A program made the translations under genes and the position numbers. The notes under the pieces were generated by a model, which ran no database searches, was not told where the DNA came from, and was given only the letters and a program-made list of their open reading frames with translations. This document shows, piece by piece, positions 1-64,000 of a DNA stretch of 64,000 nt. Source of the DNA: Ilex aquifolium (lineage: Eukaryota; Streptophyta; Magnoliopsida; Aquifoliales; Aquifoliaceae); the NCBI GenBank assembly GCA_951799425.1, contig OX637396.1, positions 11,011,701 through 11,075,700 on the forward strand. The letters are read 5' to 3'. The stretch's first letter is position 1. Each line of letters starts with the position of its first letter.

Positions 1-116
1 GATGTTCTCTCTTTAAAGAAAACAAATCTCTTTGTCTGACTTTCATCGTCTCCAAATGTGGTTGAGATTACAATGTCTATAGGGATTGATTGATTTATCC
101 TTCAAAAAGGACATGT

Positions 117-833
117 CTAACTTATAGTAAGTGACAACATTGTATCTCGAACTAAAGTCAAAACTTCTTCTTTTAATTTTCGTTGTTCTTTTGGTACATA
201 CTTCAGAACCCATATTTCCTTCGGTACAATTGAAACTTGACCTTTTTGGACCCTTTTAGGAGTTGTCTTGATTTGGATAACTTTTGAAGCTTTTGATGAT
301 TGAGAAGTTGATGGTTTGGAGCTACCCCCATTCCTCGTTATAGCTTCTTTATCCTTTCGGCTATCAGCAACAAAATGAGAATTTGTCACTTTATAGAACT
401 TGGTGTCAGCATAGTTCACCTCTTCACTCCCAAATGGATTCGAGTCTGTCGCCACTTTCTTTTCCTCCCCATCTTCACAAAACTTGAAAACTTGGTGGAG
501 TGTGGAGGTAATGACACCATTAAGATGCAGCCATGGACGTCCTAACAAGGCATTGTATGTCGTATCAGCATTTATAACATGGAAAATGGCCTCCGTGTGA
601 AAATCGTTAATTTCAATCTTCACTTCGATGATGCCTAGGGCTCTTTTCCCTACTTGATTAAAGCCTTGAATTGTTAGCATGGATGGTGACAAATGTTTTG
701 CTGACATACCCATGGCATGAAACGTCTTTAGAGGAAGTAGATTTACAGCTGAACTACAGTCAAGCATAATTCGATTCACTTGACTGTCTCCAATTTTGCA
801 TATGACATAAAGAGGACAGTTGTGATATTCCAC
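117..833 (-). pseudogene. Gypsy retropepsin-like protease fragment
   Basis: This 238-residue frame holds a retropepsin-like aspartic protease domain. The N-terminal part reads MLDCSSAVNLLP, the position of the catalytic Asp loop (usually D-[TCG]-G-[SA]). Here the Gly is replaced by Ser, so activity is doubtful. The later LLGRPWLH motif is the conserved second hydrophobic-Gly segment. A low-complexity basic tail follows, then the linker toward reverse transcriptase, which would lie beyond the left edge. The protease would cleave the gag-pol polyprotein. Confidence 0.8.
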
Positions 834-1192
834 CCCCAGCTAAAGATCATCATTAGTGAAGATAATGCAAACCATACATGAAGCACTTACCTTCAGTGAG
901 TGTTGAGCGTCTACTGGTTCAACATTATCAACGTAGAGATCGGGACTCGTCAATGCTTGAATCAATGCCTTTCTGCTAGAATGCATTTTAGATGTGTGAG
1001 GACATCATATTTAACCTTTACAAGAGATGATGCATTTCCAGACCTTTGTTTTGCTAGTGTCCCTTGGTTACCTCTAGGCATAATAGCTTCCCCATTTTCA
1101 GATGATTCTTTTGGCACTTGACCTTGAGGACACAAAGATGAGGGTTCTACAACCTTTTTATTTGGTAAAGCTTTTGGAGGTGACAGTAGGCG

Positions 1193-2104
1193 TCATCCAA
1201 AACATAAGGAAATCTCGTCGACCTCGGGGTCAAATAAATCACCTTCCTCGTATATGGCCATGCAACATTGCATCACCATTTCTTCTTCAACATCTTCATC
1301 TTTGAAGAATTCTGTGGGTAAATACTCTTCAAGAGTAATTGGTACTCTCTCAGGTTGGACGTACTTATCCTCCAAACGGACTTGAGTTTTCTTTTTCTTG
1401 TTTTTCTTATCCACATTTTTCCCTCGAAACTTTATTCCAGGGCGGCCTGAAGGTTTGACACTAGGGGATAAAGTATTTGTCCTCTTTTTAGTCTTCTTGT
1501 TGACATGTGTTTGTCACTCATCTCCACTTTCATCTCCTAATTCACAAGAATCGCTCCAACAATCCAAATTTGGTTATGTCATAAGTTCATAAAGCATTGG
1601 AATTGTCAAATTTTTTGAACGGGGCATATCCGGATAAGCTTACCGATAGGTAACCTCACCATCGACAACAAAAGCAACTCGAATTGCCCCCTTTGGTAGC
1701 ATGACAGTGCGGATGGACTTGTTTTCAAATAGGGATATATTATTTGAAGTGGCAGCAGTGGAGGGCTCTTGTATTTCAATGTCTCCCTTATTCACCATTG
1801 CTTGAATAATACTCTTAAGGACATAACAATCCTTCATAGAATGACTAACAATCCGATGGTACCGACAAAATTTTGGATCATCGACCTTGTTAACCTCGGA
1901 CGGTCGCTTAGGCTCTAGTAATTCTATTGCCTTAGCCTTTAGCAATGAGATGAAAATTTCTTCTACATCATCATCTTCAAAAGTGTACTTCACTTCTTTT
2001 CTTTCTTTTAAAGAGGGATTTCTGGACGTTTCTTTCCCATTTTTAGGGACTTCATTTCCTTTTCCATTTTGTTTCTTCTTATTCACATTAACAAATGTAG
2101 GCAT
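1193..2104 (-). pseudogene. Gypsy gag C-terminal and linker pieces
   Basis: The ORF at 1640-2104 is lysine- and glutamate-rich and contains FCRYHR followed by a spaced HSMKDC, the C/H/C arrangement seen in the nucleic-acid-binding region of many plant gypsy gag proteins. It ends near a stop. A second piece at 1193-1414 in the same frame class is an acidic linker with no known domain. They lie between capsid-like gag (right) and protease (left), matching normal element order read on the minus strand. Both are fragments. Confidence 0.7.
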
Positions 2105-2325
2105 GGCCTCATCTTTCTTTGTTTGCTTCTCTTATCGAACTTCTTCTCTTCAGTCATTCGAGATTTTTGAGGCACATTCTTTTATCGGGCTATTTGTCTT
2201 TCAACATTGCTAGCCTTGGAGACGAAAGCGTCAAATGACTGGGGTTCTATCGTGCCTACAAATGTTACAATCTCTGGAAGAAAATTATTGGAACACATTT
2301 GAACTGCAGATTGTTCACTTAGCTT

Positions 2326-3414
2326 TTAAGAGGATTGAAGGTTAAAACTTCTCCACCTTTTAATGAAGTCATTAACGCTTTCATTTGTTCTTTGTCGAGC
2401 ATCTACAATGTCAATTATTGAGATTTTCTTCTTTGAACTAAAAAATTGGGCTAAGAATGCCCTTTGCATATCATCCCACGTGATGATCGAACCCGACCGC
2501 AATTGAGTGTACCAAGTGAATGTTGACCCTTTTAAGGATTGCACAAATTTCCTTATTAACAAGGCTTCAAGCAAGGCTGACTCCCCATATGCTGAATAAA
2601 AGTTAGCAAGATGCTCTTGGGGTGACCCATTAATCCCATCGAATTTTTCAAAGTTTGGTTTTTGATAACCATGAGGAAATGAGATGGTATCGTAATGACT
2701 AGGATATGGCCTACGATACCCAAGCACTGGTGGAGTCATGGATGCTTGAAATTCTCGAATTCCGTCAGCAATTAATGTTTTCAAATCTGCCTAAGTGACT
2801 GGCGTTGTAGAAGTTTGAGTCTCTTCAGTGGTTTGAACATGTTCTCGTGTTGAGGCGCTAGCCACTTGGGCTATGAGGACAACTATCTCAGTTTCTTTCT
2901 CTGTCAATTTTCTCTACATCTCACTTAACTGTTTCTCAATGCTCGACGTGCCTGTAACAAGAATTGGCATATCCTTTGAGTCAGATTCTTGATCAATTTT
3001 TAGCTTTTCTCGGAACTGATGTCTCAGCTCATCCGGAAAATCCTCTTCTTGGAAGAAAACTTTAGGATCTCCATAAAGAGGATTATTTGAACTTGACATT
3101 GAGCTGATGGGTTGTTCATGTCGATTTGATGCTATTGATTCCTCTGAGGTAGCTTGTGATGATGAGTAATCATGTTCAGTTGTCAATGACTCATGTGCGG
3201 TCGCAGATTCCTCGAAAGAAGGCTGAGACATTATCTGAGCTCTTGATCGGGTGATAGGCCCTGTGTAAATTTGTGTCCCTTCTCTTGAGAGGTAGTCTGC
3301 CCCTGATGAAATGTGAGCTTCCTTAGCATACATGTATCCATAAATGAAAGCCCATTTATGAGCTTCCATGTCTAAATGTACCTTCTTGGATCGCTCAGCA
3401 CTTATGGCAATCAA
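2326..3414 (-). pseudogene. Gypsy gag, N-terminal and capsid-like parts
   Basis: Two stretches in one frame, 2914-3414 and 2326-2784, are separated by a short disrupted segment. The first is polar, Ser/Thr/Glu-rich and begins with a lysine-rich tract that can be followed upstream to about 3620. The second matches the Retrotrans_gag fold: a proline-rich lead, then an aromatic segment around KFDG, then ALLIRKFVQSL, TWYTQL and the ITWDDMQRAFLAQFF segment, ending with RTNESVNDFIKRW. These motifs are typical of plant Ty3/gypsy gag. Gag would form the virus-like particle that packages element RNA. The frame is interrupted, so no full-length product is expected. Confidence 0.85.
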
Positions 3415-3640
3415 TGGAAATAGGGAAACTTTAGGTATCGCTTGGGTCTTTAGGCCCCTTGATTGCTTCTTGGATCCCCTCTTCTTGGAAGGGTTCTTTT
3501 TAGAAAGGACCTTGATGAAAATATTTGAATCTGATCCTTGACTTTTGGAATAGGAAAGTTTTGGACTCTTTCCTTTAGGAGATGCAGATGGTGAACCAAG
3601 CTCAACTGCTCTTGGTTTAAATTGTACTAGAGAGATTCAC

Positions 3641-4298
3641 TAGGAGCAGCAGACTTTGGGGTAGCCTGCTCTTGTGGTAGCCTATCCTAAGAAGCCTTGG
3701 AAGCTTTATGGGCAAGGGTCAACTAACGGGGATTTCTGGACTTTTGATAAAATATCATTACTCTCTATAATGTCTTCCAAATTTTGTTAATGTATTAGTA
3801 TAAAACATATCCAAATTACATCTACAACCAACTTATCTTAGGGATGAAGTAAAAACTAAAGGCGATTGAACGTCAGTTGAAGTATATGTTTGACCCTAGA
3901 ATGCATAAGGATAGAAGACAAACCACTTGACCTAAACCCAAAATTTTTAAAAGAATATCTGACAATAATGGAGTATTAATTGACTCAGATCAACACATAT
4001 GCATCTCAATAGAGTTTCATTTGAAACTCTTAAAGTAGAAGTGAAAAATCTGAGAAAGGGAATAGTATAGAAAATTGAAAACACACACTTGTGCTACAAA
4101 AGGAATGCAGAATCGAGTCATCAAATGGTTCCTGTGGTGACCCTGCATCTAGCTAATGGAGCGGATTTCAAATCAGATTTGGCTCCGCCAGTTAGTTCCA
4201 GTGTCTCCATAGAACCCTTTTCGGTCTCAGTTTAGCATTCCTTTGCAGCACAATAAGTTTTTGTTCAAGTTTGTCTAATAGTCCGTTTATCAAATTTT
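3641..4298. other. Gene-free stretch between gypsy gag and antisense ORF
   Basis: No credible coding frame is visible. Since gag reads on the minus strand, this is either the leader of the left-hand element or the 3' untranslated part of the plus-strand element whose LTR begins at 5139. The boundary between the two elements could not be located. Confidence 0.4.
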
Positions 4299-4721
4299 CT
4301 AATTTGGCCTTAAGAGGTTCAAATGCACCTTTTTTGAGATCCATATATGTTGTTCCCGAGTTAATAAATCACTTTTGGATTTTATTTTGAAAATTTTTGG
4401 ATCTATGTCAAGTAGTTTGTTCCTTATTCTTATGCCTTCCAGGGTCATATAATAATAGTTGCCATATACTTCGATTGGTGTTAAATTACTCAATGTTTTC
4501 ATCATCCTTGAGACCTTTATTCTTGACGGTCTCAAACACCAACCCCTAAGAAAAGATACCATTAGCAAGGTAGAATGATCTACGAAGTGTGAAAGGAAAG
4601 AGAGATCGTCGGAGTGACTCCTGAAGTAACTAAATCTCCAGATCAGAAAGCAGAACCCGAAGCCCCACCAGGGAGGGTTAAAGGGATCTAGGTCGAGCAA
4701 AAAGAAGAAGGGAAAAGACAC
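4299..4721 (-). other. Antisense ORF upstream of gypsy LTR, unassigned
   Basis: A 140-residue minus-strand frame begins with a phenylalanine- and leucine-rich stretch and ends with a charged part (ITIEVYGNYYY-like, then KLLDIDPKIFKIKSKSDLLTREQ). I recognise no domain. About 165 bp upstream (on the minus strand) there is a TATA-like box. Its place, antisense and immediately internal to a polypurine tract and LTR, resembles the antisense ORFs reported for some Tat/Ogre-type gypsy elements, but homology cannot be shown here. It could be a chance frame. Confidence 0.25.
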
Positions 4722-4884
4722 GTACCTAATGGGACGCTAGAAGCAGAGAGAGGAACTGGAAACGCGAAAATCCTAAGTCGTCCAAGAGCCTGGAACAAGA
4801 CGCCTCAAAAGCCAAAGGGAGAGAAGGAGACGCAAGGGGGAGTTTTCGAAAAGCGCAAAATAGGAAAGGCAAAGGGATTTCCCC

Positions 4885-4891
4885 TTTTATA
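4885..4891 (-). promoter_or_regulatory. TATA-like box on minus strand
   Basis: The minus strand reads GTGTATAAAAGGGG, a good TATA box followed by a pyrimidine-rich leader, about 165 bp before the antisense ORF. It may be a promoter for an antisense transcript of the neighbouring gypsy element. Confidence 0.4.
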
Positions 4892-5121
4892 CACAACATT
4901 TAAAGCGGTGACAGGCAAATGACAGGACACGCCAAGGAAACCGTACCATTGGGCTCACCCGCTAGTGACACGTGTGCGAACCATCTCATCATAACCGGCA
5001 GATATCAATTCAGCCCAAATCAGGTCAGAGCCGACTACCAGACATTTCCACCACATAGAGTGATAATGTCAAATTTGGAAAAGACATTTCTAACCCCAGA
5101 TATGACGTCATGCTCATGACC

Positions 5122-5138
5122 AGGGGCTGGGGGACAAC
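5122..5138 (+). other. Polypurine tract of gypsy element
   Basis: AGGGGCTGGGGGACAAC lies directly before the TG of the LTR at 5139. A G-rich tract in this position primes plus-strand DNA synthesis, so the LTR to its right is a 3' LTR on the plus strand. Confidence 0.6.
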
Positions 5139-5932
5139 TGATAAGGGTGAAATTTTGGGCATGGGCCGTCATAGCCTCGGAGCCCAATACACCTTGAGAA
5201 CCCAGAGGTTGGGCTTATTGGCCCAAAAGAAGTGTCTCTAGTTAGCCCACGTCGACAGAAGAAAGGGCCAAGAGACCAAGCCCAACGGCTCCGGAGGACC
5301 AGCAGTCCAGTCCTGGCCCAATCCTATACCAGCCAAAGGGCAACCTGTGAAAGAGAAGTCACACCCTTGCGCTGGAAAGCATCCTGCTGTGCCACGTGTC
5401 CAAAAGAAAAGGGGACCATCTCTGAAACCTATGACAGTTACACCCTCCCGGACGTAGAAGGTGGTGGTGCGTAACGATCCAGAGATCGTGGGCACAATAA
5501 CGTCGGCTAGCAGAAGCTTTTGCAGGACAAGGACGGAAGGTCCCCACAAGATCAGGAAAAAGATAGAAGGAGCCACCAGGAACACTAGGACGGACAACCC
5601 ATATAAATGGAACAGTGCTATGCCTCTCGGGAGGATCATCTTCATCTTCCCCATTGTATTCTCTATTCCCGAATATTCAGAAAAACAAGGCATATGTATT
5701 TGTAAGGGCCCAACGCCTATAACCCACTTGTACTCACCAGGAATCAATGTACAACCTCAAGGAGCATGAGACTCCATTGTAGTGGACGTCGCCTTAGTCC
5801 ATGGACTAAGGTGAACCACTTATATTCTGTGCCTTCCACTCTCGATAGGTTAACTTCTCTTTCAAACAAACTCATAAAACCCATTAGCACCTCATCGGCT
5901 GGGCTTGTGCCGTTATTTCCGAGACCCCATCA
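5139..5932 (+). mobile_element. Ty3/gypsy LTR, 794 bp
   Basis: The block starts TGATAAGG and ends CCCCATCA, so its termini are the inverted pair TGAT/ATCA. It follows a polypurine tract. Inside, CCCATATAAATGG near 5598 is a TATA box and the stretch ending near 5760 looks like an R/U5 region. The sequence after 5932 does not resemble a tRNA primer-binding site, which agrees with a 3' LTR or solo remnant rather than a 5' LTR. No second copy is in the window. ORFs read across it are not genes. Confidence 0.65.
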
Positions 5933-6735
5933 GAAAGCTTGTGCAAAGTAAATGTAAAGTTGCAGTTGAATACTTACCTATTGATCAAATGTGTATCGAT
6001 CCATAAACAAAACCACTAAGTGGTGAAAAAACCAGTCTAATTATGAGTGGTATGAGACTCTTAGAGATAGTCCTGACAGTAACCTACTCTAATAAATAGA
6101 TGCCAACATGATTTGAAAATCTTTTGATTAGAGTTAAAAGAAATTTAGTCAAGTATTATCCAAGGAATGCTATTGTGAGGTTACATTTACAGTACATTGC
6201 TTGTTTTAGCAATAGTAGGGATAGAACCTATTCCAATTAAAATCTCAAAGCTAGTTAACGTACTGCTAAGTAAAGAGGTAAGAGCTGTTTCCTATGGGTT
6301 ATCGGTAAAACCCTAAGACTACTTACTAAGCAGGATCCGGGCAAGGTCCATTAACGAACTGCCTTGAGAGAACCATGTACTCTGTATATTGACAATGTGT
6401 CTTGAACTTTAAGTGCACATCATGATCAAGATTGAGTTCTCTTTATCATTTAAGTTATCGATTTCATGTTTAACTCTAGATTTAAGACTCATGCATCTAA
6501 GGGTATGTATTTAAGTAACATGGATCATGAAACCGACACGGATTGAACTGGTTTGGATGTAATCTTAATGGGTTCGGGTGACTAATGAGTGAACTCAGCC
6601 AACTCGTAAAATAAACGAAACGATTTTGTGTTTAAACTGTGACCTGTTCCTACCTGTAATCCCAAAAAAATTGGTCAAGTCTCAACCTCACTCCTTATCT
6701 CTTAGACAATCTATAAAATCCATAGAGCTTGATTT
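5933..6735. other. Gene-free degenerate sequence
   Basis: No frame or structure I can support. The right part is rich in short CGGGTT/AACCCG words shared with 6880-7010 and 8600-8830, probably old transposon ends. Confidence 0.4.
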
Positions 6736-7560
6736 AATGTTTACTTTTTGTCTTTATTTTTCTGCCCACCCATGCTTTGTTGTTGCTATAATAAACAAGT
6801 CAAACAGGTGTAATATGTTAAGAGTTGAAAAAAATTTCGTGTGGACTTGAAACACTCTTATTTTGCAGGTGATAAACGGGTTGTGCCGAGTAACTCGTAT
6901 AATTAACGAGTCATGCACAGGTGTGATAGTTGAACCCGTTTATATAAATGAATGGGGTATGAGTAAAGTGATTTTTGACACGCACCCGTTTCATCTGACA
7001 TAATTGTCTGGCCTATATGTATTATACAATACCTTAACCTTTCTTCATTATATCATTTTTAGTACATAAGTGGGGGGATTGTTGTATATATATTTACTAA
7101 CATTGATTTATTATATTTAAATTAGTTATTGGTGGTTAAAATAACTATTGGCAATTGTCTCTAAAGTGACAAAACCAAAAGATTACAAATATTCTAAAAG
7201 TGTCCATTGGCATTCAAATGAAGAATCACAATTCTTCTAGAGATATGCATGGGATACTATAAATATAGGGTGCACATATTTGGGTAAAAAGAAGAAGTCT
7301 TTTCTAGTCCTATTATCCTCTGTTCTTGATGTTCAATTTCTTGAGATTTATTCGGATTGTATTTTGGTTCAAATACTTTTAAGAAATGCAGTCTTAGATA
7401 GTCTTCGATTGAAAAAAAGAAAGAAAAAAAATGAGTCTTCGAGCATTATATTTTGGGAATAGAATTTTTATGAGTCTATCTGTATCATAGTAGAGAAATT
7501 ACTATTTTGAAGATAGAATGCTTATATTTCTATATTTTGCATATATTAATCAAAAGAAGT
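6736..7560 (+). mobile_element. Copia-type 3' end with LTR, copy 1
   Basis: This stretch is closely repeated at 26811-28519. Both copies contain a purine tract (AAGTGGGGGGAT) directly before TGTTGTATATAT, the usual PPT-LTR junction of a Ty1/copia element; in this copy the LTR starts at 7080. A TATA-like ACTATAAATATAGGG near 7257 and a T-rich R region follow. The right end is degraded near 7520-7560. No pol coding remains. The ORFs at 6626-6850 and 7280-7462 are artefacts of this repeat. Confidence 0.65.
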
Positions 7561-7948
7561 ATCATTAAAAATACATTTTATGCCACAAATGACCATACAA
7601 CCTAAATAAAAGCTAATAAGCTATTTCAACTAATGTTAAGGCACAACACATTTTTTAAAACCATGTATTGAACACCAACTCAAGAATACAAAGAAGCTTA
7701 TAACAAGTGTATGACATCCTTGCATTCCTTCATAACATGAGGCACCCACCATTCAAGAAAAAAAAATTCACTTTAGAATTGTTTATGTGAGAATCTATTC
7801 ACGACACTAATTACTTATAATATGACTCCAATACCACTCATCATGCTCTTAAAGTAAGCCTCAAATAATAAAACCCTAGTGCTAAGGTGGCATGGGCCGG
7901 AGCTATATGGAAGCTTGTGGGGGCAGTTCCCCACTAAACTTCATTGGG
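7561..7948. other. Gene-free AT-rich interval
   Basis: No coding frame, RNA gene or clear repeat was recognised. Confidence 0.4.
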
Positions 7949-8600
7949 CAGGGCGGAGCTACATAATTCTCTTCAAAAGGCCATGACTTTCTTTAAATTA
8001 GTGGTTTACCCCTTAATCTTTTTATAAGTTTATATAATGACCCATATCTTTTGTTATTAAGTAAGGTAGTGGTTTATATTGTCCCCTAATCAAGCATATA
8101 AATATTTTATTTTTGAATTATGTAAAGTAAATGGGAAATACCCCATTCTTGTATATATTTACCGAAATAATACATTTTTTCTGTTTAATACACTATCCTA
8201 ATGTGATAAATTAATTATAAAGTTGTTCTTGTCTGTTTGTTTTTTAAAATAAGTTAATGGTCTGTAACTAAGTAAAACATGAAGGGATACAAATTGTAAA
8301 ATTTTCTAACCTGAAGGTGCATTTTTTACTTTTTCAATTTTCAAAGAATCAATTTTTTAAAGAAGATGGAGGATGATTTCAACAAAGTTTTATGCTAAAA
8401 TTACTGATGGCTTTGTCATTAACTCTCTCATTGAAAGGAAATTACTAAGAAACATAACATATAGTCATTTGTAGACAATTTCTGAAATTAAAAAAATATT
8501 ATGTTGCCCTTATATTATTAATATCATTTTTTTTTTGTAAGATAATGATTTAATCATGAATGTTGACATTTTTTCGTGCTCAAGTATATAATTTTTATTT
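7949..8600 (+). mobile_element. hAT-like element, left end only
   Basis: CAGGGCGGAGCTACA at 7949 resembles the CAGGGGCGGAGC terminus of many plant hAT elements. The interior near 8545-8595 (TAATCATGAATGTTGACATT) matches 29080-29140, just before a matching right terminus, GACTCCGCCCCTG, ending at 29195. This copy seems to lack its right end and the other its left end. No transposase is present. Confidence 0.5.
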
Positions 8601-9160
8601 GGTGTGTTAACCGTGTCGGTTAAACGGGTGATGAGTGAAAAATCAATAAACTCGCACACGATTCATTTAAATAAACGGGTGAAAAACCTCTACACGAATA
8701 TGATTCGTTTAATAAACATATTATACGATATGACTCGTTTAACCTTTTTAATTAAACGAATTGAATTAAGTAAGGTCGAGTTAACACGGTAACCCATTTA
8801 AAACCCAACCCGTTAGACCCGTTTAACATTGAGCTCCGTCTGTCGTATCGAGAGAGAGTCCAAAATCTACAACCAACTACATACAGAAACGGGGGAGAGA
8901 CTCGTTTAACAAATTCCCCCACACCCCCCCTTCCCTCCCCTCTCCTCCCCTGTCCTGCTCGCGCACACAACACAAGCACTCCCGCACACCTAATTTCTCA
9001 CACACATTCACTCGACTTCACCTGAACACACCTTTGCGCGTGCACACACTCAATTTCACATACCCCACACCTTATTTTGCTAAGGCACACAAAAACTCAA
9101 TTTCACACACAAACACGCACACCTTGGATTCAAGGTCCTTGCAAACAATTTCAAGCAAAT
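8601..9160. repeat. Degenerate CGGGTT-type repeats and C/CA-rich tract
   Basis: 8600-8830 carries many variants of AACGGGT/ACTCGTTTA in both orientations, a pattern common in decayed plant DNA transposons. 8915-8950 is very C-rich, and 8965-9120 is CA-rich. No gene is seen; the ORF on the minus strand here reads through the C-rich tract. Confidence 0.5.
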
Positions 9161-9242
9161 TTCAAACACTTTGAACTCAACAGGGAGGACCTTTGAACCA
9201 CCCATTTTCGATGTGTTCCTTTGATTTTTAGGTTTACCAATC

Positions 9243-9425
9243 ACTTGGTTGAGTCCTCACTAGGTTTGCCAGCACGGGGATGAATTGTAAAATCAGATAT
9301 TTTGAATTCGAATCTTGGCAATCCATTGGGTCAGGTCATGAGGGATTTACCCCTCATGAATACCTTTGTTCCGACGTGAATGGTCTGCCTTTGACTGAAC
9401 TGTTGAGGGAATTAGTCGAGGTGTG
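9243..9425 (+). mobile_element. SINE-like repeat, copy 1
   Basis: The core (GAATTCGAATCTTGGCAA, then GTCATGAGGGATTT, then CTTTGACTGAACT, then GAATTAGTCGAGG) recurs at 30493-30655 and, inverted, at 44166-44372 and about 58536-58670. GAATTCGAATC resembles a Pol III B box, and copy 2 ends in poly(A) inside an 18-bp TSD, so this is a tRNA-derived SINE family. The right end abuts the LTR-like block at 9426. Confidence 0.6.
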
Positions 9426-10195
9426 TTGGAAATAATGGTTTTTAACTAGTATTTTTGAGCAACTTTGGGCTTAAATAAATGTGGAATTCACACCTCAAAA
9501 TTAGTAGGACCAAATTTAAACGCGTTCTCCTCCGTGAGAAAATTAACGTGGTATATTTATTTATTCAAAACCATTAAGTATTGAATGAGAAATTATGTCT
9601 CAAAATGACTCACTTGAATGGATGGAAGAAACTAAGTTTAATAAAGTATAGTGTATAAGACTTGTCCCAAATTAGAAGAAAATAAAAAACTTAGTGAGTT
9701 AATATACACTAAGTTGGCTTCATAGGTTGGGCCCTAAGGAGTACCACACTTTTGTGAGCGGATTGAATACCACACATGCGAGCCACCCGCCTCGGCTCGG
9801 GCTTGGGCCTTGGGTCAACAAGATATTATTTTTTTAGAGAAAATTTATTTGGTGCGGTGCTAGTTATAAATCAAACCAAATAGATCCGAACACGAATCGC
9901 AATTAATCTTCCAACCGAAATTTAAATATCCAACTAGATTTTTAAATTTTATGTCCGTTAAATTAGAATTTGGCACTGAAATTAAATTGTCTTTGTTCAT
10001 TCCAGAGGTGTTTTTCCCTTTCGTTACTGTTCAGATCAAATGTGTGTCTCTTCGATCTGAACAAGTTCAACGAACAGTGGCATCCTGTGCCTCTTCAGGC
10101 AAGCCGAATAGACACTAAGGGTCTATAAATAGACTATCTTATGGTCATTTCCAATTACAAAAAACAGACAATTATCTTCTGCATATTGCTGCATC

Positions 10196-10238
<43 letters not shown>

Positions 10239-10500
10239 CATTTATGTACGATTCAAGTACAAACACAAAGTTGCGTTCATTGGAGTTTTGAAGATTGAAG
10301 TGTTGCATCTTTAAGAACGAAATCCGTTATATCTTAAGAGACAGTTGTTTATCAACCTTAAGTACCGAGGGAACAAATCTGTTTTAAGGAAACTGTGATT
10401 ATACAGAACTCAAATTGAATTTCTAGATTTTTATTATTCTTGTTATTCTGCATCATTGTAAATGCCTTTCTATTTTGTTAAACATTCAGTTTTATTTAGT
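9426..10500 (+). mobile_element. Probable copia LTR-like block
   Basis: The block begins TGTTGGAA, contains a well-formed TATA box (TCTATAAATAGA, 10122-10133) after a promoter-like stretch, then a (CT)n tract and an R/U5-like T-rich part. This layout is typical of plant Ty1/copia LTRs. No matching terminal CA, primer-binding site or second copy could be fixed, so the limits are uncertain. Confidence 0.4.
10199..10233. repeat. (CT)n microsatellite
   Basis: About 17 perfect CT units just downstream of the TATA box of the LTR-like block. Confidence 0.95.
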
Positions 10501-12450
10501 AGTTTGCATATAATAGTACTATTCATTGCCCATGCCTAAAAAAACTATGTGACACACAAAAAAATTGCAAACAATTGCCTAGATTTATAAAGAATGGCTC
10601 AAAAACATTCATACCCATTTTTCTTTTAAAATGACCTCAAATATATTGTCGACTATATTCTCCATATTAATGGAACTATCATAAAAATGTACAAAAAACT
10701 CACCAAAATAACACCACATATACAAATACCTTAAAACACCACCACATGTATTTATAACACAACTCAAAAACACAACATAATTATAAACTCAATTACTAAA
10801 TTTTCAATCCACATCATGTAATAAATATCTCAAGCAAAAATAAACAAATACTAACTGAACATAATTAAATTCATAATCTTTAAGCAATAAATAAAATCAA
10901 CAAAATGTTCAATCCCCCACATATAAATATATACAAAAACACACCCACACACATTTCTTTTTTGATTACGGACAAACTCTCCTAATTAACAATTACTATT
11001 GTTAGAAATACAACAATTCAAGCTTTTAAGATAAAATAATAATAAATTATAGTCTAATTAAATAGTAATGCTAGAAAATGCTCAAAATCACTCATAATTC
11101 TTGTCTAGTTAAGCTTCTAAAAGGTTGAAAACCAACCCACACAATACTGAAAAGACAATAAAAAAATATCAAATTTCACACCACACAATCATCGTCCACC
11201 CACACCCACACCCACACCTCCAACCATGTACAACAAAACCCAGAAAACATAACAAATGGATAAAATATAATCAATACCAATTGTCTGTTGAATCTGCAAG
11301 AAGGATGAAAATCAACCCACAACCCAATAACATAAATATCAAATTCCACACCCACACAACCCCTCTCCCGCCACACACGTTCCCACAAATAGGAGAAGAA
11401 TGAAAACCTATAAAATAAAACAAATAGAGCAAACGTAAAAGAAAAAAAAAAACCCTACAAAAATAATATATATAAAAACCATTGTCAATGAAAATCATGG
11501 AGAAATTTAGATACTTAATTTCATATTCAACATAAATGCACAAAAGTTCAACAATAAAGAGTTCAAGCGTAAGTATTTATAAGTCTCTCTTCAATTAACC
11601 CACCTAAACAAACCCAAACACAATAATAATTTTTAGCTTTGTTATTGCATCACAAACAAACAACTCGAATGAAATTATGTTCACAACAAAATGAATAACT
11701 TAAGACACAAATATTACATATAAATGTCATAAAAAAAAAAGGGTGAACAGAATTGTACTTCACCACAAATGATGAGCAAATAGTCCTTGCCTTGGTGCTT
11801 CCAAGTAATTACAGAACAAAAAAAAAAAAGAAAAAGAAAATTTCATGGCGGAACATTCCATATTCTAAACAAAGCCCTTGAGGAACTAATGTTCGCTACT
11901 ATGCTATAGCTTCTTTCAAATAAAGAAGAATTCTAAGGATATATATGAGGAGACCCATCGGATTCAATTCTTAATATGAACCTAAACTTCATACCGCAAA
12001 GTGTATTATCAAAACACAATCACAACAAATTTATCATACATGCTGCAATTCATACCCAAAGCCTCCTTTTGCGATTGTCGCAAACTCCGTCAATACCATG
12101 AATCTGTATCAGTGGAACACGCGATTTAATTTTCTGAGAAAATAACCGATATGAAAAGTAATTGGTATCGGCATTTTCACAAACACTTGAAAGTAAATAA
12201 TCTTGAGATTATAAATAGAATGATCATCACCCGCAAAAAATAATAAATCAACAGCCAAAAGATACTCACCGACTTCACCAAAATAAAGAATTTTAGGTTC
12301 TATTTCAACCCCCAAATGAACTAAAAAAAGCTCCCCACATGACTCCATCTTTTGTTTCTAGTAACACTATTTACTAGGGGGAAATTAGAACTGACCATTA
12401 TAATTAATATGATCAACAAAACCATAAAATAGGGGACAGTGGACTGAGGG
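10501..12450. other. AT-rich, gene-free region with CA-rich tandem repeat
   Basis: No convincing frames. Between about 11110 and 11410 two diverged copies of a roughly 170-bp unit follow each other, each with AACCAACCCAC, ATATCAAATTYCACACC and a CACACCCACACCC tract. The ORFs on both strands there are low-complexity artefacts. Confidence 0.5.
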
Positions 12451-12936
12451 AAGTGGCGGTGAAAATGTGTGTGTGTCAGTAGTCAATCTCCCAAGGTGGT
12501 TAATCTCCTATTACGTCAAATCCATGGAATGTGTGAAGACACAATTCCTTTATACAATCAAGAGAGCAGATCCAATTTACAACATTAACTTAATTAAAAT
12601 ATCTATTGAAAGTAGAAAGACCCATTTTGTGTGGTGTGTGTCTCTGTTCTTTTTTTTTTTTTTTTGTGTATGTGAGAGAGGAGGTCTTAGCAGTAAGAGA
12701 GAGAGATAGGAGACGTTGCTCTGTGTGTGTGTTTTTCTGTGTTTTGTGTGTGTGTGTGTGAGAGAGAGAGAGGATGCCAGACAGAATGAGAGACCGAACA
12801 GATACGGAGGGAAGGAGAGTAGAGTAAGGGTTTTCTGGGTTGAGGTGAGAGGGAGAGAGTGAGAGACGTGTTCAAAGAATCCTGAAATGAGACGTAGAGA
12901 GTGAGAGATAGACGTCTTTAAAGTATTAGAATGAGA
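12451..12936. repeat. GT/GA-rich simple sequence
   Basis: Interspersed (GT)n, (GA)n and a T17 run fill this stretch. Serine/leucine/threonine-histidine repeats predicted on the minus strand come from these simple repeats and are not a protein. Confidence 0.8.
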
Positions 12937-13038
12937 GGCCTCTAGAAATTCAGGCATCAATTAGGATCTTTGGATTAATAACCTTAAAACAATCTCAATA
13001 ACGAAAAACTAAAGATAAATAATTCTAGCTCAACGAGG
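12937..13038 (+). repeat. 102-bp tandem duplication, intact unit
   Basis: This unit begins GGCCTCTAGAAATTCAGG and is followed directly by a second copy (13039-13054 continued at 17832-about 17917), which the copia element split at ATTCA. It therefore serves as an uninterrupted version of the insertion site. Confidence 0.9.
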
Positions 13039-13054
13039 GGCCTCTAGAAATTCA

Positions 13055-13260
13055 TGTTAAACAATCAAGAGAAATACAAAGAAACAAGAAAAGAGGAGGC
13101 TAGAGTTTCATTGATACTGCATAATTCTATTGAATACCAAGAAATAGTTTAACCTAAATACATAGAGACTATATATAGTCTAAACAAAAGAAACTAAAAA
13201 GGCAGGAATAAAAGACTATTCTACCCTTAATAAACAAAATAGCCTCTATATTTCTTAACA
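13055..13260 (-). repeat. 3' LTR of copia element (206 bp)
   Basis: Starts TGTTAAACAATC and ends TTTCTTAACA. A TATA-like ACTATATATAGTC palindrome lies in the middle. It lacks a 9-bp AGGAAGAGG-type segment that the 5' LTR has. Confidence 0.95.
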
Positions 13261-13275
13261 TCTCCCCTCAAACTC
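13261..13275 (-). other. Copia polypurine tract
   Basis: On the minus strand GAGTTTGAGGGGAGA lies directly before the 3' LTR, the expected plus-strand primer position. Confidence 0.85.
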
Positions 13276-14707
13276 ACGATGCGGCAGCTACAAGCATCGA
13301 GAGTTTGCCAACTAGAAAATGAAAACGGGAAATAGAATGCGACTTGGTAAAGAAATCTGCAATCTGCAAAGAAGAAGAAACAAAGGGCAAAGTAATGGTG
13401 TTATGCTTGAGATGATGACGAGTAAGGTGACAATCGATCTCAATGTGCTTAGTTCGTTCATGAAAAATCGAGTTGTGAGCAATCTGAATAGAACTCTGGT
13501 TGTCACAATACATTGGAGTGGGATGAGAAATAGAAACTCCCATATCTGCAAGTAACCAACGTAACCAAACAATCTCTTTAGTAGTAGATGCCATAGCACG
13601 ATATTCTGCTTCGGTTGAAGATTGAGAAACAATAGATTGTTTCTTGCTCTTCCAAGAAATAAGAGAATCACCCAAAAAGATACAGAAACCAGTAACAGAC
13701 TTGCGATCTGTGGGATCACTGTCATGATCAGCATCAGAGTATGCACGCAGCTCCAAGGAAGAGGTGGATGGAAGTAAAAGACTCTGAAAAATTGTACCCC
13801 GAAGATACCGCAAAATACGAAAAACAGCTGCCCAATGAACTGTAGTAGGAGAAGCAACAAACTGACTAACAACATGAACAGCATATGCAATATCTGGACG
13901 AGTAATAGTGAGATATACCAAACTCCCAACAATAGTACGGTATAAAGTAGGATCTGACAAAAGTAAACCATCAGAAGAAGAATACTTTGCGTTAACCTCA
14001 ATGGGAGTATCTACAGTCTTATTATCAGTAAGTCTAGCCCGCTCAAGAATATCTGCAACATATTTCGACTGAGAAAGAAGATAACCTCTGGGTGAGTGGG
14101 CTACCTCAATACCCAAGAAATATCGTAGAAAACTCAAATCATTCATTTCAAACTGTCTAGCTAACTCTGTCTTCAAAACTGAAATACCATCAATATCATC
14201 ACCAATAATAATCATGTCATCAACATATAAAGACAGAATGATACGACATGCATCAGTGCACTTAACAAAAAGAGCAGAATCATGACTACTAGAAGCAAAT
14301 CCAAGAGAAGACATCACAACAGAAAATTTCTCAAACCAAGCACGAGGTGCTTGTTTGAGACCATATAATGCTTTCTTTAGCTTGCAAACATACCCATAAT
14401 CATGTGAAACACCAGGAGGAGGAGCCATATAAAATTCTTCTTGAAGATCTTCATTCAAGAAGGCATTTTTAACATCAAGTTGAGAGATATGCCACTGACA
14501 AACCGAAGCAACTGCAATAAGAGTACGAATAGTAGTCATTTTTGCAACAAGAGCAAATGTCTCCTCATAATTCATACCATACTGTTGAGAGTACCCTTTT
14601 GCAACCAACCTAGTTTTGTATCGCTCAACAGATCCATCAGAATTAGTCTTGATCTTATACACCCAACGACAACCAACAACACTCTTACCAGGAGGTAGAG
14701 GAATCAA
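13274..14707 (-). pseudogene. Copia reverse transcriptase-RNase H
   Basis: This 477-residue frame carries the Ty1/copia reverse transcriptase: the LVAKGYSQ and LDVKNAFLN segments, KALYGLKQAPRAW near residue 112, the catalytic YVDDM at 161-165, and a C-terminal RNase H with SDADHDSDPTDRKS and SSTEAEYRA. The usual AFLNGDL motif reads AFLNEDL here, a Gly-to-Glu change. It is in frame with the integrase ORF, but a TGA at 14711-14713 separates them, so no fused polyprotein forms. Otherwise the domain is uninterrupted to its end beside the polypurine tract. Confidence 0.95.
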
Positions 14708-14710
14708 ATA

Positions 14711-16615
14711 TCAAGTACCTGTCTTATGCAAAGCAGAAAGTTCCTCATCCATAGCTTGTTGCCAAAAAGGATCAAGAATTGCCTCTTTATAGGACGAGGG
14801 CTCAGAGAGACAATGAATAGAAGCTAAAAAGGAAGTAAAAGATGAAGAATAACAAGAATAAGTAAAATCTGGTAACTTTGTGGACTTACGAATGCGTGTA
14901 GATTGACGTAGAGGTGGATCCACAATCTTAGACAGAGCTTGAGGGACCATAGAAGAAGATGGAGCTTCGGGTGTGCTAGAGAGTAAAGTGTCAGTACCTG
15001 CAGAATGATCAGAAAAATGATCTATACAAATAAGATCAGATCTAGTGAAGCTATGAGTAGTGGATGGAATAGAAAAGAACGGTATATGCTCGAGAAAAAC
15101 AACATTTCGAGACATATAAAATTTCTGAGTTATTGGATCAAAACAACGATACCCCTTTTTACCTTCACCATAACCAAGAAAAACACAAATAGCAAATCGA
15201 GAGGATAGCTTGTTGCGTTCTACATGAGGACGAAGAACGAAACAAGTACAACCAAAAACTCTAAAAGAAGAATAATCAGGGGCATACCCATACAACTTTT
15301 CGAAAGAAGAAACACCTGAAATATGATAAGATGGAATTGTATTAATCAAAGTTACAGCAGTAAGAATAGCTTCACCCCAAAACACACTAGGAACAGAAGC
15401 AGACAACAAGAGAGAACGAGCAGTTTCAACAATGTGCCTATATTTTCTTTCAGCAACACCATTTTGCTCAGGAGTATCTGTACACGAAGTTTGGTAAATA
15501 GTTCCATCTAAGGCAAGCAACTGACAAAATTCATTAGAAGTGTATTCCCCACCCAAATCACACCTAAAACATTTGACAACAGCAGAATGTTGAGTTTTGA
15601 CAAGAGCTCGAAAGGCTGTATATATCCCAAAGAATTCAGAACGATGTTTCATTAAATAAATCCAACAATAACGAGTATGATCATCAATAAAAGAAACATA
15701 ATATCGAGACCCTCCTTTTGTGGCAACAGGAGAAGATCCCCATACATTAGAATGAATCAAATCAAATGGAGAAGAAGAAACGGAAATACTTCGATTAAAA
15801 GGTAAAGCAGAAAATTTTGCCAGTTTACATCCACTACAATCAGAAATATCACAAGTTTGCAAATTTCCTAAGGCCCCTGTGGATGCCAAAAATCTCAAAC
15901 GAGAAGAGGAAACATGACCTAGACGAGAATGCCATAAATAAAAACTAGAAGAAGAAGAACTCAAACGAAAAGAAGATAAATCAACACTAGGAGCAGCAGC
16001 AGCAGCAACTGGCACTTTTAACTCATCCAAAATATATAGTCCCCCCTTCCTACGGCCTGTCCCAATCAGCTTCTGAGACTGCAGATCCTGCACATAACAA
16101 GAAGAAGAGGAAAAGGTGACTAAATTACCAGAATCACATAACTGACCAACAGAAGCAAGATTTAATGTGAGTTTCGGAATATGATAAACATTAGGGAGAG
16201 ACAAGTGGGGTGTGACAACAGAACCAACACCTGCTAAAGGCATAGGAGTTTCATCAGCAGTCATAACAGGAATAGAAGAAGAAGGCATAACAGAAGCAAA
16301 AGATGAAGAATCTGAAGACATATGATGTGAAGCACCAGAATCCAAGACCCATACAGAATGTGACATACCTGAAGAACTATAAGGCAACTGACCTACGGAA
16401 GAGGAAGCAGACATAGCTTGTGGTTGTAAGGAGAGAAACTTCTGAAATTGCTCAGCCAAAGTACTAGGATCGATGAAAGGATCTGATGAAACTACTGCTG
16501 CAGTATTAGACTGTGGTGGTTTGTAACCCTGAGGTGGTCTATGAGCATTAGATTGTGACTGGTTGTCAGGCTTCCAAGCTTGAGATTGCTGCTGCGATTG
16601 ATTCTGCTGTCTCAA
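14711..16615 (-). pseudogene. Copia protease-integrase
   Basis: The 634-residue frame begins in the Gln-rich end of gag. The protease motif VLDSGASHHM is near residue 91, then a GAG-pre-integrase zinc region (H, H, C..C around WHSRLGH and CSGC), then an rve integrase core. In the core the first catalytic Asp has become Asn (IHSNVWG instead of the usual HSDVWG), while the later CDLGGEY and AERK acidic residues remain. The frame ends in TGA at 14711-14713, where the reading frame otherwise continues straight into reverse transcriptase. The track-style start is not ATG; the true start was upstream in gag. Confidence 0.95.
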
Positions 16616-16619
16616 CTTC

Positions 16620-17402
16620 TTAGGACATTGAGCCTTCCAATGACCTTTTTGCTTACAGAAACTGCCTCGTCGAAGGCAACCCTTGTGTAAGGCTTATTCT
16701 GATTATTAGAGAATGGCTTAGAAGGTACTGCTAACACAGAAGGATTAGAAGTAGAAAGAATTCCTTTTCAGAATAAGACTTGAGACGTATTTCTTCAGCC
16801 AATAACTCACTGACAACTGAGTCAACAGAAGGAAGTGGAGAACGATGCAAAATTGAACCTCTAAGTACTTCAAAATCACTGCGAAGTGTCGTTAAAAATT
16901 GTACCAATCGTCGCTGCTCTCTACGATCAATATAGGCACCACATGCCTTTAATTCTGCCGATTCTGTAAGAGCCAATTGATCCCAAAGATCTGTCATAGC
17001 AGAATAAAACTCCTGAATACTCATATTCTGCTGCTGAAGAGCTCATATGTCATTCTCCAATTGATACTACTTTGCAAAATTTGATTGAGTGAATAACCTT
17101 TGCAGATGATCTCAAACCTCTTTTGCTGTCTCATACTTCGCCAATTGTGTACAAATAGAATGCTCAACAGAATTGTTAATCCAAGTAATAATTTTCGCAT
17201 TGTTTGCTTCCCAGATATCTATCAAATCAGCATAACAATCATCAGTATTCTTAGGTTTCACAGAGGTTCCACTAACATATCCCCATATCTTTTTACCCTT
17301 AAGAAAATTTTTCATCACATAACTCCAATACGAATAGTTCTTTCCATCCAACCTCACACTCACAGACTGAAGCGAATCATCTCTTTCAGTAGTCATAATC
17401 AA
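16620..17402 (-). pseudogene. Copia gag (UBN2-type), broken
   Basis: Gag starts with ATG at 17402 and shows the Copia gag layout (VRLDGKNYSYWSYVMKNFL, later a helical region with LTTLRSDFEVLRGSIL). TGA stops occur at 17112-17114 and 17043-17045, both in the frame of the flanking coding sequence; family positions suggest lost Trp and Arg codons. The frame then shifts near 16770 and again near 16665, the second hit lying in the CCHC zinc knuckle, of which FCKQKGHWKAQC survives in the downstream frame. Confidence 0.9.
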
Positions 17403-17604
17403 ACAACAAATAAAAACAGATCACAAAACCAGATCAAAATACCAGTGTACAGTCACGAAATACCAGATTGCAAAAACGAAACGAAGTACCTTCTTAAAAA
17501 AAACAGGTCGAAATACCAGTCACTCCAAACGGCCGTCTGAAAAAAAAAAAAGAAGAGGAAGAGGAGGCTAGGGTTTGAGATTAAGCCTCGTCCCATGAAA
17601 CTTA

Positions 17605-17616
17605 GCTCTGATACCA
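17605..17616 (-). other. Primer-binding site, initiator tRNA-Met
   Basis: TGGTATCAGAGC on the minus strand lies immediately after the 5' LTR. It is the standard plant Copia primer-binding site, complementary to the 3' end of initiator tRNA-Met. Confidence 0.97.
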
Positions 17617-17831
17617 TGTTAAAGAATCCAGAGAAATACAAAGAAACAAGAAAAGAGGAGGAAGAGGAGGCTAGGGTTTCATTGATACTGCATAATTCTA
17701 TTGAATACCAAGAAGTAGTTTAACCTAAATACATAGAAACTATATATAGTCTAAACAAAAGAAACTGAAAATGCAGGAATAAAAGACTATTCTACCCTTA
17801 ATAAACAAAATAGCCCCTATATTTCTTAACA
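17617..17831 (-). repeat. 5' LTR of copia element (215 bp)
   Basis: Same termini as the 3' LTR, with an extra AGGAAGAGG-like 9-bp segment. TSD ATTCA follows at 17832. Confidence 0.95.
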
Positions 17832-17920
17832 ATTCAGGCATCCATTAGAATCGTTAGATTAATAACCTTAAAACAATCTCAATCGCGAAAAGTTAAAGAT
17901 AAATAATACTAGCTCGTTTA

Positions 17921-18592
17921 TTATATAGATACTTAGTGATTTTAGTGATTACAGAATTGTTACAATAATTTTGATTTAATGGTCAGAAAAACTATAATTG
18001 TAACACATCTGGCTTTTCTAAATTTGGCAAGTAATGATCTTTTTTAATTTTAAATTTGCCTCAAAAATGTACCAGAACATATGACCACAGAAAACCAGAT
18101 GTATGGCAAAAAAAATAAGATCAAAAGCAATTGAATCCAAAAAGAAGAAATCAAGAAAACCATAACCAACCCAAATTTTACCATTACAAAAAGGAAATGA
18201 TCTGTGTTCGAATAAAAAGTACAAAAGAAACTGAAGAAGAAATACAAATAAAAAACTGAAGACAAACCAAAACAAAAGAACAAACACAAATGCATCAAGC
18301 AAGGGCAGCTAATAAGTTATGATAAAAAAAAAAAAAGGCTGCTATTAAGTATCATCATTACACCAATGAGCTCGGTTCATCGAAGTGTAATAATTAACCC
18401 AATGAAGGCAAAAAAAAAAAAAAAATTACTCTCTCACCAGTGCTGTATCTGCCCTAAAACAGGGCACATGTGTGGAAATTTCTCAGTCAATCCTCATCTT
18501 GCTGCATGAATTTGGCAACCTGAACCAAGAATATCAAAAAAATTTGATTCTAGAATATTAGAATAAAAAGATAAGCTTTTTTGATTTGTCCA
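17921..18592. other. Gene-free AT-rich interval
   Basis: A-rich tracts at 18320-18430. The ORFs rich in Phe/Leu on the minus strand are A-tract artefacts. Near 18487 the minus strand reads an acceptor-like TTGGTTCAG and then VAKFMQQDED plus a stop, which could be a stray terminal exon but is too short to support. Confidence 0.4.
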
Positions 18593-18748
18593 GCTTCCCT
18601 TTTGAGAGAAGAGCAGATTCATAAGGAAGATCCATACAAAGATACCACTGAACTGGTGAAGACTCATTATTATTCGCCAAAGGTTAAGGCTTTATTAGAG
18701 AAGGCGGAATACATCTTCAGGCAGCTATCATATTTTTTGAAGAAAATG
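18593..18748 (+). pseudogene. Possible isolated exon, unassigned
   Basis: A T-rich acceptor-like GATTTGTCCAG precedes, and a donor-like GTAAGCC follows, an open frame coding a helical charged peptide (REEQIHKEDPYKDTTELVK, later SPKVKALLEKAEYIFRQL). The composition looks protein-like rather than random. I do not recognise the family and there are no partner exons nearby, so this may be a gene fragment carried by a transposon. Confidence 0.3.
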
Positions 18749-19053
18749 GTAAGCCGGGTTAGTTTGCTATTCAAGGGTTTTTTGGCTTAGGTATGAAAGG
18801 AGGTAGTATGGTATTCTAAGTTTAAAAAAATTTTTGTTTAATATAGAATTTTTTGGGGTCAAATTACAATAAAAAAAAAAAGATTGAACTTAATCTTTTA
18901 GGATTAATTTGAAAAAAATACGAACTTTTGGATTGAGTAATGATTTTTTGGGGTCAAGTTTATTACCTTGTAAGTTGTTATATGCCTGCTCGAGAAGTTG
19001 ATGGGTCCTACAAAGGATGTACAACATATGAAGGTTGCTCCGTCAGATGCATT

Positions 19054-20471
19054 TCAGTAATGTGTGGTCAAGAACTGTATTTTCCGATCATTGATCCAAA
19101 TCTCAGGGACGTGAGCTATCTTTGGCCAGTCCTCGCCTTTCTCTTTCTTGCATCGCCTTTCCAAATGTGGACATTCTTCAATTCGCAGTCTTTTGAGTGT
19201 TCGGAGACACTGCAGCCCATCTGGCAAGGAGATCAAGTTAGGTCCATTCCTAATCTGCAACGACAACAGTGACCGGAGGCTTCCTAACCCATTCGGTAGA
19301 GAAACTAATCCATTACAAGACAATAATTTCATATGTCGGAGAGCATTTAAATGTTGCATGTCTTCGGGCAAAGACGTCATCTCTGGACATTCATCTATGA
19401 ACAAATTCTGGAGAGCGGTCAGGTGTTTCACTCCTTCAGATAAACACCTTAGTTTCTTACAGTTCTCTATCCACAATGTTTTCAGGGGAGACAAGCCTTG
19501 TAACCCTGTCGCCGGTAAGGATGTAAGATTGTCACAATTCCATAAATCGAGTCTCTCTAGGGATGTGAGGTTTTTGAGTCCTTCTGGTAAATATTCAAGA
19601 GAATTACAACCATCAATCTTTAAAACTTTCAGAGCAGATAGATTGTCTAGCTGATGTGACAGAGTCTTGAGATTGCATAGACTAATCTGTAGGTACTCAA
19701 GAACCTTGTGATTTTCAAGTAGTCCATCTGGAAGAACCTCCAACGTGTCAAACTCACCTACTTGAAGCCAGGAAAGTGAAGTGAAATCCATCACTTGCCT
19801 AATTAGCATTACATTACTGTTTTCTATTCTTAATTTCCCAAGTGATGGAAGAGAAGGAAATTCAGTCAACCTGGGACATTGTCTGATCTCTAATTCCCGT
19901 AAACAAGGAAAAATTTCTCCTGTGTGTGTTGTTGTCCATTCCTCCAAACTAGGCATAGCACGGAAACTGAGATTTTCCAATGCCTGAAATAATGGTTTCC
20001 CATCTCCATAGCAGTCATTGTTGAAACACTTGACAGCATCCATTTCAAAAATAGAAAGAACCTTGAGGAAGGGTAGTTTCCCAAGAGGTGGAAGATGTTC
20101 ACATCTCTTACATTGTCTTAGAGAGGTTTCAACCAGATTCTGAAGATCTAAATCTAGCAACCAATTTGGAAACTTCAAGCCTTGATACGACCATATGCTC
20201 AACTTCTTTAGATTTGGATGAGGTTGGAGACCATCAAGAATTTCTTCAACATTTTCTTTGTCAGTGTTGATGTCTCCGTAATCCAATATCAGAGCACAAA
20301 GATTTTGCTTCCTCTTTAAATTGGCACTTCTTGCGTCCTCTGAATTTCCTACATTATGGAGTCCTTTGATGGTCAACTCACCACCAAGATTTAATTCTTT
20401 CAGCTCGCCTATTTGTTGGTCATGGTTGGTACCCACAATAAAGATGCTTAAAGTTTGTAGGTTACATAACT
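19054..20471 (-). pseudogene. NB-LRR gene, C-terminal LRR part
   Basis: This is the 3' half of the resistance-gene relic that starts at 25306. It holds a long series of leucine-rich repeats of the CC-NB-LRR type (LPDGL, LPEGL, LPNGL and similar), beginning GQLCNLQTLSIFIVG and ending with the common C-terminal pattern LRIEECPHLERRC, GEDWPKIAHVP. The stop lies at 19054-19056. It is separated from the 5' half by the foldback element at 20482-23128. If the element and one TSD copy are ignored, the frame runs straight on into 23139-23501. The predicted ORF extends a few residues into the element on its right. No stop interrupts this half. Confidence 0.93.
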
Positions 20472-20481
20472 GCCCCAGTCC
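20472..20481. repeat. 10-bp TSD, left copy
   Basis: GCCCCAGTCC, repeated at 23129-23138 on the other side of the foldback element. Confidence 0.9.
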
Positions 20482-23128
20482 GAGGTTTTGACCCAACCCA
20501 TGTAATTTTCAAAAGTTATGCACAAAAAGGGGTCGGTTTGAAAGTATTTCCCAAACCCATGCACTTTTAAAAACGTCAAATGGACTGACGTTTTTAAACA
20601 AAAGACGTCAGTCCATCTGACGTTTTTAAAAAAAATTGATCTTTAAAAACGTCAGATGGACTGACGTTTTTAACATGCCTTTTGTTAAAAACGTCAGTCC
20701 ATCTGACGTCTTGTGTAGAAGGCCTCTAAGAAACGTCAGATGGACTGACGTTTCTACTGCCTTTCCGAGACCCCAGCCACCAATGCCTTATGATAGTTCA
20801 AGCCTTATGACTGCACACCACCAATTTCAATGCCTTATGACTGCACACCACCTAAATTATATTAGTATTAATATTAGTTTGGGTAATTTTAATAACTGCC
20901 CCCTAAAGTTTCTATCGAGTTTTTATTTAGTGCCATAAATTTTTATTGTTTTAATTTAATCCATCAATTTTATTTCAATTAAATCATTTCATTAATTTTC
21001 ATTTTTCGACATACTTTTAAAAATTTTCGACTTAAAATAATATTATAAAATTTATAAATAATTAATATAAATTAATATTAGTTTAGGTAATTATAATAAC
21101 TGCCCCCTAAATTTTTTCTCGAGTTTTTATTTAGTCCCATAAATTTTTATTGTTTTAGTTTAATCCATCAATTTTATTTCAATTAAATCATTTCATTAAT
21201 TTTCATTGTTCGACTACAATAATATTTTCGTTTTCAACTTACAAGATTAATTTTTATTTTTCGACTTACTTTTAAAAATTTTCGACTTACAATAATACTA
21301 TAAAATTTATAAATAATTAATATAAATTAATATTAGTTTAGGTAATTATAATAACTGCCCCCTAAAATTTCTCTCGAGTTTTTATTTAGTCCCATAAAAA
21401 TTTATTGTTTTAATTTAATCCATCAAATTTATTTCAATTAAATCATTTCATTAATTTTCATTGTTCGACTACAATAATATTTTCGTTTTCAATTTACAAG
21501 ATTAATTTTCATTTTTCGACTTACAATAATATTTTAAAAAAACGAAAACCAGTCGTTAAGAACAACAGTGAATCAGATACAAATGAATATTCCTTTTAGT
21601 GAAACTTATATTTAAAATTACTTATATTTTTTAGCATAGAAAAATGCAATTTAAAATTGCAGTGAAAGGATATGAAACTGCAAAATTTGGAACTGATTTG
21701 ACAGTGATTTAAAGTGACAATGAAAAAAGTTGGGATATAACAACACACTGCATAAAACTGATAAAGTAACGAGATAGATTAAAGTAAATAAGATATCACA
21801 TTGCAAAAGTTGAGATATGACAACACATTAAATAAAGTGATAAAACCACAATATTGCTTAAAGTAAATAGAACGTAGACATAAACGTTGTATGGTTAATA
21901 CAGTAGACACTAATAATATTTATTAATTTTCATCAGACATATACTCATCTGATAGGTATTGTTCATTAGACAATACATTAGATCGCTCAGTAGATGTTAA
22001 GTCCCTGCCAAATGTAGTTGTCACCATGTCAGATGCTATTTGAAGCATATAATATCGGCACTTACGCAACATCATCCTATTATTCTCCTTTCGAAAAATA
22101 AAAATTAATCTTGTAAGTTGAAAACGAAAATATTATTGTAGTCGAACAATGAAAATTAATGAAATGATTTAATTGAAATAAAATTGATGGATTAAACTAA
22201 AACAATAAAAATTTATGGGACTAAATAAAAACTCGAGAGAAATTTTAGGGGCCAGTTATTATAATTACCTAAACTAATATTAATTTATATTAATTATTTA
22301 TAAATTTTATAATATTATTTTAAGTCGAAAATTTTTAAAAGTAAGTCGAAAAATAAAAATTAATCTTGTAAGTTGAAAACGAAAATATTATTGTAGTCGA
22401 ACAATGAAAATTAATGAAATGATTTAATTGAAATAAAATTGATGGATTAAACTAAAACAATAAAAATTTATGGGACTAAATAAAAACTCGAGAAAAAATT
22501 TAGGGGGCAGTTATTATAATTACCTAAACTAATATTAATTTATATTAATTATTTATAAATTTTATAATATTATTTTAAGTCGAAAATTTTTAAAAGTATG
22601 TCGAAAAATGAAAATTAATGAAATGAGTTAATTGAAATAAAATTGATGGATTAAATTAAAACAATAAAAATTTATGGCACTAAATAAAAACTCGATAGAA
22701 ACTTTAGGGGGCAGTTATTAAAATTACCCAAACTAATATTAATATTAATATAATTTAGGTGGTGTGCAGTCATAAGGCATTGAAATTGGTGGTGTGCAGT
22801 CATAAGGCTTGAACTATCATAAGGCATTGGTGGCTGGGGTCTCGGAAAGGCAGTAGAAACGTCAGTCCATCTGACGTTTCTTAGAGGCCTTCTACACAAG
22901 ACGTCAGATGGACTGACGTTTTTAACAAAAGGGATGTTAAAAACGTCAGTCCATCTGACGTTTTTAAAGATCAATTTTTTTTAAAAACGTCAGATGGACT
23001 GACGTCTTTTGTTTAAAAACGTCAGTCCATCTGACGTTTTTAAAAGTGCATGGGTTTGGGAAATACTTTCAAATCGACCCCTTTTTGTGCATAACTTTTG
23101 AAAATTACATGGGTTGGGTCAAAACCTC
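20482..23128. mobile_element. Foldback Mutator-like element, 2.65 kb
   Basis: The element is a near-perfect inverted repeat: arms of about 1.05 kb (20482-21530 and 22085-23128) around a unique loop of about 550 bp. It starts GAGGTTTTGACCC and ends with the complement. The 10-bp TSD fits Mutator-like elements (8-11 bp). Each arm carries five alternating copies of ACGTCAGATGGACTGACGT, itself a 7-bp stem with 5-bp loop, and three direct repeats marked by CTGCCCCCTAAA at about 20896, 21100 and 21354, mirrored at about 22248, 22503 and 22708. No transposase is visible, so it is non-autonomous. The 100-residue ORFs at 20636 and 22672 are the same repeat read from both arms and are not genes. Confidence 0.92.
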
Positions 23129-23138
23129 GCCCCAGTCC

Positions 23139-25306
23139 AGTAGGCGTACAAACAAGAGAATCACATCCTCTAATGTCAAGACATCTGAGATTTCTCAAAT
23201 TTTTCATACCTTTGGGCCACTTACAAAGTAGACGGCAATCTTTCAACATCAATGTATGTAGGTTTTGCAGACAAGTCATTGAATCCGGTAAAGTTTTGAT
23301 ACTAGAGTGCGACATGTTAAGGTACCTAAGATGTTTCAAATTCCCAATTGACGATGGTAGTTTTTCAAATCTACCCCACTCTGACCCAAACACTGACAAG
23401 CTTTCCATATAACTGGGCAACTTAGCAAGCCCACAATAATTTTGGGCTTCAACATGTGCAGATTTTGAGGAAAACTTGTTGATTCTGGTATTTTCATTCA
23501 AAAGTTCGACATGTTCAGGTACCTAAGATGTTTCAAATTCCAAATTGAAGATGGTAATTTGTTAAAGAGACACTTATTCAACTCCAACACTATCAGATTA
23601 CCTTGTTTTGAGATGTAGGTAGCAAATTCCTCTACACTCACTTCTCTTGATAGGACTAAAATGGAGCGTAAAGATTGCACTTTCTGCACATCTTCGTATC
23701 GAAGAACCATCGAAGGTGGCCTCCCATAAACAGATAAATGGCGAACTTTTTCCGGAATTTTCAGTACCTTTCGAGGCTCTATTATGTAGCATTATTGTAT
23801 CATAATAGACAGTGCAAGATCATGCATCAGATCGTGCATTTTACATGTCAAGTCACCCTTGTAGTCCTCCTTGACATCTTGAAAGAAAGACCTGCAAACC
23901 AAATTATGGAAGATCCCACAGCCCATAAGATACAAATCTGTTTCTCCATTAGAGTGAATAAAGCCATTTGCAATCCAAAGCTCTATCAGCATGTCCACCT
24001 CCATTACATAGTCTTTGGGAAATATTGAGCAATAAGCAAAACATTGCCTCAAAGATGGAGATATATTGTCATAACTTAGCCTAAGGACGGGTGAGATAGC
24101 ATTTTCATCATCTGCTAAATCCCAAGTTGCGCTTTCTTTCACAGATAACCATTCACTTATTTTGTTTTTTAACCGCAACAAGCTTCCAAGGGCCTTTATT
24201 GCCAAGGGCACCCCACCACATTTCTTCATTATTGCCTTGCCGATTGTTTCCAACTCTATGTTTTCCTCCCTTCTTCCAATCTCGAATGCCCGGTGCTTGA
24301 ATAAAATCCAAGAATCATCCTCTGACAAAAATCCCAGATTAAATATTGGAAGAGTAGCCATCATGAGAGCAATTTTCTCAATCCTGGTGGTTACAATAAG
24401 CATACTTCCTTTAGCTCCACACCTCAGTACATCTTTTAGTCTATCCCACTTCTCATTTTCTTCGTTCCACACATCATCCAACACAAGTAAAAATCTCCTC
24501 CCACTCAATTTTTCTTGGAGGCGTCGCTGCAGTGGATCCAGCTCTGAGATATTGCACCCTACACCTTCTATCGACTCAATGATTGCCTTGGTTAGCCGTC
24601 GTATTTTGAAATCCTCAGATACACACACCCAAATCGGCAATTCAAAGTGCTTCTGTACCCTTGGATCATTGTAAACCAATTGAGCAATTGTGGTCTTTCC
24701 AAGCCCCCCCATACCACATATAGCATAGACCGACAGGTCATTCTGATGGCTCGAATTGTTAAGCAATACCTCAATTATCATTTCTTTCTCCTCGTTTCTA
24801 CCGTAAATTTCTGATTCAATCACAAGTGAGCTAGTTTGTCTTCCCTCCATGTCATAAACTTGTGAATCAATAGCACTTTCTTTCAAGTGGAACTTAAATC
24901 TCTCCCCTGCAATTGCATCTAATCTCTCCCTTATGTCCTTCACCTTATGAGCCATTCTTAAGTGAAATACGAAAGGATTTCGAGTCGTGAAGAAGGCACT
25001 TACTTGGTTTATCACACCTCTTTGACGGTCTTCCTTTCGTATGATAGCTTCAGTCGCAAAATCATCCAATATATTGTCGACATCATAAGCTGCATCTTTG
25101 AGCTTTCTCAGCCAATTCTGCAGAGCCTCGCTCTTCGTTTGCTTGGCCTCCGCATCGTGAAGTACAGCTTGAATTGTAGAAAAAGTACTCTCAAGACGCT
25201 GAATCTCATCCTTTAGGCCCCCAGATATTCCCAATTCTTGCAATAATGACGAATTCAAGTTTCCCAAGATGGTGCTCACAAGCCCAGAAAGAAGTGCATC
25301 TGCCAT
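23139..25306 (-). pseudogene. CC-NB-LRR resistance gene, N-terminal part
   Basis: ATG at 25306 opens a 504-residue frame: Rx-type coiled-coil (1-150, with AYDVDNILDDF at 73), NB-ARC with P-loop GMGGLGKTT (198-206), kinase-2 LLVLDDVW (273-280), GGVPLAI (364-370), CFAYCSIFPKDY (422-433) and MHD (490-492). Such proteins act as intracellular immune receptors. A TAA at 23792-23794 stops it, but the same frame continues through LRR sequence to about 23498. A degenerate tandem LRR duplication with a frame change follows, then the frame at 23040-23501 holds LPSSIGNLKHLRYLNMS and further LRRs up to the foldback insertion at 23128. All motifs are present, so loss of function looks recent. A truncated CC-NB protein could still be made. 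Confidence 0.95.
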
Positions 25307-26080
25307 ACTATCTTGATTTCGATCTCTACCCAGAAGGAACTCAACACCAGAAAGATTGGAAGCTGAACTGATTGGTAATGGAAATGAATGTTAAGAAAAC
25401 TGGGAGACACTAGTGGGCAAGAGGCAAGCTTGGTCTATTATCAGTTTTCCACCTTGGGGACCACACGGTATGGACCATAGAGAGATCGATGAACACCTTC
25501 CTCCAATCGTATTACGCCACCCAATTCGATTTTTTTTTTTTTTTATCAAAAAAAAAAATATATGGATTCCTTGCAGCTACCAATTGTCATTTTGTTTTCT
25601 TGCAATAATTCAAACAAAACGATGTTGGACTATTTTTTTTTTTTTTTTGCTGGTTTAAAAAAGGGTGAGGACAAGGAAGAGAGCTAAAAGTGACCATTGA
25701 TTCAGGCTAATTGGCGTGATGAAAATTACCGACTTATCGAAAAGTCTCCAAATCAATCCAAGGCCGGCTCAATAGAATTTGGGGCCTTAACCGAAAATTT
25801 TAAACAAGGCCTTTACAAACTTATTATAAATATATATGTTATTTTATGGCTATGCTATTTTTTTAATGAAGAGAGTTTATTCTACTTTATGCATTATGAA
25901 CTAAAAATCAGAGGAATGAGAGAGTGAGAGAGAGAGATGTAAGTAGGATTTGTCTATGTAAATGTATTTGTATATGCCCTAATTATGAAGAGTGATTGGA
26001 TTAGCAATAAATAAAGAGAGAAGATGTGATCTTTTAAGTGAGTGATGACTGTTGATTTGATGAGAGAGTGTATACATGTT
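25307..26080. other. Upstream of NB-LRR; T-rich tracts and hAT fragment
   Basis: This holds the presumed promoter of the NB-LRR gene, but no clear TATA box was singled out. T/A runs lie at 25530-25560 and 25632-25650. From 25759, CAAGGCCGGCTCAATAGA matches the left end of the hAT family at 56731, so a partial hAT copy is present. Confidence 0.45.
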
Positions 26081-26081
26081 C

Positions 26082-26575
26082 AGGTCGCCACCACCACCAC
26101 TACCACCACTACCATTATGTCACCGCCATCACCACCACTATCATTAAGCCATCGCCACCACCACCACTATTGTGTCGCTGCCACCACCACTAACATTGCC
26201 ATTGCCACCACCACCACCATTGTCGCTACCACCTCCACCACCACCACCGTCACCACCATTATATCACCGTCACCACCATTGTCATTTTGTCACCGCCACT
26301 ATCACCATTGTGCCACCGCTACCATCACTACCACTGTCGTTGCTACCACCATCGCCCCATCACTACCACTACCACTACCATTGCCACAACCATTATTGTC
26401 ACCATCACCACAATCGCCACCACGGCCACAATCATTGTGTCGCCGCCACCACCACTGGCGACTACCATTGTGCCACTGCCACTGCAACCACCACTACCAC
26501 CATCATTGTTGTCACCACCAACATTGTGTTGCCACCACCACCACCGTTGTCGCCACCACTACCACCACTATTGTG
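26082..26575. repeat. (CCA)n-rich degenerate tract, 0.5 kb
   Basis: Almost entirely CCACCA/CCATCA/CCACTA variants. The Thr/Pro/His-rich frames in all three plus frames are a consequence of the repeat. A similar tract in opposite sense lies at 32470-33095. Confidence 0.95.
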
Positions 26576-27276
26576 ATGGTGGTGATAGGAATAAAGTAGT
26601 TGCGGCGCTATGGTTAAAGAGAAGGGTAAAATTAAAATAATAATAATTTTCAGACTTCAGCTCTTTGTTTTTGTCAAACAGTTTAATTAAATTCAATACT
26701 TAAATTTCAGTTGATATCAAACAGTCTGCGAATTAAAAAATTCTGTATTTAACACTTAAAATTCAGTATTCAATTTTCAATGTTCAGATTTCAATTTTAT
26801 CAAACATCAATGTTTACTTTTTGTCTTTATTTTTTGGCCCAGCCATGCTTTATTGTTGCTATAATAAAAATGTCAAACAATTGTAATATATTGAGAGTTG
26901 AATGTTTTTTCGTGTGGACCCGAATCACTCTAACCGATTCTCTTATTTTACAAGTGATACATGGGTTGTGACGGGTAACCTGTATAATAAACGAGTTGTG
27001 CACAGGTGTGATAGTTAAGCCCGTTTATATAAACACATGGAGTATGGATATAGTGATTTTTTACATGAAACTGTTACATCCAACGCGATTGTCAGACTAT
27101 ATGTATTTATACAAAACCCGAACCCTTCTTTATTATATCATTTTTAGTAAATAAGTGGGGGGATTGTTGTATATATATATTTACTAACAATGATATATTA
27201 TATTTAAATTAGTTATTGGTGGTTAAAATAACTATTGGCAATTGTCTCTAAAGTGACAAGACCAAAAAGTTACAAA

Positions 27277-28015
27277 TGATGGGCCAAGTCCAAGGGCCCA
27301 ACTCAGGTTATAAAGTCCGGTCCGAGTTTATAGCCCAACTCCAAGAGATCCAGCAAATCCAGCCCAATGTGGTCAACCCAGTCAAGGTCATCAGGCTCAA
27401 GAAGCTACATCAGCAGGGGAGCATGGAAGGGTCACCCAAGAGCCTCCTCCTAGCTACCTTGGAGTACGGGTCATCCAAGAGCCTCCTCCTAGCCACCTTG
27501 GAGTAAGGGTCATCAAAGAGTCTCCTCCCCGCCACCTTGGAGTAAGGGTCATCCCAAGAGTCTCATCCTCGTCGCCCGGAGAGAATCAACATTCCCTCAT
27601 CCTTTGACCAAGTCCTTCGGAGTGCACCATAACTTCCTTGCCCGTTGAGGAGAGAAAAGGTCGTCAAGCCATTTAACTACTATTAAATTAGTCCCAATCC
27701 GTTGTGACCACTGGATTAGCTACTAAGTTAATACTCATTATGAGGCAAACCACTATAAAATGTAAGCCCCACTAACACTTGGGGGGCAAGACACTCATTC
27801 AGGCAAATCTCTCATCTCCCTCTCTCAAGCTTGTAACCTTCTGCTCCCAACACACCGGAGTTAATAAAATACCGGCGACCTTTGCCATTCAAAGTGGACG
27901 TAGGTCATGTTGACCGAACCACTATAAACCTTGTCTTCTTTTTCTCTACTTATTTTACTGCATTTTATATTACTTAATTGACAAGTGGTGTGCAAACCAA
28001 TTTTGTGCATCATCA
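27277..28015 (+). mobile_element. Solo LTR (739 bp) inside copia LTR
   Basis: The insert begins TGATGGGCC and ends GCATCATCA, termini TGATG/CATCA, and is flanked by ACAAA at 27272-27276 and 28016-28020. The paralogous copy at 7190 reads ACAAATATTCTAAAAG without interruption, proving the insertion. A TATA-like CTATAAAATG near 27750 and AATAAAAT near 27865 fit a promoter and polyadenylation signal. Probably a Ty3/gypsy LTR. The ORF starting at its left edge is not a gene. Confidence 0.92.
27429..27585 (+). repeat. 39-bp tandem repeat, four units
   Basis: Units starting GGGTCAYCC at 27429, 27468, 27507 and 27546 repeat CAAGAGCCTCCTCCTAGC and CACCTTGGAGTA. They lie in the upstream (U3-like) part of the solo LTR. 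Confidence 0.9.
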
Positions 28016-28519
28016 ACAAATATTCTAAAAGTGTTACCGGAATTTTTTTCTCTAGAAGTGTTACCGAATTTTTTTTCTTCCAAAAGTGTCTATTGGCATT
28101 CAAATGAAGAATCAATTTTTTTCTAAAGAGGTGCTTGGGATACTATAAATATAGGGTGCCCATACTTGGCCAAAAAGAAGAAAATTTTCTAGTTTTCAAG
28201 CCCTATTATTTTCTATTCTTTATGTTCAATTTTTTGAGATTTATTCGAATTGTATTCTGGTTCAAAGACTAATAAATTTGTTTTAGATAGTCTTTGAGTG
28301 AGGCATTATATCTCGGGAATAGAATTTTCATGAGTCTATCTACATCATAGAATTTTATAAGTCTGTCTTTCTACATTATAGTGGGGAAACTTACTATATC
28401 GAAGATATTAACCTAATAACACTTCCGTCTATTCTATTTCTCATTATTTTTTCTATTTTGATATCTTGACTACCTATTACCCCATAACATTAATGAATTA
28501 ATGTAGTGTTTTTCCAACA

Positions 28520-29194
28520 ACTTGATCAACAACCTTATAAATATTTTAAACTAGATTTCATTTCCTCTTGACACGAGAATCTGCAACAAAATATTAGTTA
28601 GATAAGTAAAGCATGATTAACAATAACATGTCACCTGTTGATTCCAATGAACAGATCTTGCTATCCACACACTTGTACAAGCTACTTGGAGAAAATATTT
28701 TTTTGCGAAGAGATTTAAATTACAATATGGAAAAAGTAAGACTATTGTAAATTTGATACTAGATGATTATCCAAAACTCTAGCTGAACAAGCAAATAACT
28801 GCATTATTTGCGGCAAGGGAATATCTTTATGTAGAATGTATCCGGTATTCATACATTGGTGAAGACACGACTCGAATTGAGTTATTCACCAAAAGTGGAA
28901 CTCCTTCAGTTGCATTCAATGCATTTTCATGGCAAGTCACAAGAAAATGATTAGCACTCAGAGTTCAATTCAAGTAAGGGTGTATCTAGGTTAAACTCTA
29001 GACATAACTCTAAATATCATACAGTTGCCCTAGTCTGTTCGTTTTTTCAAATGGGTTATTTTTATTTTTTAAGATAATTATTTTAATCATGAATGTTGAC
29101 ATTTTTGTGATGCTTGAGTATATAATTTTTGTATATCAGTTGGTTATTTTTTCAGCTTTGTTCCCCACTAACAAAGGATCCCGACTCCGCCCCT
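28520..29194. other. Unassigned fragment region
   Basis: Between about 28785 and 28950 the plus strand can be read as a protein-like segment (AAREYLYVECIRYSYIGED, then IELFTKSGTPSVAFNAF) bounded by stops. I cannot assign it. From about 29060 to 29195 lies the right end of a hAT-like element ending GACTCCGCCCCTG, family of 7949-8600. Confidence 0.4.
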
Positions 29195-29195
29195 G

Positions 29196-30474
29196 AAGGT
29201 GGTGTTTGGGATGACTTATGAGATCATAAAAATATTTTTTGTACAATTACTTTATAGAGTACTTTATAAAAAAAAATACTTTCTTAATTGAGCATTGTTT
29301 GGATGTATAATAAAAAAGCACTTAAAATTCCATTTGGATGGGTAACAAAATAAATATTTATTTAAGTCATAATTATAAATCTACCCTCACATATCAATAT
29401 ACGCTAACCTAGTATTACTACTTATTACATATCCATAATTAAATAAATATATCAAAAATTGGATACCATAACCTCGACACAAAAGAAACAGGGTTAATTA
29501 TGGTGTTGGTCACCAAAGTATGTGTTTCGTATTATTTTGGTACCCAACGCAACAATTGTAACACATTAGTCTTTGATATATTCAATTTATTTTTAAATAG
29601 ACCCCATGGACGATGTCATCCAGATTTTTAACAGGTTTTACCCCTTTGATACTCACGTGCTCCCAAATTAAGAAAATATTGGACAAATTGTTGTATAATT
29701 GACCTAAAAATTGCGACAATGATCCCCAAAATATGTGCTCCATTTTATTTTGGTCCTTAATATTACAACTATATCACATTAGTCCCTAATATTTTTGATT
29801 TGTTTTTAAGTGGTCTTCACAAATGACGTTGTCTAGATTTTTAATGATTTCTCACCAGATGCCGTCAAATAAAGGGCATATTAATTTTGACAAAGCTTAA
29901 TGTGGATTAAGTTAACCATATAATTTGCCCAAAAATCTGGGTTTTAGTCTATTACAATCTCCATTAGTAAATTTTACCTGTCATTTTCGATTGGACTAAC
30001 GTGACACAAATTGAAAAGTTGATGAACTAAATTGACAAAATTAAAAGACTGAGAACTCAACAAAAATGTATTTTACCCTTATCTCTATTTGTAGAGGAAT
30101 GGAATGAAATATTTCTGTTTGTATGGTTGTATATTGGGACTTGTTGATCCTCTTTGGTTTGATCTTAGTTGGGAACACAAAAAAAAAAATATGGAGATTT
30201 ATTTGAATTTCATGATTTGATGGTAGTAGTAAATTGAGCTTGTGATTTTGACCAAATTTGAATAAAAGGTAAAATCTTTTATAACAAAGTGAAATTATCT
30301 TGAAAAGTTCAGTGTCTGTTGATTGGTAAATATTTGTTGGGTTTTCGACAATTTCTGTGCATATGATGAATTGGGTTTTGATCCAGCGGTCATTTTTAAG
30401 TTGAGATTGCAATTCTTTTTTGTTGGGATTAATGTTTGTTTGTGAAATGGGTTTGTAATTTCAAGTCTGAACTG
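29196..30474. other. Gene-free; dispersed GGGTTAATTA-type repeat
   Basis: 29490-30060 contains repeated phrases such as ATTTTGGTCCCYAAT and CACATTAGTCC, typical of old plant Mutator-like MITEs, but matching termini were not found. No gene is supported; the minus-strand frame at 30041-30412 has no domain. Confidence 0.4.
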
Positions 30475-30492
30475 AAAATTAAGTTTGAGATT

Positions 30493-30655
30493 ATTCGAAT
30501 TTTTTGTAATTCCTTAAGGTTATGTCATGAGAGATTTATTTCTCATTAATTCCGTAGTCCCGACGTAAATGATCTGTCTTTGACTGAACTGGGGATGAAA
30601 TTAATCGAGGCGCGCGTAAACTGACTCAAACGCCCTTGAGCGTTGAAACCAAAAA
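30493..30655 (+). mobile_element. SINE-like repeat, copy 2, with 18-bp TSD
   Basis: The 163-bp insert ends in an A run and is flanked by AAAATTAAGTTTGAGATT at 30475-30492 and 30656-30673. It begins at the B-box-like ATTCGAAT, so it is 5'-truncated. Target-primed retroposition by a LINE explains the structure. Confidence 0.9.
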
Positions 30656-30806
30656 AAAATTAAGTTTGAGATTTTGGACTAGAAATAAGTTTTAAGAAAA
30701 TATTTTTCATATTCTCCGTCACTTAAAAATGTTGGATTTTTTATTTGAGTTGGATTATCCACAAAGAATATTTTGATACTTTGTGGATTGAACTCATTTT
30801 TTTTTT

Positions 30807-31333
30807 GGGTTAATTACATGGGAGGTCTCCAAAATATACGGTTTGTTTCATTTTGGTCCCCAATATTTTAATTGCATCATTTTAGTCCTTTAAGTATTAA
30901 ATATGTTTCTATGTGGTCTCTCAAGCAGACAACATTCAAATTGCTAACGTTTTTTTATCATAAGTTTCTCATGTAATACCTAAATATGGACAAAAAATAA
31001 TTTGGGTAGCTCTTGACCAAAAATGTGTAATATAAGTAGCTTTTGACCAAAATTTGGATAACTCATGATCAAAACTGTGTAATTTAGGTAGTTTTTTGAC
31101 CAAAATTTGGGTAGAAATTTGATCAAGAGTTATTCAAATTATTTTTTTGTCCATATTTAAGTATCATGTGACAAGTTTATAATCAAAAATCTTTAGCAAT
31201 CTAAACGTTGTTTGTTTAAAGGATCACATAGAAATATATTCTACACTTTAGGGACCAAAATGATGTAATTGAAATATTGGGGACTAAAATGAGATAAATC
31301 TTACACTTTAAGGACCTCCCGTGTAATTAATCC
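30807..31333. mobile_element. Mutator-like MITE, 527 bp
   Basis: It starts GGGTTAATTACATGGGAGG and ends with the near-complement CCTCCCGTGTAATTAATCC. Flanks are T-rich 10-mers differing at one position. The interior folds back on itself (TTGACCAAAATTTGG and TTTGATCAAGAG repeats). No coding. Confidence 0.7.
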
Positions 31334-32460
31334 TTTATTTTTTATCTTTTAGGAATTGGAACTTTACATGTATACTGTATTTGCTTGATACATACGCTAG
31401 GAAATGATGCGAAGGTGTTGTGCTGAATTCAAACACACACTGTCTTTGTTTTCTAATTAATGATTTTTTTTTTTTGTTACATAGGGCCGCGCGAGAAATT
31501 TCTAGTTATTTTATAAATTAGCAAAAATATTATAAGAATTATTGGATTTCAAATTTAATGTTGTAAAAAATTTTAAATAAGCTGTGGTTAGAGGGAGTTT
31601 TTTTTTAAAGAAGTTAGAGGGAGTTTATGGGTAGTTATTTAAGACATTTGGTAGAATATAATTGAAGGATGGAGAATTTAATAATTCAAAATTCTTAAAA
31701 ATTAAAAATTAAAAAAATAGCTAGGAGTGAAATCTTCTTAAACCGTCTCTCTAAGAAATTAATTGTTTTATATTTATAGTAGTAGCGGACTGTCATTGCA
31801 CAGGATTATAATTCGTGTTCATTTTTTTATTTTTTTATTTATTATTTTTTAAAATTTTATTACTAGAAAAGTTAAATAAACATTATAAAAAGGTTGTTTT
31901 ATTATAAAAGTGATTTTTTTGAATAAATTTTTAAAATTGGTGGTTAATTATTGAAGGGTTGAAGATAACTACAACTGACACATGGCAGCGTTTGATTGGA
32001 GGAAGCTTTAGGTTAAGACCCACCCGGACTTGTCCATTGTAATTTTGGCCAGCCCAACGGAGGTGTGTTGTGTCCAGGACTCTATAAGTGATTACCACAC
32101 GTCTAATTGTTAACTGATTCAACTCTTTCGTTCCAAGCTCAGCCTTCTTCATGGGCCGCATCACTTGCAATGAATAAATATTGGGTGTAATTGTTACATT
32201 ATATCAATATTGTTGATATATGGCGTAAGAATTCAACAAAAAAATAATAAAAATAATAAAATATGACTCACTTCCTATCTTGAAGGTAGTTATGTATGAC
32301 ATAGTTGAGTAGTTATGAGTTTTAGTAGAGCCTATTGCTGACTTGTTTACTTATTAGTAGACGATTACAATACATGGCACTGCTAACATAGTGTAACGGT
32401 TACTCCCAATATTTTTTCCATTTGCCCAAGGGATCTGTTAAGTTAGGTTACCAACCTTAT
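31334..32460. other. Gene-free AT-rich interval
   Basis: No gene is supported. A minus-strand frame at 31931-32170 has ordinary composition but no recognised domain. Confidence 0.4.
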
Positions 32461-32469
32461 TCAGTGGTG

Positions 32470-33095
32470 ATGGGGGCAGCCATGGGTAACAACAGTGATG
32501 ATGGTGGTGGATTTTGGGTGACGATGGTGGTAGTGGCAGTCATGGGTGACGACGATGGTGGTGGTGGCGAAGATGATGGTAGGGCGACGAAGGTGGCAGT
32601 GGTGGTGGTGGTGTTGGTGCCAGTGCCAAGCGATGATAATAATGGTTGTGAGTGACGACGTGTGTTTCTGAGCGACAGTGTGAGAGGTGGTGGTGGGGGT
32701 GGTAGGTGTGGTGGGGGTGGGTGACAGTGAGTGGCGGCGATGGTGGGCGATAATGCATGGTGGTGGTAGATGTGGTGGGGGTGGGTGACAATGGCTGGCG
32801 GTGATGGGTTGTGGTAGTGCGTGGCGGTGGGTGGTGGTGGTGGGTGCTGACGGTGGGCGACAGTGGTAGTGGGATGATGGTGGTAGTGATAATAAATATA
32901 AGAGTGAGATGACAATGATGGTGGGTGGTGGTGATGGATGACGGTGATAACAATTGATAGTAGGTGGCGATGGATGACGGTGATAACAATTGGCAGTAGG
33001 TGACGATGGTGGTGGTAGTGATTGTGGCAAATGTGGTGGTGGGGTGGTGACGCTATTGGTGGTGGGGGTGGTGGTAGGAGTGGTATTGGTGGGGC
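32470..33095. repeat. (GGT)n-rich degenerate tract, 0.6 kb
   Basis: GGTGGTGAT/GGTGGGTGA variants throughout. His/Pro/Thr-rich frames on the minus strand are repeat artefacts. Confidence 0.95.
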
Positions 33096-33509
33096 GATTT
33101 CAAACACTATTTTTTTTTTAAAGTACTTATGAGAAGTTATAAGTCATAAAAACAATTTTAAAAAGTCATCTCAGACATATCCTTAGGAGGCTATTTTTCC
33201 TATTAAATTTGGGATATTAATATTAGTCGTTAGATTAATTTTATAATAAAATTTAAAGATATCTCAACCGTAAAAAAACAAAAGTCATTTTATTTATTTT
33301 TTGAGATTTAAATCGTGTTGTACTATATTATATAGATAACATTATGTGGCTAATTTAAGGATGTATTTAGGGGCTTAATTAATTACGATTATTGATGGAT
33401 TGAAGTCAGCTCCATCTAATATTTAAACTAACAATAGCTATACTATTCTCAACAATAGGGTTCATGGCACTGTTCCACCATCTCTTGAACTGAAACTGGG
33501 ATCTTTTTA

Positions 33510-33722
33510 ATGGCTTCTCGGATTAAAGACAAATGCATCCTCCCCAACCCAAAAAGACGAGAGGGAGAGAGAGAGAAAGAGGAACACAAAATGCACAAAA
33601 ACACTTCTTTGTTGAAGCAGTCGCTGCCGGCAATGCTAACAGAAAGGTTATCTCAATCACTAAGATACAAAAGGGGTAGAGCTAATTTCATGAATGTTCT
33701 TCGGCTACAATTTAATTTATCC
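33510..33722 (+). repeat. Duplicated gene-like fragment, copy 1
   Basis: About 210 bp, from AAAGACAAATGCATCCTCC to TTCGGCTACAATTTAATTTATC, recurs at 36348-36555. Both copies keep an open plus frame with LLKQS, TER, QSLRYKR and RANFM. The two also stay partly open on the minus strand. No known domain; perhaps a captured exon. Confidence 0.6.
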
Positions 33723-35870
33723 ACAATTGTTGTAAACTGACCCTCAAAGATGATAAATTTACCTTTAATTGTGGTAAATTGTCCATAATTTTGCTAAATC
33801 TCACTCTAGTGACTTTGTTATCGATCATAGACATTTGTGGTCGATCCCAAACTTACTGTTTTTCAATACGTTTTGGGGGGAGACTACTACAACCTTGCAA
33901 TAAATCTCGAGCTCTTGGGATAGAGCGCAAATATTTTGGAGATAAAAAAAAATTAATTTTGATATATTCTAAATGATAATTTCGATATATTCCAAAAAAT
34001 AATAATAATTTTGATATTTTCCAAAAAAAAATAAATAAATTGGATAGATCACAAAATTCACTTTCTCCAAATTAATAAAAAAATCACCTTTAATTTTATT
34101 TATTAAACTTTAATTTCATAAAATTAACACAAAATTGACGGCCTATTTTTTTAAATAAACATTAAAATTCATGAATTTAATGACTGTCAATTTTATCAAA
34201 TTAACATTGAAATTCGATTATATTGAATTCTAATTAGATGAAACTAAATATTAAAATTCGATTCGAGTCGATTGAAATTTATATTTTTTTACTGATTAAA
34301 ATTCGTGGCGATTAAAAACTCGCATTGAATTTTAATCGGCCTGAATTTTGATATATAAAAAATATAAATTTAATCGACTCAAATTTTAATACGTAAAAAA
34401 TAAATTTTAATCAACTTGAATCGAATTTTAAGAAGTAATAAAATATAAATTTCTAACGACTCGAATCAAATTTTAATCAGTGCTAGGCGCTAGTAGCTCA
34501 GGTTAAGCTGAAATCAACTCGAATTTTAATAGGTAAAAAACATTTAATTGGCTCGAATTTAATATATATAAAAAATAAAATTTAATCAGCTCGAATCTGA
34601 ATTTTAATTGGCTCAAATTTTAATATGTAGAAAAATAATTTTTATGTCAAATTTTAATCAAATAATTTTTTAATCAAATTAAACACAAATTCACTGTCAA
34701 TTTTATTTATTAAAATCAAATTCCTTCAAATTAACATTAAATTGACCATTAATTTTATCAAATTAACATTAAATTTTATCTTATTGCTATTCAACTCATC
34801 AAAAAAAATCAAATTCACATTTAATTTTATTTATTAAATATTATTTCATCAAATTGATCATCAATTTTATTAAATTAACATTAATTTGAATATTGGATGA
34901 TTTTGGATGTTGATTTGAGAAATTGAATGTTATTTGGATGAATTTGAATATTAATTGAATGAATGAAATTTTAATTTGATGCAATTGAATATTAATTTAA
35001 TGAATTTTAATGTTACTCGAATAAATTCAATGTTAATTTGATTAATTATATATTAATTTGATGAATTTGAATGTTAATTTGGGATATCATGTTTGAAGGT
35101 AATGTTATCAGTGTTAAGGACGATGTTAGCACTTTTATTGCAATATTATGTTGATTTTTGGTGACATTATTTGTATTTATGGTGAATTTACCACATTTTA
35201 GGTAAGAATATCAGAGCTGATATACATTTACGTTTAAGTTTATAATATTACTCACATATGTTGTAACTTTAATCAATATAATAGTAAATTTGGTCAATAC
35301 TCTTATAACTTTGTCCACTATTTTTGTGTAATTTAATCTTAAACTGTAGTAAATGTACACTTAATTGTTATAATTTGACCAAAGTAGTTGTAAATTCGTC
35401 CACAATGATTGTACTTAATCTATTTTTTGTAGTAAATTTACCCACGATCTCTGTAATGTAACCTTTAAATGTGGTAACTAACCTTACCCTATTCCATTTG
35501 ATGGAAATTCATCTCCACTGTAGTAAATATACTCTTAACTGTTGTAAAATTATCAAAGTTGTTATAAATTCATCCACAGTGATTGTAACTTAACCCATTT
35601 TTATTGTAAATTTATTCACAATTTTACTCTAATAGGTAGTAACCTTGCCTCCCTTCTTGTAAATACATTCGCAAGACAAGCTCATCAAAGGTCCCTATTG
35701 AATTTGGGTATGGTACCGAAAAACTCCATGTCTGTACTGTAGTCTACTCCGCTTGTTCCATATCTAGTTTTCAGTAGGCTTCAAATCTTCAATCAATAAA
35801 TACACACTTGAACAACTTAGATGCTTTTTTGACTTAATGGAATTATGCTACCACTAACATAACGAACAAA
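33723..35870. repeat. Degenerate AT-rich short-period repeats
   Basis: Three successive zones of diverged short repeats: 34200-34640 (variants of ATTTTAATCGACTCGAATTT), 34850-35090 (variants of GAATGTTAATTTGATGAATT) and 35230-35660 (variants of TTGTAAATTCATCCACA). No gene. The block lies between the two copies of the duplicated fragment. Confidence 0.6.
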
Positions 35871-35879
35871 CATAAAAGG

Positions 35880-36187
35880 TTGAATTGCACTTTATACTCC
35901 GAAAGATTTTAAATTTCTTATTTTGCACCCTTAAAAATTAAATTTCTCACTTTGTACCTTCAATGTATCAAAAGTATTGTAATGGGACCCTTCTGTTAAC
36001 TTCCCTTTAGTTTTTTTGTCAGTGTTAATAGATTGACTTTTGACAAAAAAAAATAACGGAAGCTAACAGAAGGGTCACATTGCATCACTTTTGATATATT
36101 GATGGTGTAATATGAAAAATTTAATCTTTTAGAGTGCAAAGTAAGAAATTTAAAATCTTTCAAAGTGCGAAGTGAAAAAAGCTCAAC
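35880..36187. mobile_element. Foldback MITE, 308 bp
   Basis: The left end (GTTGAATTGCAC, then AAAGATTTTAAATTTCTTA and TTTGCACYCT) is mirrored at the right end. The halves pair over nearly their whole length. Flanking duplication is not clear. Confidence 0.7.
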
Positions 36188-36347
36188 ATAATATTTAGCG
36201 GTGGAGTACCATTGAAAAGTTAAATGACATGTTTATAACCATATATTCAGATACATTTTTGCTCAATTTTCTTCGTTAGTAGATTATCTATATGATGAAT
36301 TCAAATGAGACACAGAAACTGATTTTCCAACATGAAAACTAGAGGAA

Positions 36348-36555
36348 TAAAGACAAATGCATCCTCCCCAACCAAAGAAGAAACAAAAAATAAGAGAGAG
36401 TGAAAAAAACGAACACAAAACCCACAAAAATACTTCTTTGTTGAAGCAGTCGCGGCCGGCAGTGCTAACAGAAAGGTTCACTCAATCACTGAGATACAAA
36501 AGGTGTAGAGCTAATTTCATGGACGTTCTTCGGCTACAATTTGATTTATCTTTGG
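36348..36555 (+). repeat. Duplicated gene-like fragment, copy 2
   Basis: Partner of 33510-33722, about 85 percent alike by eye, with the same open plus frame. The SINE at 36592 inserted just downstream. Confidence 0.6.
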
Positions 36556-36591
36556 TTCCAGCTAATTTTTGTATTATCAAGACCGCGTAAA

Positions 36592-36758
36592 TGAGGGTGG
36601 ACTTTAGCACAGTGGTAAAGTTGTTTCATTGTGACTTGGAGGTCACGGGTTCGAATCGCGAAAATATTTTTTCTACTTACAGGGATAAGGTTACGTACAT
36701 CTGACCCTCCCCAGACCCCGTAATAACGAAAACCTCGTGCACTGATTTCGCCCTTTTA
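36592..36758 (+). mobile_element. Au-type SINE, full, with 14-bp TSD
   Basis: The 167-bp element has a tRNA-like head with A box (TTTAGCACAGTGGT) and B box (GGTTCGAATCG), a body with GGATAAGGTTACGTACA and CCCTCCCCAGACCCC, and a T-rich 3' end (TTTCGCCCTTTTA). This matches the Au SINE family of angiosperms. CAAGACCGCGTAAA flanks it at 36578-36591 and 36759-36772 without mismatch, so it is a young insertion. It would be transcribed by RNA polymerase III and copied by a LINE reverse transcriptase. Confidence 0.93.
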
Positions 36759-37072
36759 CAAGACCGCGTAAACCAATCTCAACCAATCTCAATAGTCTCT
36801 CTTATGACAACCCCTAAAGAGAAAATTTTGGGAAGAAAAATTTTGGGAAGAAAAAAAAACTTAGTGAAGAGCCTGCAATTAATATTATAATGCATGCATG
36901 CATGGACCTGTTCCTATATTCTTTTTTTGTGAGGCTTTCCTCTTCAATTCCAGTTCACAATGCTAAAAGTTGTAAACATGAAGCTCACTCAGAATCTGAA
37001 ACTTAAATTAGAATGACAAATTTGAGATCATAAAAGGGACAAAAATAAATAAATTAATTAATCATTGAACTG

Positions 37073-38628
37073 CAAGGACGGATTTACTGGTGGGCTTAGG
37101 TGGGCTGTAGCCTAGAGTAAAAAAAAAAATTTACCAGTACCAGCCCACCCCCCAACTCAACCCAACTCAGCCAACCCATCCCACCTAAGCCAACCCAGCC
37201 CACTTGGCACCTGCAAAGCTCTTCTCTCAGTCGGTCTCTCTCAGTTTCTTCTCTCTCTCACAGACGGTCTCCCTCAGCCAGTCACTTCCCCCAAAATCAT
37301 GCCGAATACATGCCGGCAATATCTACTCTCACAGGCGGCCAGTCACTTCTCTCTCAGGTTGTCACTTCTCCTTTCTCTTTTCCTCCAGAATTCAGCCATG
37401 GCGACTGGCCTCTCTCACAGTCACCTCCTCTGTATCCACACTCCACAGCATAGCCATAACTATAGTTGTTTATGCGCTTCAACCAACCTGTTTCATAAAC
37501 CTCAAATACTTGTACGAATCCCTAATTGTTCAGCTCATCTTCAGACAGTCCCTAAATCATTACCTATTTACCTCGAAAAAACCTTGGTACTCCACTTGAA
37601 ACCTCAACCCCCCAATCCAAGCCTCCTATATCTGATAATCGGCTGAAGAGTCCGGACCCAAACCCGCATTCCGATGACAAGGCCAAAGCAATTACCAAAT
37701 GAACTTCTGTCTGATCTTGCAGTGTCCATGGCAACCAAGCTACAAACTTGTGTGAGTGATTGCAGGTTTGCCTGTGTGGGTATTGTAGTCACAAACTTCC
37801 TGTTCATAAAATTTTTTAATTTGCTCAAAGTATTGTACCAGCTTGGGATTGATCTCAAGTTTTGTTAATGGATTGTACTAGGTTGGGATTGAACTCAAGT
37901 TTTGTATATCTATCTTACTCAATCTCATTGAATTTTAATTTGGTTTGTTTAAACAGTACTGAAGCTTGATTTGGATGGGATCTAGTTGGAACTTGTGTGT
38001 CTATTAATTGCTTTTTTCCCTTGATGTACTCTGCGAGATTTTTTTTATATCAACTTTGCCCCATCTGATTTATTTTTTAAAAAGGACTTTTGCGGATAAT
38101 CCCAGAGGAGGCTAACTAACAGCTGAGTATATCTGTTGCAAAATGCCTAGTAACTCAAAATCTTTGGTTCATGGTTCTGCCTCTAAAAACAATCATTGTG
38201 TTTAGACCTTTTCTTTTAGAGGCCAACTTTCACCTTAGCACAAGAAATTCATGATACTCAGGTGGTTGAGTATGTGGAGAGTTGTGATCAGTCCTAGAGA
38301 AATTTTTGTGCTTTGTTTGTATTGATGATATGTCCATATGATCTCCATCTATGTAGCAGATGTACAAGATATACTAATTGTATTCTACCCAACTTCTGTG
38401 ATTGATTGGTCATGCAGTCTTTGTTGCTCTGCTTGCAATAATGCTTGGGGTTCTTTCGTATAAATATATGTATCTCTTTTGACTGGTTTATGCTAGCTGA
38501 GTGATACCAATATCAATATTAATGTTTGTATTATTGAATATATGTTTATGAGTTTACATTTGTATTTTGTTAGTCATATGAATGTTTAGCTTAGCCCGGG
38601 ATAAAAAAAAATCCTGGCTCCGTCCTTG
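37073..38628. mobile_element. hAT element, 1.56 kb, with gene-like cargo
   Basis: Termini are CAAGGACGGA and TCCGTCCTTG, with the 8-bp TSD TTGAACTG at 37065-37072 and 38629-38636, diagnostic of hAT. No transposase is present. Inside, 37204-37870 is GC-richer than its surroundings and has open frames, including a serine-, histidine- and leucine-rich segment starting MATGLSHSH near 37399 that resembles an organelle-targeting leader. This may be a captured gene fragment. The rest, 37870-38590, is non-coding. Confidence 0.9.
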
Positions 38629-38835
38629 TTGAACTGTTCAAACATGACACCTTCAAACTGCCCTGATTGCAAGTAAAAACCTTTTTGTTTTACAAAATCT
38701 TAAAACCATAAGGGCGCTTTCTCACACCTCCACATCTATATGTACTCTCTTCTGATCTCAACTTCTCTTCATCTCCATCATTCCTTCCCTATAGCAGAAG
38801 ACTCTCTTTTTGCCTTGTTTTTTCTCTTTCCAAAA

Positions 38836-40544
38836 ATGAGTAGAGTTCAACTATCAACCTCAATCTTCTGCTATATTTTTTGTTTAACTGTATCGATGTT
38901 CTTCACTCTTTCAATGGCTTCCCTTACCATAGTTTTCTACGGATCGAGTTGTCCCTCTGCAGAGACAATCGTTAGGAAAGCCGTGTGTCGCAGAATCCTG
39001 GCATAGCTGCAGGACTCGTTAGAATGCATTTCCATGACTGCTTTGTTAGGTTATGCTCAATATCTTTTGACACTCTAATTTGTCTGGGAATTAACTTAGA
39101 AAATTACGCCCTACTTGGTTTGCATCTCAGAAATTATTTTTCTATTTTCAAAAACAGTTTCCAAGAGAAAAATAGTTTGACCAACTATTTTTTTTTTTTT
39201 TTTGAAAACTGAAAACAAAAAATGGGTAAATTTAGATAACAAGTTAGGATTGTTTTGTATTTTTAGAAACAACCTTTCAAGAATTTGGAAAACAACCACC
39301 GCCACCACCACCACATTTTTGTTTTCCTTGTTTTTTGGGTTACTGTCGAAACAAGTTTTACTAATTTATATTCCGTAGAATTGTTTTTAGAAACATATAA
39401 CCAAACAAGTTCTGCGACACAAAAATCAAAACACACTTTTCTAAAACTCTAACCGAAAATAATTTTTGGATACTATTTTTTGAGACACAAACTAAACAAG
39501 GCCTTACATCTTTTAGGGTCAGCATTAAGATTGTTCCATTGTATTCGACTCACCACAAGAGACTCTCCAAATAGGGGGCTAAGGTTATGGAATAAAATTG
39601 ATACTTTAGGGTGTAATGTGATAAATTTTATAGTTGAGAGTACAAAGTAAAACAAAGGTAATAGTTCAAGGGGATAAAATTACATTTTACCGTTTCTATG
39701 TACTTTCATTGTTTCATATAGACGGAGTAACTAAAGGTGATGGAACTAACAGCGTTGCCTTTAAATATGCTTTCAGGGTTGTGATGCTTCAATCTTACTT
39801 GATTCAACACCTGGTAAGCCCTCAGAGAAGGAACATCCAGCCATCAATCCAAGCTTGCGAGGCTTTGAAGTAATCGACAAGGCTAAGGCTAAGCTTGAAG
39901 CTCTATGCCCTCAAACTGTTTCGTGCTCGGACATCCTTGCATTCGCTGCTCGCGATAGCGCCTTAAAAGTAGGAGGAATCAACTACTTTGTCCCTGCTGG
40001 ACGTCGCGATGGAAGAGTTTCCCTAATAGATGAGCCTTTACAAAACCTCCCATTTCCTTTTCTCAATGCCACACAGCTTGAGCAAAACTTTGCAAGGAAG
40101 GGACTAACTCTTGATGAAATGGTCACTCTCTCTGGGGCACATTCTATTGGAATCGCAAATTGTGCTAATTTCTCGAATCGATTGTATTCCTTTAATTCGA
40201 CTCATTCGCAGGACCCTTCAATGGATCCCAAGTTTGCTGAGGACTTAAAGACTAAGTGTCCAAGAAATGGAGCATCAAGTGGTACCATTGTGCCTCTTGA
40301 TCAGGTTACACCAAATAGATTGGATAACAATTACTATGTAGCTTTGATGAATCATCGTGGCTTGTTAATATCGGATCAAACGCTATTGAGTAGCCCTTCG
40401 ACGGCTGGGATGGTGTGGAGAAATGCAAAACTTGGTACAAGTTGGGCTAAAAAGTTTGCAGCTGCAATGGTCCGTATGGGTTCTATTGATGTTCTCACAG
40501 GTACTCAGGGTGAGATTAGGAAGAAATGTAGGGTTGTAAACTAA
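38836..40544 (+). pseudogene. Class III peroxidase, probably inactivated
   Basis: Exon 1 starts at ATG 38836: a hydrophobic secretory signal, then [22 protein letters not shown] frame break (apparent 10-bp loss near 38983) puts a TAG at 39004 in the original frame, while [21 protein letters not shown] with the distal His continues in another. Exon 2 (39777-40544) follows AG at 39776 and is intact: GCDASILLDS, AARDSA, the proximal haem His in [12 protein letters not shown], and an ending in GEIRKKCRVVN. The only GT donor (39050) gives a frame mismatch with exon 2, suggesting a lost base at the junction. Secreted peroxidases oxidise phenolics with hydrogen peroxide in the wall. An in-frame upstream ATG exists at 38740. 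Expression is not excluded. Confidence 0.9.
39108..39503. mobile_element. MITE in peroxidase intron, 396 bp
   Basis: Starts GCCCTACTTGGTTTGCATCTC and ends with the near-complement GAGACACAAACTAAACAAGGCC. TTAC flanks both sides (39104-39107, 39504-39507). The GGCC-TTGTTTGG type of terminus suggests a PIF/Harbinger- or hAT-related MITE. It explains about half of the intron. Confidence 0.75.
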
Positions 40545-40811
<267 letters not shown>

Positions 40812-41810
40812 TATTAATAAAAGTACCCTAAGTGAAAAAAATTTGATTCACTATTTTACCCTCATAAAAAATTTAAATACCATACTATCTTTTCATAGTC
40901 AAATATCTAAATTACAATTACATCCTTATGTATTTAAATCTCCAAATTACCCTCTAACATCTCTTTTAATTCTCTATTATCTTAGTATAAATATCAATAT
41001 CTATGAAAAATTATAATTGACTACGTTACTCTCAAAAAAATATATATATCATTATAGTTTTCAATAAGGTGTTTAAAAACTCCATCAATATTTCATTACT
41101 CTTGTCAAGTATGATAACATTATTCCAATATATATTAGTATTTTTTTTTTCTATCTATACTACTAATAAAAAATGAAACTTTTGTCTTAGTATGAAAAAT
41201 TTATAATTCACTATTTTACTCTTATAAAGAATTTTAAATATCACACTATCCTTCCGTAGTTGAATATCTAAATTGCCATCATATATTTATGTGGTTAAAT
41301 CTCTAAAATATTCATAACATCTCTTTTAATTCTCTATTTACTATGTATAAATATCAGTATCTATTAAACTTTTTAATTGGTTACGTTACATTTATGAAAA
41401 ATTTTAATTGACTACGTTACTCTAAAAAATATATATATATCATTATAATTTTCAATAAGGTGTTCAAAAACTCTATCAATATTTCATTACTCTTTTCAAA
41501 TATGATAACATTATGCCTATATATATGTGTATTTTTTTTTTCCATCTATACTACTAATAAATAATGAAACTTTTGTCTTAGTATAAAAAAATTTTAATTC
41601 ACTATTTTATTCTTATAAAGAATTTTAAATATCAAACTATCCTTCCGTAGTTGAATATCTAAATTGTAATCATATATTTATGTGGTTAAATCTCTAAAAT
41701 ATTCCTAACATCTCTTTTAATTCTCTATTTACTATGTATAAATATCAATATCTATTAAACTTTTTAATTGGCTACGTTACCTTTATGAAAAATTTTAATT
41801 GACCACGTTA

Positions 41811-41865
<55 letters not shown>

Positions 41866-42290
41866 TTATAGTTTTCAATAAGGTGTTCAAAAACTCCATT
41901 AATATTTCATTACTCTTTTCAAATATGATAACATTATGCCTATATATATGTGTACTTTTTTTCCATCTATACTACTAATAAAGAATGAAACTTTTGTCTT
42001 AGTATGAAAAATTTTTAATTCACTATTTTACTCTTATAAAGAATTTTAAATATCACACTATCCTTCCGTAGTTGAATATCTAAATTGACATCATATATTT
42101 ATGTGGTTAAATCTCTAAATTATTCCTAACATCTCTTTTAATTCTCTATTTACTATGTATAAATATTAGTATCTATTAAACTTTTTAATTGGCTACGTTA
42201 CCTTTAAAAAATATATGCAATCACTATAATTTTCAATAAAACGTTCAAAAAATCTTTAAAAACTTCATCAATATAATATTAAGAGTTTAT
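40812..42290 (+). repeat. Tandem Helitron-like 5' ends, four units
   Basis: Units begin ACTATTAATAAAAG (40811) and TCTATACTACTAATAAA (41154, 41545, 41966), spaced 391 and 421 bp; the second gap is longer because of a (TA)n expansion at 41817-41862. Shared phrases include CTTCCGTAGTTGAATATC, TGTGGTTAAATCTC and GGCTACGTTACC. TC at the start followed by this AT-rich string resembles plant Helitron 5' termini. No coding. Confidence 0.7.
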
Positions 42291-43224
42291 ATAAAAAAAA
42301 TTATAGAGTGTTTTTAAGTGAAACTTGAATTTTAGAATTTTAATATTCTTTTAAAATATATATTATAGAGTAATATATTATAATTTAGGGATAATAGCAC
42401 TTTTAGTCCCTAAAATATGCATGTTTTGACAGTTTAATCTTTATTGTATCAATTTTGTCACTTTGGTCCCTAAAATTTTTAGTTAATGTTTAAAGAATTC
42501 ATACACAGACAACATGTTAAGTTTTTGACAGAAGTGATCACGTGCTGGTCACGTGATGCTGTCTGACAAAATGACACGTGGTCACTTCCGTTAAAAAACT
42601 TAATAGACCGTCTGGTTAGGGACCATTTAAACAAGAATTGAATATTTTAGGGACTAAAAACCATAGATTTCAATGAAAAACTATAGGATAAGATAACTAT
42701 AAATCACAATTATATGTACAGATCAGATAAAAAAATCAGAATAATATGTACATCAATATTAATTATTATTCAGAATTAAGAAAATTAGGTAGACAGAGGG
42801 TCATGACTCTTCCACTATATATTAACTACGATTTATAACATCATTTATAACAAAGTATTATATTTTCCTACATTTTCCTATCCTCCACTAAGTGATTGTC
42901 TGCTGTTAGGGAAACTAAGTAGACAACGATATCATTTATGCTTCTTAATCTTCTTTTGTTTAACCTTGCTTTTTAACAAGTTCTCTCTCTCAGAAAATGG
43001 GACAAAAATTCTCTAACAACCATACAAACCAGTTGAAAAACCTTTTAGTTTCTCTCTAACAGTTCATTTTGAAAACCTTTTATCTTCTTTTTCTCCCTCC
43101 CCCTCTCTCTCTCTCTCTCTCAAACACCCCTCTGAAATCGAATAAACCACATATACATAATACTTTTTATTAATATTTTATATATGAAAATTATTCACGT
43201 GCAATGCACGTGGTGCATTGATAA
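42291..43224 (+). mobile_element. Helitron-like body and 3' hairpin
   Basis: 42380-42660 has phrases such as TTTTAGTCCCTAAAAT at both sides of a short inverted structure (GATCACGTGCTGGTCACGTGATG nearby) and may be a nested MITE. 43196-43212 reads CACGTGCAATGCACGTG, a perfect hairpin 10-15 bp before ATTGATAA, then a new 5' end begins. A hairpin near the 3' end is a Helitron trait. No helicase ORF is seen. Confidence 0.5.
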
Positions 43225-43849
43225 TATACTATTAATAAAAGTACATTAACATGAAAAACTTTTGAATCATTATTTTGCACTTATAAAAAACTATAAAGAC
43301 TAATATGTCCTTTTGTATTTAAATATATAAATTACCATTATATCCCTTTGTATTTAAATAACAAACTAATCTCTAACAATCATACAAATCTCTCTATCTT
43401 TACTAAATTTTTTGAATGGTCATGTTATATTTAACATGATATATAAAAACAACATTATTCTTTTTTCTCAAAAACTCAATATAATACACGTTAACAACTC
43501 CATTGATACAATATCATCTTCAATGCCCAAAAACGGATATATTTATCTTATCTCTTCATTCACAATCAAAATAATTACTGATGCACGAAATAAAAACAAG
43601 AAAGACAAAAAGAAAAAAAAAATTGAGAAAAGAAAAATCTATAAACCTTACTACTTGATAGCTCGAATAAAAGAATTATAAAAAATGAGTCTATTAGATG
43701 TTTATAGTTATAAAAAAAATACAAATAATTTAACTATGATAAATATGAATTATATCTAATGTAACTATATAATTAGATTTTTTATATATTTTATCAAATA
43801 TTTCAAAAAAAAAAAAAAATCACGTGCAAAGCACGTCGTGTATTGCTAA
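43225..43849 (+). mobile_element. Second Helitron-like copy
   Basis: It starts TATACTATTAATAAAAGTAC directly after the first copy and ends with CACGTGCAAAGCACGT (43821-43836) and then TATTGCTAA, a CTRR-type terminus followed by T. Non-autonomous. The lysine-rich ORF at 43412-43681 is not convincing. Confidence 0.6.
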
Positions 43850-44165
43850 TAACCATAAAAACAAGAAACTATTTGGTTTGGAGTGTTTTGGCTTTCGAAG
43901 TACTTAGGCTGGACTTTAACTTACCATCACACGCTTGAGCTCGATTGCTCATTAGGTGTATATTCTTTCTCAAGCTTGGCTCCACAGCAATTCATGGGAC
44001 CTGCAATGATATCAAGCATGCCAATGCATTTGGTAAATATGTTATTTTAGTATGCATAACATTTTGCCATAAATTAACAGGAATTAAGTATGCCCGTGAA
44101 TTGATATGAGAAGATGATGCCACCAAAAACTAGACCTCATAAATCATTTTTGTTTTTTCTTTTGT
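43850..44165. other. Gene-free interval
   Basis: Nothing recognised, apart from ATAAAAACAAGAA shared with 47650-47662. Confidence 0.4.
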
Positions 44166-44372
44166 TCAACGGTTAAGAATGTCTGAACTAATTTATGCAT
44201 ACATCGATTAATTCCTTCTCCAGTCTGATCAAAGACAGGTCATCCGCGCTCAAGATTAAGATATTCATCAGAGATAAATCCCTCATGGCCTGACCCCAAG
44301 GGGTTGCCAAAATTTAAACTCAGAACATCTAATTTTACAACTCGTCTCTGTTATCACCTGAACTACCCTTTG
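44166..44372 (-). mobile_element. SINE-like repeat, copy 3
   Basis: Read on the minus strand it has a tRNA-like head (GGGTAGTTCAGGTGATAAC, an A-box form), then TTTTGGCAACCCCTTGGGG, CATGAGGGATTTATC, CTGTCTTTGATC and GGAATTAATCG. It is the longest copy of the family in the window. Exact TSD not found. Confidence 0.65.
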
Positions 44373-44566
44373 AGATTTTCACAAATCTTTTCAAAGAGCA
44401 ATTTTGATAAATAAAAATAAATAAATGAATTTATTTTTCACGCTTCATGTAAGTGCAACAAAACTTCTTTTCCACGCAAGTTCAGCGAAAAGTTGTTACA
44501 TTTGAAAAACAATTCGATGAATAATTAGAATTCATTTTTTCTTTTATTCTAGGACCTGGGTTTTGG

Positions 44567-44900
44567 CACTACAAGAAAATCAGGAATCCCGGTGTTTGTT
44601 AAACGCCAGATAAGGGGAAATAAGTGCCGGCAAAATGATGCAACGGCGTTTTAATTTAACGTCGACTGTACCGCAGTCGACAACGCCCCTGCGTTTAGGC
44701 AAACGTCGGTAACTTCACATTTGTCCCTGGCCAAAGTCCGATGACCGGAAGTAACATATCTTGCATTTTTTAAACACTAATAAAAACAAAATTTCCTACA
44801 AGCTAAACACTGGTAAAGGTGTCTTTGAACTCCCCATTGTCGACACTTATATAAACGCCAGGATAGTTTGCTTCTTTTTTTTTTTTTTGTTTCGCCCAAC
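44567..44900 (+). mobile_element. CACTA transposon left end
   Basis: CACTACAAGAAAATCAGG at 44567 is the classic CACTA (CMC/EnSpm) terminus, followed by GC-rich subterminal repeats around AACGCC, GCCGGCAAA and ACGTCGAC in both orientations. The opposite terminus (TTTTCTTGTAGTG) is not in the window, so this is a truncated end. The right limit is an estimate. Confidence 0.75.
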
Positions 44901-45432
44901 TGATAAACCTGAGCAATCAATAAGCATCCGGTAAAATATGTGAAATGATCAACATAGAACCTGCAATCCATCCATTAACATATTTACAACCCAATTCAAA
45001 ATATACTTGTGCAATCCATCCACATCCAATAAAATATTTTAATTCACCAAAATAAAAACTGCAAAGCACTCACCAAAATATCTACAACCCAATCTAGTGG
45101 TACTATGTTGGTGTCACTCTACCAGGGATTTGGATCCTCTCCATTACTCTTTATCTTCAATTCCCTTCAATACAATGCTAAATGAGTAACATGTGTAAGA
45201 TTTTAAATTTCAATGGACAAGATGTTTCCTCATTCATTTTGTTGTTGGTGGAGTGTAAGATATTTCCTCATTCATTTTGTTGTTGGTGGAGTGTTAACCA
45301 TTATTAAGGAATTTTCTCACAAGAAAAAAATCTTGTCCATTAAAATTACATGTCACTCATCTAACACTGTATTGAGGGGAATTGAAGAGAAAGGGCAATA
45401 AAGCGGATCTAGTAATGAAGATAATAAAAGAT
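44901..45432. other. Gene-free interval with short inverted repeat
   Basis: 45160-45400 contains TTTCAATGGACAAGATGTTTCCTC near the left and its near-complement further right (CTTGTCCATTAAAATTACATG), a small fold-back, and a 39-bp direct repeat around TTCCTCATTCATTTTGTTG. No gene. Confidence 0.5.
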
Positions 45433-45440
45433 CTCCCGAT

Positions 45441-46345
45441 CAGTGTTATCAGAACCGGACCGGACCGGCCGGTTGGACCGCTTAAGGACGAGAACCGGCT
45501 ATAATCCGGAAAACCGGCCGATTTTTGTAAAAAACCATGAACCGACGATTTTATAAAAACCGGACGGTTTAATGTCCAATTAACAATTAAATTACATAAA
45601 TAAACTAAATTAGAATTTTTTTGGATTTGGGGCTCTTTTTGGCCCTAAATCGCAGAACAGAAGGCACCTGCCACCACCACCAGGCTCCAGACTTCGACTA
45701 CGATCAGCTACCAGCAACCAGCGAACTCATATATATATATATAGATAGATATTTGAACAGAGAGAGAGAGATGGGTATGGAGAAAATATTCATTGCAACG
45801 ATGCATACAAAGGATTGTTGATTTTCCGATCAACCGTGAAATCATCAGCCAGTGGTCAAAGAGGGGCAACCACCCTAGAAACCATTGTCCATCAAAGCTA
45901 CTCAGGCGGCTCACCAGGCTGTTACATCTCTTATTCTCCTTTCTCTCTCTCTCTCTCTACACGCTCCAGTCACCGAGTCAGTATACACCCAACCAACACA
46001 TCCATAAATGCACAGTCAGTAAGTACACCTAACAAGGAGAAAATATTCTAACAAGGGTTAGAAAGTCAATAAGTATCAATCACACCCCCAATAAAATCTC
46101 CAAATTAGAAATTTAGAATATTACTTCCTGGATTTTATTTATATTGTGATTGTGGATTTTATGATTGATATGAAAAATTGTATGTATTGTGAACATATTT
46201 TATATTTTATGGCTAAATTATTATATTTTTTTTTTTTATTTTTTTTTTTTATTATATGACCGGTCCGACCAGTTGAACCAATGAACCATTGACCCGATCC
46301 CTCTGCCGGTTCAATGTCCGGTCCGGTCCGGTTCTGATAACATTG
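45441..46345. mobile_element. hAT MITE, 905 bp
   Basis: Termini CAGTGTTATCAGAACCGGAC and its complement (right end starting CAATGTTATC on the other strand) flank the element, with a perfect 8-bp TSD CTCCCGAT at 45433-45440 and 46346-46353. Subterminal CCGG-rich repeats are strong. The interior has (TA)n, (GA)n and (CT)n stretches and short open frames of no known family. Non-autonomous. Confidence 0.93.
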
Positions 46346-46353
46346 CTCCCGAT

Positions 46354-47675
46354 CATTTGTCCCTTGATTCGTGTTTTCAGTTAGAAGGATCACTAAAAGC
46401 AGGACACAATCACAGACCCCTAATTATACTTATAATTAAATAAGGATAATATTACCTTATGAACCCTCCTAAGACAAATAAAATGATGATATAAACTTTG
46501 AAGGATTGTTAAAAGACTTATCATAAAATTTTAGTTTTGCACGTATTAAGTATTAACTTTCGGGTCAAATTTTGTTTCAAAAATGGTTAAGCTTGAGAGG
46601 GTAACCTTGAAAGAGATTATATGGGGTGTATTAGAAGTTTGGAAGTATTCCGGAGTTAAAACGCATTTTGAAAAAAATTCAGGTGAGAGGAATTTGACTC
46701 TACTTCAGTATTTTGATCATACCTTTTTTATCCCAATGTCCGATTGAACTGATTCTTACGACATTGGAAATCAGGCTTCAAGGGCTATAAAAATGTATTT
46801 CATGAAAATTTTGTGAATCGACTTCTAAATAGGTCAAAATCGAGCTAAACATTTGGGCCAAAAAATCACCCGTATCCGAATGGGAAAAAATACGCATCCA
46901 CACACACAAGGCAGAGAATTATTCGTCCTGGCCTATTTTGAGTGTGTTCTCATATTTTGACACAATAAATACCCTAGGGGACATATTTTAGGGTTCCTAT
47001 ACTTATACTTATTTTCAACCCCAATAAGTCTCTGAGATTCTTGGAGAGCATAAGAAGAATAGATTGGACTTACTCTTGAAAATATCAACATGTAAGTGTA
47101 ACGCTCCAAAATCCACTTTGGAGAGCATCACTACCTATACAACATCCATCCAACTAGGGGAGCATCTAATATAATTATTAAATAATAAAAAATCATTCTA
47201 CACTCAAAGACTACCTATATTCTATTATTATATACATGTAGTTGCTAGATTGGGTTCTAGGGGTCAAATATATGTCATAATTGATTTTTTTGTATGCAAG
47301 AATATCATATACTATAATACAAATGATAGTGTTACAAGCTAATCAATATCTTTGATAAAAAAATGCAATAAATTTGTAATATAATTAGATGTGTAAATAT
47401 TTAAGGATGACAATCTTACAATAAGACTCCATTATAAACAAAAAAGAAGATGTATAAAGGAGCTGGGGACATACCTCAAAATATGACACATTAGGTACTC
47501 AAAAATGGATAAATTGATCAATAATTAAGTTTAACAATAATTAGAATAAGAAATAATAATTTGACACTTATTATTCAATTTAATTGTAAATATAATCTAA
47601 ATAAAAAATAATAATATTTAAATATGTTAACGTGCATTGCTATTAACTATAAAAACAAGAAGCGGGTGAGTGTTA
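46354..47675. other. Gene-free interval
   Basis: No supported gene. 47630-47640 (ACGTGCATTGCTATTAAC) resembles the Helitron-like 3' end at 43821, so a decayed copy may end here. Confidence 0.4.
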
Positions 47676-47690
47676 AGGATATTCTTACAA

Positions 47691-48528
47691 TTTTTTTTTT
47701 TTTTTTTTTAACAACAATCACCAACTTTTCATTACTGATAAGAACATTCATTAAAAAACTAGTTAAACAAGGGAACATACCCTCGCTTAATTGATTTGTA
47801 GCTTTCTTATGTGGGCATGGTCTGCAATCTTTTGTGTTTATACTTCTGCTCCGTATTGAAGCACCGTGCACTCTCTGTCAAGCCTTTGGACATGAGTTGC
47901 TTCAACACACCAACCCCCTCTCGTAATGCAGCATCAATCCGTTCTCGAGCTGTAGCATTGAATTTTTGGAGCAAGAATGCTTTGGGATCCATTTGACCGG
48001 GAGGCCTCCCAATACCAATTCTTAACCGGGCAAACTCTCTGTTCCCACGGAAATGATAAATCACGCTCTTCAGCCCATTATGGCTTCCATGGCCTATATT
48101 ATGGTGTAGGCGAAGCACTCCACATGGTAACCCCATGTCATCATGAAACACAACCACACGATTAAGAGGGAGCTTATAATAAGCTGCAAGTGGACCACTT
48201 GATTCGCCACTCAGATTCATATAGGTTTGGGGCTTTGCAAGGAAAACAGGAACGCCATCAACAAAACCTTTTCCAAAGAGAGCTTTGCAATGAACTGAGT
48301 CCATAGGAATCCCTTGTGCTTCAGCAAATGCATCAATCATATCAAACCCTACATTGTGTCTTGTTCCCTTATACTTATCTCCAGGATTACCCAACCCCAC
48401 AAAGAGCCATGGCCGACCAGAACCACCACTAGTACAGAAGTTGCGCCTACACAACCTGACAAGCATCATCTTCTCAATTCACCCTCCATTAACGCCGTCA
48501 TGGTCTAGTACCGACCAATGTCACTACT
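47691..48528 (-). mobile_element. Retrocopy unit of peptidyl-tRNA hydrolase mRNA
   Basis: The unit comprises a 59-bp 5' leader, the intronless ORF, a 3' UTR of about 100 bp and a poly(A) of 19 (seen as T at 47691-47709). It is flanked by AGGATATTCTTACAATT (47676-47692) and AGGATATTGCTACAATT (48529-48545), 15 of 17 alike. Poly(A), no introns and long direct repeats together indicate LINE-mediated retroposition of a spliced mRNA. Confidence 0.85.
47807..48469 (-). CDS. PTH: Peptidyl-tRNA hydrolase, Pth1 family, retrogene
   Basis: The enzyme releases peptides from peptidyl-tRNA dropped by stalled ribosomes. The 220-residue protein is full length for the family. Active-site positions are present: Asn28 (GLGNPG), catalytic His38 (TRHNVGF), Asn85 (TYMNLSG), Asp110 (FHDDMG) and Asn131 (HNGLKS), spaced as in bacterial Pth. 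The usual GGHNG reads GSHNG here, a Gly-to-Ser change at 129. A short Arg-rich start ([16 protein letters not shown]) suggests mitochondrial targeting. No intron interrupts it, unlike what is usual for plant nuclear homologues, and a poly(A) and flanking repeats surround it. It may be functional or a recent processed pseudogene that has not decayed. Confidence 0.93.
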
Positions 48529-48545
48529 AGGATATTGCTACAATT

Positions 48546-50050
48546 CAAAATTCAAATACATCAGATAGTTCAATATGTATCAGATAATAGATTAGATTAG
48601 ATTTGATGAGATATGTTCAATCCATTCTTTACTTTATCATATTGTAGCAATTCCTCTATAAATGTAATTCTTCTTGTATCAATATACATACAGATTTTCA
48701 CTCTGCATTTCTCTATTTCTATAGGTTCAAATTAATTGGTGTTTTGCATAATATGGGAAATTATATGATACACCCCAAAAAAAGCGTACAAATATCTGTG
48801 ATACACCCACTCGGTATCATATCTCAATCCACGCTGGATCATAACCATTGCACATTTCACCGTAATAGAGTTCACAGGCCATGTAATTCAGTCCACATTG
48901 AGTCATAATTGTTGCAAATTGTGAAACCAAGTGGAGTGCGTAGCATAAGCGAATGTATACTATAGAAGACTAAACACCAACCAAAAATTCATATCAAATC
49001 TTCCATCCCAAATGACGTGATACAATCTCTATGGAAATCACTGTCTCTCAATGGAAATCATGGTAGTTTCGTGATATCATAGATAGAGAAGCCTATGTTT
49101 AGCAAGCACTAAATCAACCACTAAAAATGTGATCGAAACAAAATCAATCCAGTAAGAGAAACAAATTTGTATCTATTCTCACTTCACCTACACTAAGGGA
49201 AAAAAAAAAATCATCACAACTGCATGCTCCTTTTTTCTAGTCGTATCTAGCAAATAGGTCAAGAGCCTATAGCGGAATTAGGGACAAAACTCTTACCATC
49301 ACACTACATATATACTTCTATCATAGGAATGAGGAAGAAAATATCTAATATACAGTAATTCCTCTAAGATCTCTCCTCAATAACAATGTTAATATAGAGA
49401 ATTCAAGACAAGGGTAGAAAGCAGTAACAAACACTCTCGACACTAATTTGATGGTAGATAATTGTCCGCGCTAATTTGATGGTTATAGATGATAGATAGA
49501 TTGGTAATGTTTTGTTTGGGAGGATTAGCATTTGTCGTCGCTCCAAGTCCTACCTCTATCTTTATTTTTCTCTGCTTAGGGATATATTATGTAATCTAAT
49601 AGGCCACATTTGGCTGGGTAGTGAATATTAGTGGGATTACATCACTTAAGCCCACCCAAATTTAAGTGGACAGATTACTACCATCCCTAGTGGATCAATT
49701 CTCATCAAAGACGTCAAGGAATCAATTAGGCAAGACTTGATTTATTGTCTCTTTGTTAGGGGTTTGAAATTGTAATACTTGATTCTAGACTGTAATAATG
49801 ATCGACTGATATATATAAAAAAGGGCCCAGTTTGTTTCCCATTTAGAAAAATAAAAGTTGTTTTAGATTTTAGTTACCTAGTCATAATCAAATTCTATTA
49901 TTCAGTTCAAAATTGAATTGAATACCACCAGGAGAACCCCAATCAGAATGGGAATCTGAGTAACCTGATTTTGGTTACAATTTATTGCTACACTTACAGC
50001 ATTTTGAAGTTATATCACTCTACAATCTTGCCACTTATAACCAAATTCTA
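48546..50050. other. Gene-free interval
   Basis: No frame, RNA gene or clear transposon end could be supported. A promoter region for the retrocopy could lie in the first few hundred bases, but no motif stands out. Confidence 0.4.
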
Positions 50051-50059
50051 TGACTCCAT

Positions 50060-50489
50060 TTGTTGTATCTTCCAGCTAAGGAGGCCGCCTTCACTCAAAC
50101 CAAAACACTTTTGTTTATATTCATTTTCATGGTCATCACAACTATACTTCTATACTCCATGTTGAACTCAACAATATCTCCTGGAGAAGAAGGAAAAAAA
50201 GAAGAGGAAGACACAGACCATGAGTCATTCATAGATCGCTGCCTAAGGCTCTATTCTGGCAATCCACCACCAAATGATGCAATCGGGCATGTACTTGCAG
50301 AGGTGGGCTCTATAGCGTGCAGAGACAAGTTTCACGTGATTAGCTATCTATTGAGGTATCAGGCAAAATACCACCTGATTATATTGAAGCCTTGAAGAAG
50401 CTTCCAAAATTCAAGAACAATGAAACGACCTTGAACGCTTCTCTTTCTGAACTTCTTGCCTCTTACCACCGAGTAGTTGAGTGTTAAAC
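50060..50489 (+). pseudogene. Small membrane-protein-like gene, frameshifted
   Basis: The frame starts with a hydrophobic segment (TLLFIFIFMVITTILLYSML), then an acidic stretch (EEGKKEEEDTDHESF) and DRCLRLYSGNPPPNDAIGHV, VGSIACRDKFHVISY. It then shifts frame near 50355, where SGKIPPDYIEALKKLPKF and ETTLNASLSELLASYHRVVEC continue to a stop at about 50487. I do not recognise the family. A related but more damaged copy follows at 50935-51190, which shows the sequence was a real coding unit. The missing bases at the shift are visible on comparing the two copies. Confidence 0.55.
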
Positions 50490-50531
50490 ATGGTTTTGTT
50501 ATAAATGGTTGCGATTAGTCTCATGTAACAC

Positions 50532-50534
<3 letters not shown>

Positions 50535-50589
<55 letters not shown>
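50535..50589. repeat. (CT)n(TA)n microsatellite
   Basis: About 20 CT then 7 TA units in the 3' flank of the small gene. Confidence 0.95.
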
Positions 50590-50934
50590 TGGATGTATTG
50601 CCTATTGTTATGCATTACCTTGTATTGATGTGTTGCATTTTTATTTTTTTTGGATACAAAACCGTGAAAGATTGTATTGGATCAATCAGGTAGTAAATCT
50701 TTTGTAAGGGAGGGTAATAAGAAATCTGGGGCGACCATCAATATATCTTCCAGATTTTTTTGCTAATAAGTTGCCTACAGACTTTACTCGTATCTATGAA
50801 ACTGAAAAATTGGAAGCACGATACCTGATCATTTGAGATTGAAGTTATGACATTCTTTGAGTCTCCTGCTGTAAATTCTACAGTTATATAAAGCCTCCTT
50901 ATTGTAAGAACGGATACGATGAGTCAATAGTAGA

Positions 50935-51195
50935 GCACTATGTTAGGCTCCTCGAGTCATCCACAACCACCACCAAAGGATGAACATGGGATTGCCTTGA
51001 TGTACTCTAGAATGTGTAGAGACGAATTTCGCAAGATTGGCTATTCTATTTTGGCATCTGCAGGCAAAATACCACCTAATTATTTTTGAAGTCCTAAAGA
51101 AGAAGGTTCTGAAATACAAAAACAACGAGACGGCCTTGAATGCTTTTCTTTGTGAACTTTTCGTACCCTACTAAAGAGGCAAAGAGTTGAGTGAT
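50935..51195 (+). pseudogene. Second copy of small membrane-protein-like gene
   Basis: It aligns with 50250-50520: CRDEFRKIGYSILASAGKIPPNYF then a stop, then AAGAAGGTTCTGAAATACAAAAACAACGAGACGGCCTTGAATGC. It lacks the N-terminal membrane segment. Likely the remnant of a tandem duplication about 0.7 kb apart. Confidence 0.55.
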
Positions 51196-51199
51196 AGTC

Positions 51200-52689
51200 A
51201 TGGTGTGCAAATAGTCCCATGGAACAGTAATCTCTCTATTGCATATTGTTATTAGGGTTGTTCATAGGTCATGTCACGTCAAAATCCTATCGAATCAAGT
51301 GTCTACATTTCAGAGGGCCAATTATTATGCATTGCATTGGATTGATGTGTTGCATACTTGCATTTCCCAGAATGATAATAAGCCTCCTTATTTTAAAATC
51401 ATGAGCTCCTTGAATGGTACTAGCTAGGTTGCTGGCTTAGTGCAATGATTAAAATCAAACATTTGATTGTTTTGTTATATACAAAGGCACGAATAGCTTA
51501 ACGGAATTCTAAAATCTCAGGCTGAATATATGTAGCTAAGTGATATGGTGTTGTGGGCGGGTACGGATTTAGGAATTGGCGTAAGGGTGATTTTTTTAAT
51601 TTTTAAAATAATTTTGGAGATGAGCCTACATAGTTTGGAAGTATGCATAACTGTTAACATTAATTGTAATGTAAGAGATTTTTACAACCTTAAGAGGACG
51701 ATCGCCTATCATCGAGTTGTATAAATTGTGAAGTTACTACATGCCCAAAAAAGAACACAGGCTACAATCTTGTTATTCTAATACCACATACTAAAATTAT
51801 ATTAAATCTCGTCGGATAAATTGGTTGGGATTGATGTTTCGCATAATCTGAGAAATTCTATGATACACACCAAATGATCAATTAGGGATGGTAGTTATAA
51901 CCTGTCCACTTGAAATTGGGTGGGTCTAAATGAGGTGATCTCAGTAATATCACAAAATATATCAGAGAGAAACATGCCTCCGCTCCGATTCCGATTGCCG
52001 GAGTCGGAACAGAGTTTCCGAGTTTGACCATAAACAAAATCCCAAAGCAGCCCCAAACTGATCATTAAAAAAACCCAAAATCAAGGAAACCCCAAGAGAG
52101 AGCATGCTCATGTCTGTGAACTACGAACGAAAGTGGCCAAAAGGACCAACAATAGAAGAAATAAATCAGATTAAGAAGAAGTTCACCTCATTTAAGCTTT
52201 GGAACCAGGTTGAAGCTGCTGGACTGAACATTTCGAACCGATTGCACAGAGATTTCGAACCAAATCTGAAATCCCTTCGAAATCACAGATTCCTCGCTGC
52301 TGGACGAGAGAGAGAGAGAGAGAGAGTGAGTCGCTGATGGACGGGAGAGAGAGTGTGTGTCGCTGCTGGGCTCACTGGACTGGAGGCGTGGTCCGTGGAG
52401 GCCTTTGCCGTTTGGTTTGGGTGGAGTGGAGGCGCAGAGGGGAGAAAGAAATTGAAGTTACGGGTCAGATGGGTCCTCCCTCTTTTATATTTTCACATTA
52501 TATTTATATGTAATATATAATTTTCTTTTAAATAATAAACTGGAATTTTATTCAAACTAGGAAAATGATGATTACAATTAGAAAATATGAAAGTCTGAAA
52601 CTCGGGTGGAAGACAGCTGACCCAACTCAAAAGAAGAGAGTTGGTCATAACAGATACTATACTCAATGAGCTGCCCTAGTCTATGCCCT
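51200..52689. other. Gene-free interval with (GA)n
   Basis: 51970-52330 is GC-richer and holds an open frame (MLMSVNYERKWPKGPTIEEIN and so on) of unknown origin, ending in (GA)n at 52304-52326. Nothing else is supported. Confidence 0.35.
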
Positions 52690-53669
52690 TGGCTCATGTA
52701 AAAAACTTAAGTTAAGAGATTTTGCATAATGTCTGATGTCTTCCAAGAAGGCGTGGATTTGTCATGGTGGACCTCCCTCTGTTGAGCTGAGTTTGATAAT
52801 CTCAATATTTTTTTTTTTTGTCAGATCATTCGGTATCCGAAAGTCACTTTGGGCTCCGACTAATCCGGATTCGAGTCGAGTAGGACCACAAGGGCGGCAA
52901 AGCTCTCCCTACCGAGCGCAGCTGCGTTCCACTCAATAGTAGCTTGTTGCAAAAAGAGGGTTTGTGTCATCAAAGCATACTTGCCATACTGCAGCTGCTT
53001 CAGAATACTAGCTTGATACCGTCTGTATGCTTTTGGATATGCCATCCACAACTATTCCATTTGAGTCCTTTACTATAATGTCAACTGTTGCTTTATCTCC
53101 CTTAAAATCACCATCACAGCTAATACAAACACCAAGTTTCTATTGGAAAATTTGGGTTCCCATATGCCTTGTCACAGAAGGAACTTCTGTCTCAGATTTA
53201 TTGTCAAGAAAGATTACCTCATGCCATAGATTTTGTGCTCACAAAACTGTGGCTAGAGCATTTGGATCTCCTTGATTGAATACTTTCTAATTCGAACCTT
53301 CTATATGGTCCATCCAATTATAGTGATTTTTCCCAAAATTTCCATTGAGTGAGATAAATCATCAGTTGAATCCAGCAGAGAGGATGATTGTTGGGAGAGT
53401 GAGATAGGTAGTTCCGACTCCAAACGGTAGCCTATATCTGAGCCAAACCAAACCCTCTTTGTCCATTCACATTCCAATAGCATATGTTCTATTGATTCTG
53501 GATTCTTCATACATACAGTACACATTGGGGACAACGCACATTCCCTCTTAAGAAGGTTTTCCTTGGTGGCTAAGGCATTATTACATGCATTCCACCATAA
53601 GTGTTCAACCTTTGGGAGAGTCTTCATATGCCAAATCACATGCCATAGTTTTGGATGAGGTATATATAG
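52690..53669 (-). pseudogene. LINE-type zf-RVT and RNase H relic
   Basis: 53301-53669 encodes the zinc-binding domain found after plant LINE reverse transcriptases (WHVIWHMKTLPKVEHLWWN, then CTVCMKNPESIEHMLLECEWTKRVW). Further left on the minus strand a frame-shifted RNase H (RVT_3) part is readable (CISCDGDFKGDKATVDIIVKD, SNGIVVDG). Frames are interrupted. It is the 3' end of a LINE; the 5' side is cut by the TIR element at 53670. AATAAAATT on the minus strand near 52548 could be the polyadenylation signal. Confidence 0.8.
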
Positions 53670-54522
53670 TAGGGTGAGGCTATTCCCACCCCGACAAATA
53701 TCCCTTCTCATTCTATTAAAATTTTTATTTTCAAACAACTAAATCCACCCCTTCTGTACCCATCTCATTTTAACTAAACCCACATTTTATCTTCTTATAA
53801 CTAGGGTTTCATTCACTATCTTCTCTCATACACCATACATAAAAAGAATTTTTTCAATATGGATTGATAAGTAAGATGAATACATCACTTTTTATATATG
53901 TACATTATCCAAGCTAGAATAGTTTATGTCAAAACAACCTCCATTACATTAACATGAGGAGGAGTAGCTTGTGTTGCCATAGTGTGAGCAACAATATTAA
54001 CTTCTCTTTGAATGGACACAAACTGGATCAACAAAAACTGTTTAGTATAATTACGAGAATAATTTATATGTACAGTTATAAGTAATCAACGAATTTACAT
54101 TGCTTTGTTTTTTCTTTCTTGTTGCAAACTTATATGAATACATATATATGTATACACACACATATAAACCTAAATCAAAAATAATTAAGCTTGATGGAAT
54201 ATCAAAACATAAAAAAAAAATACAAACAACATACATGAAATCAAAAAAAAAATTAAACCGAGAAATAATACTAACATGTATCTCATTAGATAAATCCATA
54301 TTGAAAAGACTCTTTAGTGTCGGTGTATGGGAGGAAATAGTGAACGAAACCCTATTTTTTAGAAAATAGAAAGTGGACTCTGTTATTAAAGAGGTGTGTA
54401 TAGCATGGGGTTGACTTAATTAAAATAAGGATGAGTATAGAAGAAGTTGATTTATTAGTTTGCTTAAAAAATTTAATGGGGTGAGAATGGGTATTTTGTG
54501 GGGTGGGAATAGACTCACCCTA
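53670..54522. mobile_element. TIR element, 853 bp, next to LINE relic
   Basis: Starts TAGGGTGAGGCTATTCCCACC and ends with the near-complement GGTGGGAATAGACTCACCCTA. The inverted similarity extends about 200 bp inward. TATAG is present on both outer sides (53665-53669 and 54523-54527). Family uncertain, perhaps Mutator-like or mariner-like. No coding. Confidence 0.75.
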
Positions 54523-54554
54523 TATAGTTATATATGTTTTGCTAATAAATATAG

Positions 54555-55696
54555 GGAAACCCTACGGTATTGTTGGCGGTACCGTATCAAAAATCCTAAC
54601 TTTTTAAGATTAAATTATAATTTTTTGAGGTGTAAGTTGCAACTTTTAAATAGCATGGTCAATCATGTGAGATTGGGGTCGATACCAAAATTACAACTTT
54701 TAAATGTTAGGTTAGAACTTTTAAATGTCAACTTACAACTCGTAAGAGATAAGTTACAAGGGGTTTAGGGAGACCGGTCTCATTTTGTAGACTTATTTGG
54801 GCTTAAGTACACTCAAAAACTTAGTTGGGAATAAGTCCATTTTGATCTACATTATCCAAAATACCTTCAATAGTTATATTCAGTCAAAACTTATTTGAAA
54901 AAACTAACAACTCATAAATTGGGAATTGTATTAGTATTAACAACTCATATCTTGAAAATTGTATGATGTTACTATTTTTTTGTTGAGAATGTTATTGTTT
55001 TGATGTTACTATTTTTTTGTTGAGCATATTATTGTTTTGATGTTACTATTTTTTTGTTCAACGTGTTACTGTTTAATATTAGTATAAAAGAATTTGAAAT
55101 GTTTTAAAATAGTAACATCAAAACAATAATATGCTCAACAAAAAAATAGTAACATCAAAACAATAACATTCTCAACAAAAAAATAGTAACATCAAACAGT
55201 AACATGCTCAACAAAAAAATAATAACATCAAACAGTAACATGCTCAACAAAAATTTAATCATTGTAATAGAGTGACACCCCCCCCCCCCCCCACAACAGA
55301 ATAAATACTCACATATGGTGTCTTTCTATTGCAATGGTTAACTTTTTAATTAAATTTTTTATTGAGTATGTTATTGTTTGATGTTACTATTTTTTTGTTG
55401 AGCGTGTTACTGTTTAATATTAGTATAAAAGAATTTGAAATGTTTTAAAATGTGTACTTATTGACAACTATTTTGATGAAAAATATGACTTAATGGAGTA
55501 TAAGTTTGAAGGTAGTACTTAAAGCCCAATAAGTTCTACAAAAGGTACTCACAGCCAATTATCCGAAGTTATAACTACCCAAGGGAAGCTCATGATCGAT
55601 CGTGAGTTTATGTGACTTTCAAATATATAACTTTACCATAAAAAATTATTATCAGCGATACGGTACAATTTTTTTTTTTGGTACCGTAGAGTTTTC
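54555..55696. mobile_element. TIR element with internal hairpin, 1.14 kb
   Basis: Left end GAAACCCTACGGTATTG with GGCGGTACCGTATC, right end GATACGGTACAA with GGTACCGTAGAGTTTTC, inverted with respect to each other. Inside, 54700s carry TTACAACTTTTAAATGT repeats and 54965-55255 a large tandem hairpin. TSD unclear. Confidence 0.6.
54965..55255. repeat. 37-bp tandem units arranged as a hairpin
   Basis: Three direct units of GATGTTACTATTTTTTTGTTGAG plus spacer (54965, 55002, 55039) are followed after a short loop by about four inverted units. A further direct unit lies at 55365-55440 and a C14 run at 55278-55291. Confidence 0.9.
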
Positions 55697-56043
55697 AAAT
55701 AATATATGTTCTTATCATATATATTTTTACATTTTTATATGTTCTTATTATAATTTATATAAAATTATTAATTAATAAAGTCAGAGCCAGCTTTTTCGAA
55801 AAGAATTTCAAACTCCGATTCCTTTAAATTTCACTTGGAGTCGGTGCTAGATTTTCGAATACTTGCACACTCCTAATGCATGAAAGAGAAATGTTAGTAT
55901 TTGTGAAGAAAAATATTATTTGGATTTAAAATGTTGACATCATTTAATGACAATGAAATCAGAAAATGATGTCAATATTTGAAGGTTAAATAGCAGTGGT
56001 CCACAATGAAAATATCAAAACAGAGTCAGTTTTTTGACGAGGG
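55697..56043. other. Gene-free AT-rich interval
   Basis: Nothing recognised. Confidence 0.4.
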
Positions 56044-56045
56044 CG

Positions 56046-56050
56046 AAAAA
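56046..56050 (-). terminator. Pol III terminator of tRNA-Met
   Basis: Five T on the minus strand 14 bp after the tRNA 3' end. Confidence 0.8.
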
Positions 56051-56063
56051 GTTGAAGAGCGTA

Positions 56064-56148
56064 TGGGGTGAGAGAGGCTCGAACTCTCGACCTCAGGATA
56101 ACTCAGAAGCTATGAGACCTACGCGCTAGCCAACTGCGCCACCACCCC
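56064..56148 (-). tRNA. tRNA-Met (CAT), elongator, with 11-nt intron
   Basis: On the minus strand the gene starts GGGGTGGTGGCGCAG and ends CTCTCACCCCA. The acceptor stem GGGGTGG pairs with the CACCCC end. The A box (TGGCGCAGTTGGCTAG) and B box (GAGTTCGAGCC) are intact. The anticodon loop CTCATA (anticodon CAT) is interrupted after position 37 by GCTTCTGAGTT, the usual place for the intron of plant elongator tRNA-Met. 85 nt less 11 gives a 74-nt mature tRNA. T5 (A run at 56046-56050) is the Pol III terminator. Confidence 0.97.
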
Positions 56149-56722
56149 ACTGTTTAAACCTTCTAATTTTGTATATATAAAATCAAGCACAATAGACACA
56201 AAATCAACAAATTTGTGTGTGCTAACCTCATCCTTACGTTGTATTCTAGTTTTTTAACAAAAATTGTATCAACTAGTACTTGTCTACTCTAATCAGACCC
56301 ACTAATATTAACAATCTTGTATGGTTTACGTTATTTAAACTGAACTTTTTATTGCACAGAGACTAATAAGAGTGCAAGTTAGACGAGTTTGATAGATTGA
56401 AAAGTGAGTTCAGATCCAACCCAATATATGAAATGTTCATCCTTAACCATACTAACCTGAGTGTCAAATCGATCACCTTTACTCCGATCTCAACCATCAT
56501 TAAATTTGCAAGTTGAGTAGATTAAGTTGATCAATACGAGATTCAATTCAGGTCAACTTAGGGAAATAGTCTGAAAAGATTTGTACAATATCAGTTAGAT
56601 TCAAACTGTAAGAAGGAAAAACTAGAATATAAGGGAATCGTTATCAACTCTATTTGTGGTGTGATTATACCTAATGTAAAACCAAATTCCGGAGCAACCC
56701 GTCAAAAATCAACTCTAGATAA
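56149..56722. other. Gene-free flank of tRNA gene
   Basis: AT-rich, no features supported. Confidence 0.4.
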
Positions 56723-56730
56723 ACACATCC

Positions 56731-57219
56731 CAGGGCCGGCTCAACAATATGGAAAAAAAAAAATCATGGGTTTTAGGGCCCAAATTTTTAGAAGGCCCCA
56801 TAATTTTAGGTACATCACTAGCCCACAAAAAAAAATTAAATACATTAAATTTTAAGCCCTACAAAAAAGCTCCAAAAAATTAAATCCAATCAAAAATTTT
56901 ATTGCAATAATTTAGGCCTATAATCCAATTCATAACATTAAAAACTTAGAAATTAAAAAAATTAAAAAAATACTTAAAAGTCAACTCATATTTACTTCCA
57001 CCAACTTTTTTTTCTCTCTTTGTCTCTCTCTCCATCTAGTAAAAAAAAAAAACAAAAGTTGAAATCTCTTTCTCGACAATATTAACACATCATTTTTTTG
57101 TCTCCCTCTCACATAGAAAATTAAAAATAAATTATTATTTTTTTAAATAATACTAAAAATAAAAATACCTCTATTTAATATTTCTGCTTTAGGCCTCAAA
57201 ATAGCTTGAACCGCTCCTG
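56731..57219. mobile_element. hAT MITE, 489 bp
   Basis: Left end CAGGGCCGGCTCAACA, right end TTGAACCGCTCCTG, with the perfect 8-bp TSD ACACATCC at 56723-56730 and 57220-57227. Similar left ends occur at 25759 and 57603. No coding. Confidence 0.93.
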
Positions 57220-57227
57220 ACACATCC

Positions 57228-58721
57228 AACACAAGATTAACTCATTGTGGTGGGATCACCACTTCAAATTTATCAAAATAAAAACATAAAAAATGAATTT
57301 AAACCCACTTAGGTTTTTTTCTTTGCAAGCTCAATTCAAGCACTCTAAGCCACCAATTGGTAAGCTTTTCAAACGTTTTTTTTTTCTTAACTAAAAAAGA
57401 AATAAATTATAGTTTTTGTACCAAAAAAGCGAACATTTAAAAAGCAAATCAAGAAAAATGTTCTTTTTTCGAGAAGTAAAAATTTTGCTTTTCTTAAGCA
57501 AATAATACAATGTTACTTTACAAAATAAAAAGTGTTTGATTCTCAACAGATTTAAGCAATATACATTAATACACTAAAAAAATACATGCACACACACAAA
57601 CACAGGGTCGGCCCAATAGGCCGGCAATTTAAATGTTTGCCTAGGGCCTCAAAAAAGAGGGACCCAAAATAATGTTATGATTTTTGAGAATTAATGTTAT
57701 ATATGACCCAAAAAATTTAGTTTGTATAAAATCAATTAAATATATATCATAAAAAAGCCGAAACTAAAATAAAAAAGCCAATCATTTTTTTCCTTTTAAT
57801 CAATATTTTACTCTTTTTAGCTTTTAAAAACTCTTTCAAAAGTCAGCTTATTTTTTCTCATTTTAGCTTTTAGGAAACTCCCTCTCTACAATTTTTACAA
57901 TTGAACACCATTAAATACAATTATTGTGTCACAAAAAAGATTGAACAAAGCCCACCTTTCTCTCTCGTTCTCTCTCTCTCTCACACACACACTCACTCAA
58001 ACACACATTCACATGCAAATCTAATCAAATACAACAATATATACATAAATCTAGGGCTTGGGGTACAAAGAGAGCTCGATGGAGATGGAGTGAAATCTGA
58101 CCTTGGAGATGGAGTGTTGACTTCTGAATTTGAGAGCTCTTTCGCAGTGTTTGGCGGTGACGTTTTACGCCTGCATTTGTCATTGGCGTCAAGAGAGAGA
58201 GACAACCGAGAGAAATGAGGCAAAAAAGGGGGGTGAATGAGGGAAGAAGCTTTTTATACTCAAACAAGAAAATTCATTTTTTGTTACTAAGGAGGATCGA
58301 AGTCAGGATCTCATTAAATCCTATTTTGAACCGTGTGTTTTTTTTTTTGGATGTTTTCATATTTTAGCCTTATTTTCAAAACAGAACAGTTAAAAAAAAA
58401 TGAAAACATTCACCAAACGTCTTTTTTTTTTCTTCCATAAAATGAAAGCAAAAGCAAAAACACGAAATTACCAAATGACACCTAAGTTTTAGGGCTGGTG
58501 AAAGTGAAGCTTATAATTTTTGATTTATTTTTTTGATTCAACAGTAAAAGTGTTCGAGTTATTTTACACATATCTTGACTAATTATTTTCTTAATCCAGT
58601 CAAAGACAAACCATCTACACACTAGGTTATTAATAAATTCCTGTTGTCAAAATTCAAATTCATGAACCAAAAAATAAAAAGTTGTATGGTCGTATTCGGG
58701 ATTCACAGTAGGTTTGGACAT
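57228..58721. other. hAT-like left end, open frame and SINE remnant
   Basis: At 57603 CAGGGTCGGCCCAATAGG looks like another hAT end without a visible partner. 58060-58220 has a protein-like plus frame (LDGDGVKSDLGDGVLTSEFESSFAVFGGDVLRL, split here as GVKSDLGDGVLTSEFESS and FAVFGGDVLRL) but also a TATAAAAA on the minus strand at 58250-58257, so its direction is unclear. 58536-58670 is a degraded minus-strand SINE-like copy 4. Confidence 0.45.
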
Positions 58722-58724
58722 ACG

Positions 58725-58832
58725 CACGTGACACAGCGCGTGTAGACAATATTAGCGGCACTGTGCACTGCTCACCCCTAAAAAAAACTTCCAAAACCTC
58801 TGCCCCACCAGCACTGTTTCCTTCAATATAAA
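58725..58832 (+). promoter_or_regulatory. Importin promoter: G-box and TATA
   Basis: CACGTG at 58725-58730 is a G-box, a site for bZIP and bHLH factors. AATATAAAG at 58825-58833 is a TATA-like box about 130 bp before the ATG, followed by a long CT-rich leader (58868-58920), common in plant 5' UTRs. Confidence 0.6.
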
Positions 58833-58961
58833 GCAAAAACCCTCACCGCCACCCCTCTCCATAGGGTTTCTCTCTCCGCCTCTCTCTTTCTCTCTCTCTC
58901 TCTCTCCCCCTCCCTTACACACACAGAGGAACAGAAAGAGAAGGCTCGAGCGAACCAATCC

Positions 58962-59236
58962 ATGGCGCAATCACTGGAGCTTCTGTTAATTCAGTTCTTG
59001 ATGCCGGACAATGACGCTCGCCGGCAAGCGGAGGACCAAATTAAACGGCTGGCGAAGGATCCGCAGGTGGTTCCAGCCCTAATTCACCACCTCCGCACTG
59101 CTAAAACCCCGAACGTCCGGCAGCTCGCGGCGGTGCTCCTCCGCAAGAAGATCACCGGCCACTGGGCAAAGCTCTCCCTCCAGCTCCGCCAGCTTGTCAA
59201 GCAGTCCCTCATTGAAAGCATCACCATGGAACACAG
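58962..59236 (+). CDS. Importin-beta family (importin-4-like), exon 1
   Basis: ATG at 58962 opens MAQSLELLLIQFLMPDNDARRQAEDQIKRL, the N-terminal HEAT repeat of importin-beta family karyopherins, with the RRQAE segment and VRQLAAVLLRKKITGHW typical of importin-4 (IMB4) proteins. Such proteins bind Ran-GTP and carry cargo such as histones and ribosomal proteins into the nucleus. The exon ends ACACAG before GTCATAAT, phase 2. The protein normally has about 1000 residues, so most lies beyond the window. GC content is clearly higher than in the surrounding DNA. The predicted frame to 59243 runs a few bases into the intron. Confidence 0.93.
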
Positions 59237-59572
59237 GTCATAATGCGAATTTTGAGTTTTTTAATTCATTGCTGCGTTGTCGTTTCTCTGGTAAATTCGA
59301 ATTAGTAGTTATGAATATACTGAAAATGAAAATTTCTTATTGAAAAAATTATTAAGTTAGTGAATGCATTGAACCATTATGTTTGTAGTTTCTACTGCAA
59401 TGAATACACATTGAATCAGTCTGTTTGTAGTTTGTACTTGCACTAAGTTGTGGTTTTTATTGGGATTTGTCATTGATTTTCTTTTTGCTTGGATTTGTGA
59501 ATTTCACAAAGATGAACTTTGCAATGTGATGTGGGAAGCTGAGAATGGTTTCGTGTAATTTTCTACTTTCAG

Positions 59573-59705
59573 TTCACCAGTTAGGCGGGCAAGCGCAAAT
59601 GTGGTGAGTATCATTGCCAAGTATGCTGTTCCAGGTGGAGAGTGGCCTGATCTGTTGCCATTTTTATTCCAGTGCAGTCAGAGTGCACAAGAAGACCATA
59701 GAGAA
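59573..59705 (+). CDS. Importin-4-like, exon 2
   Basis: After CTACTTTCAG the frame continues with SPVRRASANVVSIIAKYAV, PGGEWPDLLPFLFQCSQS and AQEDHRE, then the donor GTAAGTT at 59706. This is the second HEAT repeat with the conserved VRRASANVVS and GEWPDLLPFL segments. Joining at phase 2 restores a Ser codon and keeps the frame. The next exon was not found in the remaining 4.3 kb. Confidence 0.93.
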
Positions 59706-60479
59706 GTAAGTTTTCTTATACAATGGAAAGCTTTTGCACCATGCCTTTTTCTTTCTTTTTTACCACCCTTTGAAAAAAAGCTTGTTGACACCGATCTATC
59801 TTTTGCTGCTGCTATTGCTCTATCATAAGAGACAGGCCCGAAAGTTATCCACGAGGTTTATAGATAAATGGACCACATGGTATATAGTCACGGATGATTA
59901 TCTCAATCTCTTGGTTGTTGCAATACCCAATATCGAGGATTGATCAAGCAACATTTCTATTTTAAATAGTAATTTATTTTTTCTTTCCTTTTATTTAATT
60001 ACGCAATTTAAAATTAAAACGGACAGAGAGAAAATAAGAGAGGTAGAGGTAGAGGGGGAGAGAAGACAGGTAGATGTGGATTAATGAGGTTGCTTGATAT
60101 TGAAGAGTATGTTAGTTGAGTTGTCTAACATTGATAGTCGTGCAAAAAAGATGATGTTTTTGAACTGCAAAAAGAATTTTGGGATGAATTTTGTACCATT
60201 GGATCAAAGTAGTTTAAAATTGAATCAATCTTGATCATTGTTGTGGTTTTATAAGTTAAGAATTCAACTTTTTTAGTTGTAATATTAGATAGATGGACCA
60301 CATGGTTTATAGTCATAGATGATCATCTCAATCTCTTGGTTGTTCCTACGTCATTACATTTTTTTAATTCAACTATGAAAGACAATTTGTTCTTATTTGT
60401 AAGGTGGGGCTGCATAATGGATCTCTTGGCAGCTTAAATGATGTTACATTTCTTCAAGTTAATGATAAACACTGTTTAT
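59706..60479. other. Importin intron 2, first part
   Basis: Contains a 61-bp direct repeat, GATGGACCACATGGTTTATAG and GATCATCTCAATCTCTTGG, at 59862-59922 and 60289-60349. ORFs here are intronic. Confidence 0.7.
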
Positions 60480-60960
60480 ACACCTTTCAACTAAACTCTA
60501 GATGCTTCATGGGTTCATTTAGCATGGCCTTTGTCCTAGACTTCCCAAAATTGCAAAGGGGCATGACTCTATCCTTGTTGTGATGGATTGCATATTCAGA
60601 GATATCTCATTCCCTTCTATTTTCATGGACTGCAAATGCTAATCATATTGCTGATTTATCCATTGAGAAGTGGTGAGGCTACATGATATTCAAATTTTTG
60701 TTATTTTGGAATCAGAAGTAAAGTTTGTACACCATTTATGGAGGACTGTGTGGCAAAACATTGGAACCCAACTAGAGTTTGGAGGTCAGTGGAAGTTTAC
60801 GAAACAATCTCTGATGCCTTGTTGGGAACCATGTAAAACATGGGATTCTATGAGACTTCTTCCTGATCCAGCGTTCAGGTTGCAATAATCAAACAAATGG
60901 GATCACAGAAAACTCCAATTGAGGCTGCATATGGACTCAAAAAAGAACATGAGGCTTGAG
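60480..60960 (+). pseudogene. Ty3/gypsy integrase relic in intron
   Basis: Broken frames show the core of a gypsy integrase: QKGHDSILVVMD, then NHIADLSIEK, VRLHDIQIFVI, SEVKFVHHLWRTVWQNIGTQ and, after about 60900, a PIEAAYGLK segment like the conserved region after the integrase core. Many stops and shifts show a long decay. Same sense as the importin gene. Confidence 0.75.
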
Positions 60961-62515
60961 TTAACGAAAATGGAGACTTTTTGCTGAACATAGGTGGGTG
61001 CACTTGGTTCAGTTTTGTTTGGTTCAAGTGAAACACATGATTGAGCCAACCAATGTCAACATCGTTTTGATTTAGTTTGGTTCAATTCGACCTATGGTTG
61101 AATGATATTAGTAATTAGTTACTGGTACAATTGTATAATTTAGGTTGTCCAAAAGCTTAAAAGCTATTCAAATGGCTAACCAATCATTAAGGCCTTCACA
61201 CATTGTAGTGGCCCGTTGTAATTGCTTGATTGATAATCGCAAGGGTCATAACAGCAAGCAGTTGGGAGTGTGGTATTATATAGAGGGATGAAGTCAAGTT
61301 TTAGCTCTTAGGCTATGAGGAGCTCCGGTCACTACCGCATGGATTGGAGTGTTGCCAAATAGGTCATCAACTATGAGACCGTTCACTTTGCAGTTGCCTA
61401 GGAATGTGATAAAAACTAACCTGTTAGCTCACTCGCTATTTGCTCAGTTAGAACCTTGTTCAAGTGCCATCTGTGAGATAAACGGACCAAGGATTTGGAC
61501 ATTTTAAAGCTAATTAAATTATTGAGCTTTGTTCAATAAGCTACTTAGCATTGTAACCTCTGTAAGAAAGAAAGCTACTTTGGCTTGGCTCTCATAGGCT
61601 TGGTTAAAGTCGCTTGACAAACGACTACTAAGATAAACGAGCTAAGCTTGAGCTGCATTTGGAGCTTCTTAAATTTTCCAAGCTTTGCTTCAGCAATCCA
61701 TCACAAGGCTCGTTTGCGCTCCTGTACTTGTGCCACATCAGCTGTAAACAAGCCTCAAAGCTAGTTTTTGAGTTATTATAAGGGTTCCCTTGTTTTCTAG
61801 CTAGAAAAACACGTACGCTGCAAATTTCAATTCTTTTTATATTTTTTGGGATCGTTAACTTATCTAATGTTTCTTGTTAACAGGCTTTGGTTTTTGGGTA
61901 AGTTTGGTCATAATAGTCTCCAAAAGTCAACCAAAACAAGAGGATTCATTTTCCAAATTGAGTACTGAAACTGCACCAATGAACTTAAAAACTGAACCAA
62001 ACTAGCATGATGTGGGTGTGTGGTTCAGTTTCTCAGGTTGCTTGGTTTTGTTGTGCACCCGTTTTATGATGGATTCATGAAAGAACTAAGGGTTGCCATA
62101 AGGCCCTTTAAAACAAGTGGCTGCTGCTGAGGTAAGCATGAATCTCTTGGAGCCACAACAAATTAACAAGGATTTTAAAGAAGGTAACATGCTAGGTAAG
62201 AAATATTCCTGAAGGTGTCCAGACAAAAGCTTAAAATAAATTAGAAAGTTTGGCCATGCAAGGTTGTGAAGAAGATTAGCTCTTATTGCTTGCTTAATAG
62301 AGCTTCCCACCTGACTTACAAATAAGCACAATCTTCAATGATTCAGATTTGTATATTTTTGTAGGGTTTGAAGAAGGCATAGCCACTATAAGATCAATTG
62401 GTTGATCATCTCTTACACGGACAACCTGATGCCTCTGAAGATGTTTCAGATGTCAAAGAACTCAATTCTAAGAGGGGTAATTAGTACATCAGGTTCTTGG
62501 TGAATTGGTTGAGTA
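60961..62515. other. Intronic or downstream gene-free region
   Basis: No importin exon was identified. A TTGTTAACAG before GCTTTGG at 61878 and GTAAG after it look like splice sites, but the enclosed 14 bases are too short to support. 61300-61760 has repeats of AGCTTTG/GGCTTGG kind. 62340-62470 may be more gypsy remnant. Confidence 0.4.
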
Positions 62516-63300
62516 CAGTGTTATTTAATGTGTAAAGCAAATCGAAGCGAACCGGTCTCCTAAGGGCCTAGGTGAGAAGCGACAAGAGAAGCGAGCGCTT
62601 CATCGAAGCAAAACGAACAATATAAAATATAAGCAAATATTTTAGTTTGATACTTTGATTACTCCTAAATATTCAAGTTTTAACTTTACAAATATAAAAT
62701 ATTTAAATGCAACCAAAATAATAAACATCAATATATTTTAAATAGACAAGATATTAAATATTGGACATTATTACATTCTAAAAATAATCAATTGATATAA
62801 TCACGTCATCTAAATATAAAGCTAGCAAATGTGGGTTCGACTTCTACCGTGATTGATTAATATCACCACTACATAGAGGAGTCACAAATTGATTAATCAA
62901 ATAAAACATATAGCAAATTGATTAATCAATTTGATTAACCGAGCAAATTGATTAATAAGAGCATTCACAACAAAATAGAGCATTCTACATCATCTAATCA
63001 TAATAAGAAAGATTGTCATATGATACTGTTAGCTGAATCAATCAATTTATTTTATACATATACACGTATAACATTATCTCTTCTAGGGTTTGGTTAATGT
63101 TAAGGAAGGAGGAGGAGGGGAAGGAGTTGAAAATAGAAAAATTGTAGTCAGGCGTTCGCTTTTCTCTCCCGGCTTGCTTCTTTATTTTCGTCGCCTAGAT
63201 TCGCTTTTTTCTCGTTTTACTTAATCTCGCTTAGCCTGGGATGTTCAAGGTGACCATGGCTCGCTTCTTTTCTCGCCTAGGCTCGCTTTTCACAACACTG
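62516..63300. mobile_element. hAT-like element, 785 bp
   Basis: Left end CAGTGTTATTTAATGTGTAAAGC, right end GCTTTTCACAACACTG, with AAGCGAGCG-rich subterminal repeats in inverted orientation on the two sides. Flanking 8-mers GTTGAGTA and GGCGGGTA agree at five of eight positions, so the TSD is decayed or unproven. Confidence 0.65.
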
Positions 63301-64000
63301 GGCGGGTAAAAGCACAAGTGAAAAAGTACATGGATTGGTGAAGATGAGATGAAGTAGATTGATCTGGAGATATATCTTGAATTATCAAGGCCTTCTTGTC
63401 AAGTCAGTGTGTTTTCCACCTTGGGTAGACAAAGTCCGAGCAATGCTGTCAGGCTTCCTCCGCTGTTTATCTTGTGCTTGTTTGTAGTGAGGTGTAGCTA
63501 TGTGTTGTATTTAGGGGTTATAGTGTAGTTCTGTGGTACAATGTGTGGGCTAACAATCATAAGCTGGTGAGTGTAAATTTGAAAGCAGACATCTTGTGCA
63601 ATTGAAGTCAAAAGCTTGGTCCCTTGCCAGTTCACCATCAACCCCTGCCAGTATCATCAGTTAACGGGGTCCAAATTGGGTAGGGAGCTTTGTCTTTGTC
63701 GTTGTTTTATCCAAAATCATGTTTAAGTCCCGCGATTCATTTAGGTGAATTGATGTCCAGGCATGTAGTCACTTAGGTGAGGGTATTTTGGTTTCACTAC
63801 CAATTAGTCACCTATAATCGTGCCGTATATAAAAGGTCCTCTTAGTTGATTGTAGAGTAGCCTCCTCATTTCAGCTCTAATATATATGATAATCCAGTTC
63901 TCTTGTCTCTCTTTGAGCTTTAGACGCAACTATCTATCACTTTTCCTCTAGAAATGATGTGTTTTGGCTCATCTTTTTATTAGTAGTTGTTATTTTGCTT
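63301..64000 (+). other. LTR-like sequence, uncertain
   Basis: TATATAAAAGGTCC near 63826 is a good TATA box after a promoter-like stretch; a T-rich leader follows. It could be the LTR of the gypsy relic at 60480. No terminus was fixed. Confidence 0.3.

Follow-up and report, generated by a model that had tools for sequence, protein, structure and literature searches.

Origin of a foldback element in an Ilex aquifolium NB-LRR gene: probable inverted duplication of the left end of a MuDR-type MULE

Introduction

The origin of foldback MULEs is seldom visible, because the parent has been lost. A 64,000-nt stretch of the Ilex aquifolium genome (C6:11011701-11075700, here called the window) contains a near-palindromic foldback within LRR coding DNA, and raises the question of what this element is and how it came to have two facing ends. 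The genome searched comprises 800 Mb in 103 contigs, which are given C numbers here; loci that were examined are given L numbers. The foldback is very probably a non-autonomous Mutator-like element that was formed by inverted duplication of the left end of a MuDR-type MULE, and the making of such copies is seen unusually clearly in this genome.

Results and Discussion

Structure of the foldback element

The foldback at 20482-23128 is 2647 bp long and is flanked by perfect 10-bp TSDs in the window sequence. Its parts are listed below, where P denotes positions on the full-length MULE from contig C15 described in the following section.

20472..20481: TSD GCCCCAGTCC, left copy, matching the uninterrupted site in 3/3 paralogues read
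20482..21520, plus strand: left arm, 1039 bp, corresponding to the left end of the full-length MULE, P1-1057
20573..20751, plus strand: left-arm array of five 19-bp hairpin motifs in alternating orientation, starting at 20573, 20605, 20649, 20691 and 20733
20991..21500, plus strand: pair of 255-bp direct repeats in the left arm; a partial third lies at 20787
21521..22089, plus strand: loop, corresponding to subterminal DNA of the full-length MULE, P1057-1630, and including the end of a 152-aa ORF of the MULE
22090..23128, minus strand: right arm, a second left end inverted, P1057-1
22091..22093, plus strand: turn point, 3 bases TCG common to both templates
22091..22600, minus strand: pair of 255-bp direct repeats in the right arm
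22859..23037, minus strand: right-arm array of five 19-bp hairpin motifs in alternating orientation, starting at 22859, 22901, 22943, 22987 and 23019
23129..23138: TSD GCCCCAGTCC, right copy

The two arms make up 2078 of the 2647 bp and are 98.6% alike (15 mismatches over 1039 bp), with a loop of about 569-571 bp between them. A first-pass annotation of this DNA had described a near-palindromic foldback of ~2.65 kb with ~1-kb arms and a loop of 550 bp, and this is confirmed, with lengths of 2647, 1039 and 569 bp. Both arms begin with GAGGTTTTGACCC and form long inverted repeats built from shorter repeats, as is characteristic of Foldback elements. The motif ACGTCAG-ATGGA-CTGACGT is present five times per arm, in the order +-+-+ on the left and -+-+- on the right; thus the five alternating hairpin motifs that had been noted are found, in mirrored order. 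Three mirrored direct repeats per arm had also been proposed, of which the two 255-bp repeats stand, and the third is partial and more diverged than these two. The foldback is not a chance structure, since its arm belongs to a multicopy family.

When the 15 differences between the arms are compared with the C15 element, 11 are private to the right arm, three to the left arm and one to neither.

A full-length MULE with the same ends

A full-length element of 9639 bp, bounded by a perfect TSD AGTCTAAGTA, is found at C15:9339200-9348838. It was assembled from locus L017 and the adjoining L048 and L049. The left end is GAGGTTTTGACCC and the right end GAGCTTTTGACCTC. The TIRs are ~245 bp long and 85% alike, and beyond the TIR the right subterminal DNA is unlike the left. 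The 19-bp motif is present five times at the left end and four times at the right. Three domains are recognised in the ORF at P5377-3221, read as 706 aa of L017: PF03108 (MuDR DNA-binding), PF10551 (MULE) and a SWIM finger. Thus the window foldback, whose ends are common to an element coding for a MuDR-type transposase, is a MULE. The absence of a transposase within the foldback, as first annotated, is borne out, and the transposase resides in the full-length element with the same ends. The annotation had also taken the perfect 10-bp TSD as pointing to a Mutator-like mechanism, and this is supported by the TSDs of the family and by the MuDR-type transposase of the relative. An ORF of L018 likewise shows PF10551 and the SWIM finger.

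In L014, a long family element, the end of a domain of the plant mobile type (PF10536, E 1.1e-26) is encoded at 6236-6850 (minus strand).

The 152-aa ORF adjoining the left arm (L017 3422-3877) is open and of the same length in 11/11 loci examined. No Pfam match was detected up to E 0.1 for the copy in L014. The dN/dS values range from 0.35 to 1.18 (15 pairs from 6 copies), and constraint on this ORF is therefore weak at best.

Survey of the family

With the left arm as query, 712 first-look candidates were obtained and 40 were scored, i.e., the window and 39 loci, L009-L047. Left and right ends were assigned by the DNA inside the 245-bp TIR. The termini are common to the copies, with small variants such as GAGG/GAGC; these letters were rejected as a marker of left and right, as GAGC termini are also found on left-left foldbacks. 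Left-left foldbacks account for 26 of the 40 scored hits, a class that a left-arm query favours (the window, L009-L011, L013, L019-L023, L025, L026, L028 and L030-L042). The other 14 are left-right, four of them by sequence (L029, L045, L046 and L017) and ten by coordinates only. Of the 39 loci, 27 display two family ends, and a second end was found in all of the other 12: by sequence in L045 and L017, and by coordinates in L012, L014, L015, L016, L018, L024, L027, L043, L044 and L047. These ten right ends, known by coordinates only, are estimated to lie at a distance of 8.4-13.2 kb from the left one, on the assumption that a further 303 bp reach to the terminus. In L018, the first 16 bp of the left end are not clearly matched.

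The 26 left-left foldbacks are 1.6-2.7 kb long. TSDs of 9-10 bp border 25 of them when one mismatch is allowed, and 21 are perfect: the duplication is perfect and 10 bp long in 19, perfect and 9 bp long in two, and 10 bp long but with a single mismatch in four; L042 has none. The duplicated sequences are varied. The TSD of the left-right locus L045 was read by eye. Coverage by the C15 element is 0.91-1.00, with the exception of L042 at 0.69 (31% unmapped). Copies with different boundaries or TSD lengths, which the first-pass annotation had named as evidence against its reading, were not encountered apart from L042, in which no TSD of at least 8 bp is present.

The left-left foldbacks fall into 14 clusters at a whole-length cut-off of 85%, with pairs more than 250 bp apart in length left uncompared; these represent architectures rather than proven independent births. 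Six copies, L033-L038, are ~99.5-100% alike and reside on six contigs with different TSDs, and L037 is identical to L038 over 2036 bp. Near identity at six separately duplicated sites indicates that the foldbacks of this sister subfamily have moved recently.

A counter-search with 350 bp of right subterminal DNA, in which 38/38 candidates were scored, gave 41 matches. By coordinates, five pairs of right ends face each other ~2-4 kb apart. In three of the five the ends were read, and family termini with duplications are present: 10 bp perfect on C16, 9 bp with one mismatch on C1, and 9-10 bp on C5, where bases are missing from one terminus. Thus the doubling of ends is not confined to the left end, and right-end doublets were found in smaller number than left-left foldbacks. 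With a left subterminal stretch of the same size, 40 of 225 candidates were scored and 148 matches resulted; the two counts are not strictly comparable, as the left stretch is internally repeated.

The 19-bp motifs show a conservation of 0.92 and the spacers 0.80 (84 columns each, from 48 distinct ends, with columns treated as independent). This would be expected of a binding site, but homogenisation of the array could also cause the difference.

Probable derivation of the foldback from one MULE end

When placed on the C15 element, the window foldback reads as P1-1630 followed by inverted P1057-1, with a coverage of 1.00. The arms and loop are thus the left 1.6 kb of the MULE, with a turn at P1630/P1057, family termini and a 10-bp TSD, and both foldback ends derive from the same MULE end, inverted, as in Mu killer of maize. 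The loop is 98.3% identical to the C15 element. Of 48 substitutions that separate the left arm from this element, 45 are common to the right arm, and the two arms therefore have one source. A loop search (40 of 407 candidates scored, 41 matches) gave 13 matches in examined loci (the window, L014-L018, L024, L027, L041, L043-L045 and L047). At seven places outside the window, L014-L018, L024 and L027, the loop is found in full length and 97-98% alike, and all seven are left ends of long elements (with the right end known by sequence in L017 and by coordinates in six). A Pack-MULE was considered and rejected, as no captured host gene fragment is present and the whole element maps to the MULE.

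The immediate parent of the window foldback was not found; the arm of the C15 element diverges from that of the window at 290-390, where they are 76% alike with 40 gap columns. In another foldback, L041, the turn lies at P1511 and includes a short filler resembling arm sequence. The evidence for the turn consists of one clean 3-base junction, which chance could give, and one junction with filler. A loop 98% alike to a transposase-bearing element, together with several architectures, makes the copying of one end twice, and the turn points, testable genome-wide.

The arrangement was probably formed when DNA synthesis proceeding inward from a left end passed over to the complementary strand at the 3-base match, during break repair or replication. 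Such a switch would give two left ends face to face, and a transposase supplied in trans probably then moved the two-left-end unit into the LRR exon. Template switching and microhomology are given as marks of transposon derivatives in parts of two reports (PMC8277862, PMC4168063).

The foldback may instead have been born in place: a full-length MULE in the LRR exon would have undergone aberrant gap repair after excision, whereby the right end was replaced by a second left end. This would retain the same TSD, and it is compatible with the finding that no near-identical second copy of the window foldback is present among the scored hits of the arm and loop searches, so that the evidence for its own movement is its TSD. 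However, repair would presumably have to join the copied left terminus exactly to the flank. Since both sides do join the flank exactly at the left terminus, as a transposase does, birth in place is the less likely course, and we consider it improbable.

Relation to Mu killer and possible small RNAs

An inverted duplication of one MULE end brings to mind Mu killer (Muk), a rearranged MuDR of maize with both TIRs from one end, inverted (in the portions of PMC3440606 and PMC2563033 considered). Portions of PMC3440606 place the origin of both TIRs at the mudrA-side end and describe an inverted duplication in addition, and PMC2563033 describes, in part, the cutting of the hairpin RNA into siRNAs. 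By analogy, the window foldback may be a regulator whose hairpin transcript is processed into small RNAs acting in trans to silence the MULE family, and it may persist for this reason. Its design is that of Muk as outlined in PMC3440606, with both ends from one MuDR-type end in inverted orientation, and in a predicted RNA fold 1027 of the 1039 positions of the arm are paired with their mirror-image partner. However, any palindrome folds in this way. In addition, the arms stop at P1057, before the transposase ORF at P3221-5377, and no part of the transposase gene is included in the inverted duplication, whereas Muk holds ~1.3 kb of mudrA. Passages of PMC3440606 also credit shorter antisense transcripts and not the long hairpin. 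A regulatory role of this kind is thus quite unlikely as an explanation of the window foldback.

The first-pass annotation had suggested that small RNAs from the element could be directed against NB-LRR genes. This finds no support, because the whole foldback maps to the MULE with a coverage of 1.00; any small RNAs would, by sequence, be aimed only at MULE ends.

A broader possibility, speculative and rather unlikely, is that the left end of this one MULE family, which in the full-length element has five hairpin motifs to the four of the right end, repeatedly gives rise to parasites with two left ends, which compete for transposase and offer a family-wide hairpin RNA, and so limit their own parent. 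If true, Mu killer-like elements that limit their parent would arise naturally and spread. In the limited literature considered, Mu killer is the only element of this kind for which a silencing effect is reported, and a family with many natural copies would allow one to ask whether Mu killer-like triggers are common.

Deletion and assembly as alternatives to inverted duplication

The palindrome might also stem from internal deletion of a MULE that had 1-kb TIRs at both ends, with the middle lost and no inverted duplication. Deletion derivatives with a left and a right end do exist (L029, L045 and L046). However, in the sole full-length element read to both ends, the TIRs are alike over only ~245 bp, and its right subterminal DNA is absent from the window foldback, whose two sides both map to the left end. 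Internal deletion is therefore very improbable. It is hardly credible that the palindrome is imitated by two separate MULE copies inserted head to head or by an artefact of assembly: palindromes are generally hard to assemble, but no observation in favour of this was found, one TSD brackets the whole unit, there is a single loop and it comes from the same left end, many sister foldbacks with TSDs of their own are found elsewhere, and one arm is not a plain assembly copy of the other, given that they differ at 15 places.

Comparison with known elements

The window foldback shares features with several described systems. Muk is presented, in the parts of the two Mu killer reports used here, as a single derivative from one line; here there are many foldbacks, some of them multiplied. 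By description, a likeness exists to FARE of Arabidopsis, which has long palindromic ends and is counted among the MULEs in the relevant section of PMC4486113. According to the same source, again in part, MuTAnT and AutoMuTAnT of Medicago truncatula are foldback MULE copies found beside a transposase-coding relative, as is the case here; however, MuTAnT is mostly 200-300 bp long and located in TA microsatellites, whereas the left-left foldbacks of this study are 1.6-2.7 kb long and have varied TSDs. The tandem-TIR MULEs of plants similarly have rearranged long MULE ends and are still mobile, but their TIRs are doubled in tandem (PMC3310237, in part), whereas the foldbacks of this study repeat a single end in inverse orientation. 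Tm1 of root-knot nematodes and Muta1 of Aedes aegypti share the MULE-type transposase, TSDs of 8-9 bp and non-autonomous relatives, and sections of the respective reports liken their composite, repeat-built TIRs to Foldback elements (PMC3169594, PMC5225508). They differ in having animal hosts, and the likeness is by description. For Muta1, an assay in yeast has been used (PMC5225508). In a limited search of the open literature (titles and beginnings of abstracts), no description was encountered of a plant MULE family in which one end has repeatedly undergone inverted duplication. The origin of a foldback from one end is not claimed as new, and foldbacks of this kind are already known.

The interrupted NB-LRR gene

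The minus-strand flanks of the foldback represent a CNL-type NB-LRR gene, with LRRs on both sides of the insertion. The parts of the gene are as follows.

23795..25390, minus strand: 5′ part of the NB-LRR gene, with Rx_N, NB-ARC and winged helix
23792..23794, minus strand: in-frame TAA, a lesion independent of the foldback
23139..23522, minus strand: LRR stretch in frame with the 3′ part, with a frame change to the 5′ part near 23500-23522
19057..20471, minus strand: 3′ LRR part of the NB-LRR gene

When the flanks are joined over one TSD copy, a 603-aa LRR frame results. When read into the foldback, the LRR frame gains ~29 residues and stops at 23040-23042. The joined 810 bp were used in a search for paralogues, in which 30/30 candidates were scored and 32 matches were obtained. 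In 18 of these the alignment spans the join; 16 lie on C1, and C7 and C11 have one each. Three were read (on C7, C11 and C1), and the insert at the TSD site is absent in all three; identity is 84, 89 and 90%, and the C11 copy shows a gap of a single base. That the element was inserted into LRR coding DNA, as first proposed, is thus upheld by the joined frame and by a clean empty site in 3/3 paralogues read.

The claim that removal of the foldback restores the frame holds in part. The LRR frame is restored locally, as 23129-23522 is continuous with the 3′ part, but the NB-ARC ORF is still separated. The frame arithmetic that had been offered (23501 to 20496 less 2657) is wrong: 23501 is a third codon base and 20496 a first, and as the codon positions differ, a multiple of three fails to unite the ORF at 23501-23791 with the 20496 ORF. 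Nor does the foldback alone split a gene that is otherwise in frame, because the TAA at 23792-23794 and the frame change near 23500-23522 are two further lesions that separate the NB-ARC ORF and the LRR. The direct effect of the foldback here is to add one lesion to an NB-LRR gene that has two others in this assembly.

Near the frame change, an LRR stretch of ~120 bp (23249-23369) is repeated at 23449-23566, where it is 78% alike. Sixteen of the 18 paralogous sites that span the join lie on C1:13.6-18.1 Mb, and the copies in the window (C6), on C7 and on C11 are separate from these.

Downstream of the NB-LRR gene, ORFs of a Copia-type retrotransposon (RVT_2, integrase core and gag pre-integrase) are found at 13274-16693 on the minus strand. 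Elsewhere in the window, a peroxidase gene (PF00141) is located at 39765-40541 (plus strand), a 391-bp unit is present in 2.1 tandem copies with 93% matches at 41002-41833, and a peptidyl-tRNA hydrolase gene (PF01195) is located at 47810-48478 (minus strand).
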